Shown piece after piece: positions 1 to 44,459 of a DNA stretch of 44,459 nucleotides (positions within the stretch are counted from its first letter, which is position 1; each line of letters begins with the position of its first letter). The position numbers and the translations under genes are program-made. The stretch comes from a gamma proteobacterium HTCC2207 (GTDB taxonomy: Bacteria; Pseudomonadota; Gammaproteobacteria; Pseudomonadales; Porticoccaceae). The DNA is taken from the NCBI GenBank assembly GCA_905182275.1, contig CAJJAU010000029.1, positions 1 through 44,459 of the forward strand, written 5' to 3'. The notes beneath the pieces are model-generated. The model was not told the DNA's origin. It saw nothing but the letters and a program-made list of their open reading frames with translations, and did not search any database.

Positions 1-323
1 GGAGGGTTTTCAATGTTTGTTGTTACATCATTGGTCTCGCCCAAAGAGAAGTTTTGAGCACCGACAATAAGATGAACTAAAAGAAAAGGAATGACACAAG
101 ACGCCATCAAAGCGAGAAACTCGGCCCGCCTGAGGCCACTATTAAAAGACCCGAAGCAACCAACACCGATTCCAACAGCCCCGGTTAGAAAACTTACAAC
201 CAGAAAACAAAATAGAATGAATGCAAACGGAACGCCCGAAGGCACAAGCTGAAACTCAAACCCCAATAGGATAAACACCGACCCCAAGAGAGAAAACTGG
301 CCAACTAAGCTTAAAATTCGCAT
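1..323 (-). CDS. Membrane protein with DUF1499 start, cut by the window edge
   Basis: The first 107 codons of a gene that runs off the left edge. The start is an ATG at 323, with GGGA seven bases upstream. About three hydrophobic membrane segments are visible (roughly residues 4-24, 28-53 and 66-85). They are followed by GAQNFSLGETNDVTTNIENP, which matches the opening of DUF1499 domains (an 'ND-I/V-TT-d-x-x-PP' motif). DUF1499 proteins often carry such an N-terminal membrane region; their biochemical role is not established. The gene is divergent from alaA. The family call rests on a short motif, because most of the domain lies outside the window. Confidence 0.6.
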   Translation of the reverse strand, partial: MRILSLVGQFSLLGSVFILLGFEFQLVPSGVPFAFILFCFLVVSFLTGAVGIGVGCFGSFNSGLRRAEFLALMASCVIPFLLVHLIVGAQNFSLGETNDVTTNIENP

Positions 324-354
324 CTATTATCCCAAAACTATCCATTTTTTTAGG

Positions 355-360
355 TACAAT
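355..360 (+). promoter_or_regulatory. Possible -10 element of alaA
   Basis: TACAAT lies about 35 bases before the alaA ATG in the short divergent spacer, just after a run of six to seven T. I see no good -35 box at the usual distance, so this is only a candidate. Confidence 0.25.
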
Positions 361-395
361 AACGGCTCTCCAAACACCGTTTTCGATGGTCGATT

Positions 396-1610
396 ATGAA
401 CAAGGTTTTACAATCTGACAAGCTGCATAATGTGAATTATGAAATCCGGGGGCCAGTTCTTGATTATGCCAATCAATTGGAAGCTGATGGTCAGCAGGTC
501 ATGAAGTTAAACATCGGAAATCCTGGCGCTTTTGGTTTCGATGCCCCTGATGAAATAATGCGCGATGTTATCCATAATCTTCGAAGCGCTCAGGGATATT
601 CACACAGTAAAGGCCTTTTTTCGGCCAGGAAATCGGTAGTCCAACGCTATCAGCTTCAAGGGGTTGATAGCATCGATGTTGACGATGTGATCATGGGAAA
701 TGGTGTCAGTGAATTGATCGTCATGGCAATGCAAGGTCTACTCAACCTCAATGATGAGATCTTAATCCCAGCCCCAGACTACCCTCTATGGACAGCGGCG
801 GTGGCAATATCTGGCGGTAGTCCGGTACATTATAAATGTGATGAAGATCAAGGCTGGCAGCCCTGCCTAGCCGATATTGAAAGTAAAATAACCGCTCGTA
901 CCCGGGGTATAGTTATTATAAATCCAAACAACCCTACTGGCGCTGTTTACTCTGAGGACATACTGCGAGGTTTAGTCGCTATTGCCGAAAAACATAACCT
1001 CATCGTATTTGCAGATGAAATATATGATCGAATTTTGTTTGACGGCAGCGTTCATCATCCGCTATCGGTTCTCACCAAAAACACTCTTTGCTTGACCTTT
1101 AACGGACTTTCAAAAACCTATCGACTGGCTGGATTCAGGTCTGGGTGGATGCTTGTCAGTGGCGCCAAGGCCAATGCTACAAGTTATTTAGAGGGGCTTG
1201 AGATGCTTGCATCTATGCGGTTATGTGCGAACGTACCCGCAATGCTAGCGGTTCAAACAGCACTAGGCGGCCGACAAAGCATAAATGATCTGATACTCCC
1301 TGGTGGGCGACTCCTTGCCCAAAGGGATCTGTGCTTAGAGCTGCTAACGGCAATCCCTGGTGTTAGCTGTGTAAAACCAAAATCGGCCATGTACCTGTTC
1401 TTTAAATTAGATCCCGCCGTTTACCCCATTGAAAATGACGAAATGTTTGTGCTTGAGCTGCTTAAACAGCAGCATCTGCTAATTGTTCAAGGCTCAGCAT
1501 TTAATTACCAAGATACTCAACATTTCAGAATCGTTTTTTTGCCTGACAAGAATCAACTCACAGAAGCCATCGCTAGACTCGCTAGCTTTCTCTTGGCATA
1601 CCGACAATAG
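396..1610 (+). CDS. alaA: Alanine transaminase AlaA (pyruvate aminotransferase)
   Basis: A 404-residue fold-type I PLP aminotransferase, close to the length of Escherichia coli AlaA (YfbQ). AlaA moves the amino group of glutamate to pyruvate, making alanine in the cytoplasm. The N-terminus (NYEIRGPVLDYA, then LNIGNPGAFGFDAPDE) is the AlaA signature and separates it from aspartate aminotransferases. Visible active-site parts are INPNNPTGA (residues 175-183), FADEIYD with the PLP-pyridine aspartate D207, the Schiff-base lysine K240 in NGLSKTYR, and R248 in GFRSG. The gene stands alone and is convergent with pdxB, with only 28 bases between stops. The ribosome-binding site is weak (GATGG), but the ATG agrees with the conserved N-terminus. 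Confidence 0.93.
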   Translation: MNKVLQSDKLHNVNYEIRGPVLDYANQLEADGQQVMKLNIGNPGAFGFDAPDEIMRDVIHNLRSAQGYSHSKGLFSARKSVVQRYQLQGVDSIDVDDVIMGNGVSELIVMAMQGLLNLNDEILIPAPDYPLWTAAVAISGGSPVHYKCDEDQGWQPCLADIESKITARTRGIVIINPNNPTGAVYSEDILRGLVAIAEKHNLIVFADEIYDRILFDGSVHHPLSVLTKNTLCLTFNGLSKTYRLAGFRSGWMLVSGAKANATSYLEGLEMLASMRLCANVPAMLAVQTALGGRQSINDLILPGGRLLAQRDLCLELLTAIPGVSCVKPKSAMYLFFKLDPAVYPIENDEMFVLELLKQQHLLIVQGSAFNYQDTQHFRIVFLPDKNQLTEAIARLASFLLAYRQ

Positions 1611-1638
1611 TCGGTAGTCAGTAAGCGCTAAGAAACGA

Positions 1639-2796
1639 TTACAGTCCCATCTTGGCATGATCTGATATGAGGAAGCCCAGGGCCGCTAAATCGCTGTCCA
1701 ATTTAGTCTTACCTAGATGACCAGAAGAGCGAATAATGGTTGATTCAAAGCCTCTTCGCACAGGATATTCTCGACGCAGTACATCAAACATATCTCTTTG
1801 CTCCAGCGATCCCTTCACTAGCCCAGACAGCCGCTGACGCATCATCTGATCATCGTCAAGGACATCGTAACTCGCCAATACTGCCTCGACCACCGAGTTG
1901 ATCGATAGAGTATCAATGTCAACTGGAGTAAGGCTTAGATCATCCCTGCAGCTCTCTTCAACCCCTAACCACGCTAAAAAGGCATCGAATACCATTGTGG
2001 TCCCTTTAACTTTACCCTCTCGGGTATGGCCTGCAATATGCGGCGTTGCTAGAGATACCTCTTTTAGGAGATTAGGACAAACATCAGGTTCGGATTCCCA
2101 CACATCCAGTGCGACAGAGAGCGGCATACTAGAACGTAGTTTTTCTAAAAGAGCCTCTGTATCAATAACCTCCCCTCGTCCTGCATTAATGAGAAGTGCC
2201 CCAGGTCTTAATATTTCCAAGGCTGCTCTATTGAGTAGATGATACGTAGGGTACAAGCCCGCATAGGTTAGCGGTGTATGCAAACAAACAATATCGCTTC
2301 TCAAAACCTCATTAAAATCATCAATAGGAATATTGCCGTCCTTAGGTAAAAACGGATCATAAACACGGCATTTCACACCCAGAGCCACTAAGGTACTGTA
2401 TAAACGGCCACCGACATTGCCACAGCCAATAATGCCGACCGTTTGATTGTGCCAATTAGGCATCAACCTGGACATTACAGATAAGTCATACTGAACCACT
2501 GCTTTGGCATTGCACCCAGGTGCAAAGGCAAAACGTATACCAGAATTGCGGAGAAAGTCTGTGTCTACGTGATCAATACCGATGGTAGCTGATCCAACAA
2601 ATTTGACCCTAGAGCTTTCCAGTAAACTGCTGCTTACAGGCGTTACTGACCTAACCAATAAAACGTCAGCATCTGCAACATCCTCCGCAGAGATGGACCG
2701 CCCGGCAACAAGCCGAACTTCGCCGTACCGGCCAAATAGCTCTTCGACCAAGGGCATATTTTGATCCGCAACAATTGTTAGTGATCGATTTTTCAT
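1639..2796 (-). CDS. pdxB: Erythronate-4-phosphate dehydrogenase PdxB
   Basis: A 385-residue D-2-hydroxyacid dehydrogenase. PdxB oxidises 4-phosphoerythronate to 2-oxo-3-hydroxy-4-phosphobutanoate, the second step of the DXP-dependent vitamin B6 pathway. The order is an N-terminal substrate-binding part, the NAD-binding GIIGCGNVGG motif (residues 121-130), the catalytic triad R207 (NAGRGE), E236 (WESEP) and H253 (TPHIAGHT), and then a C-terminal dimerisation domain of about 100 residues. That last domain is what distinguishes PdxB from shorter family members. It lies seven bases after the exonuclease gene and probably shares its transcript, downstream of epmC. Confidence 0.93.
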   Translation of the reverse strand: MKNRSLTIVADQNMPLVEELFGRYGEVRLVAGRSISAEDVADADVLLVRSVTPVSSSLLESSRVKFVGSATIGIDHVDTDFLRNSGIRFAFAPGCNAKAVVQYDLSVMSRLMPNWHNQTVGIIGCGNVGGRLYSTLVALGVKCRVYDPFLPKDGNIPIDDFNEVLRSDIVCLHTPLTYAGLYPTYHLLNRAALEILRPGALLINAGRGEVIDTEALLEKLRSSMPLSVALDVWESEPDVCPNLLKEVSLATPHIAGHTREGKVKGTTMVFDAFLAWLGVEESCRDDLSLTPVDIDTLSINSVVEAVLASYDVLDDDQMMRQRLSGLVKGSLEQRDMFDVLRREYPVRRGFESTIIRSSGHLGKTKLDSDLAALGFLISDHAKMGL

Positions 2797-2803
2797 AACT
2801 GTT

Positions 2804-3715
2804 TTACACTCGAAACATTGAGGCTATAGGTCGATGTTTAAGATCCGCTATTCGCGCGGAGAATACGCTGCCAAATCCCATCTCTTCAGCGAATAATTCA
2901 AGCGCCTGAACTTGAATACCCTGCCAGCTAATATCCTTGACCGTCGGCATGGACTGGACATCGGTTATTATTGTCGCTAACTCTCGTGCCAGCATCATTT
3001 GATCGGTACTGCCGAGCAGTTTGTCAGCTAGTTTTTTAGCACCTCTTATCGGTAAGTCTTGCAGCTGATCAAGGTGCTCAAGAATTGCGTCGATATTCGG
3101 GAAGTGTGAAAGAAGCTGTTTAGCTGTTTTTTCACCCACGCCAGGAACCCCGGCGATATTATCGCTTTTATCACCCACCAGCGCTAAATAATCGACCATT
3201 TGAGTGCAGCCTATCTCTAACTTTTGTTCCAATTGCGCCTGAGATACTGGATGGGCCTTACCAAAATCCCAGTATAAATCTTGTTCTCCAACTAACTGCA
3301 TTAGATCTTTATCTCTACTGACAATCACCGGCTGGACATCAGTTTTGCGTACTAAGCTAGCCATAGAGCCAATCAAATCATCTGCCTCATGGGTATTAGA
3401 GGCCATCTCAGCCACACCGAGAACGCGGCATAACTGTCGACAGGCATTTAACTGAAAAGCTAAAGCATCGTCAGGCAACTCACGGTTAGACTTGTAATCA
3501 GGACACAGTTGGTGGCGAAAACCACTATGGAGGCTCTCGTCGAATGCGCAAAATATAAATTCTGGTTGCTTTTGTCGCAACAAATCAATCATGAAGCTGG
3601 TAAAGCCATACACTGCATGAGTCGGAAATCCATTATCAGGCGCATGCCAATTTTCAGGCAATGTGAAATGACTACGGAATATATAGATTGAGGAATCGAT
3701 GAGAAAAGCTTGCAT
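2804..3715 (-). CDS. Stand-alone 5'-3' exonuclease (FEN/Pol I 5'-nuclease family)
   Basis: A 303-residue protein made only of the 5'-nuclease domain found at the N-terminus of DNA polymerase I; no polymerase part follows. Metal-binding acids are visible: D7, D59 in AFDES, E110/D112/D113 in HEADDL, D135 and D137 in SRDKD, and D182/D185 in GDKSDN. The helix-hairpin-helix PGVGEKTA (191-198) follows. Such enzymes cleave 5' flaps and RNA/DNA ends during repair and Okazaki processing. It could be the local counterpart of E. coli Xni (ExoIX), but it keeps the GDxSD site that Xni has altered, so I leave the symbol blank. It sits between epmC and pdxB with gaps of 9 and 7 bases, suggesting one operon. 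Confidence 0.87.
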   Translation of the reverse strand: MQAFLIDSSIYIFRSHFTLPENWHAPDNGFPTHAVYGFTSFMIDLLRQKQPEFIFCAFDESLHSGFRHQLCPDYKSNRELPDDALAFQLNACRQLCRVLGVAEMASNTHEADDLIGSMASLVRKTDVQPVIVSRDKDLMQLVGEQDLYWDFGKAHPVSQAQLEQKLEIGCTQMVDYLALVGDKSDNIAGVPGVGEKTAKQLLSHFPNIDAILEHLDQLQDLPIRGAKKLADKLLGSTDQMMLARELATIITDVQSMPTVKDISWQGIQVQALELFAEEMGFGSVFSARIADLKHRPIASMFRV

Positions 3716-3724
3716 TAGTAGCCT

Positions 3725-4315
3725 CTAGGCAAGGTGCTTCAATTGATAATGTTTAGTGCATCTGGCATCGACTTCATAATACTCCATTAGAGCGTTCAAA
3801 AACTGCGACCCTCGAACAGGAATTTTATCAGATAAACACCACTGCTGAGCCTGATCCACCACCGCTAACCTAAACTCGATGTCATTATCACCCTCACCCT
3901 CACCGTCACCAGTTAAGTTATCGGCACTAATCTGGAATGATTTCCTGCAGGCCACACTAAACATCCACTCTAATGCTTGAGGTGTGACTTCCGCTAACTC
4001 AAACTTATTTTGTTGTGCCACCGTCCGACCATCTGGATGATACCAATAGCCAAAATCTTCTATTGCTCTGCGAGCTTTACCTGCTATACACCAATGAGCG
4101 ACTTCATGTAGCGCACTGGCAAGAAAATCCTGTCGATAGAATATTTTTGCCACTGGGGAGTTAGGCCCCGCCGGCAAATATAGAGGCTCTTCAGCACCAC
4201 CAATTAACTCAGTACCAAAGGCTTCTGAAAACTCGGCAGCAAATATTTCATTGATGACCGCTAATTTAATTGAATCAATAATAAAGAGGCCTTTTGGGTT
4301 CCCAATAATCGACAA
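3725..4315 (-). CDS. epmC: Elongation factor P hydroxylase EpmC
   Basis: A 196-residue homologue of E. coli EpmC (YfcM), the enzyme that hydroxylates the beta-lysylated lysine of elongation factor P. The family core is clear: PLYLPAG, the metal-site motif HEVAHWCIAGKARR (H70, E71, H74), DFGYWYHPDGR and E106 in FELAEVTPQALEW. No in-frame ATG exists in the N-terminal region, so the start is a TTG at 4315, with GGTAGG about nine bases upstream. An ATG at 4319 is out of frame and ends soon. A short in-frame hexamer repeat (around 3888-3910) encodes the glycine/acid stretch GDGEGEGDND where the E. coli protein has a shorter loop. It is the first gene of a probable epmC-exonuclease-pdxB operon. EpmA, EpmB and EF-P itself are not in this window. 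Confidence 0.9.
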   Translation of the reverse strand: MSIIGNPKGLFIIDSIKLAVINEIFAAEFSEAFGTELIGGAEEPLYLPAGPNSPVAKIFYRQDFLASALHEVAHWCIAGKARRAIEDFGYWYHPDGRTVAQQNKFELAEVTPQALEWMFSVACRKSFQISADNLTGDGEGEGDNDIEFRLAVVDQAQQWCLSDKIPVRGSQFLNALMEYYEVDARCTKHYQLKHLA

Positions 4316-4416
4316 ACATCGTCGCCTACCCCCAGTTTACATGAGTTTACATCTATCCAAAACCAACCAAAGACAGACCCATAAGAAAAGTGGCAGGTGA
4401 CAATTCTACTCTGTGA

Positions 4417-4462
4417 AACACAAAGTGTTGTGCTTTTTAATGATCTAGAGTACCTTATGTAG
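4417..4462 (+). promoter_or_regulatory. Possible promoter of the gene at 4505
   Basis: TTGTGC and TACCTT, 17 bases apart, form a weak -35/-10 pair upstream of a good ribosome-binding site (AAGGAG at about 4491-4496). A small inverted repeat, AACAC-aaa-GTGTT (4417-4429), overlaps the upstream edge and might be an operator. Each part is weak on its own. Confidence 0.25.
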
Positions 4463-4504
4463 TGTTAGTGCTATACCTCACTACTGCCATAAGGAGATAG
4501 TTAT

Positions 4505-5203
4505 ATGCCTAGTTCGGCGCTTGATCACTCCCATGACAATGTAATCGATATATTCACTCGCAAACCCCTCTCTGAACTCTCCGACAACCGTATAATTCGA
4601 GTTGCCGCAGAGCTAGACGGCCTAGAAATACTCTATAGCAATACCGAGAATCCTGACAAATTATTCTCAGTGAAACTCCTAGCCTGGGGCCTTAAAATGA
4701 ATGGCGAGGTTGTTGGCCTAGTACCCTGGCTAGACAAATTAGTTGCCTGTAATGAAATCAACGACCCCCTTAATGGCCGATGGCAGGGCTACTATGATGA
4801 GGGCGTAGACGAACTATTTTTTAATGCGCCAATGCACAAGATTGTAGAGCTGGAAACCGCGGCGGAATATTACGACTATCAGTGTGACTCAGCGGATGAA
4901 ATCATCCAAGAAATACCTGATTCCATCGGTACTCATGCGGCCCTATCCCCAGACGGAATGAACAACATTGTGTTGAAAGAGATTGTTAGTTGGCGCCTAT
5001 CCAACAACGGTAACATTGAAGCAATGCTGATAGATGAAGAAAAACAGGCTACAACGCCAGTTCTTCCTGGCGACCATTGCCTTTACCCAGCGAATAAATG
5101 CCCTGATTTTCGCTACTTTTTCCAGCACAACATTGCTAATAAAATAAAAAATCAAGACCCAGAAGCCATGGCTGCAATCTCGATATTGGAAGATGGTAGC
5201 TAA
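4505..5203 (+). CDS. Acidic protein of unknown function
   Basis: A 232-residue protein that I do not recognise. It starts at an ATG with a strong AAGGAG site and is clearly coding. It has no signal peptide, membrane segment or obvious catalytic motif, and it is rich in Asp and Glu, so it is probably cytoplasmic. Features that could serve as family marks are LLAWGLKMNGEVVGLVPWLD (about residues 58-77), a GRWQGYYDEG segment, and a C-terminal part with LPGDHCLYPANKCPDF before an FFQHNIANKI helix. It is a single gene, divergent from epmC and convergent with accA, so context does not reveal a role. Confidence 0.75.
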   Translation: MPSSALDHSHDNVIDIFTRKPLSELSDNRIIRVAAELDGLEILYSNTENPDKLFSVKLLAWGLKMNGEVVGLVPWLDKLVACNEINDPLNGRWQGYYDEGVDELFFNAPMHKIVELETAAEYYDYQCDSADEIIQEIPDSIGTHAALSPDGMNNIVLKEIVSWRLSNNGNIEAMLIDEEKQATTPVLPGDHCLYPANKCPDFRYFFQHNIANKIKNQDPEAMAAISILEDGS

Positions 5204-5234
5204 AACCACAAAAAGGCCGGATATTTAGCCGTTT

Positions 5235-6188
5235 CTAATCGGGGTTACCATAACTCATTAACCGAGCATATCGTTTCGCCAGCAGCTCATCTAGAGGCTG
5301 CGACTGCAGTTCCGCAAGTTGTGTAGATAGATGATCTTTTAGTGTCAAACTCATTGCCTCTATATCACGATGAGCCCCACCCATCGGTTCAGGGATGGTT
5401 TTATCCACTATATTCAACTTCTCTAAACCGGCCGATGTGACGCCCATTGCTTCTGCCGCTGCGGAGGCTTTATCGCTGCTCTTCCAAAGAATGTTTGCAC
5501 AGCCCTCAGGAGAAATGACCGTGTAGGTGCTGTACTGCAACATATTGACATGATCGCCAACGCCGATCCCAAGCGCCCCACCAGAACTACCTTCACCGAT
5601 TACTGTACATATGATCGGTGTTCTTAGTCTCGACATCACGGCTAAATTACGCGCAATTGACTCGGAAATATTTCGCTCTTCTGAATCAATTCCTGGGTAA
5701 GCACCAGGAGTATCGATCAGTGTCAAAATCGGCATTTTGAATCGTTCAGCGGTTTCCATAAGGCGTAATGCCTTGCGATAACCCTCTGCTTTGGGCATAC
5801 CGAAATTACGCATTACCTTCTCAGTGACACCTCTGCCCTTTTCCTGGCCAATTATCATTACCGGACTGTCACCCAATCGGGCTATGCCACCAACAATTGC
5901 GCTATCATCACCAAAATGACGATCGCCATGCAGTTCCTCCCAATCAGAGAAAATACGTTGGATATAATCAAGGGCATAGGGTCTGTGGGGGTGCCGAGCG
6001 ACCTGAACCACCTGCCATGGAGTAAGCTTGGCATAGATATTTTGAGTAAGCTTGCGTGACTTTTCACGAAGCTTAGTAACTTCTTCTGCAATATTCAGTT
6101 CGTTATCATTACCAACTAACTGCAGTTCTTCAATCTTGGCCTCCAATTCGGCAATTGGCTGCTCAAAGGACAAATAATCTAGGTTCAT
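5235..6188 (-). CDS. accA: Acetyl-CoA carboxylase carboxyltransferase subunit alpha
   Basis: A 317-residue subunit, the usual length for AccA. With AccD it forms the carboxyltransferase that moves carboxyl from biotin (on AccB) to acetyl-CoA, making malonyl-CoA for fatty acid synthesis. The N-terminal helix ([19 protein letters not shown]) and the crotonase-like core motifs [15 protein letters not shown] and [14 protein letters not shown] are typical. It follows dnaE by 81 bases on the same strand, the common dnaE-accA order in gammaproteobacteria. The stop lies 31 bases from the convergent unknown gene. A 3-bp GGC/GCC hairpin followed by five T (read on the minus strand) lies there but is too weak to call a terminator. 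Confidence 0.96.
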
Positions 6189-6269
6189 CGTAATAATTTT
6201 CTCTATTTAACTAACTAGGTGATGCGAAACCGTATTTTAACATCTACATATTTCTTGGCTACCAATGGT

Positions 6270-9200
6270 TTAATCATAGCGCATAGACACACTGGATTTG
6301 CCAAATTGTTGCCTTAGTCGACTAATCAATTCATCTCTTGGTTGTACCTTCCACTGACTACCCAACTTGAGAGTTCCACTAGCATGCGGTTGAAGGTAAT
6401 CCACTGTTACCGCACAGTTACCGTCTTTGTAAGCACTCAGCGTAGTGTGTACCTGCTGGACCCAGTCATCACGACCCGCTGTAATATTTAGTTCAAGGCT
6501 ACGTAACTTACTGCATCGAGCCTCATAAATAGATTGGATTGACTCAGCAACCATTTTTAAGCCTCCAGTGAAGCTATCCTCAGACACCGCACCTTTGACG
6601 ACGAGTAGGGCATCCTTGGAAATAATATCGCGGTAAGCGGTGTACTTATCAGCCCAGACAGATAGTTCAATGCGACCACTCTTATCATCCAGGGTAAGGA
6701 AAGCAAAGCTATCTCCGCGCTTATTCTTCATAATACGCATCCCTACTACCATTCCTGATACGGTTTCAGCGTCTTTACCCGGTCTTAGATTAACGATCCT
6801 ATTGGGAACCATAACCTTTAGCTCGTCTTCATACTCATCAATCGGATGCCCGGTTAAGTAAAGACCTAAGGTCTCTTTTTCACCATTCAGGCGTTCCCTA
6901 ACGGAGAGAGTACGAACAGCTGAGTAGGCGTTATAATTAATCTCCGAAGCGCTATCAACAATCGATTCGCCAAACAAATCTCCCATTCCACTGACTTTGT
7001 TTCTCGCGTGCTGCTCGGCTAATTTAACCGCCTCATCCATACAGGCTAACATGACGGCACGCCGGTAGCCTATTTCGCCCTCGGGGCCTATCTCGTCAAA
7101 TGCACCGGCACGAACCATTGCCTCGAGACCACGTTTGTTAACTTTACGGCCGTCAACGCGAGCACAAAAGTCGAATAAATCTTTAAAGGCTCCACCTTCA
7201 GTGCGAGCAGCAATAATTGCCCCCACCGGCCCTTCGCCAAGACCTTTTATGGCACCCAAACCATAGATCACACTTCCCTGCTGATCAACACTGAAATGGA
7301 ACTGCCCGTGATTAACATCAGGAGGTAACAAATCGAGGTTCATTGCCCGACATTCGTCGATAAAGGTAACAACCTTATCGGTCTTATCCATATCCGAAGA
7401 AATAGTGGCAGCCATAAATTCAGCCGGATAATGCGCTTTTAACCATCCAGTTTGGTAAGCCACTAATGCGTAGGCTGCTGAGTGTGATTTGTTAAATCCG
7501 TAACCAGCAAATTTTTCCATCAAATCAAAAATGTTGGAGGCCAAATTATTGGCGAACCCCTTACCAATGGCTCCCTGCACAAACAAATCTCTTTGCTTAG
7601 CCATCTCAGAGGCGTTCTTTTTACCCATTGCGCGACGCAACAAATCAGCACCACCGAGGGTATAACCACCCATTTCTTGAGCAATTTGCATGACTTGCTC
7701 TTGGTAGAGGATTACCCCATAAGTGGGTTCAAGTGCGGGTTTAAGGCATTCATGCTGATATTGTGGATGCGGATAACTAACCTCAGCACGCCCTTTTTTA
7801 CGATTAATAAAATCATCTACCATGCCCGACTGCAACGGACCCGGCCGGAACAATGCTACCAGTGCGATAATATCTTCAAATCGATCAGGCCCCAGCTTAC
7901 GTATTAATTCCTTCATACCTCGGGATTCTAGCTGGAATACTGCAGTGGTCTCCGCACGTTGCATCATCGCAAAGGTAGCCGGATCATCAAGCGGAATTTT
8001 TTCGAGTATTAGCGCTTCTTCATCACCCTCTGCACGCTTTTTATTGATCATCTTTACAGCCCAATCAATGATCGTCAGAGTCCGTAAACCGAGGAAATCA
8101 AACTTTACCAATCCGGCATCTTCGACATCGTTTTTGTCGAACTGAGTCACCACGCCTGATCCACGTTCGTCGCAATAGATAGGCGAGAAATCCGTTATTT
8201 TAGTTGGCGCAATAACGACACCACCGGCATGTTTTCCACAGTTTCTGGCAACACCCTCAAGTTGTAGTGCCATTGACCATATTTCAGCAGCCTCATCATC
8301 TGACTTAAGAAACTTACTGAGATCATCTTCCTGCTCAACTGCCTTCTCAAGTGTCATTCCGACTTCAAACGGAATTAGTTTCGATAACTTATCAGCCAAA
8401 CCATAGGACTTACCCTGCACCCGAGCAACATCTCGCACCACAGCTTTCGCCGCCATGGTGCCGAAGGTAACAATCTGAGATACCGCATCACGCCCATACT
8501 GTTCTGCCACATAGGCAATCACTCGATCTCGCCCCTCCATACAAAAATCAATGTCGAAGTCAGGCATTGAAACACGCTCTGGATTGAGAAATCGTTCGAA
8601 TAGCAAGTCATACTCAATGGGGTCTAAATCAGTAATTTTTAGCGCGTAGGCAACCAGTGAACCGGCGCCAGAGCCCCGACCCGGGCCGACTGGAATATCA
8701 TTGGACTTAGCCCAGCGAATAAAGTCCATGACGATTAAGAAATAACCCGGAAAGCCCATCTCAATAATAATATCGAGTTCAAACTTTAAACGTTCAGCGT
8801 ACAGGACCTGCTTATCTTTAAAATCCGCTGACAAAGGATCAAATAGTGCCGCTAATCGTTCTTCTAGGCCTACTTTAGAAACATCGATAAAAAATTCTTC
8901 GATACTCTTACCATCAGGAATGGGATAGTCAGGCAGAAAGTACTCCCCAAGCCTGAGATCAAGACTACATCGCTTGGCAATCTCCAGCGTATTTTCTAAA
9001 GCCTCAGGAATGTCCGCAAACAACTCGGCCATCTCATCACTACTGCGCAGAAATTGCTGCTCTGAATATCGACGCTCTCGACGCGGATCGTCAAGAGACC
9101 TGCCCTCATAGATACAAACACGTGCCTCGTGGGCTTCAAATTCGTCTCTATCAATAAATCGTACATCATTTGTAGCGACTACTGGACAATTAGAGCCAGC

Positions 9201-9764
9201 AGCAAGCGCAACTGCCGCATGGATATAGTCCTCTTCATCCGCCCGGCCAGTACGTTGTAACTCGAGATAAAACCGATCTGGAAATAACCCCATCAGGCGA
9301 GTTAGAGACTGCTGTGCATCCACCTTACGGCCAGATACAAGGGCAACACCCACTTCACCCAGACGACCTCCAGATAGTGCAATAAGGCCGTCGCCAAGCT
9401 CTGCCAACCAATCAAGCCTGATAGTCGGAACCGACTGGCGTTGACCCTCTTGATAAGCCTTGGAAATAAGGCAAGTTAAGTTTTTATAACCGACATTGTC
9501 CATAATCAACAATACCAGCTGGGTCAATGCACCTTCGCCAGACTCATCAAGCACCAAAACCTCAGCGCCGAGGATCGGCTTAACACCTGCACCCTGCGCA
9601 GCCTTATAAAATTTCACCAACCCAAAAAAATTATTAAAGTCAGTTAAGGCGACGGCAGGCATATCTAGCGATGCAACCTTTGCCGCAAGCGGCTTTATTC
9701 TCACTAGACCATCAACTAGCGAGTACTCCGAATGAAGTCTTAAATGAACAAATTTTGCAGACAT
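6270..9764 (-). CDS. dnaE: DNA polymerase III subunit alpha
   Basis: A 1164-residue replicative polymerase, matching the E. coli DnaE length of about 1160. The N-terminal PHP domain begins with FVHLRLHSEYSLVDGL. The polymerase catalytic acids are D402 and D404 in MPDFDIDF and D556 in KFDFLGL, nearly the same numbers as in E. coli. PGRGSGAGSL (361-370) is the usual palm/nucleotide-binding segment. A helix-hairpin-helix, an OB fold (about residues 980-1070) and the C-terminal tau-binding region follow. The ATG is two bases after the stop of the FabH-like gene, so translation of the two is probably linked. Confidence 0.97.
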   Translation of the reverse strand: MSAKFVHLRLHSEYSLVDGLVRIKPLAAKVASLDMPAVALTDFNNFFGLVKFYKAAQGAGVKPILGAEVLVLDESGEGALTQLVLLIMDNVGYKNLTCLISKAYQEGQRQSVPTIRLDWLAELGDGLIALSGGRLGEVGVALVSGRKVDAQQSLTRLMGLFPDRFYLELQRTGRADEEDYIHAAVALAAGSNCPVVATNDVRFIDRDEFEAHEARVCIYEGRSLDDPRRERRYSEQQFLRSSDEMAELFADIPEALENTLEIAKRCSLDLRLGEYFLPDYPIPDGKSIEEFFIDVSKVGLEERLAALFDPLSADFKDKQVLYAERLKFELDIIIEMGFPGYFLIVMDFIRWAKSNDIPVGPGRGSGAGSLVAYALKITDLDPIEYDLLFERFLNPERVSMPDFDIDFCMEGRDRVIAYVAEQYGRDAVSQIVTFGTMAAKAVVRDVARVQGKSYGLADKLSKLIPFEVGMTLEKAVEQEDDLSKFLKSDDEAAEIWSMALQLEGVARNCGKHAGGVVIAPTKITDFSPIYCDERGSGVVTQFDKNDVEDAGLVKFDFLGLRTLTIIDWAVKMINKKRAEGDEEALILEKIPLDDPATFAMMQRAETTAVFQLESRGMKELIRKLGPDRFEDIIALVALFRPGPLQSGMVDDFINRKKGRAEVSYPHPQYQHECLKPALEPTYGVILYQEQVMQIAQEMGGYTLGGADLLRRAMGKKNASEMAKQRDLFVQGAIGKGFANNLASNIFDLMEKFAGYGFNKSHSAAYALVAYQTGWLKAHYPAEFMAATISSDMDKTDKVVTFIDECRAMNLDLLPPDVNHGQFHFSVDQQGSVIYGLGAIKGLGEGPVGAIIAARTEGGAFKDLFDFCARVDGRKVNKRGLEAMVRAGAFDEIGPEGEIGYRRAVMLACMDEAVKLAEQHARNKVSGMGDLFGESIVDSASEINYNAYSAVRTLSVRERLNGEKETLGLYLTGHPIDEYEDELKVMVPNRIVNLRPGKDAETVSGMVVGMRIMKNKRGDSFAFLTLDDKSGRIELSVWADKYTAYRDIISKDALLVVKGAVSEDSFTGGLKMVAESIQSIYEARCSKLRSLELNITAGRDDWVQQVHTTLSAYKDGNCAVTVDYLQPHASGTLKLGSQWKVQPRDELISRLRQQFGKSSVSMRYD

Positions 9765-9766
9765 GT

Positions 9767-10861
9767 TTACGCTTTAGTTAACAGGTGTTTAGCATCGATC
9801 CCATAATGGGCAAAACTGTCAGCCATTAGGTCGAAAACAGTTCCATCGAACTCAGGAATACTTTTATCACTATTATTGGCCGGAGCCACTTGATCGCCCC
9901 ATTTAATGATTCCAGCACCACAAGTTAGCCCAGCACCGAAGGTCGCGGTTAGGATTGTCATTCCCGGCTTGATAGTGCCGTCTGCGAGCGCATCGCATAG
10001 CGCCAGCGGTATGGATGCCGCAGAAGTATTAGCATATTCATCAATACGAACGACAATCTTGTCCATTGAGAAATTAAGGCGTTTTGCAAGAGCTTGGATG
10101 ATTCTAATATTTGCTTGATGAGGGATGAACAAATCAATGTCGTCAGGCGTTAAACCCTCTCGCTCAAGTACGTTAGCAATAGAGTCGCTCATCCCTTTGA
10201 CCGCGCTTTTAAAGATCTCTTGCCCCTCAAAGTTAAGCGATATAAATATATCATCGGTAAAATGCATCGGGGACATACCCCAGCTCGGCAGGTGAAGACA
10301 CTCACGACTATCAGGAATACAACTCATGTGCGACGAGACTAAGCCGACTCTCTCATCAGAAGCCTCTAACAAAACGGCCCCGGCCCCGTCCCCAAACAAG
10401 AAGCATGACTCTCGCTTTTGCCAATCCATAGCCAGTGAAATCCGCTCTGAACCCACCACTAGAGCCTTGCTAATTGAACCCGCTCTTATCATGTCAGTCG
10501 CAACATTTAGGCCATAAAACCAACTAGTACAGGCGGAATTCAAATCAAACGCGGCGGCCTTTTTGGCACCCAGTTCATTTTTAATATAACTAGCCGTATT
10601 GGGACAAATTTCTTCGGCACTGGTGGACCCTAAAATAATTAAATCGATATCCTCAGCGTCTACCGCCGCTGCCGCTAGAGCGCGTTCACATGCCAACCAT
10701 GCCATCTTTCCTGTCGATACATGGGCATAGTGCCGCTGTCTTATACCTGAGCGAGAGAATATCCACTCATCGTTAGTGTCTACTATTTTACCCATATCAT
10801 CATTAGTCATAATAACCGGCGGGACATAGTTTCCCCATCCGGTAATTTTAGCGTATTTCAA
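9767..10861 (-). CDS. Beta-ketoacyl-ACP synthase III (FabH-like)
   Basis: A 364-residue thiolase-fold condensing enzyme. The KAS III triad is present: C111 in NSACTSW, H248 in IPHQANIRI and N278 in EYANTSAASIP. The N-terminus (YAKITGWGNYVPP) and FGDGAGAVLLE are also FabH-like. FabH enzymes start fatty acid chains by joining acyl-CoA to malonyl-ACP. This protein is about 45 residues longer than E. coli FabH at the C-terminus (a tail from about residue 320), so it may be a FabH-like paralogue with another starter acyl group; I therefore give no symbol. The start is TTG, with AGGGG about seven bases upstream and no in-frame ATG before the conserved N-terminus. It sits between rnhB and dnaE, which are normally adjacent, and follows 163 bases of AT-rich DNA that may hold its own promoter. 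Confidence 0.88.
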   Translation of the reverse strand: MKYAKITGWGNYVPPVIMTNDDMGKIVDTNDEWIFSRSGIRQRHYAHVSTGKMAWLACERALAAAAVDAEDIDLIILGSTSAEEICPNTASYIKNELGAKKAAAFDLNSACTSWFYGLNVATDMIRAGSISKALVVGSERISLAMDWQKRESCFLFGDGAGAVLLEASDERVGLVSSHMSCIPDSRECLHLPSWGMSPMHFTDDIFISLNFEGQEIFKSAVKGMSDSIANVLEREGLTPDDIDLFIPHQANIRIIQALAKRLNFSMDKIVVRIDEYANTSAASIPLALCDALADGTIKPGMTILTATFGAGLTCGAGIIKWGDQVAPANNSDKSIPEFDGTVFDLMADSFAHYGIDAKHLLTKA

Positions 10862-11024
10862 ACTTTATCCCCTCAGAACAAAATAATTACATAATCAACC
10901 GAATGTAAAGCTTGTATGTATTTAACTCAAGCACTTACTAGTATTTTCCGAACTTATACTTACAGTCTATTTACAAATAGATAGAAAACCGGGAAAAGAG
11001 CGCAAAAACCAAAAACACCAAGCT
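10862..11024 (-). promoter_or_regulatory. Spacer with possible promoter of the FabH-like gene
   Basis: This is the only sizeable gap in the rnhB-dnaE part of the cluster. On the minus strand, TTGAGT and TACATT are 17 bases apart at about 10906-10934, a modest sigma70-like pair upstream of the TTG start. A small inverted repeat TCTATTT-ac-AAATAGA (10966-10981) is also present, but its two-base loop rules out a normal RNA hairpin of that size. No clear terminator for rnhB is visible. Confidence 0.3.
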
Positions 11025-11636
11025 TTAAAATAGCGGTTCTTGCTCAACCTTCCACTCGTTGCTAACCGGTGCAAATGAGCGCCGATGAATCGCTGTGGGC
11101 CCCAATCGTTGCAGTGCCTCCAGATGCTGAGGCGTTCCGTAGCCTTTATTTGCAGCAAAACCATATCCTGGATATTCACTGTCAAAAGCATGCATTTCGG
11201 CGTCTCGTACGACCTTGGCAATGATTGAAGCTGCGCTGATCACCTCAACACGCCCATCCCCTTTTACCACCGCTTCACTGGCGTATTCCCATTGCGGTAA
11301 TCGATTACCGTCAACAACTACATAATCAGGCTTCAGTGTTAGACCAAGTACCGCGCGACGCATAGCCATTAAGGTTGCCTGTAAAATATTAAAACGATCA
11401 ATCTCTTCTACCGAGGCCCTCCCAACACACCAACATTCCGCCTGCCCAACAATATCATCATAGAGATTTTCTCGCTGTCTCGCGCTCAGTGATTTGGAAT
11501 CGGCTAGACCTTCAATTTGATGATTTTCAGGTAATATAACCGCTGCTGTGACCACATCACCAGCAAGTGGGCCACGTCCCACCTCGTCCACTCCCGCTAG
11601 GCATAAAATACCCTTGGGCCTCACCCAAGGTGTCAT
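11025..11636 (-). CDS. rnhB: Ribonuclease HII
   Basis: A 203-residue enzyme that cuts the RNA strand of RNA/DNA hybrids and removes misinserted ribonucleotides. The DEDD active site is visible: D17 and E18 in [14 protein letters not shown]109 in VVVDGN and D127 in [20 protein letters not shown] is the usual following segment. The start ATG overlaps the lpxB stop as ATGA, a sign of translational coupling. The stop is followed by the spacer in front of the FabH-like gene. Confidence 0.96.
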
Positions 11637-12775
11637 GAGGATACCAACTGATGAATAGCTTCAGCCGCGATAGCAGCAGAATCCATATCAAGGAGCTTGT
11701 GCAGCCTATCAAATTGCTCAATCAGTGGTTTATTTTTATCAGTATCAAGCGCATCGATTATCGCAGCGGTTAAAGCCTCTACTGTTGCATCGGACTGTAT
11801 TAATTCAGGGACTAACATTTCACCCGCCAAAAGATTGGGAATAGACACAAAGGGGGTTTTGATAAACGGAGCAACCAAAGCATGAGTAATCGCCCCTAAC
11901 CGATAGCTAACTACCATTGGTTTTTTAAACAACATTGCTTCCAAAGCGGTAGTTCCAGAGGCCAAAAGGACCGCGTCCGAACTCGCCATAGCGAGGTGTG
12001 ATTGCTGTCGCAGTAGCTTTATGTTGAGGTGCTTGTAGCACGACAGAATTCCTTTAAGCTGCTCATATCTAGCCTCGTTTGCAGCAGGAATAACCAGCTG
12101 TAGCCCGGGTACTGAATCTCCTGCGCGCTCAGCTACCGCTATAAATAATTCTGCTAAAAGCGCAACCTCACCTGCCCTACTGCCAGGCATAAGACATAAA
12201 ACAGGTTTGTCGCTAATAAGTTCCAATTGTTTCTTGGCCGCTAGCCTATTTGATCTCATAGGAATCTGGCGAGCTAGCGGGTGACCGACAAAACGCACAG
12301 GGATCTGACTCTCCGAATAAAACTCTGCCTCAAAGGGCAGCAGCGTCAACATTAGATCAACGGCTTTTTTAATCGTTTTAATCCGCCCCTGACGCCATGC
12401 CCAAACCGACGGGCTTACGTAATGCACGGTTTTAACCCCAGCACGATGTAATTTAAGCTCTATATTGGTATTAAAATCAGGTGAATCTATACCCACAAAT
12501 GCCAGGGGCGGCGATTCCTTATACCGGTCTACAATCGCCCTGCGAATACGCAGTAACTCTGGAAGACGCTTTAAAGGCTCTATCAAGCCCATCACTGACA
12601 AGCGCTCCATACTGAATAAGGAGTAAAAGCCCTCTGCCTGCATTTTTGGACCACCAATACCTTCAAAAATGGCATCAGGATAGATCGTTTTTAGACCACG
12701 AATTAAATCAGCGCCAAGCAGATCTCCGGAAGTCTCTCCGGCAACCATGGCAAAAACAGGGGAATTAGAACTCAT
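11633..12775 (-). CDS. lpxB: Lipid-A-disaccharide synthase LpxB
   Basis: A 380-residue GT19 glycosyltransferase. It joins 2,3-diacylglucosamine-1-phosphate to UDP-2,3-diacylglucosamine, giving the lipid A disaccharide at the inner face of the inner membrane. Family marks are [13 protein letters not shown] (about residues 12-24), GIDSPDFN (D97, D100), [13 protein letters not shown] (119-131), [10 protein letters not shown] and the C-terminal [20 protein letters not shown] region (the nucleotide-sugar site). It starts four bases after lpxA ends and overlaps rnhB by four bases, so it lies inside one tightly packed lpxD-fabZ-lpxA-lpxB-rnhB run. Confidence 0.97.
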
Positions 12776-12778
12776 ACG

Positions 12779-13546
12779 CTAGCGAATGATGCCGCGAGTC
12801 GAGCGCTCAACAGAATCAATGAACATGGTTATCACCGGATCGTCGCCAAGATCGGCAATAGTCCTGACAGCCTCTTCCAAGCGTAAACCTCGTCGATACA
12901 AGATCTTATAAGCTTTGTTAGCCATTGCAATTTGTTCCACTGAGAAGTTCCGACGTTTTAACCCCTCGCGGTTAATAGTCCTCGGCTCTGCAGGACTGCC
13001 CGAAACCGTCACATACGCCGGAACGTCATGGTAAACGAATGCTGCTGGCCCAATAAAACAATGAGCGCCCAAACTGACATACTGATGAATCATGGCGAAC
13101 CCAGATAAAATTGACCAATCTCCAACATGCACATGCCCTGCAACCGCAGCATTATTGGTCATAACAACATGATTGCCTATCACGCAATCATGTCCGACAT
13201 GGACATACGCCATAAAAAGATTATCACTGCCAATGACTGTCTCTCCATTGTCTTGGACAGTTCCACGATGAATGGTGACCCCTTCCCTAATCGTATTATT
13301 ATCCCCGATTACCAATCGAGTGGGTTCTCCCTTATATTTTAGGTCTGGCGTATCTTCTCCAACGCTTGAAAATTGATAAATGGTATTGCCACTGCCTATT
13401 ACTGTTGGGCCTTTAATGACCACATGTGACGCTATATTGCAGTTATCACCAATCTCTACATTAGCCCCGATAGTCGTCCAGGGGCCAACAGTGACGTCTT
13501 TTCCAATCACCGCGGAAGGATCAATAACTGCACTTTCATGAATCAC
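12779..13546 (-). CDS. lpxA: UDP-N-acetylglucosamine acyltransferase LpxA
   Basis: A 255-residue left-handed beta-helix acyltransferase, the first enzyme of lipid A synthesis. It puts an R-3-hydroxyacyl chain from acyl-ACP on the 3-OH of UDP-GlcNAc. Hexapeptide repeats begin at IHESAVIDPSAVIG. H119 in YVHVGHDCVIG corresponds to the catalytic His125 of E. coli. The C-terminus GLKRRNFSVEQI and STRGIIR are the usual helical tail. The start is GTG and overlaps the fabZ stop as GTGA. I could not decide the acyl-chain length from the ruler residues by eye. Confidence 0.96.
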   Translation of the reverse strand: MIHESAVIDPSAVIGKDVTVGPWTTIGANVEIGDNCNIASHVVIKGPTVIGSGNTIYQFSSVGEDTPDLKYKGEPTRLVIGDNNTIREGVTIHRGTVQDNGETVIGSDNLFMAYVHVGHDCVIGNHVVMTNNAAVAGHVHVGDWSILSGFAMIHQYVSLGAHCFIGPAAFVYHDVPAYVTVSGSPAEPRTINREGLKRRNFSVEQIAMANKAYKILYRRGLRLEEAVRTIADLGDDPVITMFIDSVERSTRGIIR

Positions 13547-13989
13547 TGAAATTTTTCTCTATCTCTATAAGCGCACAACAAAGTTGCGGCGCAGGCGATC
13601 TCACCATCCACAGTAGCAACTGTTTTAAACCTCCAGATATTGCGTTTTACCGCCTCAACCTCTGAAGACAACATTAATTTATCGCCAGGCACTACGGGTC
13701 TCTTGAATCTTACTTTATCAACCCCGGCAAACAAGTATAGCTTGCCATCGTCTGCGGTAGTGCCAGTGGACAAGAACCCCAGAATGCCGGACGCTTGGGC
13801 AAGAGCCTCAATCGTCATCACTCCGGGAAATATAGGCGCACCGGGAAAGTGTCCGTTAAAGACCTCTTCATTCACAGTAATGTTTTTGTATGCCAAGATA
13901 CGCTCGTTTGGTACATACTCAACCACTCGATCCACTAACAACATAGGATATCGGTGCGGAAGTAGACCCATTATTTCATTAACATTCAT
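13543..13989 (-). CDS. fabZ: 3-hydroxyacyl-ACP dehydratase FabZ
   Basis: A 148-residue hot-dog fold dehydratase that removes water from 3-hydroxyacyl-ACP in fatty acid elongation, in competition with LpxA and LpxD for the same substrate. LLPHRYPMLLVDR, catalytic H47 in GHFPGAPIFPG and E61 in MTIEALAQ are visible. I start the gene at the ATG at 13989, with GGGA six bases upstream. Reading from an upstream TTG at 14001 would add only four residues, and that TTG overlaps the ribosome-binding site. It lies between lpxD and lpxA, the standard order. Confidence 0.95.
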   Translation of the reverse strand: MNVNEIMGLLPHRYPMLLVDRVVEYVPNERILAYKNITVNEEVFNGHFPGAPIFPGVMTIEALAQASGILGFLSTGTTADDGKLYLFAGVDKVRFKRPVVPGDKLMLSSEVEAVKRNIWRFKTVATVDGEIACAATLLCAYRDREKFQ

Positions 13990-14064
13990 AAACGTTCCCA
14001 ATTGCTTTTATAGATGGACAGTCCGCCCTTTAATTTTCCCAGTCAGCCCAATGTGTAATCGATT

Positions 14065-15081
14065 TTATTGCTCAAGCTTTTTTACACGTCGAGCCAGCGC
14101 ATCTAATTGTCCAATTCGTACGGAGTTTTTACGCCATTCTGTCGTGGGCATCATCGGCGTAGAACCTGAGGAGTAGGACCCTGGCTCGGAAATCGATTTA
14201 GTCACTAATGTGCGTGCAGTTAGCTGCACATTGTCACACACAGTCACGTGCCCAACAATGCAGGCATCACCACCCATGATGCAATACCGGCCTACCTTTG
14301 CGCTACCGGCCAAGCCAGAGTACGAGGCCATAGCTGTATGATCACCCACCACGGCGTTGTGAGCTATCTGAACATGGTTATCCAGTTTAACGCCGTCACC
14401 CAACTTGGTGTCTGATAAAGCGCCTCTATCAACAGTAGTACAGGCACCAATCTCCACGTCATTGCCTATTGTGACACCACCAATTTGGTGTATTTTTTCC
14501 CAACTGCGGTCCGGCTTAGGTGCTATACCAAAACCATCCGCGCCGATCACACTGCCGCTATGAATACGAACCTGCTCACCAATTCTCACGTCGTGGTAGA
14601 TTGATACATTAGCCGCGATATAACCATTTGAACCTATAGACGATCTTGCACCAATATAGCTATTGGCAGCAATATGACAACCTGAGGCAATCTCAGCACC
14701 CGCTTCTATAACAACATTTGGCCCGATATAGACATCCTTAGCCACTATAGCACTCGAATCTATAACGGCACTGGGGTGAATCAATGCAGGTTTTAAAGTT
14801 GACGTCTCGAACCAGCTAGAAATACGGGCATAGGCAAGATAAGGTTGGTCAACGATTAAGCAGTTACCCTTAAAATCGGCTGCTTTATCAGCAGTCAATA
14901 TCACTGCCGAGGCGCGCGTCTCAGATAGTTGTTTTGCATACTTGGGATTGGCTAAAAAAGCCAACTGACCCTCACCCGCTTCTTGCAGCGTGCTTAGGCC
15001 AGTTATTCTTAGCTCAGACTCACCCCTGATCTCTGCTTCGAGATAGGCGGCTATTTCACTCAGCGAAAACTCGACACTCAT
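14065..15081 (-). CDS. lpxD: UDP-3-O-acylglucosamine N-acyltransferase LpxD
   Basis: A 338-residue enzyme adding the second hydroxyacyl chain, at the 2-amino position, in the third step of lipid A synthesis. It has an N-terminal uridine-binding domain of about 100 residues (including GQLAFLANPKYAKQL), then a left-handed beta-helix of hexapeptide repeats. H241 in QIAHNAVVGDH matches the catalytic His239 of E. coli. The C-terminus (TTEWRKNSVRIGQLDALARRVKKLEQ in part) is the helical tail seen in the family. It starts nine bases after skp and is followed by a 75-base gap before fabZ. Confidence 0.96.
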   Translation of the reverse strand: MSVEFSLSEIAAYLEAEIRGESELRITGLSTLQEAGEGQLAFLANPKYAKQLSETRASAVILTADKAADFKGNCLIVDQPYLAYARISSWFETSTLKPALIHPSAVIDSSAIVAKDVYIGPNVVIEAGAEIASGCHIAANSYIGARSSIGSNGYIAANVSIYHDVRIGEQVRIHSGSVIGADGFGIAPKPDRSWEKIHQIGGVTIGNDVEIGACTTVDRGALSDTKLGDGVKLDNHVQIAHNAVVGDHTAMASYSGLAGSAKVGRYCIMGGDACIVGHVTVCDNVQLTARTLVTKSISEPGSYSSGSTPMMPTTEWRKNSVRIGQLDALARRVKKLEQ

Positions 15082-15090
15082 AAAAGGCCA

Positions 15091-15627
15091 TTATTTCTCT
15101 TCATTAACTGCGTTTGTCTTTTGATTTAGACGGTCAACTACCTTTGCCGTAAGGTTGTTCTCAGCACTAGCAGATAAAACTGATTCAGCTCGTAGCAACA
15201 AGGTAACACCTTCCTCTTGTATCACTTCGGTAAGCGCCTGCTGAAATACCTGAGACAAATCCTGTAATACTTTCTGCTGCAATTGCTTTTGCTCACCTTG
15301 AATTTTCTGCACCGCTAAGTCGTAGTCGGCTTTCGCATAGGACATTCTCTTCTGATGTCCAGCGGCCTCCTCTGCAGACCAAGTTAGGCGTTTCGCTTCA
15401 GCTTCTTTAGACATTGCTTGTAAATCTGCCGCAGAGCCTTCGGCTTTAGCCTTTAACGCTACAAAATCTGCACTTTCGATCGACTGCTTAACACTCGCCT
15501 GCGCATAATCAGAGGCAAACATAGCCTGCTGTACATCAATTATTGCAATTTTGTCCTCGGCAGAAGCGACCGACGAAAAACCCAGTACAGCAACTAACAG
15601 TAAAACGAACCCTTTCAAATTTCTCAC
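15091..15627 (-). CDS. skp: Periplasmic chaperone Skp/OmpH
   Basis: A 178-residue secreted chaperone that holds unfolded outer-membrane proteins on the way to BamA. A signal peptide is clear (a hydrophobic run from residue 7, cleavage after VASA, before EDK). The mature part starts with KIAIIDVQQAMF, the OmpH signature, and continues as long charged helices predicted to form the tentacle coiled coils (EAKRLTWSAEEAAGHQKRM and onward). The start is GTG with GGAG seven to eight bases upstream. It lies directly after bamA, as in other gammaproteobacteria. Confidence 0.93.
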   Translation of the reverse strand: MRNLKGFVLLLVAVLGFSSVASAEDKIAIIDVQQAMFASDYAQASVKQSIESADFVALKAKAEGSAADLQAMSKEAEAKRLTWSAEEAAGHQKRMSYAKADYDLAVQKIQGEQKQLQQKVLQDLSQVFQQALTEVIQEEGVTLLLRAESVLSASAENNLTAKVVDRLNQKTNAVNEEK

Positions 15628-15653
15628 AACACTTCTCCAAACCTAATATTAAA

Positions 15654-17978
15654 TTAAAATTGATTTCCCAGCGAAAACTGGAAAACTTCTGTTTGATCAG
15701 CCTCATTTGAATTAAGGGGTTTGGCGATACTAAAAGTAATCGGACCAAAACCGCTTAACCAAGTTGCACCCAGACCGACCGAGTAACGCAGCTCACCCTC
15801 TTCAGGGCTATAACAATTTACCTCAAGATCACCACATTTGGTATTAAAAACATTACCTGCGTCAAAAAATATCGCTGACTGGACAGAGCGTTGATCTTTA
15901 ACAAACGGTAGAGGGAAAATAACCTCAGCACCTAAGACAATCTGAACATTACCACCCACTGGGCGAGCTCGAGAGTATCCCTGAGACATACTATTCTGGG
16001 GCCCTAGTGAGTATTTCTCATAACCCCTAACGGAGCCCAAACCACCGGCATAAAAATTCTTAAAGAATGGCATTTGGCTAGTGTCGCCAAAACTTTCACC
16101 ATACCCAAGATCGGCTTTTAACTTGAGTGTAAAGTCCCGTGTCAGCCCGCGTAGATGCGTCGCCTTATAGGTCAGTTTAAAAAACTCCAACCCCGACCCT
16201 GGCATAGCCAAATCAATACCAAGTCGCTGTGATGTTCCACGAGTAGCAAAGATTCCTCGATTCAATGTAGATTTGACCCAATTGATGTTGAAATTAAGCG
16301 AACGGAACCAATCACCATTAGCTGCAACAAAGTCTTCGATAACCGGGGAGCTCGTATAGTCGCCCAGATCTAACTCTAGCTCCTCAAAGGTGAAACCAAA
16401 CCCGATGCGCTGCACCTCAGATACGGGGTAGCTCCAAGTGACACTTGCACCCTTAGTATTTTGAGAAAACGGCTGCAACCTAAGTTTACTATAATCGGTC
16501 TCTCGTAAATAAATGCTGTAGCCGGCACTCACGCCATCGACTGTAAAGTAAGGCTCAGAATAACTGAAATTAAGCGAGCTCTGGTATGCGCTCTTATTGA
16601 TACCAACACCCACCTGCTTACCTGTGCCGAAAAAGTTATTTTCAGTCAGGTTAGCACCCAACTGCAAACCGTAGCCCTGCGAATAACCCAGATTAGCTCC
16701 CACCGAGCCGGAGGGTTGCTCCTCTACGGTGTAGACTACATCAATCTGATCATTAGTTCCCGCAACTGGAATGTTTTCTACGCTCACTTCCTTAAAGAAA
16801 CCCACCCGCTCTAAGCGAACTTTAGACATCTCAATAAGCGCGTTATTAGCCGAGCCACCTTCCATTTGGCGCATCTCACGCCTCAAGACAGAATCGGCTG
16901 TTTTGGTGTTCCCCCGGAACTCGATACGTCTTACATAGGCGCGCATACCGGGCTTCACCAAAAAAGTGACAGTAGCCGTTTTGGTATCTTCATCAATCTC
17001 AGGATACCCTTCAACTTCGGCAAATGTGTATCCCTCATTACCTAGTCGCCGCGTTATGTAGTCGCTGGACGCTGTCATCAATGCCTGGGAGAATATGACC
17101 CCTTCCCGCAACAGGACCAGCGCACGAGCCTGAATTTCAGGAATAATAATGTCACCGGCCAGATCTATACCACTAATCGTGTAAACATCCCCCTCATCAA
17201 CATTAATGGTAATGAAAACAGACTCTTTGTCGGGGCTTACCGAGACCTGTGTGCTGAGCACTTGAAACTTTAGATAGCCTCTGTCCAAATACCAACTTTC
17301 AAGGGTTTCTAAATCTCCCGACAGCTTTTCTCTAGAATACTTGTCATCGCTGGTAATCCATGACAACCAGCCAGTTCTATTTTGTTCAAATTGCTCAAGA
17401 AGAGTCGGCTCGGCAAAATTACTATTACCGACAATATTAATATGGCGAATTTTAGCGACATCACCCTCATCAATATCGATGTTGACGGCAACTCGATTAC
17501 GCGGAAGCTCTTTAACTTCAGTTTGCACAAGCGCACCATAGCGCCCTTGGGAAACATACTGTCTTTGTAATTCTTGGCTCATACCCTCCAAAATTACTTG
17601 ACGGAAAATTTGACCCTCGGCCAACCCATTATCGCGGAGAGCGTCCATCAACTGGTCGGTTTCGATCGCCTTATTACCTTCAATGTTGATTTCAGTTACC
17701 GCTGGGCGCTCCACCAGACCAATGACCAAAATGCCATTCTCGCGAGCCATAATGACATCAGCAAAATAGCCCGTTCGGAAAAGCGATCTTGTCGCTTCTC
17801 GGACCGTGGTGTCATCAGCGGTATCACCCACACTGATTGGCAGTGCAGCAAATACTGTCCCCGCAGACACACGCTGAAGGCCCTCAATGCGTATATCTGA
17901 AACCTGAAAATCGTCAGCATAAGACACAGTAGACGTCATCAAAAACAATACAATCAAACCAATTAGCAGTTGCTTCAT
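15654..17978 (-). CDS. bamA: Outer membrane assembly factor BamA
   Basis: A 774-residue Omp85 protein, the core of the BAM complex that folds beta-barrels into the outer membrane. A signal peptide ends at VSYA, before DDFQVSDI. Five POTRA domains follow (about residues 24-420), each showing the I-x-I-x-G-N type pattern, for example NIEGNKAIETDQL and RRIEFRGNTKTADSVL. The barrel starts near SVGANLGYSQGYG. The loop-6 motif appears as VRGYEKYSLGP (VRGF/Y type). The chain ends in Phe (FSLGNQF), the normal C-terminal insertion signal. It lies 40 bases after rseP and 26 before skp. Confidence 0.97.
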   Translation of the reverse strand: MKQLLIGLIVLFLMTSTVSYADDFQVSDIRIEGLQRVSAGTVFAALPISVGDTADDTTVREATRSLFRTGYFADVIMARENGILVIGLVERPAVTEINIEGNKAIETDQLMDALRDNGLAEGQIFRQVILEGMSQELQRQYVSQGRYGALVQTEVKELPRNRVAVNIDIDEGDVAKIRHINIVGNSNFAEPTLLEQFEQNRTGWLSWITSDDKYSREKLSGDLETLESWYLDRGYLKFQVLSTQVSVSPDKESVFITINVDEGDVYTISGIDLAGDIIIPEIQARALVLLREGVIFSQALMTASSDYITRRLGNEGYTFAEVEGYPEIDEDTKTATVTFLVKPGMRAYVRRIEFRGNTKTADSVLRREMRQMEGGSANNALIEMSKVRLERVGFFKEVSVENIPVAGTNDQIDVVYTVEEQPSGSVGANLGYSQGYGLQLGANLTENNFFGTGKQVGVGINKSAYQSSLNFSYSEPYFTVDGVSAGYSIYLRETDYSKLRLQPFSQNTKGASVTWSYPVSEVQRIGFGFTFEELELDLGDYTSSPVIEDFVAANGDWFRSLNFNINWVKSTLNRGIFATRGTSQRLGIDLAMPGSGLEFFKLTYKATHLRGLTRDFTLKLKADLGYGESFGDTSQMPFFKNFYAGGLGSVRGYEKYSLGPQNSMSQGYSRARPVGGNVQIVLGAEVIFPLPFVKDQRSVQSAIFFDAGNVFNTKCGDLEVNCYSPEEGELRYSVGLGATWLSGFGPITFSIAKPLNSNEADQTEVFQFSLGNQF

Positions 17979-18018
17979 TAAAATCTATAACCCTAGTGAG
18001 GAAGTGATGTAAGAGAAC

Positions 18019-19395
18019 TCAAAATGGACGCATGAGATCATTAAATGTGGCAAATACCATCAAGCTTATAAGCATTGCAAACCCTGCCTTATAGCCAGCA
18101 AGTTGAATCCGTTCAGAGACTGGAGATCCTTTTATTACTTCGACCAAAATGAACACTATGTGGCCCCCATCTAAGACGGGAATAGGCATCAGGTTCATCA
18201 CGCCAAGCATTATACTCAGAATAGCGACAAAGCGGATAAAATTATCCATGCCCGAACGTGCAGTATCACCCGCGACTTTAGCAATGGTGATCGGTCCACT
18301 CAGATTTTTAGGACTGAGGTTACCAGAGACTAACTTACCAACCGATTTAACGACAAAAATACAGTTATCAACAACCTCTTGAAATGCCCTGGGTATAGCG
18401 CTGAGAGGGCCATATTCAATTTCTGTTATCAGCGATTCTGGGTAGGTAACACTCGAAGATAACTGGATACCTAACTGCCCGACTTTCCTGCCTTCTCTCA
18501 TGACACTCTCTGGAGTGGCATATATATCTAGATTACTGACAGCTCCATCCGCATCAAGCCTTTCAATACTTAACTTGAGAGACTCATTGGTACTCTCAGA
18601 AATCTGGTCAATAAATACACTAACCGAGGTTATGGCAACATCATTAACCGCCATGAGCTGATCATTCGCCAATAAGCCTGCTCTATCACCTGCAGCGGCC
18701 TCAACAACTTTGGAAATAGACAGTGAATCAAGAACAAAAGGCGGTGAGATCCCAAGTGTTCTAAGCGGCATAGGTGCTTCTTCTTTAGCTAACCAGTCAA
18801 CAACCGGGACAAGTAGCTCATAGCGAATAGCACTATCAGGATAAGTCACTGAAAAAGGAATATTGCCGCTAGTCCCAATATAGTCGAATAACTCTCGGGA
18901 CACAGATGCCCATGAATCCGTCGGATTACCGGCAATATCGACGATCTCCATACCCGATTCAAAACCGGATTGTTGGGCAATTGATGTAGGCTTAACTTCG
19001 CCAATCACTGGCGTCAAACCGCGCTCGCCCCCTAGAAAAATGAACCAAAAAATCACCCCAGCCAGCAAGAAGTTGGCTATTGGACCCGCGCTGATTATTG
19101 CCAAGCGCTGTAAAGGACTTTTCCTATTAAAGGCGAAAGGAGCATCCTCGGGTGCTACGTCACCCACACGCTCATCAAGCATCCTAACGTAGCCCCCTAG
19201 AGGCAGAATGGCGAAAATAAATTCGGTACCCTGTTTGTCATGCCACTTGAAAAGCGCTTTTCCAAAGCCAATAGAAAACTGCTCTACACGCACACCACAG
19301 CGCCGAGCCACCCAAAAATGACCGAACTCGTGAAAGGTCACTAATGTGCCAAGTGCAATAAACGTATAAAAAATCGTCAAACTTATATCCAGCAT
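18019..19395 (-). CDS. rseP: Site-2 zinc metalloprotease RseP
   Basis: A 458-residue inner-membrane protease that makes the second cut in anti-sigma factor RseA and so releases sigma E during envelope stress; it also clears signal peptides. The zinc site is HEFGH (H22, E23, H26) in the first membrane segment and D409 in NLMPIPVLDGGH near the C-terminus. Two PDZ domains lie between (about residues 115-200 and 205-290). The gene starts one base away from the ispC stop, as usual for the ispC-rseP-bamA run. Confidence 0.96.
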   Translation of the reverse strand: MLDISLTIFYTFIALGTLVTFHEFGHFWVARRCGVRVEQFSIGFGKALFKWHDKQGTEFIFAILPLGGYVRMLDERVGDVAPEDAPFAFNRKSPLQRLAIISAGPIANFLLAGVIFWFIFLGGERGLTPVIGEVKPTSIAQQSGFESGMEIVDIAGNPTDSWASVSRELFDYIGTSGNIPFSVTYPDSAIRYELLVPVVDWLAKEEAPMPLRTLGISPPFVLDSLSISKVVEAAAGDRAGLLANDQLMAVNDVAITSVSVFIDQISESTNESLKLSIERLDADGAVSNLDIYATPESVMREGRKVGQLGIQLSSSVTYPESLITEIEYGPLSAIPRAFQEVVDNCIFVVKSVGKLVSGNLSPKNLSGPITIAKVAGDTARSGMDNFIRFVAILSIMLGVMNLMPIPVLDGGHIVFILVEVIKGSPVSERIQLAGYKAGFAMLISLMVFATFNDLMRPF

Positions 19396-20580
19396 CTAAG
19401 ACTCTATCCTCGAAACGTAGGCAGCGGCAAAACTGCGAGCTTTTGTATCGGACTCTTGGACTGCAATAAGTGACCGAGGTTCACTAAATATAGCATTAGA
19501 CAGCGACTCTTTGACAACATCGGCAATTTGAGTAAAACCAATGCGCCGATCTAAAAAAGCTTGGACCGCAATTTCATTGGCAGCATTGAGCACTGCGGGT
19601 GCATCAAGGCCTATACGAGCAGACTCACATGCAAGTTCTAAACATGGGAAATCGGCAAAATTGGGACGCTCAAATTCAAGAAGAGAAACATCGAATAAAT
19701 CTAAATCCTTCACACCAGAGTCAATTCTTTCAGGCCATGCAAGTGCATGAGCGATCGGTGTACGCATATCTGGATTACCTAATTGAGCAATAACTGACCC
19801 GTCAATATATTGAACAAGCGAGTGAATAATACTCTGCGGATGGACCACTATCTCGACCTGATCTGCCGGCATATCGAACAGCCAACACGCTTCAATCAAC
19901 TCTAACCCTTTATTCATCAGAGTCGCCGAATCAACCGAAATTTTATTCCCCATGCTCCAATTTGGATGAGCGCAAGCCTGCTCAGGGGTTACATTTTTCA
20001 TTTGATCAGCTGACCAACCTCGAAATGGACCACCGGAAGCCGACAATAATAGTTTACTGACCCCAATTGCCGACAAATCGTGCTTATTTTGCGGTAAACA
20101 TTGAAAAATCGCATTGTGCTCACTGTCGATAGGCAGCAAAACCGCCGACGAAGACTTGAGCGCTTGCATAAAAAGGTGTCCGGCCATTACCAAGGATTCT
20201 TTATTGGCCAACAACACCTTTTTGTTAGCATTGACTGCAGCCAGGGTCGGCATAAGACCCGCTGCACCGACAATAGCAGCCATCACTATATCGACCTCGC
20301 TATCGCTGGAGACCGCGCAAAGAGCATCGGTGCCAACAAGTACCTCGATAGGCGTATCTAGAGTCGCCAACAGACCCCTCAGGTGAACGGCAGTATCATC
20401 ATCCATTACCACAGCGTACCGTGGTCGATGTTTTCTACACTGCTCGGCCAGCACACTCACTTTGGTGTTACCGGAGAGTGCAAAAACGCTATAACGTTCA
20501 GGATGACGAGCCACCACATCCAGGGTGCTAACGCCAATAGACCCCGTTGCGCCCAGTACTGTTATCTGCTGAAGTATCAA
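19396..20580 (-). CDS. ispC: 1-deoxy-D-xylulose-5-phosphate reductoisomerase
   Basis: A 394-residue enzyme of the MEP isoprenoid pathway, converting DXP to MEP with NADPH (the fosmidomycin target). The NADPH motif [13 protein letters not shown] starts at residue 10. Metal ligands D152 and E154 are in [11 protein letters not shown], and [12 protein letters not shown] and [12 protein letters not shown] follow. The start is TTG at 20580 and overlaps the cdsA stop as TTGA; no in-frame ATG precedes the nucleotide-binding loop. The ribosome-binding site is poor, so translation probably depends on coupling to cdsA. Also called dxr. Confidence 0.96.
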
Positions 20581-21404
20581 GAGGAATAGACCCCGAGCAC
20601 AAGCGCATATAACGGCAGCGCTGCCATGATGCCATCAATGCGATCCAAGACGCCGCCATGACCGGGAAGCAAAGCGCCGCTATCCTTCACACCGCTGTTA
20701 CGTTTGACCATACTTTCAAACAAATCACCAACCACCGAATAAAGCGCGACGGGAAATACTAACAGCGACAGTTTGATGAAAGAAATTTCTGCAGGGAGAT
20801 ATACTGCCAAGCTAGCAATTAGTAATAACTGAAAAACCATTCCACCAAGAAAACCTTCCCACGTTTTACCTGGGCTCACCAGTGGTGCTAGCTTGTGCTT
20901 ACCAAACAACTTGCCAGCAACAAAGCCGCCAACGTCAGCCAAAACAACAATGATGACACCGACCAGCAACCCCCACTGAGCGTAATCACTGGCCAAAATA
21001 GAGACCACCGACAACCACGTAAAAGTCAGAAGCATTAGACCCAAGATGCCTAGAATAGGCCTTGGAGACCATAGAATAGAACTTGACGGGTAACCTTGAA
21101 CCCACAGGAATATTACCGCCCACAAAGCCGCTGCCCCAAGCAGAATGTTGTGAGCCCGTTGAGGCTGAAAGCTATCGGGCATGCCTAACCAAAAGGCCGC
21201 GGCAGCGAGGATACAGACCAATACTATGAGGTACCCAACTCTACCAGCAGTAGAGTCAATTTTGATGAGCTTGGACCACTCCCAAGCCGCAATCAAAACT
21301 AAAGGTATGATGGCGATAGCAAAACCAATACTAGGCAATAGAAATAACATCGCTACAAATAATAATGCCATACCAACTGCGGTTATTATTCTTTGTTTAA
21401 GCAT
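20577..21404 (-). CDS. cdsA: Phosphatidate cytidylyltransferase CdsA
   Basis: A 275-residue membrane enzyme that makes CDP-diacylglycerol from phosphatidate and CTP, the branch point of phospholipid synthesis. About eight hydrophobic segments are visible. The C-terminal signature [25 protein letters not shown] is complete, preceded by [12 protein letters not shown]. In most gammaproteobacteria this gene is directly preceded by uppS; here the next gene upstream is frr, 130 bases away (see findings). A 7-1-7 inverted repeat, ACAAACA-c-TGTTTGT (21420-21434), lies 16 bases before the start codon and could affect its expression. Confidence 0.95.
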
Positions 21405-21419
21405 CTAATCATCCAATCT

Positions 21420-21434
21420 ACAAACACTGTTTGT
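21420..21434. repeat. Short perfect inverted repeat before cdsA
   Basis: ACAAACA and TGTTTGT are separated by one base, in the spacer between frr and cdsA. The single-base loop makes an RNA hairpin of this size unlikely, so a dimeric protein-binding site is the better guess. It does not match the LexA consensus. No regulator can be named. Confidence 0.35.
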
Positions 21435-21534
21435 TTTAAAATAGCGAAAGGTATATCGATAATACCAACACTATTGCAGCAACCAGAGACCCCTCTTATT
21501 GCTTGCGAATATGCGTCCCTGTCAGGTAAGGAGA

Positions 21535-22095
21535 TTAAATCTCCATCAAATCCTTTTCTTTAGCAGCCAAGGATTCGTCTACTCGACCAACGAAACGATC
21601 GGTTATTTTTTGGATGTCATCATTAGCTTTGCGTTCTTCGTCTTCACTAATATCTTTTTCTTTCAGCAGATCTTTCACATCTGAAAGAATGTCGCGCCGA
21701 ATATTACGAATAGAAACTCTGGCATTCTCGGCTTCCGCCTTGGCTTGCTTACCGTAGGTCTTGCGTGTTTCTTCGGTCAGTGCCGGGAGCGGAATACGAA
21801 TAACTGTACCCGCGGTAGATGGATTCAAACCCAAGTCAGACTTCATTATCGCTTTTTCAATATCCGGAACCAGCGACCTTTCCCACGGTGTAACTGATAA
21901 CGTCCGTGAATCCTCAACAACAATCGATGCTGCTTGAGATAAGGGAGTGTCAACCCCATAGTAGTCAACAGAGATCCCGTTCAGCAAGCTAGAGTGCGCT
22001 CGACCGGTACGGATTTTATTAAAGGCGTTCGCCAGAGCGTCCAACGATTTGGACATTCGCGCTTCTGCATCACTCTTAAGTTCTTCAATCATCAT
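21535..22095 (-). CDS. frr: Ribosome recycling factor
   Basis: A 186-residue RRF, which splits the post-termination ribosome together with EF-G. The sequence matches the family end to end: [57 protein letters not shown] and the C-terminal charged helix. It begins with two ATG codons in a row (22095 and 22092); either could serve, after GAGAGA. It starts eight bases after pyrH. Confidence 0.97.
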
Positions 22096-22103
22096 TTAAT
22101 CTC

Positions 22104-22835
22104 TCAGTCTTCTTCTATCAGCGTGCCTTCATCGCCGCCGACAACAAGATTTAATAAAGCGCCTTGCTTAGACATTCTGAACACCCGCAAAGGCATTTTG
22201 TGCTCGCGACACAGACAAATAGCCGTCAAATCCATAACACCGAGCTTCTTGTCCAGAACTTCATCATAGGTCAGGCTAGAATATAGCTCTGCTTTGGGGT
22301 CAAGCATGGGATCCGCACTGTAGACTCCATCGACCTTAGTCGCTTTGAGTACCACATCAGCATTAATTTCAATACCACGCAAACAGGCCGCAGAATCGGT
22401 AGTGAAAAAGGGATTGCCGGTTCCCGCCGCAAAAATAACAACGTCACCGTCTTTTAAGTAGCGTATCGCGCGTCGGCGATCATAGTGCTCAACAACACCG
22501 CTCATAGGAATGGCTGACATGACTTGAGACGATATATTAGTCCGCTCCAGCGCATCTCTCATCGCCAAAGCGTTCATCACCGTGGCCAACATTCCCATGT
22601 GGTCACCAGTAACACGATCCATTCCGGCTGCATTTAATGCCGCACCGCGAAACAGGTTACCGCCCCCGATCACTAGCCCGACCTGAACACCGATACCAAC
22701 TAGCTGACCGATTTCTAACGCCATACGATCAAGGACCTTGGGATCTATACCAAAGCCCTCACTACCCATCAATTCCTCTCCACTGAGCTTGAGAAGAATG
22801 CGCTTGTACTGCTTTTGATTACCAGAAACTGTCAT
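22104..22835 (-). CDS. pyrH: UMP kinase
   Basis: A 243-residue hexameric bacterial UMP kinase of the amino acid kinase family, phosphorylating UMP to UDP. Visible are [12 protein letters not shown] (the phosphate loop), GIQ-like [33 protein letters not shown] and [16 protein letters not shown]. It lies between tsf and frr with gaps of 18 and 8 bases, the standard order. Confidence 0.97.
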
Positions 22836-22853
22836 AACGATTCCTAATATTAG

Positions 22854-23714
22854 TTAGCTAGCACCCTTAACCTGTGCGGCAACTTCTGCCGCAAAATCAA
22901 CTTCCTCTACTTCGATTCCCTCGCCGACTTCATAGCGAACAAATGATATAACCTCTGCCCCTGCGGCCTTAACTAATTTGCCGACGGTCACATCAGGGTC
23001 TTTTACAAACGGCTGATCAACGAGACTGCTCTCTTTTAAGAACTTGCTCACTCGTCCAGCAATCATTTTCTCAATGATTTCCTCGGGCTTACCGCTCTCT
23101 CTGGCTTGCGCCGCATAAATTTCCTTCTCAGCAGCAACCACTTCTGGAGACATCTGATCTGAGCTCACCACTGCAGGATTCACCGCTGCCACATGCATTG
23201 CTACATCTTTAGCAAGAGCCTCGTCACCACCGCTAAGGCCTACTATAACAGCGATTCTGTTGTTACTGTGAACATATCCACCAACCACGGCTGCATCGAT
23301 ATTAGAGACTCTACGTGGCGAAATATTCTCGCCAATTTTCTGCACTAGAGCTTCTCTCAAAGACTCTAGCTCACCTGACATCAACGCTGCCATGTCAGTT
23401 TGTTTGGAGTCAAAAGCTGCGTCGACTACGGTTTGAACAAACCCTTGAAAACCTTCGTCTCTAGCAACAAAGTCAGTCTCACTGTTAATTTCAACAACTA
23501 CACCAAACCCACCGTCAACTTTCACCGACACGAGTCCGTCAGCTGCGGTACGACCAGCTTTTTTCGCCGCCTTCATACCACTCGACTTGCGCAACTCTTC
23601 AATTGCCTTGTCGATATCAGCACCGGCCTCAACCAGAGCTCTCTTACATTCCATCATTCCTAAACCAGTGCGCTCGCGCAGATCTTTTACTAATGCTGAT
23701 GTTACCTGTGACAT
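22854..23714 (-). CDS. tsf: Elongation factor Ts
   Basis: A 286-residue nucleotide-exchange factor for EF-Tu. The N-terminal signature VKDLRERTGLGMMECKRALV and the core NSETDFVARD are plain. The frame is open further upstream, but I place the start at the ATG at 23714 (giving MSQVTSAL), six bases after an AGAGG site. The extra upstream codons would run through the rpsB-tsf hairpin and match nothing in the family. A second ATG directly before it (23717) is three bases from the same site. Confidence 0.96.
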   Translation of the reverse strand: MSQVTSALVKDLRERTGLGMMECKRALVEAGADIDKAIEELRKSSGMKAAKKAGRTAADGLVSVKVDGGFGVVVEINSETDFVARDEGFQGFVQTVVDAAFDSKQTDMAALMSGELESLREALVQKIGENISPRRVSNIDAAVVGGYVHSNNRIAVIVGLSGGDEALAKDVAMHVAAVNPAVVSSDQMSPEVVAAEKEIYAAQARESGKPEEIIEKMIAGRVSKFLKESSLVDQPFVKDPDVTVGKLVKAAGAEVISFVRYEVGEGIEVEEVDFAAEVAAQVKGAS

Positions 23715-23740
23715 CATATTCCTCTCATAATCGTGTTTTT

Positions 23741-23772
23741 CGTTTAAAATAAAGGGGGCCAAAACCCCCTTT
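23741..23772 (-). terminator. Hairpin attenuator between rpsB and tsf
   Basis: Read on the minus strand, AAAGGGGG, a six-base loop (TTTTGG) and CCCCCTTT form an 8-bp perfect stem, followed by the T-rich ATTTTAAA. It lies between the rpsB stop and the tsf start. A partial terminator at this point is known in E. coli, where it lowers tsf relative to rpsB. The tail is only moderately T-rich, so read-through is likely. Confidence 0.75.
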
Positions 23773-23796
23773 AGATAACTATAAAGTCGCTAGCAG

Positions 23797-24621
23797 TTAT
23801 ACCGCTTCGTCGGCCTTTGGCGCTTCTGCGACAACCTCGACTTGCGGCTCAGCAGCTTCTACCTCAGCTATGACCTCAGGTGCAGCTGTAACATCTTCAG
23901 TTTGCTCTACAAACTCGTCTTTACTAGTGATAGTTGCAGACTGTGCTTTGCCTTCTAGTACTGCATCGGCAATTGAAGCAGCGTAAAGCTTAATGGCTCG
24001 AATAGAATCGTCGTTACCTGGAATGATGTAATCAACACCGTCCGGATTACTATTCGAATCAACAATACCCACTACTGGAATACCTAGCTTGTTAGCCTCA
24101 TTGATCGCAATACGCTCGTGATCAACATCAACGACAAACAAAATATCAGGCAAGCCATTCATATCCTTGATACCACCGATAGAATTCTCGAGCTTATCTT
24201 TCATACGCGTTCGCGTTAGAACTTCTTTCTTGTTCAGCTTGTCGAACGTACCATCGCTTTCCTGAGACTCTAGATCTCGAAAACGACGAATGGATGCTCT
24301 AATCGTTTTATAATTGGTGAGCATACCGCCCAACCAACGATGACTTACATAAGGCATATCGCAACGTTCGGCTTGCTCTTTAATAATTTTCTGCGCAGCT
24401 CTTTTGGTACCCACAAATAATATCTGGTTACCTTTTGCTGCTTCAACACGAAGAATTTCCAGGGCTTCGTTAAAAGCTGGAACTGTGTGCTCTAAATTAA
24501 TGACGTGAACTTTGTTTCGTGAGCCGAAAATAAACTGACTCATCTTGGGGTTCCAGAAGCGGGTTTGGTGGCCAAAGTGCACACCAGCCTGCAACATATC
24601 GCGCATACTGACAATAGACAT
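23797..24621 (-). CDS. rpsB: 30S ribosomal protein S2
   Basis: A 274-residue S2. [20 protein letters not shown] and [20 protein letters not shown] are the family signatures. The C-terminus carries a tail of about 40 residues rich in Glu, Ala and Val (from EFVEQTEDV onward), longer than in E. coli (241 residues). The start is the ATG at 24621 with AGAGGA about six bases upstream. The frame stays open upstream through the structured leader, but that part is not S2. It is the first gene of the long minus-strand cluster. Confidence 0.97.
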
Positions 24622-24769
24622 AATTTTTCCTCTTGGGGTTAAGCCTCCACATCCCCCAAAGATCAACCCGCAGAGCAATAATTCACAATGCAAGCACCCA
24701 GACCTTCGTGTCGGAACGTGTGTGTCGTTTAACTAGCTATAAAATAGTTGCAGGTTCATTCCTACAACG
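24622..24769 (-). promoter_or_regulatory. Structured rpsB leader, candidate S2 autoregulatory region
   Basis: An untranslated leader of about 148 bases lies between the predicted transcription start and the rpsB ATG. A 6-bp perfect stem (TTGGGG on the minus strand at 24659-24654, CCCCAA at 24638-24633) closes just before the AGAGGA ribosome-binding site. In gammaproteobacteria the rpsB leader is known to be conserved and to mediate repression of rpsB-tsf by S2. That this leader acts the same way is inferred from position and from the hairpin at the binding site. Confidence 0.55.
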
Positions 24770-24775
24770 GCGCGC

Positions 24776-24781
24776 TTTATA
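24776..24781 (-). promoter_or_regulatory. rpsB promoter, extended -10 with GC-rich discriminator
   Basis: On the minus strand, TGGTATAAAGCGCGCCG shows an extended -10 (TGn plus TATAAA) followed by a GC-only discriminator, the hallmark of promoters under stringent (ppGpp) control at ribosomal genes. The -35 is poor (TTTATC at 17 bases). The element would place transcription start near 24769. Confidence 0.65.
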
Positions 24782-24855
24782 CCATATGGCAGGCGCTAGA
24801 TAAAGGAAAAAAGCTATCAATGTACCGGTTTCGTCTACCAACCTTGGTCCAACAT

Positions 24856-24861
24856 TATAAT
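24856..24861 (+). promoter_or_regulatory. Possible -10 element of map-glnD
   Basis: A perfect TATAAT lies about 108 bases before the map ATG, in the spacer divergent from rpsB. No good -35 is seen at 17 bases. A second candidate, TACAAT, lies nearer the gene (at about 24931). Nothing else is recognisable in the 24782-24968 stretch. Confidence 0.3.
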
Positions 24862-24968
24862 CACAGGCTACATTCTTTTAATGGGCTAACAAAAACTCGC
24901 TGAACATTCCCCCAACAGGCAGAAGATGGGTACAATAACGCCTTCGACTACTCGCCCAAGGAGATCAC

Positions 24969-25739
24969 ATGACAATAAAGCTACGTAGCAAGGATGATTT
25001 TGTCAAGATGCGCGTCGCGGGACGCATGGCTGCTGAGATTCTTGAGCTAATAGAACCCTATGTGGTCCCTGGCGTTAGCACAGAGAGACTTGACCAAATC
25101 TGTCACAATCATATTGTAAACGTTCAAAAAGCAATTCCTGCCTGCCTTGGTTATAACGGTTTCCCAAAGTCTATCTGTACATCAATTAACCAAGTCATTT
25201 GCCATGGTATTCCCTCTGATAAGAAAATCCTCAAAAATGGGGATATCATCAATATCGATGTTACCGTTATCAAAGACGGTTGGTTTGGGGATACCAGTAA
25301 AATGTTCTGTGTTGGTCAAGTAGCGCCTCATGCAGAACGCCTGCTAAAAGTTAGCCAAGAATGTCTTTATAAGGCCATTGAAATCGTCGGCCCCGGGGTC
25401 CGCCTCGGAGACATTGGGCATATCATTCAAAACCACGCAGAAAACAACTACTATTCGGTGGTTCGCGATTACTGCGGACATGGTATTGGTACAGCGTTCC
25501 ACGAAGAGCCACAAATCGTACATTACGGGAAACCGAATACCGGAATGGAGCTCAAAGAAGGAATGACCTTTACTATTGAGCCAATGGTTAATGCAGGCAA
25601 GTTCACAACCAAGTTGAAATCAGACGGCTGGACTGTCGAGACCAGAGATGGACGACTTTCCTCGCAATGGGAACATACCATGGCTGTGACTGCTAACGGC
25701 TGTGAAATTTTTACTGGTCGCCAAGAAGAATCGTTTTAA
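24969..25739 (+). CDS. map: Methionine aminopeptidase type I
   Basis: A 256-residue enzyme removing the initiator methionine from nascent proteins. The pita-bread fold ligands are all present: H79 (VICHGIP), D97 and D108 (NIDVTV and WFGDTSKMF), H171 (CGHGIG), E204 (TIEPMV) and E235 (QWEHTMAV). The ribosome-binding site AAGGAG lies just ahead of the ATG. It is divergent from rpsB, a common arrangement, and leads into glnD 16 bases later. Confidence 0.97.
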   Translation: MTIKLRSKDDFVKMRVAGRMAAEILELIEPYVVPGVSTERLDQICHNHIVNVQKAIPACLGYNGFPKSICTSINQVICHGIPSDKKILKNGDIINIDVTVIKDGWFGDTSKMFCVGQVAPHAERLLKVSQECLYKAIEIVGPGVRLGDIGHIIQNHAENNYYSVVRDYCGHGIGTAFHEEPQIVHYGKPNTGMELKEGMTFTIEPMVNAGKFTTKLKSDGWTVETRDGRLSSQWEHTMAVTANGCEIFTGRQEESF

Positions 25740-25755
25740 TCTGGAGATTACTGCC

Positions 25756-28503
25756 GTGTCACTAATGCCAACCAAATCGCTGGTGCCGCCACAAAACACC
25801 CTTTTGAATGCGCCTCTGTTTTTTGATCAAAAGCGTTTTCTTCTCGACCTGGAAACTCAAGAACCAATCACGGTATTTCGAAATGCTCTTGACGCCTCAA
25901 AGGCTCACTTCAACAATCGCTTTCATGAAGGGGAAGACATCCATACGCTGGTCAACGAAGCCGCTCGCTTTGCGGACCTCCTGATATCCTTAGCCTGGGT
26001 AAGATTCCGCTGGGACAAGGACATATGCCTAATTGCCGTTGGTGGCTATGGTCGCGGTGAGCTGCACCCTCACTCAGATATTGATCTTTTGATTTTAATG
26101 CGAACAGATAATGCCTCCAAGCATAAGGCAAGCATCGAGCAGTTTTTAACCTTTCTTTGGGATATCCAGTTAAAAATCGGCCACAGTGTTAGATCGTTAT
26201 CGCAATGTGTCAGCGAAGCAAAACGCGACATTACCATTGCTACTAATCTTATGGAGACGCGTCTAATCTGTGGTGACCCTCAGCTTCGATTGACTATGTT
26301 GGCGAAAACCGGCCCTGACAAAATCTGGGCATCAGCCAATTTTTACCGAGGAAAAATTGACGAACAGCTAGCCCGTCATCACAAACATGATGATACAGAA
26401 TACAACCTCGAACCTAATGTCAAAGAGGCTCCGGGTGGATTGAGAGACATACAGCTAGCTAACTGGACAGCCAAGCGCCACTTTAATGTCCATCGGCGCT
26501 CTCAACTTGTTCAGAAGGGTTTTCTTAGCGAGGAAGAGTATTTGACTCTTCGTCGCGATGAAGAGTTTCTGTGGAGAGTTCGGTATGGATTGCATCTGAT
26601 TGCTGGGCGCCCCGAAGAGCGGCTACTTTTTGATTACCAGCGAAAACTTGCCACTATGCTGGGGTACTCCGACAGTGAAGGTAAGCTGGCAGTTGAAAAA
26701 TTCATGCAGCGCTATTACCAGGTTGTTCTATCCATCAGAGGACTCAATGATGTGCTTTTGCAATATCTTGACGAAGCTATCTACCGGAAAGGAAAAGCCA
26801 AACACGTCGCAGTCATTAATGATCGCTTTCTGATTCGTGACAATTATTTGGACACGGTGGAGGAATCGGTGTTCAAAAATAATCCTTCAGCGCTGCTCGA
26901 GCTATTTGTTATTCTGGGGGAAAACGACAATATTTTAGGAATTCGAGCGGCAACCATAAGGCAAATCCGACTGCACAGAGATTTGATCGATGATGACTTT
27001 CGCTCAGACTCTGCCAACAAAGATTTATTTATGCGCCTGCTGCGCGTGCCATTTAAGCTTTCTGTGCAACTGCAACGAATGAATCGCTACGGCATTCTTG
27101 GAAAATATCTTCCTGAATTTGGGCGCATTGTCGGGCAGACACAACACGACTTGTTTCACATCTACCCGGTGGACGTGCATACCCTTCAGGTGGTTAAAAA
27201 TCTTCGTAGATTTGTTCGTCCTGAGATGAGAAAACTGTTTCCTGTTGCCTCGCATATTTATAAAAACCTCGCTAAACCCGAGTTAATAATTATCGCCGCC
27301 CTCTACCACGACGTTGCCAAAGGTCGAGGTGGTGATCACTCAAAACTGGGTGCCATCGATATAGCTGATTTTGCCAAACGGCACGGCATGCAGCCAGAAG
27401 AAATAGACCTTCTGCACTGGATAGTAGAAAACCATCTGCTAATGTCAACCGTTTCTCAGAGAGAAGACACCTCAGATCCAGATGTCATCTACAAATTTGC
27501 CAACCATGTGGGCGATGTAATGCATTTGGAACACCTCTACCTGCTTACGGTTGCCGACATCAATGCTACTAACCCGAAGCTTTGGACCGACTGGAAGGGC
27601 TCTCTGATGCATAACTTGTACTTCGAGACGAAACGTGTCCTCCAAGAAGGTCTTAGTGCTCCCGCTACAAGGGCCACTTGGGTCGCATCCGCAAAAGCCG
27701 CCGTATTGCAACGACTAGAAACCAAGGGTATATCTCAAGGTGAGGCTCTCCTCATCTGGCATGACGTGGATGACGAACTTTTCTTGCGTGAACGTGCTGA
27801 TGATATAGCCGGCTTTACAGAAGCTGTTTTCAATAACCCCAACCCTAATGAGCCTGTTATTTTGATTCGGGACCTGGGCGTTGAAGTGCCCATTGCCACT
27901 CAAATATTTGTTCATGCCAAGCACCGACAAACAATATTTTCAGTCATAGCCGCAGTGCTCGATAAATTACAACTTAACATTCAAGACGCGCGATTACAGA
28001 CTACCAGCGACGGTCAAGCCTTCGATGTCTTTTATGTTTTAGACGACGATGGCGAGCCATTGGGTAAAAACATCAAACTGTGTGCAAAAATCGTCTCCAG
28101 TTTAAAGCGAGGTATCGCAAACCCCAAAAACATAAGTTTAGATGTACAGCGACGAACCTCCCGGCAGCTAAAACATTTCGCGCTAAAGACTGTGGCGTCG
28201 TTACGCAATGACAAAGACTCTAGCGCCACTATTCTCGAGGTTATAACGCCAGATAGACCTGGTCTTTTAGCCCATATTGCCAGTATATTTTTACGCTATG
28301 AAATTAATGTATACAACGCTAGAATCGCAACGTTGGGCGAGAGGGTCGAAGACGTCTTTTACTTAACCGACTCAAACCATCAACCGCTACTTGACACTGA
28401 CTTTAATCAGGAACTGCAGCGGACGATTTGCAACGAATTAGACGCCCGCAATCGCGAAGATGTCGAAGGGAATGAACTCCAGCATATGAAAATACGGCAC
28501 TGA
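25756..28503 (+). CDS. glnD: Bifunctional PII uridylyltransferase/uridylyl-removing enzyme
   Basis: The nitrogen sensor that adds UMP to or removes it from PII protein according to glutamine level. The order is a nucleotidyltransferase domain with GGYGRGELHPHSDIDLL (catalytic D108 and D110), an HD hydrolase domain with ALYHDVAKGRGGDHS (H518, D519), and two ACT domains (about 705-785, and 822-895 starting at LEVITPDRPGLLAHI). I place the start at GTG 25756, nine bases after GGAG at 25743-25746 and clear of the map stop, giving 915 residues. The open frame begins at 25702 inside map, and the ATG at 25765 is too far from the GGAG. E. coli GlnD has 890 residues. Confidence 0.95.
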   Translation: MSLMPTKSLVPPQNTLLNAPLFFDQKRFLLDLETQEPITVFRNALDASKAHFNNRFHEGEDIHTLVNEAARFADLLISLAWVRFRWDKDICLIAVGGYGRGELHPHSDIDLLILMRTDNASKHKASIEQFLTFLWDIQLKIGHSVRSLSQCVSEAKRDITIATNLMETRLICGDPQLRLTMLAKTGPDKIWASANFYRGKIDEQLARHHKHDDTEYNLEPNVKEAPGGLRDIQLANWTAKRHFNVHRRSQLVQKGFLSEEEYLTLRRDEEFLWRVRYGLHLIAGRPEERLLFDYQRKLATMLGYSDSEGKLAVEKFMQRYYQVVLSIRGLNDVLLQYLDEAIYRKGKAKHVAVINDRFLIRDNYLDTVEESVFKNNPSALLELFVILGENDNILGIRAATIRQIRLHRDLIDDDFRSDSANKDLFMRLLRVPFKLSVQLQRMNRYGILGKYLPEFGRIVGQTQHDLFHIYPVDVHTLQVVKNLRRFVRPEMRKLFPVASHIYKNLAKPELIIIAALYHDVAKGRGGDHSKLGAIDIADFAKRHGMQPEEIDLLHWIVENHLLMSTVSQREDTSDPDVIYKFANHVGDVMHLEHLYLLTVADINATNPKLWTDWKGSLMHNLYFETKRVLQEGLSAPATRATWVASAKAAVLQRLETKGISQGEALLIWHDVDDELFLRERADDIAGFTEAVFNNPNPNEPVILIRDLGVEVPIATQIFVHAKHRQTIFSVIAAVLDKLQLNIQDARLQTTSDGQAFDVFYVLDDDGEPLGKNIKLCAKIVSSLKRGIANPKNISLDVQRRTSRQLKHFALKTVASLRNDKDSSATILEVITPDRPGLLAHIASIFLRYEINVYNARIATLGERVEDVFYLTDSNHQPLLDTDFNQELQRTICNELDARNREDVEGNELQHMKIRH

Positions 28504-28507
28504 GCGC

Positions 28508-29734
28508 ATGAATACTGATTTAAGTAAACTACACCCCTACCCATTTGAGCGGCTGGCAGACCTGAAATCTGGCATCCATCCTCCCACGCATCTAAGCCAC
28601 ATATCACTGTCCATTGGTGAACCCAAACATCCTGCGCCCGATTTTGTAAAACAAACGTTAATAGACAATATTGAAAGTATCGGTCGCTATCCAACAACAA
28701 GAGGAACCAGCGAACTTAGGCAAGCTATTAGTGAGTGGTTAGAAAAGCGCTTTGATCTAAAGTTAGGCAGTATTGATTACGACACTCAGGTGCTTCCTGT
28801 ATGTGGTACTAGAGAAGCTATCTTTGCTTTCACCCAAGCGTCAATATCCCGCGACGATATGGGAGCCCTGCCACTGGTGGTTACACCCAACCCGTTTTAT
28901 CAAATATATGAAGGCGCAGCCATCTTAGCGGGCGCACAGCCCTACTACCTTGACTGTAATCCGGCTGAGGACTTTATCCCAGACCTGTCAGCAGTTCCCA
29001 TAGACGTATGGGAAAGATGCCAATTATTGCAGTTGTGCTCTCCTGGAAACCCAACCGGCGCAGTAATGAGCTTGGCGCAAATGCAACACGCCATTGAACT
29101 TGCCGACCGCTACGATTTCATCGTCGCTAGTGATGAATGCTACTCCGAAGTCTATCTGAATGAGTCGGCACCACCACCTGGTCTGTTACAAGCTTGTGAG
29201 CAACTAGGTCGCAATGATTATTCGCGTTGTGTCGTTTTTCACAGCCTTTCCAAGCGGTCTAATTTACCCGGTTTGCGGTCCGGTTTTGTCGCCGGTGATA
29301 AAACGCTTATCCAAAGTTTTTTCAGCTACCGAACCTACCATGGCTGTAGTATGTCTCTGCCGGTGCAAAAAGCATCCATAGCCGCATGGCAAGATGAAAG
29401 CCACACCATTAAAAATAGAGCGCTGTATCGTGATAAATTTAATGCCGTCACAGAAATCTTAACTACTTGTATGGATTTTCCAGACCCGCAAGCAAGCTTT
29501 TATCTATGGCCTAAAACTCCCATCGATGACATCGATTTTGCACAACAACTGTTTGCCCAGCAAAATGTTACTTTGTTGCCCGGTCAATTCTTATCCAGAC
29601 CCGGCGCCAATGTTAACCCTGGTCAAAATCGGGTACGCATGGCTCTGGTGGCAAGCACCAAAGAGTGTGTAGAGGCTGCATTGCGTATTAAGCAGTTTAT
29701 TAGTTCACTACCTAATCCTCAGGTGAATAACTGA
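28508..29734 (+). CDS. dapC: Succinyldiaminopimelate transaminase DapC
   Basis: A 408-residue PLP aminotransferase of fold type I. DapC transfers an amino group from glutamate to N-succinyl-2-amino-6-oxopimelate in lysine and peptidoglycan precursor synthesis. The N-terminus LHPYPFERLADLKSG and LSIGEPKHPAP are typical of the Pseudomonas/Neisseria DapC type. CSPGNPTGAV, SDECYSEVY and the PLP lysine K249 in HSLSKRSNLPGLRSG are visible. It starts four bases after glnD and its stop shares a base with the nth start. The glnD-dapC pair is also seen in Pseudomonas. It works in the same pathway as dapD at 33841. Confidence 0.92.
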   Translation: MNTDLSKLHPYPFERLADLKSGIHPPTHLSHISLSIGEPKHPAPDFVKQTLIDNIESIGRYPTTRGTSELRQAISEWLEKRFDLKLGSIDYDTQVLPVCGTREAIFAFTQASISRDDMGALPLVVTPNPFYQIYEGAAILAGAQPYYLDCNPAEDFIPDLSAVPIDVWERCQLLQLCSPGNPTGAVMSLAQMQHAIELADRYDFIVASDECYSEVYLNESAPPPGLLQACEQLGRNDYSRCVVFHSLSKRSNLPGLRSGFVAGDKTLIQSFFSYRTYHGCSMSLPVQKASIAAWQDESHTIKNRALYRDKFNAVTEILTTCMDFPDPQASFYLWPKTPIDDIDFAQQLFAQQNVTLLPGQFLSRPGANVNPGQNRVRMALVASTKECVEAALRIKQFISSLPNPQVNN

Positions 29735-30387
29735 TGCTCAAAACAGAGCGTGCTGCCTTTATTTTAGAGCGCCTAACTGCACTGTATCCAGAAACTCCTG
29801 TGCCGCTTGACCACAAAGATAACTTCACACTGTTGGTGGCTGTACTTTTAAGTGCTCAATGTACAGATGAGCGCGTCAATAAAGTCACACCGGCCCTTTT
29901 TGAATTAGCAGACAACCCATTTGATATGCAGCATGTGCCGGTGGACAGTATTTATAAAGTAGTGCGGCCCTGCGGACTGGCTCCGCAAAAGTCCTCTGCA
30001 ATTTCAAGATTGTCAAAAATTCTTGTCGACCAGTTTGATGGCATAGTACCCTCTAATTTCGAGGATTTAGAGAGTCTCCCGGGCGTAGGCCATAAAACCG
30101 CCGGGGTGGTTATGTCGCAAGGGTTTGGGTATCCTGCCTTCCCCGTAGACACACACATCCATCGCTTAGCGCAGCGCTGGGGGCTTACCAAAGGTAAAAA
30201 TGTCACCCAGACAGAGCGTGACCTAAAGCAACTTTTTCATCGAGACCATTGGAATAGCCTTCACTTACAAATTATATTTTACGGGCGTGAATTCTGCTCG
30301 GCTCGCGGCTGTGATGGTCGTGTCTGCGATATCTGCACAACCTGCTATCCCAAAAGAAAAAACCCCTTTACTGCGAAAAAGCCCTAG
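29734..30387 (+). CDS. nth: Endonuclease III with altered iron-sulfur motif
   Basis: A 217-residue DNA glycosylase/AP lyase removing oxidised pyrimidines. The helix-hairpin-helix ESLPGVGHKTAGVV with the Schiff-base lysine K121 and the catalytic D139 (FPVDTHIHRL) are intact. The C-terminal cluster loop is unusual. The classic spacing is C-x6-C-x2-C-x5-C; here cysteines lie at 188, 193, 198, 201 and 204, so canonical positions one, three and four are kept while the second (195) is glycine. The ATG overlaps the dapC stop by one base (TGATG). No clear terminator follows. Confidence 0.92.
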   Translation: MLKTERAAFILERLTALYPETPVPLDHKDNFTLLVAVLLSAQCTDERVNKVTPALFELADNPFDMQHVPVDSIYKVVRPCGLAPQKSSAISRLSKILVDQFDGIVPSNFEDLESLPGVGHKTAGVVMSQGFGYPAFPVDTHIHRLAQRWGLTKGKNVTQTERDLKQLFHRDHWNSLHLQIIFYGREFCSARGCDGRVCDICTTCYPKRKNPFTAKKP

Positions 30388-30699
30388 ACCGAGGTGAATA
30401 ATTACGCCGCTCCTCTCCTATTGTTCAAAAATAGATATGTCATTAGATCGATAAATAAACTAAGCATAACGTTTAGGCTTTAATGATGGAGTGGATGACG
30501 ATATGGTTTTACAGAATAATACTGCATGCAAACCTTATTGACACTTATGGCAATTTATGTCACATTTTGCATCGAAAAGCGATAAGTACTTGCGCAGTGA
30601 ATAGTCATTATATTATGGTCTATCTTTACTTCTACTTTTACATGTGCATAGTAGAAATGCTTATAAAAATAAATCTATTTAAATAATCAGGGGCAGTCT
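30388..30699. other. AT-rich gap before the TonB-dependent receptor
   Basis: These 312 bases lie between nth and the receptor. They hold no convincing gene. An open frame at 30483-30686 lacks a ribosome-binding site and its product has no family look. A perfect TTGACA at about 30538 lacks a good -10. TTGCGC (30590-30595) with TATTAT (30611-30616) is closer than ideal (15 bases). A long untranslated leader is likely. I see no Fur box or riboswitch. Confidence 0.4.
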
Positions 30700-33321
30700 A
30701 TGAAGTACAAAAAGATCTCATCCTTAGCATTAATTCCGTTATTAACAGCAAGCTCATTTGCAATATCTCAAGAAGGCACAGACACTAAGATAGAAGAAGT
30801 ACTCGTTACGGGATCCTACTTAAAGTCGAGCGCAAAAGACGGTGCGTCACCGATCGTTATTGTCGACAGAGATAACATCGATCAAATGGGTGCTATGTCT
30901 ATCTCCGACATTACTCGAAACATGACGGCCAACTCTGGTGCAGAGAATGTACCTGATTCATTTACCTCTGGCAGTACGCAGGGCACAAGTAATGTTAATT
31001 TAAGAGGACTTGGACTGGGCTCGACTCTCGTACTCGTCAATGGTCGCCGCAACACATTGGCTGCAGCCGTCGCCAATGACGGATCTAGCTTTGTCGACAC
31101 TAGTATGATTCCTGCTATTGCAATAGAGCGTGTGGAAGTTCTTAAAGAAGGTGCTGCTGCAGTCTATGGGTCTGATGCCATTGCGGGAGTAGTAAACTAT
31201 ATTACGAGAAGCGACTTTGTGGGAACTGAGATTGGTGTATTTCAACAATCAACCACCTCAGACAGTCAAACAGACACCCAATTCAGCTTCTTGCACGGTT
31301 GGGCTGACGAGAGCACTAACGTTGTCGTTGCAGCTCAATACATGGATCGCTCAAACTTGAGCGGTGCGGACCGTCCGACACTTATCGAAAATGCCAATTC
31401 AGGGTTAGGCAATTCGTTTCTCCTATTCGGCCCATCTACCGTTGATTCTGGTGCCTATGCCGGTACCTATACTCCATTTGAAAACGTCGCCGATGCTGGC
31501 TGTATCGAAAATGGTGGAATCCTTATTCCACAAGCAAATGGCCAACGATGTGGTTTTAAATACGGACCAAGATTCAATATCGTGAACGAAGAGACGCGCA
31601 CACACCTTTTCGGTAGCCTGCAGCATGATCTCGACAACGGTATGGAATTCAATGCTGAAGCGATGTGGGCCAATGTTGAAGTTCTGGATAATCCCCAGTC
31701 CCCCAGCTATCCTGCATTATCCTATTTGAGCCCGTCTCGCGCCATAATGCCTGGTCAAGCGGGAAATCCGTTTGGCGTGCCAGTGTTGTGGTTAGGCCGC
31801 CCTCTTGGCTCAGCCTTTGACTCACCGTTAGCAACCCGTGACAACACGCACTTCAGAGCAGCGTTTGAACTCGACGGTGATTTTGGTGACTATCACTTCA
31901 ACACCGCTTTGACGCATAGTAACTATGATGGATATGGCGCTCAGCCGGACACCAGCACCTCTAAATTTGCCGCCGCCATAGCAGGAACTGGTGGACCGAA
32001 TGGTAATGAGAGCTGGAATCTATTTGACCCTCTAGCCAACAGTCAGGCGCTTATCGACTATATATCAGTCGAGCAGCAAACCGCTACCGATACAGCACTA
32101 ACCGTTTTCGATCTTGTTGTTGATGGTGAAATCGGTGGATTTGACTTCGCATCGGGTGTTCAACTACGAAACGAATCATTAGAAGTAAATCGTAATGATA
32201 TCAGCCGAGTTGAATTTGATGCTGCGGGCAACTTAACCAAACCGGCGGATCTTCTGTTCCTAGGCGGTGGTGTCAATGCTGATGAATCTAGATCAGCATG
32301 GGCTATGTTCGCAGAATTCCAGCGTAGTATTACTGATTCTTTGGATATTGGATTCGCTGGACGATATGAAAATCTTGACTCGGGCTCTACCTTTGATCCT
32401 AAGATCTCTATGCGCTTTGAAGCCACAGATAACTTAATCCTGCGCGCATCTGCGTCCACCTCTTATCGCGAAGCCTCGCTTGCACAGCTTTACGCCAGTC
32501 AGGTTAGTCTGCAGGGTATTCAGGACTTTAATGCTGACGGAACCGCTAAAGGTGGCACCGCGTTCATTCGTGTTGCGCAAAATGCAAATGCTGATCTCAA
32601 ACCTGAGGAAGCAGACAACATCAATCTTGGTGCAGTTTGGTCTGCAAGTGATAACTTACAGGTGACCTTAGACTACTGGGCTGTGGATTATACGAACTTA
32701 ATTACGATTGAAAGTGCTCAAGGTAAAGTTGTTGCTGATCCAAGCCAATCTGATATCAAACGTACTGAAGGCGGTACACTGTTCGGCATTACCACTAATT
32801 ACTTTAATGCCGCATCCGTAAATGCTGATGGTATTGATATTGAAGTTGCCTATGACTTCCCAGAGAGCAGCTTGGGTAACCTCGACTTGACTGTCGATCT
32901 AAGTCATTACTTGAGCTATGAAATTCCGGTCAATGGTCAAAAAACTGATGTAGTTGGTCTCTTTAACCACGACAACTTTGCGCGTTCGTTGCCTGATACA
33001 AAAGCTAATGCATCATTACGTTGGGAAACTGGAGCTCACCAAGCGTCTGTAACCGCACGTTATATTGCTGCATATGAGACTACACGAGCAGCTCCTCCAG
33101 CAGGCTACTCTAGTAACATCGACAGCCATCTTACTTGGGATGCTCAATACAACTACCAGTTAACAATGTCTTCTGTGGATACACAAATCACTATGGGTGT
33201 TTTGAACTTAACTGATGAAGAGCCACCGTTGGTATGGGATGCAGCTAACTTTAGTTATGACTCGCGTCAGCACGATGCACGAGGTCGTATGGCTTATGTT
33301 AGATTGAAGTTTGCATTCTAG
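30700..33321 (+). CDS. TonB-dependent outer membrane receptor
   Basis: An 873-residue active-transport receptor. A signal peptide (MKYKKISSLALIPLL..., cleavage near AISQ) leads to a TonB-box-like EEVLVTGS. The plug domain follows (about residues 40-170, with NLRGLGLGSTLVLVNGRR and EVLKEGAAAVYGSDAIAGVVNY), then a large beta-barrel ending in the aromatic strand AYVRLKFAF. Energy comes from TonB-ExbB-ExbD. The substrate cannot be told from the sequence. The gene stands alone, with no nearby FecR/sigma factor, hydrolase or SusD partner to hint at a ligand. A GGGG ribosome-binding site precedes the ATG, and a strong terminator follows. Confidence 0.93.
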   Translation: MKYKKISSLALIPLLTASSFAISQEGTDTKIEEVLVTGSYLKSSAKDGASPIVIVDRDNIDQMGAMSISDITRNMTANSGAENVPDSFTSGSTQGTSNVNLRGLGLGSTLVLVNGRRNTLAAAVANDGSSFVDTSMIPAIAIERVEVLKEGAAAVYGSDAIAGVVNYITRSDFVGTEIGVFQQSTTSDSQTDTQFSFLHGWADESTNVVVAAQYMDRSNLSGADRPTLIENANSGLGNSFLLFGPSTVDSGAYAGTYTPFENVADAGCIENGGILIPQANGQRCGFKYGPRFNIVNEETRTHLFGSLQHDLDNGMEFNAEAMWANVEVLDNPQSPSYPALSYLSPSRAIMPGQAGNPFGVPVLWLGRPLGSAFDSPLATRDNTHFRAAFELDGDFGDYHFNTALTHSNYDGYGAQPDTSTSKFAAAIAGTGGPNGNESWNLFDPLANSQALIDYISVEQQTATDTALTVFDLVVDGEIGGFDFASGVQLRNESLEVNRNDISRVEFDAAGNLTKPADLLFLGGGVNADESRSAWAMFAEFQRSITDSLDIGFAGRYENLDSGSTFDPKISMRFEATDNLILRASASTSYREASLAQLYASQVSLQGIQDFNADGTAKGGTAFIRVAQNANADLKPEEADNINLGAVWSASDNLQVTLDYWAVDYTNLITIESAQGKVVADPSQSDIKRTEGGTLFGITTNYFNAASVNADGIDIEVAYDFPESSLGNLDLTVDLSHYLSYEIPVNGQKTDVVGLFNHDNFARSLPDTKANASLRWETGAHQASVTARYIAAYETTRAAPPAGYSSNIDSHLTWDAQYNYQLTMSSVDTQITMGVLNLTDEEPPLVWDAANFSYDSRQHDARGRMAYVRLKFAF

Positions 33322-33342
33322 ATTTAACGTTTGTAATACGCC

Positions 33343-33372
33343 AAAAGCCCCTCCCTGTGAGGGGCTTTTTTT
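33343..33372 (+). terminator. Rho-independent terminator of the TonB receptor
   Basis: A perfect 11-bp stem (AAAAGCCCCTC with GAGGGGCTTTT) has a five-base loop, CCTGT, and ends in seven T. It lies 21 bases after the receptor stop, so the receptor is a one-gene transcript. Confidence 0.95.
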
Positions 33373-33471
33373 GTGCTCAATTTTGGCCGCCTAAAAGGCT
33401 GCGCTTATTTGCGGATATGACGCGTAACTTTTGCTACTATTGCAGGCCAAAAATAGAGCAACACATTACCC

Positions 33472-33816
33472 ATGACTACCCTATTTGGCATCAAAAACTG
33501 CGATACCGTAAAAAAAGCACGCCTTTGGCTAACTGAGCAAAACGTTGAGCATAATTTTCATGATGTCAGAGCAGATGGCCTAAGCATTGATCAAATAAAC
33601 CAATGGATTGACAGCGCGGGCTGGGAAACGGTGTTGAATCGTCGTGGCACGACCTGGCGCAAGCTCGATCTTAGTATTCAGCAAAGCACCACCTGTGATA
33701 ATGTAGCCGCACTGTTACTGGCCAATCCTGCCATGATTAAACGCCCTATTCTGGATAACAACGGTATTATTACTATCGGCTTTAAGCCAGAGCACTACCA
33801 CTCAATTTTTAAGTAA
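33472..33816 (+). CDS. ArsC/Spx-family protein, YffB-like
   Basis: A 114-residue thioredoxin-fold protein of the arsenate-reductase-like YffB group. The N-terminus FGIKNCDTVKKARLWL with one cysteine (C10), the LNRRGTTWRKL segment and RPILDNNG near residue 91 are family marks. YffB proteins have been linked to glutathione-dependent thiol reduction, and true arsenate reductase activity is doubtful. It lies 24 bases before dapD. YffB-type genes often neighbour dapD or dapE in gammaproteobacteria, but the reason is not known. Confidence 0.87.
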   Translation: MTTLFGIKNCDTVKKARLWLTEQNVEHNFHDVRADGLSIDQINQWIDSAGWETVLNRRGTTWRKLDLSIQQSTTCDNVAALLLANPAMIKRPILDNNGIITIGFKPEHYHSIFK

Positions 33817-33840
33817 AACCAACAGGAAAATAACGATCTT

Positions 33841-34869
33841 ATGAACAATCTTTACGCGTTTGGCATTGGTATTGGCACTAAAAACACCGCTGGAGAATGG
33901 CTGGAGGTTTTTTACCCTGTGCCAATGCTCAATCCAGACAATGACTTAGCGGCGATTCTCACCTCAAGCCTAGATTTAAACAACGGTGATATAGAGCCCT
34001 CGAGCCAACAGCTTTCCTCGCTAGCAAGTGCACTAGACCAAAACGGCTATAAACAACTAGCCGAGACTGTCTTCGCCCTGCAAGCTTCAGAAAAACAGAT
34101 CGTCGCTGTAATGCTCTCTAGCGATGCAGCACCAATGTCAGTGCCGCAAGGCTATCTTAAGCTACACCTGCTGTCGCACCGATTGGTCAAGCCACATCAA
34201 ACCAATATTTCAGGAATTTTTGGCGTATTAAAAAATATCGCATGGACCAACGTCGGTGCCATAGATATTCAAGAGCTTCCTGATCGTGCGTTAGCCGCGC
34301 GTATGGCGGGAAACCCAATACAGGTAGACTGTGTGGATAAATTCCCCAAAATGGTCGACTACGTAGTGCCCACTGGCATACGTATTGCTGATACCAGCCG
34401 AGTCAGGCTGGGCGCTTATGTTGGCGAGGGCACTACCGTCATGCATGAGGGCTTCATTAACTTCAACGCCGGCACTCAGGGGCCGAATATGGTTGAAGGT
34501 CGCATTTCAGCGGGTGTATTCTGCGGTGCAGGCTCAGACATTGGTGGAGGTGCATCAATAATGGGAACTTTATCCGGCGGCGGTACTGAAGTTATTTCAC
34601 TGGGTGAAAAATGCCTGCTTGGCGCTAATGCGGGCGCTGGAATATCGCTCGGAGATCGGTGCACCATTGAAGCAGGTCTCTATGTGACTGGCGGCACCAT
34701 TGTCACCCTTTTGGATGACCACAAAGGAGTTAGCGGAAAAATTAAAGCCCGAGACCTCTCGGGGCAGAGTGATCTGCTCTTCCGACGGAACTCCATCACG
34801 GGAAAGGTTGAGTGCTTGACCAATAAAACTGCTGTCGAACTTAATGATGCACTGCATAGTGCCAATTAA
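33841..34869 (+). CDS. dapD: Tetrahydrodipicolinate N-succinyltransferase DapD (long form)
   Basis: A 342-residue enzyme using succinyl-CoA to acylate tetrahydrodipicolinate, committing it to the succinylase branch of diaminopimelate and lysine synthesis. It is the long form known from Pseudomonas and actinobacteria, not the 274-residue E. coli form. After an N-terminal domain of about 170 residues come left-handed beta-helix repeats, with VRLGAYVGEGTTVMHEGFIN and GRISAGVFCGAGSDIGGGAS. Its product is the precursor for the DapC step encoded at 28508. Confidence 0.94.
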   Translation: MNNLYAFGIGIGTKNTAGEWLEVFYPVPMLNPDNDLAAILTSSLDLNNGDIEPSSQQLSSLASALDQNGYKQLAETVFALQASEKQIVAVMLSSDAAPMSVPQGYLKLHLLSHRLVKPHQTNISGIFGVLKNIAWTNVGAIDIQELPDRALAARMAGNPIQVDCVDKFPKMVDYVVPTGIRIADTSRVRLGAYVGEGTTVMHEGFINFNAGTQGPNMVEGRISAGVFCGAGSDIGGGASIMGTLSGGGTEVISLGEKCLLGANAGAGISLGDRCTIEAGLYVTGGTIVTLLDDHKGVSGKIKARDLSGQSDLLFRRNSITGKVECLTNKTAVELNDALHSAN

Positions 34870-34939
34870 CCCAAATTGGGTATACGGTAAAGCATAGATT
34901 CGTCTAAAATAACCTTGCTTATACAAAGAGGAACTAATT

Positions 34940-37381
34940 TTGCGCTCCAAACTACTATTACTCAGCCTTGCACTCATTTCTTCAATATCACATGCCAGCG
35001 CGGTGAATCAAACTAAAGGCGACTTTGTCGATAAATTTCGTCAATTGGAAGAAATATTACCTACCCCAAATCGCTATAGATCTGCTTCTGGCGAACCTGG
35101 CCGCGACTATTGGCAGCAACAGGTTGACTATAAAATCACTGCGGTACTCGACGAAACTAAACGGCACCTCAGCGCAAGTCAACAGATCAGCTACACCAAC
35201 AATTCACCTGAAACTCTGAAATACCTGTGGTTGCAGCTTGAACAAAATCGCTTCAAAGCAGATTCAATGGCCGAAATGTCTGGTGATTTCGCTGGAATTG
35301 GTCGTCGTGGACCAGGCACTAAATCGAATAATGGTGATGCACCCGCCGGTATTAGCTTCGGTGAGTTGAGACGACAACAGTACTACGCTGATAACGAGCC
35401 AGGTTACGAAATTAGCGATGTACGGGATAGTAATAACAAGCCATTGTCTAATATTGTGGTTGGCGCGCAAATGCGTATTGATTTACCTAGCCCGCTAAAA
35501 CCTGGGCAAACCACATTGATTAAGATGGACTATCAATTCAATATCCTTGAAGAAGATGCGGTATCGGCAAGGGCCGGCTATGAGCATTTTCCAGATGATG
35601 AGCGCGATGGCGGCAATGATATATTCTTATTAGCCCAGTGGTTTCCCCGCGTATCGGCCTATTCCGACTATGAAGCGTGGCACAATAAAGAATTTTTAGG
35701 GCGTGGTGAGTTTACACTGGAATTTGGTGATTATGATGTCAGCCTAACCGTACCCGATGATCACATAGTCGCAGCCACAGGGGTATTACAAAACCCCAAA
35801 AAGGTACTCAGTAAACAGCAGCGAGAGCGTTTAATAACAGCCAAAGACGCAGAGCGTCCGGTTTATATCGTGACTGCTGAAGAAGCGCTAGAGAAAGAAA
35901 AAACTGCCAGTACAAATAGCCAAACTTGGCGCTTTAAAGCCAATAATGTGAGAGATTTCGCCTGGTCCTCATCACGAAAATTCATGTGGGATGCCAAAGG
36001 TCATCAACAGGGTGGCGACGATCAACCCCTAGTCATGGCGATGTCGTTTTTCCCTAAAGAAGGCGGTGACTTGTGGTCAAAATATTCAACCGAGTCTGTT
36101 ATCCACACTATGGAGGTTTACTCGCGCTATTCTTTTGATTACCCCTACCCTGTGGCCCAAAGTGTAAACGGTCCTGTCGGCGGTATGGAATATCCAATGA
36201 TCACCTTTAACGGGCCGAGAACAACTTGGCATGAAGATGGCTCAAGAACGTACACTCAAGCCGAAAAGCGCTTTTTAATTGGTGTCGTCATACACGAAAT
36301 AGGCCATATCTACTTCCCTATGATCGTCAACTCTGATGAGCGCCAATGGACCTGGATGGATGAAGGACTAAATAGCTTTCTTGATGGTGTCGCCGGACGA
36401 GAGTGGGACCCGATGATGCCCTGGGGTGTTGAGCCGCGAGACATTACCGATTATATGAAATCAACCGTCCAAGTACCTATCATGACTCAGTCAGACAGTG
36501 TGCTGCGCTTGGGTCCTAATGCCTACACAAAACCTGCCGCAGCATTAAATATTCTGCGCGAGGTGATAATGGGTCGTGAGTTGTTTGATTTTGCCTTTAA
36601 GGAATATGCACAGCGCTGGAAATACAAACGCCCTACTCCATCAGATTTTTTCCGCACCATGGAAGAAGCCTCCGGCGTTGACCTTGATTGGTTTTGGCAC
36701 GGCTGGTTCTATACCACTGATCATGTTGATATCTCCCTTGATAAGGTATCCGAACTTCGATTGGACACTAAAGATCCAGACATAGACTTCGCGCGCCAGC
36801 GCAAGGATGAAGCAGACAAACCGTCATCATTATTTGTAGAACGCAACAAGGCTGAGGGCAGTGTTTTATGGCTTGATAAGAACGCTGATGTCAGCGATTT
36901 CTATGATCAGAATGACCGCTTCACCGTGACCAATAAAGAGCGCAATAAATATCAGCAAATGCTCGTTGATCTTGAGCCATGGGAACGCACAGCATTAGAA
37001 AGAGCCGTTAGAGAAGACAAACACTATTATGTTTTAGAGTTCTCAAATTTAGGCGGTCTGGTAATGCCTATCCTTTTGCAACTTACCTATGAAAATGGCG
37101 ATATAGAAGATCGGTATATTCCCGCTGAAATATGGCGTAGAGCGCCTCATCAGGTGAAAAAGCTAATTGTTACCGACAACAAACTGAGCTCTGTCACCGT
37201 TGACGCAGGTTGGGAGACAGCAGATGTCAACGTACATAACAACCACTACCCGCGCAAAATTATTCCCTCGCGAATCAATGCCTACAAATCTAAAAAGAGT
37301 ACCGACAAGGTGCGCAGAGACATCATGCATGACATAAAAACTGAACTTGAAGAGCCGAAAGTAAAACCCAAGAAAAAGTGA
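34940..37381 (+). CDS. Secreted M1-family metallopeptidase
   Basis: An 813-residue zinc peptidase. A signal peptide (residues 1-20, cleavage after SHASA) indicates export. An N-terminal beta-sandwich of about 300 residues, like that of leukotriene A4 hydrolase-type enzymes, precedes the catalytic domain. GGMEYP (414-419) stands where the GxMEN exopeptidase motif lies. HEIGH (H452, E453, H456) and E475 in WMDEG show exact HExxH-x18-E spacing. The C-terminal third is Lys/Asp rich and ends with a basic tail. The start is TTG, with AGAGGA about eight bases upstream and no nearby ATG giving the signal peptide. It overlaps the next gene by four bases. Substrates are unknown. Confidence 0.9.
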   Translation: MRSKLLLLSLALISSISHASAVNQTKGDFVDKFRQLEEILPTPNRYRSASGEPGRDYWQQQVDYKITAVLDETKRHLSASQQISYTNNSPETLKYLWLQLEQNRFKADSMAEMSGDFAGIGRRGPGTKSNNGDAPAGISFGELRRQQYYADNEPGYEISDVRDSNNKPLSNIVVGAQMRIDLPSPLKPGQTTLIKMDYQFNILEEDAVSARAGYEHFPDDERDGGNDIFLLAQWFPRVSAYSDYEAWHNKEFLGRGEFTLEFGDYDVSLTVPDDHIVAATGVLQNPKKVLSKQQRERLITAKDAERPVYIVTAEEALEKEKTASTNSQTWRFKANNVRDFAWSSSRKFMWDAKGHQQGGDDQPLVMAMSFFPKEGGDLWSKYSTESVIHTMEVYSRYSFDYPYPVAQSVNGPVGGMEYPMITFNGPRTTWHEDGSRTYTQAEKRFLIGVVIHEIGHIYFPMIVNSDERQWTWMDEGLNSFLDGVAGREWDPMMPWGVEPRDITDYMKSTVQVPIMTQSDSVLRLGPNAYTKPAAALNILREVIMGRELFDFAFKEYAQRWKYKRPTPSDFFRTMEEASGVDLDWFWHGWFYTTDHVDISLDKVSELRLDTKDPDIDFARQRKDEADKPSSLFVERNKAEGSVLWLDKNADVSDFYDQNDRFTVTNKERNKYQQMLVDLEPWERTALERAVREDKHYYVLEFSNLGGLVMPILLQLTYENGDIEDRYIPAEIWRRAPHQVKKLIVTDNKLSSVTVDAGWETADVNVHNNHYPRKIIPSRINAYKSKKSTDKVRRDIMHDIKTELEEPKVKPKKK

Positions 37382-37893
37382 ATTTTATGCCTAACGTTTT
37401 GTGTGCCATCTACCTTGCCGTATTAATTATACTTAGCGGCAATGTGGGTGCGCACGAGCAAAAAACCAGTATCACGGTCGTGCTGGCCAACAAAAACAGT
37501 GGTCTATTAGAGATTAGCCATAGATTTAACATTCATGACGCTGAACATGCCCTAACCAAGCTGTTTGGCGGTAACACTGACATAATAAATGATCCCGATA
37601 CGCAAATGCGCTTTAGTGAGTACATTCAAGGTCAATTCGCGCTGCGGATTAGCGACCAACTACCCATCGCCATCAGCTACGTCGGCCATGAAGTCGATGG
37701 TAAGTTTTTCTGGGTCTATCAGGAAGCACCTCTACCACCCTCAATCCCTCAGATTCAGGTATTTGCCAATGCGCTGCAATCGGTATGGAAGAGGCAGACC
37801 AATCTAGTTAATATTGAAGGGTTGGGCTCCATTCAATCACTGCGTTTTATTTTCAATAGCCAATGGCAAACGGTTAACCTCAATCCTCCCTAA
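37378..37893 (+). CDS. DUF6702 family secreted protein
   Basis: A 171-residue protein with a signal peptide (cleavage after NVGA, before HEQKTS). The pattern ISHRFNIHDAEHALTKLFG, then a long charged part and SYVGHEVDGKFFWVYQE, matches the small DUF6702 family, whose function is not established. It begins at GTG in a GTGA overlap with the peptidase stop, so the two are probably translated together; an ATG at 37387 is an alternative that leaves the signal peptide intact. The pairing with an M1 peptidase suggests a shared periplasmic or surface role, which is inference. Confidence 0.8.
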   Translation: MNFMPNVLCAIYLAVLIILSGNVGAHEQKTSITVVLANKNSGLLEISHRFNIHDAEHALTKLFGGNTDIINDPDTQMRFSEYIQGQFALRISDQLPIAISYVGHEVDGKFFWVYQEAPLPPSIPQIQVFANALQSVWKRQTNLVNIEGLGSIQSLRFIFNSQWQTVNLNPP

Positions 37894-38040
37894 TGTTTTT
37901 CCATTAGATCACCAGCTAAAATAATGCCACTACTAAGGCCTCGAAGTTAGCCGTGAATATATACATAAGCATATAATAATCTGCAGACCCAGCTATGCTT
38001 TACTATATTAATAAGGAGCCCATCACGTTTAGATAACACT

Positions 38041-38697
38041 ATGACCTCCGGTATCGAAGAAAAAATCAGAGCCCCTATTAAGCGCACTCGTCGAACGCAG
38101 GCTAGAACTGAACTGGCCCGTGCCAGCATGATCAAAGCTGCCACACCCCTGTTTGCAGAAATTGGCTTTGCAGCGACCTCGGTTCGCGACGTGGAGATAG
38201 CCGCCGGAGTAAAGCGCGGAATGCTTGTCTATCATTTTGGCAGTAAAGAAAACTTCTGGAAATGCGTAGCTGATGCCGCATTCAACCTGGTTTTAGAGCA
38301 ACGAAGTACCGGGGTCTCTCTGCTGCCAGACATGTCCCCGCGTGAGGGAGTCGCCATGCTGATTCGCTTCCATGTACGCATGGCTGCACAGTATCCTGAA
38401 ATAAGCCGCCTAATGGCGCAAGAAGCTCGCCAGAAATCTTGGCGTATAGATTATCTGGTAGCCAACCATATTAAACCTGGTAGTGCTTATATGCAGCAGT
38501 ATGTATCGAAGGCGCTCGATCTTAACTCCAGAGAATTTGCTCATTGGTATTACATTATGGTTAGTAGTTGCGCCACCATATTCTCATTTCAACCTGAGTG
38601 TGAGTTGCTATTTGGCTTTGACTGTCTGCAAGAGCAAGTCATAGAAACCCATGCTGACATGCTGGTGAACATGCTGTTGGGGCACTACCCCAACTAA
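38041..38697 (+). CDS. TetR-family transcriptional regulator
   Basis: A 218-residue repressor-type protein. The N-terminal TetR helix-turn-helix is clear: IKAATPLFAEIGFAATSVRD, then VEIAAGVKRGMLVYHFGSKE (about residues 31-70). The C-terminal ligand domain is not close to any family I can name. A basic extension of about 25 residues precedes the DNA-binding domain. AAGGAG lies about 22 bases before the ATG with no usable start codon nearer, so initiation may be weak. It precedes the reductase gene by 156 bases and may control the surrounding lipid/alcohol genes. Confidence 0.9.
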   Translation: MTSGIEEKIRAPIKRTRRTQARTELARASMIKAATPLFAEIGFAATSVRDVEIAAGVKRGMLVYHFGSKENFWKCVADAAFNLVLEQRSTGVSLLPDMSPREGVAMLIRFHVRMAAQYPEISRLMAQEARQKSWRIDYLVANHIKPGSAYMQQYVSKALDLNSREFAHWYYIMVSSCATIFSFQPECELLFGFDCLQEQVIETHADMLVNMLLGHYPN

Positions 38698-38853
38698 GCC
38701 TCCCTTCTCATAATGCTTTCTATTAATGCACATCAATTTTTTGTACATCAGATAACGTCCGAAATATTCTAATTACATAGATTATTACTTTGTATCCTAG
38801 CTCATAAAATGTAAAAATTTGCCTCCGTTGATATTACTAAGGTTTAAAGGTTC

Positions 38854-39870
38854 ATGCCCATGAGACAAATAAAATTAGCCAGTCCCGGAGGACTAAACAA
38901 CCTAAATGTGGTTGAGGTCGACAAGCCCATTGCTAAAGCAGGTCAGGTGATAATCAAAGTGGCTGCAAGTAGCCTTAATTACCATGATCTACTTGTTGCT
39001 CTTGGTCAAATTCCAACCGAAGACGGCCGTGTGGTGCTCTCTGATTGTGCCGGAGAAATCGTTGCCGTAGGTGAGGGTGTATCTCTATGGAGCATCGGTG
39101 ATTCGGTCATGAGTTGCTGTTACCCTAACTGGATTGAAGGGCCACCACAGTATCAATTACTGAGTTTCATTGGTGATAACGAAGACGGCTACTCAACTGA
39201 ATATATCGCCATATCTGAAAAGTCTATAACCCGCACACCCAAAGACTGGACTATGGCTGAGGCGGCTACATTGCCCTGTGCGGGATTAACCGCATGGCGC
39301 GCATTAGTTAACGATGGCAAGCTCCAAGCCGGCGAAACAGTCCTAGTGCAAGGGACTGGTGGCGTTTCGATCTTCGCGCTGCAACTAGCAAAGTCTATGG
39401 GTGCAAAAGTTATTGCCACCTCCTCGTCTGATGAGAAACTTAAAAAATTGCAGGCGTTGGGTGCCGATGAAGTCATTAACTACAAAGATGAGCCACAGTG
39501 GGGCAAAGCAGTGCTCGCTAAGACCGGCGGATTAGGTGTTGACCACGTTATTGAAGTTGGCGGCGGCGGAACATTTGGAGAATCGGTTCGTGCCGTAAAG
39601 CTCGGTGGGCACATTGCACTCATCGGTGTTTTGAGTGGGCCATCGGTAAGTGAAATTATTCTTCCACGCATCTTCATGAAACAGATTCGTCTGAGTGGTG
39701 TTGCTATGGCCAATCAGCAAACGCAACTGGCTATGCTCGACTATTTAGACTCTACATCTATTCGGCCTATCATCAGTGATACCTTTGATTTAGCGCAATT
39801 AGCTGACGCCTTTCAACATCAAATTGACAATAAACATTTTGGCAAAATTTCAATCTCTATTAGCCAATAG
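38854..39870 (+). CDS. Medium-chain dehydrogenase/reductase, quinone-reductase-like
   Basis: A 338-residue NAD(P)-dependent oxidoreductase. The N-terminal GroES-like domain has SLNYHDLLVALG and SDCAGEIVAVGEGV, and the Rossmann motif VQGTGGVSIFALQLAK (GTGGV at 167-171) follows. The four-cysteine structural zinc site of alcohol dehydrogenases is missing, pointing to a zinc-free quinone or enoyl reductase type, though databases often call such proteins alcohol dehydrogenases. The substrate is unknown. AAAGG lies six bases before the start codon. It may be regulated by the TetR protein just upstream. Confidence 0.87.
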   Translation: MPMRQIKLASPGGLNNLNVVEVDKPIAKAGQVIIKVAASSLNYHDLLVALGQIPTEDGRVVLSDCAGEIVAVGEGVSLWSIGDSVMSCCYPNWIEGPPQYQLLSFIGDNEDGYSTEYIAISEKSITRTPKDWTMAEAATLPCAGLTAWRALVNDGKLQAGETVLVQGTGGVSIFALQLAKSMGAKVIATSSSDEKLKKLQALGADEVINYKDEPQWGKAVLAKTGGLGVDHVIEVGGGGTFGESVRAVKLGGHIALIGVLSGPSVSEIILPRIFMKQIRLSGVAMANQQTQLAMLDYLDSTSIRPIISDTFDLAQLADAFQHQIDNKHFGKISISISQ

Positions 39871-39883
39871 TCAATCCTGACAT

Positions 39884-39922
39884 GCGTCGTCAAATGTAAC
39901 TATTTGGTACATTTGACGACGC
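39884..39922. repeat. Perfect 15-bp inverted repeat at a convergent gene end
   Basis: GCGTCGTCAAATGTA (39884-39898) and its exact reverse complement (39908-39922) flank a nine-base loop. It lies 13 bases after the reductase stop and 30 bases from the convergent hydrolase stop. Neither side has a T-run, so it is not a standard intrinsic terminator, although the RNA hairpin would be strong in both directions. Confidence 0.9.
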
Positions 39923-39952
39923 ACCCAAGCATATTAAAAATCAGGTTTGAGA

Positions 39953-40879
39953 TTAAGGCGTTGATGTCCCTGCTGTATTTGCTGTTTGTTGAATCAAATC
40001 GGCAAACTCTGCCAGTAGTGGCTGTGGGAGCGTGTGGCCCATGCCTTCAAAGCGAACCAGCTTTGCATGGGGTATCTGTTTTTTTGTCTCTATGCCTCCA
40101 CTCACATCAACCAGTGTGTCTTGGTTTCCATGAATAATTAGCACTGGTATTTTAAGGCCGTTAAGTAATTTATTACGACTCGGAGCCGAGCGAATCGCCG
40201 CCATTTGGCGCAGGTAACCGGCCGGATTGTTAGACCGTTTAAATTCAGACTTGACGTCTATAGCCACTTTCTCATCTGACTCTAAATACCCTGGGCTACC
40301 AAACATCTGTCGGGTCTTTACTGAATTATCCAATGCAGAGGTTCCTTTGGGAATGGGTTTTACCATCTGCCTGGCCACAGAAAGGGAGGCTGCGCCTTTC
40401 CCGAAGGCGCCAGTTTTCGACATGATAGAAGTCAGTGAAAGTACTCTAGTCGGATAGAGCCCCGCAACCAGCTGACTAATCATTCCACCCATAGACATGC
40501 CAACGATATGCACTGCCTTAATATCTAGAGCGTCGAGCAAACCAACTGTATCTGCTGCCATATCGTCCAAACCGTAGGGGACTTTCACCGGTAGTCCAAA
40601 CCATGAATGAAGCGCTAGTCGCAGAAAACTCGGGGCAACCTCACCCTCCATTTTGTCACTCAATCCAATGTCACGGTTGTCAAAGCGAATAACCCTAAAG
40701 CCGCGTGCTACCAGCAGCTCGCAGAACTCTAACGGCCAGCGTATCAACTGATTATAGAGACCAGCAACCAGCAGTATGGTCGGCGCATCCGCATCACCAA
40801 ACTCTTGATAGGCCATACGAATTCCGTTGGACTGGACAAAGTGAGTGCCCTGCTCTGCTTCTTTGTTATTATTGGTCAC
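39953..40879 (-). CDS. Alpha/beta hydrolase
   Basis: A 308-residue alpha/beta-fold hydrolase. The nucleophile S129 is in GMSMG, the acid is probably D254 in IHGNQDTLV and the histidine H282 in GMGHTLP. FDNRDIGLSDKM near residue 66 is the stretch seen in esterases and haloalkane-type relatives; there is no signal peptide. It begins with GTG and overlaps the acyl-CoA ligase stop by 11 bases, so the two are likely expressed together. An ester- or lactone-cleaving enzyme feeding the ligase would make sense but is not shown. Confidence 0.88.
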   Translation of the reverse strand: MTNNNKEAEQGTHFVQSNGIRMAYQEFGDADAPTILLVAGLYNQLIRWPLEFCELLVARGFRVIRFDNRDIGLSDKMEGEVAPSFLRLALHSWFGLPVKVPYGLDDMAADTVGLLDALDIKAVHIVGMSMGGMISQLVAGLYPTRVLSLTSIMSKTGAFGKGAASLSVARQMVKPIPKGTSALDNSVKTRQMFGSPGYLESDEKVAIDVKSEFKRSNNPAGYLRQMAAIRSAPSRNKLLNGLKIPVLIIHGNQDTLVDVSGGIETKKQIPHAKLVRFEGMGHTLPQPLLAEFADLIQQTANTAGTSTP

Positions 40880-42479
40880 GGAGTTCTCGCCTCAAAATTT
40901 TGCCTACCGGTGATTTCGGTAGATCATCCCTAAATTCTATCAAACGCGGCACTTTGTAGGCCGTCAACTGCTCACGACAAAAAACCACCAAAGCCTCCTC
41001 GGTTAAGTCTGGATTGGTTGATACCACAAACAACTTAACCGCTTCACCAGTTTTCGCGTCAGGCACACCTACCACAGCACATTCGATAATATCAGGATGG
41101 CTGTAAACGACATCTTCAATTTCATTGGGGTAAACATTAAATCCGGAGACTAGCACCATATCCTTTAATCGATCGACAATACTGACAAAGCCATCATCAC
41201 TCATAATGCCAATATCCCCAGTGCGGAACCAGCCCTCTGGGTCGATTGCCTCCGCTGTAGCCTCTGGGCGCTGCCAGTAACCCTGCATCACCTGAGCACC
41301 GCGCACGCAAATCTCACCTCTCTCTCCGTTGGGCGTAGTATTGCCCTGATCATCAATCAACTTTATTTCCTGAGCAACCATAGCGATACCTACGGTGCCG
41401 AGTCGATTATTATCTGGTGTGTTGCAGGTTAATACTGCTGTGGTCTCAGACAGTCCATAACCTTCAAAAATTTGTGAGCCTGTCCTAGATCGCCATTCAT
41501 CGGCGATTTCTTTAACCAACGCTGTACCGCCCGCAATAACGCCCTTGACGCCAGAAAAGTCGATTTGATCAAATTCTGGGTGCATCATCAAACCTTGTAA
41601 TAGCGTATTGACACTAGCCATAGAGGTAAATTTGTATTGTTTAAGTAGCTCAACAAGTCCATTGATATCTCTTGGATCCGGCACCAATACCGAGTGACTC
41701 CCGTCGACAAAACCACCGATCAAGTTCATGGTAAAACCGAAGATATGGTACAACGGCATCGGCGCAATGAGTATAACGTCCTCAGGTCCCTCCAATGACA
41801 CACTCAGTTTAGACATACGCATGCCGGCAAAAACATTGCCATGAGTCAATACGGCGCCTTTTGCCGGGCCTGTCGTACCACCGGTATACTGCAATACCGC
41901 GAGGTCATCCATACTCAACTGCACGTTAGGTAAGGCTAAGTTAGCGCCTAGCGCCAAGGCTTCAGGCAAGCTAATAAGATTAGGCAAAGCCGACTTGGGC
42001 GTTGGCTGTGCCTGCAACAGATCAATAGCGCTGGTGACAATAACCGTCTCAATAGCGGTATTGGGCACTACCTGCTCAGTAATCGGTAATAGATCAGAGA
42101 GCACAACCAATGCCTTGGCACCAGAATCATTGAACTGATGAAGCTGTTCTCGTGCGGTATACATTGGGTTAGTATTAACAACGGTCAATCCCGCTCGCAA
42201 CGCGCCCCAAACAACGATTGGAAACTGGTTTAAATTGGGTAACTGAACAGCAATACGGTCACCCTTCACAAGACCACATGACTCCGTCAAAAAAGCACCA
42301 AAGTGACGGCTTTGAACCTCGATGTCTGTAAAGCTTAATACTTGACCGATACAGGTGAATGCCGGGCGATCGACAAATGTCTCGCAGGCCTGATTAAAGG
42401 CATCGACTAAGCTGGTAAAATTTTGCTCGTTCAAGACATCTAATTTTTGTTGTGCAAACGATAATGGTGCCGATGGCAT
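40869..42479 (-). CDS. Long-chain fatty acid-CoA ligase (FadD-like)
   Basis: A protein of 536 residues from the ATG at 42479, an AMP-forming acyl-CoA ligase. The nucleotide motif YTGGTTGPAKGAVLTH (from residue 198), the EGYGLSETT motif, WFRTGDIG and the C-terminal catalytic lysine K527 in SPVGKILRREL are all present. It activates free fatty acids for beta-oxidation or lipid synthesis. I prefer this ATG because AGGA lies nine bases upstream; the ATG at 42488 is directly against that site. It could serve aryl or short-chain acids, but the sequence looks most like FadD. It is the first gene of a two-gene run with the hydrolase. Confidence 0.9.
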   Translation of the reverse strand: MPSAPLSFAQQKLDVLNEQNFTSLVDAFNQACETFVDRPAFTCIGQVLSFTDIEVQSRHFGAFLTESCGLVKGDRIAVQLPNLNQFPIVVWGALRAGLTVVNTNPMYTAREQLHQFNDSGAKALVVLSDLLPITEQVVPNTAIETVIVTSAIDLLQAQPTPKSALPNLISLPEALALGANLALPNVQLSMDDLAVLQYTGGTTGPAKGAVLTHGNVFAGMRMSKLSVSLEGPEDVILIAPMPLYHIFGFTMNLIGGFVDGSHSVLVPDPRDINGLVELLKQYKFTSMASVNTLLQGLMMHPEFDQIDFSGVKGVIAGGTALVKEIADEWRSRTGSQIFEGYGLSETTAVLTCNTPDNNRLGTVGIAMVAQEIKLIDDQGNTTPNGERGEICVRGAQVMQGYWQRPEATAEAIDPEGWFRTGDIGIMSDDGFVSIVDRLKDMVLVSGFNVYPNEIEDVVYSHPDIIECAVVGVPDAKTGEAVKLFVVSTNPDLTEEALVVFCREQLTAYKVPRLIEFRDDLPKSPVGKILRRELRDQ

Positions 42480-42515
42480 AATGGACATTCCTCTTAATGA
42501 TTTCTAATAATTTTT

Positions 42516-42536
42516 GTGGGTGTATTAAACACCCAC
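42516..42536. promoter_or_regulatory. Palindrome upstream of the acyl-CoA ligase
   Basis: GTGGGTGT and ACACCCAC, with a five-base loop (8-5-8), lie about 37 bases before the ligase start. Read with the gene, the stem is followed by A-rich DNA, so it is not a terminator for incoming transcripts. It could be an operator, possibly for the nearby TetR protein, or a leader hairpin. Confidence 0.5.
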
Positions 42537-42585
42537 CTGACCTCTTTTGGTGTCACCCGGGCGACAAAAACCCACTTATCCCAGC

Positions 42586-43013
42586 CTATTTTAATAAAGC
42601 AATGCCAATGGCCTGTTCACCGCCACCCGCATAAAAGAAATATTCCTTCCCATCGACATCACTCAGTATGTAGGGATCGCGCAATTCGTTAAAAGGACTA
42701 TTCATTTCGCCGCGCAATGATGACATTACTGGCATATCGACTCCTTTCCAGGATAGCTCAGGCCGCAATAGCTCTGCGCCCTCAGTAGCTTGCCAATTAT
42801 TCCAGGGGGTCTAGAGAGCTCCACCTGCGACACTAACAATCTTTCTGGCGCATCCCCTTCTCTCGACCAAAACACCTTTAATATGTTTCCCTCAATGATT
42901 ACCAAAGTGTGTCTGGTATTGGTCTCAAAAAGCGACTTACTAGGAGTCTCATAAGGCCCGTAAAGGCAGTGGCTAACGCCAACAGCAAACCCGACATCAA
43001 CCACGTTAATATT
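42586..43013 (-). pseudogene. Decayed glycosidase-like gene (C-terminal remnant, frameshifted)
   Basis: Two overlapping frames carry successive parts of one protein. The first (from 43013, no real start, with a stop codon directly upstream) reads SLFETNTRHTLVIIEGN, then VFWSREGDAPERLLVSQVEL. The second continues as NNWQATEGAELLRPELSWKG, LRDPYILSDVDGKEYFFYAG and GGEQAIGIALL. The break is at a run of five C near 42810. This order (RHT, FYSR-x-GDAPER, LRP, LRDPxI, GE-x-IGIA) resembles a family related to five-bladed propeller glycosidases. The N-terminal half is absent. A sequencing slip at the C-run could explain the frameshift but not the missing N-terminus. Confidence 0.7.
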
Positions 43014-43314
43014 TTAAGAATATTTAACAGCAGATAACTCTCAGACCAGTGAAAAAAACGAGCTTAGCATGTCTAACTGACGAAGAAGACTACTGAAATT
43101 TTGATAATACTAACTATTATCATCACATTAGTGCCTGTTAAACAAAAACAGTGTTATCGACTAAGCCAATAACTCAATCAACTCGTAAACTAACCATAGT
43201 TTGTAGAGGTAACTTTAAAGGTTTTCCTAACAATACTAGATCAGTAAATTTGATGGGTTCCAAAGGCAACATTATTAAAGAACTAATATAGGCTAACCAT
43301 AGTATTTCTATAAA
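43014..43314. other. AT-rich intergenic stretch before the photolyase homologue
   Basis: These 301 bases have no gene that I can support. An open frame on the minus strand (43174-43386) overlaps the start of the photolyase homologue and looks like a shadow. The only structure I see is the palindrome at 43102-43122. The upstream control region of the photolyase gene must lie here, but no clear -35/-10 pair stands out. Confidence 0.5.
43102..43122. promoter_or_regulatory. AT-rich palindrome upstream of the photolyase homologue
   Basis: TGATAATA and TATTATCA are separated by CTAAC (8-5-8, perfect), about 193 bases before the start codon. The form fits a binding site for a dimeric regulator. No regulator gene is nearby. 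Confidence 0.4.
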
Positions 43315-44459
43315 ATGAAGCAACCCATTCACATTGTCTGGTTTAAGCGCGACTTGCGAGTTACTGACCACGCACCCCTCGCGCATGCAGTAGGCAACGG
43401 AATACCAGTTTTACCTATCTATGTCATTGAACCAGAATATTGGCAACAAAATTTTGCCTCGCGTCGTCACTGGTCTTTTATTCGCGATTGTCTAATAGAC
43501 CTTCGAGAGGACACCACGGCTCTCGGTCAACCGCTGATGGTACGAGAGGGTGAAGTGTGTGATGTTTTTCAGCGCATCGCTAGTAAATATAGTATCAAGG
43601 GCATTTTTTCCCATGAAGAGTGTGGCAATGATTGGACCTATCAGAGGGACAAAAAAGTCATTCAGTGGTGTACAAGTAACAACATTCCTCTCCATGAGTT
43701 TCCTCATAATGGCGTAGTAAGGGGGCTGAAAAGTCGTGATCATTGGTCAAGCATACGCAACGCCCGTATGGCCAAACCAGTTATACCATCGCCTAGCAGC
43801 ATCCCTCCCTTAGTCGCAGAGAGCATTAGTGACATACCGTCTGCGGATCATCCTATGTTTGGCGATACCATTGCAGGCACAGTTCAACAGGGCGGGCGCC
43901 GAGCAGCGATAAAAACACTGGATAGTTTCCTAGCCCGACGCTCGGTCTACTATGTTCAGAATATTTCAAATCCGGGACGATCAGATTACTACTGCTCTAG
44001 ACTCTCAGGGCATCTCACCTGGGGTTCGCTATCAGTGCGCGAAGTTGTCAAAGCCGCGCAAACTTTTGCACAAACACCCGCCTTTAGCCAGCATGGTGAG
44101 CAAAAGCGGAGTTTTTCCGCCTTTAATAATCGTCTAGCGTGGCGCTGTCATTTCATGCAAAAACTCGAAGACCAGCCAAGTATTGAATTTGAGTGTATGC
44201 ACAGTGCCTATGAGGGAATACGCCAGACTCATAGCCAGACAGCCCGCTATTATCAAGCGTGGGCGGAGGGACGCACAGGCTATCCCCTTATTGATGCCTG
44301 CATGCGAAGTCTCGTTCATCGCGGATGGATTACCTTTCGCATGCGTGCAATGTTAGTGTCTTTTGCCAGTTACCACCTGTGGTTAGATTGGCGGCAAACA
44401 GGCTACCATTTGGCCCGAGTATTTACCGATTATGAGCCTGGTATTCACTACAGTCAGCT
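43315..44459 (+). CDS. Cryptochrome/photolyase family protein, cut by the window end
   Basis: The first 381 codons of a flavoprotein. The N-terminus IHIVWFKRDLRVTDHAPL is the photolyase alpha/beta (antenna) domain signature. The FAD-binding domain has WGSLS, NRLAWRCHFMQKLE, ARYYQAWAEGRTGYPLIDAC and MRSLVHRGWITFRMRAMLVS. Family enzymes repair UV-damaged pyrimidines with blue light, or act as light sensors. Differences from E. coli PhrB include NRLAWR where CPD photolyases have NELIWR, and TFR in place of HNR. It therefore belongs to a divergent branch whose substrate I cannot name. There is no clear ribosome-binding site before the ATG. The C-terminal part, including most of the FAD pocket end, is outside the window. 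Confidence 0.88.
   Translation, partial: MKQPIHIVWFKRDLRVTDHAPLAHAVGNGIPVLPIYVIEPEYWQQNFASRRHWSFIRDCLIDLREDTTALGQPLMVREGEVCDVFQRIASKYSIKGIFSHEECGNDWTYQRDKKVIQWCTSNNIPLHEFPHNGVVRGLKSRDHWSSIRNARMAKPVIPSPSSIPPLVAESISDIPSADHPMFGDTIAGTVQQGGRRAAIKTLDSFLARRSVYYVQNISNPGRSDYYCSRLSGHLTWGSLSVREVVKAAQTFAQTPAFSQHGEQKRSFSAFNNRLAWRCHFMQKLEDQPSIEFECMHSAYEGIRQTHSQTARYYQAWAEGRTGYPLIDACMRSLVHRGWITFRMRAMLVSFASYHLWLDWRQTGYHLARVFTDYEPGIHYSQ

Follow-up and report, generated by a model that had tools for sequence, protein, structure and literature searches.

In one sub-clade of the SAR92 genus the essential gene uppS has very probably been displaced by an archaeal-type homologue, which is found elsewhere in the genome (xenologous displacement). 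UppS is essential for the cell and is a studied drug target. The window, i.e. the whole stretch of 44,459 nucleotides that was analysed, belongs to a SAR92-clade (Porticoccaceae) MAG of 2.02 Mb in 88 contigs that is 91% complete. A sequence-only reading of the window had claimed that frr and cdsA are separated by only 130 bases with no uppS between them, and that rpsB, tsf, pyrH, frr, cdsA, ispC, rseP and bamA are otherwise in place. Both claims are borne out by the ORF coordinates and the Pfam matches: the spacer is exactly 130 bases long and lacks uppS, and the genes of the run follow each other in the expected order (Table 1). An OmpH-like gene was also identified with Pfam at its expected place in the run.

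Table 1. Positions in the window of the genes of the run and of the spacer between frr and cdsA.
Feature	Position	Strand	Pfam match or remark
bamA	15654..17978	-	PF01103 + POTRA
rseP	18019..19395	-	PF02163 + PDZ
ispC/dxr	19396..20580	-	PF02670, PF08436, PF13288
cdsA (CDP-diacylglycerol synthase)	20577..21404	-	PF01148 (CTP_transf_1), E 7e-55
frr-cdsA spacer, former uppS site	21405..21534		no recognisable remnant in window genome
frr (ribosome recycling factor)	21535..22095	-	PF01765 (RRF), E 1e-64
pyrH	22104..22835	-	PF00696; name from position in run
tsf	22854..23762	-	PF00889
rpsB	23797..24693	-	PF00318

In other families of the order, uppS was found between frr and cdsA in all 17 loci examined; E. 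coli K-12 has dxr between frr and ispU. The spacer of the window, compared with canonical SAR92 UppS, gave a score of 28, the mean of dinucleotide-shuffled spacers being 27.4, and 81 of 200 shuffles scored as high. No remnant of uppS is recognisable in the window's own spacer, whose score is no better than that of the shuffles. The earlier statement that no remnant can be recognised is therefore correct for the window, but not for the sister genomes G007 and G015, where the tail of the native gene persists. A scan of positions 21300-21700 gave no terminator-like site, and the promoter scan of the same region gave three promoter-like sites, all on the plus strand, opposite to the genes.

The genome-wide search for a cis-prenyltransferase that had been proposed together with the sequence-only reading gave one homologue with an archaeal-type motif. 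It is located on contig C74 (28588-29259, minus strand), is an intact ORF and is the sole PF01255 gene obtained in a profile search of the contigs of the window genome (E 2.3e-81). The match has 272.4 bits against the curated cut-off of 27 and covers positions 1-219 of 219. The window genome being 91% complete, a further copy in the missing part is conceivable when that genome is taken alone. In the C74 enzyme the motifs read LIVDGNRRFA and RTSGEERLSGFLLWQSA; their counterparts in the canonical SAR92 genes among those listed are (I/V)IMDGNNRWA and RTAGEQRISNFLLWQ. It carries the archaeal-type signature DGNRRFA...RTSGEERLSGFLLWQ. The SAR92 enzyme belongs to the archaeal type by its DGNRR and SGEERLSGFLLWQ motifs and also by the tree, where it groups with archaeal sequences and the ten canonical rows split off at 100/99. 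Asgard homologues are up to 58% identical to it, the canonical uppS genes of the SAR92 sister species only 37-44%.

The sequence-only reading had left two possibilities, that uppS had moved or that a different prenyltransferase does the job, and the second of these is the one that stood. Judged by its sequence, the C74 gene, the only PF01255 gene of the genome, is an archaeal-type enzyme different from the native uppS and not the native gene relocated. A move of the native uppS to contig C74 with subsequent divergence, which would explain why there is one PF01255 gene only and why it is elsewhere in the genome, is highly improbable: the gene shares the archaeal-type motifs, its identity is 58-66% to the other gammaproteobacterial members and up to 58% to Asgard, but 37-44% to canonical genes from within the genus, and in the archaeal-type tree SAR92 and the other gammaproteobacterial sequences are joined at 100/100. 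The approximately unbiased (AU) test with a canonical outgroup did not reject SAR92 and the canonical sequences on one side (p 0.515), which agrees with a move, but this value is read as a long outgroup branch left unplaced, since SAR92 and the other gammaproteobacterial sequences are joined at 100/100 without the outgroup.

The survey of the genus comprised 50 genomes: 10 with the archaeal type (79-100% identity to that of the window genome), 32 with the canonical type (37-44%), eight with neither and none with both. The eight genomes with neither type are 73-88% complete. The frr-cdsA junction was examined at 30 loci of the genus, 19 with the canonical uppS in place and 11 without it. The 11 uppS-less spacers are 85-164 bp long and mutually alike within sub-branches. 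Nine of these 11 genomes are among the 10 with the archaeal type, the tenth of which (G828) lies outside the junction set. The remaining two, G025 (88% complete) and G027 (76%), have the uppS-less junction and no UppS was detected in them at all; a replacement is presumed for these two as well. That the clade might normally carry uppS elsewhere, as the sequence-only reading had allowed, applies only to the sub-clade and not to the genus, where the canonical type is in place in 19/19 such loci examined. In a tree of Frr, CdsA and IspC with 30 SAR92 and four outgroup rows, the 11 uppS-less genomes form one clade (94/100). The archaeal-type UppS tree, which took in eight of the 10 SAR92 sequences, joins SAR92 in a single clade (100/100) and divides it into the same two sub-branches as the Frr, CdsA and IspC tree. 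The pattern is that of xenologous displacement, with the native gene present in the sisters and absent here, a foreign homologue present and the two never found together.

In the canonical SAR92 loci the stop of uppS overlaps the start of cdsA by 8 bp (19/19 loci). The spacers of G007 (L035) and G015 (L037) encode a decayed UppS C-terminus, in frame. The L037 tail KLYFSEYFWLDFDSKPLDIVVKDHYSHHGLFG has 44% identity over 32 residues to the canonical ELYFADCYWPDFDSAALDLAIDEYYSRQRRFG. Local alignment gave a score of 77 for L035 (shuffle maximum 42) and of 87 for L037 (shuffle maximum 41), with 0/200 shuffles reaching the observed score in each case; for the other nine uppS-less spacers, the window included, 12 to 183 of 200 shuffles did so. 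Both tails are in the native frame relative to cdsA. Their FG motif is at a distance of 52 nt from it, the range in the 19 canonical loci being 40-58, and they end, like the canonical genes, with a stop that overlaps the start of cdsA. The spacers of G003, G028 and G024 have a likeness, by eye and not significant, to the final ~50 nt only. Two of the 11 uppS-less spacers still show what is left of the native gene, and the window has no detectable trace of it; together the spacers look like a deletion of the native uppS followed by decay, caught at different stages.

The absence of uppS at the junction is real, and an assembly artefact is very unlikely because 11 of the 30 frr-cdsA loci of the genus lack the gene. 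The window genome is a MAG of many contigs and incomplete, and a uppS truly located between frr and cdsA could in principle have been lost in assembly or binning. This is hardly credible, however, when 11 different assemblies from the genus have the same junction and their spacers are alike within sub-branches, when it recurs in 30/30 loci of a second set of genomes (see below), and when two genomes retain a decayed native tail.

The archaeal-type uppS adjoins an Hsp70-like gene and a DoxX gene in all nine SAR92 loci examined. Among the 48 genomes of the genus that were searched, the DoxX neighbour is found in exactly the 10 archaeal-type genomes, while the Hsp70-like gene is genus-wide (36/48). 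Import of the Hsp70 neighbour along with uppS is ruled out by this genus-wide occurrence. Since DoxX is confined to the archaeal-type genomes and the Hsp70-like gene is not, uppS and DoxX probably arrived together, at one site next to the resident Hsp70-like gene. The Hsp70-like gene of C74 and two of its neighbours, presumably a sigma/anti-sigma pair, are grouped in one region in three of six canonical SAR92 regions examined, and a uppP gene (BacA, PF02673) is found about 5 kb from uppS on C74. Contig C74 is not likely to be a contaminant, because it bears both this SAR92-typical Hsp70-like region and uppP. The DoxX-family gene at L061:10015-10434 (minus strand) has counterparts in other archaeal-type SAR92 genomes and was probably co-acquired. 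Outside SAR92, four genomes (L086, L100, L104 and L112) likewise have a related Hsp70-like gene, 46-52% identical, no more than a few kb away from their archaeal-type uppS, in L104 directly upstream of it; the SAR92 Hsp70 is native to the genus.

The same pairing of an archaeal-type gene with a uppS-less junction occurs in other lineages. A scan of genome contigs gave 107 relatives, of which the best 80 were kept. Among these 80 there are 37 further Pseudomonadales/Gammaproteobacteria records at 58-66%, including the OM182 and K189A clades, followed at 46-58% by mainly Asgard and Thermoproteota, with two Janibacter and one Chloroflexota. The 37 genomes and the archaeon G090 (L113) made up a second set of 38. 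A single PF01255 gene was found in 37 of the 38, and G091 has a second, partial match. The frr gene was found in 35/38 and the junction was examined at 30 loci; in all 30, frr and cdsA lie about 5-172 bp apart without uppS. No frr was found in G090, as expected for an archaeon. A CDP-alcohol phosphatidyltransferase cluster lies beside the archaeal-type gene in 31/37 loci, and from this conserved setting the gene looks vertically inherited within the OM182/K189A-like set.

The sample of the order (390 genomes) had six genomes with the archaeal type, 372 with only canonical-level matches and 12 with none. The six are two SAR92 genomes and four of 17 in family f40; contig numbers and positions identify two of these f40 genes as the ones in L098 and L104. 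The class sample (369 genomes) gave five more past E 1e-64, in families f86, f164 and f194 (47-53%), which form a separate clade. This group corresponds to L240-L244 (G714, G495, G603, G784 and G573) and has its own archaeal-type UppS with the motif LILDGNRRFA. Of the 398 Pseudomonadota genomes sampled for the phylum, none but the window genome had a gene past E 1e-64. A viral origin was rejected, as none of 22 pattern stretches in viral contigs is a relative. Phage records gave 25 matches, of which the 20 listed are at 32-44% identity, 15 of those 20 without annotation. The UppS of L194 (G422:C29:33260-33994) is at the canonical identity level and has one in-frame TAG.

Rooted on Thermoproteota, the tree has SAR92 and the other gammaproteobacterial sequences within Asgard, as a clade supported at 100/100; of the outgroup rows, L120 alone was placed elsewhere. 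The gammaproteobacterial clade is joined with L113, L273, L275, L277 and L279 at 95/94, and the addition of L116 (Heimdallarchaeum endolithica) and L290 gives 86/91. A match was obtained in 174 of 195 genomes of the phylum of G090 (Heimdallarchaeota), in many of them at 47-58%. The AU test rejected a split that puts SAR92 and every Asgard row on the same side (p 4.5e-5); part of this rejection is forced by the split, because Asgard alone as one side was also rejected (p 0.023). With the canonical outgroup, all gammaproteobacterial sequences as one side were not rejected (p 0.283); this outgroup did not place the root (p 0.515 for SAR92 and canonical together), which counts against an archaeal origin. 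A position of SAR92 nested within the other gammaproteobacterial sequences was seen in one tree but found no support, the bootstrap on those forks being 26-29 without outgroup and the AU p 0.30-0.34 for the alternative.

On the furthest-reaching reading, an Asgard (Heimdall-like) enzyme would have fully replaced the native one at least two times in Pseudomonadales (SAR92 and OM182/K189A-like), other gammaproteobacterial families would hold one more archaeal-type lineage, and the carrier or the inhibitor profile might not be the same as with ordinary UppS; this wider proposal is possible rather than probable. A source in another bacterium, with the GNRR type old in some bacteria as well as in archaea and no transfer from archaea, has a probability only a little below even. 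It agrees with the nearest non-SAR92 relatives being other gammaproteobacteria (58-66%), with the split of all gammaproteobacterial from all archaeal members, which was not rejected (p 0.378), and with the bacterial members in three other gammaproteobacterial families, two Janibacter and one Chloroflexota, but not with the nesting in Asgard of the Thermoproteota-rooted tree (95/94; 86/91). A bacterial source is a matter of the ultimate donor and does not conflict with the displacement of uppS.

Among the Asgard sequences, the UppS of L116, L290, L293, L294, L297, L300 and L301 have DGNRRGS or DGNRRAS, without an aromatic residue after the two arginines. Several Asgard genomes have a cis-prenyltransferase that is only 36-40% identical to that of the window genome, and G939 and G941 carry one beside the archaeal-type gene.

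The positions chosen for comparison with E. coli UppS, which are taken here to be its catalytic and substrate-binding residues, are D26, R30, H43, S71, N74, R77, E81, R194, R200, S202 and E213 (E. coli numbering). All of them are conserved, as is the C-terminal RxG, in 10/10 SAR92 and in 37/37 other gammaproteobacterial sequences. A role of the C-terminal RxG is described in PMC7573591. The position of E. coli A69 is G in the SAR92 archaeal type and L in the two Janibacter relatives, and the position of L137 is F, as in 5/11 canonical sequences. In E. coli UppS, the substitution L137A makes the product longer, C75 instead of C55 (PMC7573591). The residues at the two chain-length positions, 69 and 137, would fit a C55 undecaprenyl diphosphate synthase. 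For the L070 protein, which is 96% identical, the AlphaFold2 model has a mean pLDDT of 85.6, low at 213-219, and its fold matches the human cis-prenyltransferase and bacterial UppS structures.

The archaeal-type enzyme most likely makes undecaprenyl diphosphate, as it is the sole cis-prenyltransferase found and the bacterium has uppP. A different product, a short chain or a longer polyprenol, with the undecaprenyl carrier made otherwise or of another length, is unlikely. The short-chain enzyme 2vg1 is the second-best PDB sequence match and the long-chain human DHDDS is among the top fold matches, but the window genome yielded no other cis-prenyltransferase, and the residues at positions 69 and 137, read with the C55 to C75 change of L137A (PMC7573591), speak against it.

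The enzyme resembles canonical UppS (ispU, E. coli K-12 b0174) in PF01255, the compared catalytic residues, RxG, the fold and the presumed reaction. It differs from it in the 37-44% identity to the uppS of sister species, in the location of the SAR92 gene outside the frr-uppS-cdsA cluster, in DGNRRFA as opposed to the canonical DGN(G/N/S/Q)RWA, and in RLSGF as opposed to R(I/V)SNF in the canonical rows matched by pattern. The Asgard/Heimdall and Thermoproteota enzymes share DGNRR with it, at 46-58% identity among the best 80 of 107 relatives, and SGE.RLSGFL(L/I)WQ is common to the SAR92 type, Asgard and some Thermoproteota. The SAR92 enzyme is unlike the archaeal ones in its bacterial host, presumably with a peptidoglycan carrier, and in the F at position 137 (Y or H in 13/15 Asgard). 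The actinobacterial short-chain type (2vg1/Rv1086; Janibacter L143 and L148) also has DGNRR and the SGFL(L/M)WQ stretch, whereas the A69 equivalent is Leu in L143 and L148 and Gly in SAR92. Rv1086 has a short-chain product and works alongside a second, long-chain enzyme.

The displacement would have begun when the ancestor of one SAR92 sub-clade acquired an archaeal-type cis-prenyltransferase gene, which together with the DoxX gene came to sit beside the resident Hsp70-like gene. The newcomer would have sufficed, and the native uppS between frr and cdsA would then have been deleted, its last codons decaying; the gain of the archaeal-type gene would accordingly have preceded the loss of the native one. 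The archaeal-type enzyme, as the only cis-prenyltransferase found, would join eight isopentenyl units to farnesyl diphosphate to give undecaprenyl diphosphate, probably as a homodimer, and would supply the carriers for peptidoglycan and LPS.

Gene displacement and the enzyme family are of known kinds. Literature listings on uppS and undecaprenyl in connection with archaea, Asgard, SAR92, displacement and gene order, some of them only the top of longer lists, gave no description of the present case with its intermediate stages and probable second occurrence. An annotation that relies on gene order or on the canonical motif (MDGNGRWA) would label these genomes as uppS-less. Several stages stand side by side in the genus, which is in this respect a natural experiment: some species have the old gene, some the new gene and a decaying remainder of the old, and in others the site has been wiped clean. 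Provided that the inferred function is right, a Gram-negative cell can live with an archaeal-type cis-prenyltransferase as its sole carrier-lipid synthase.
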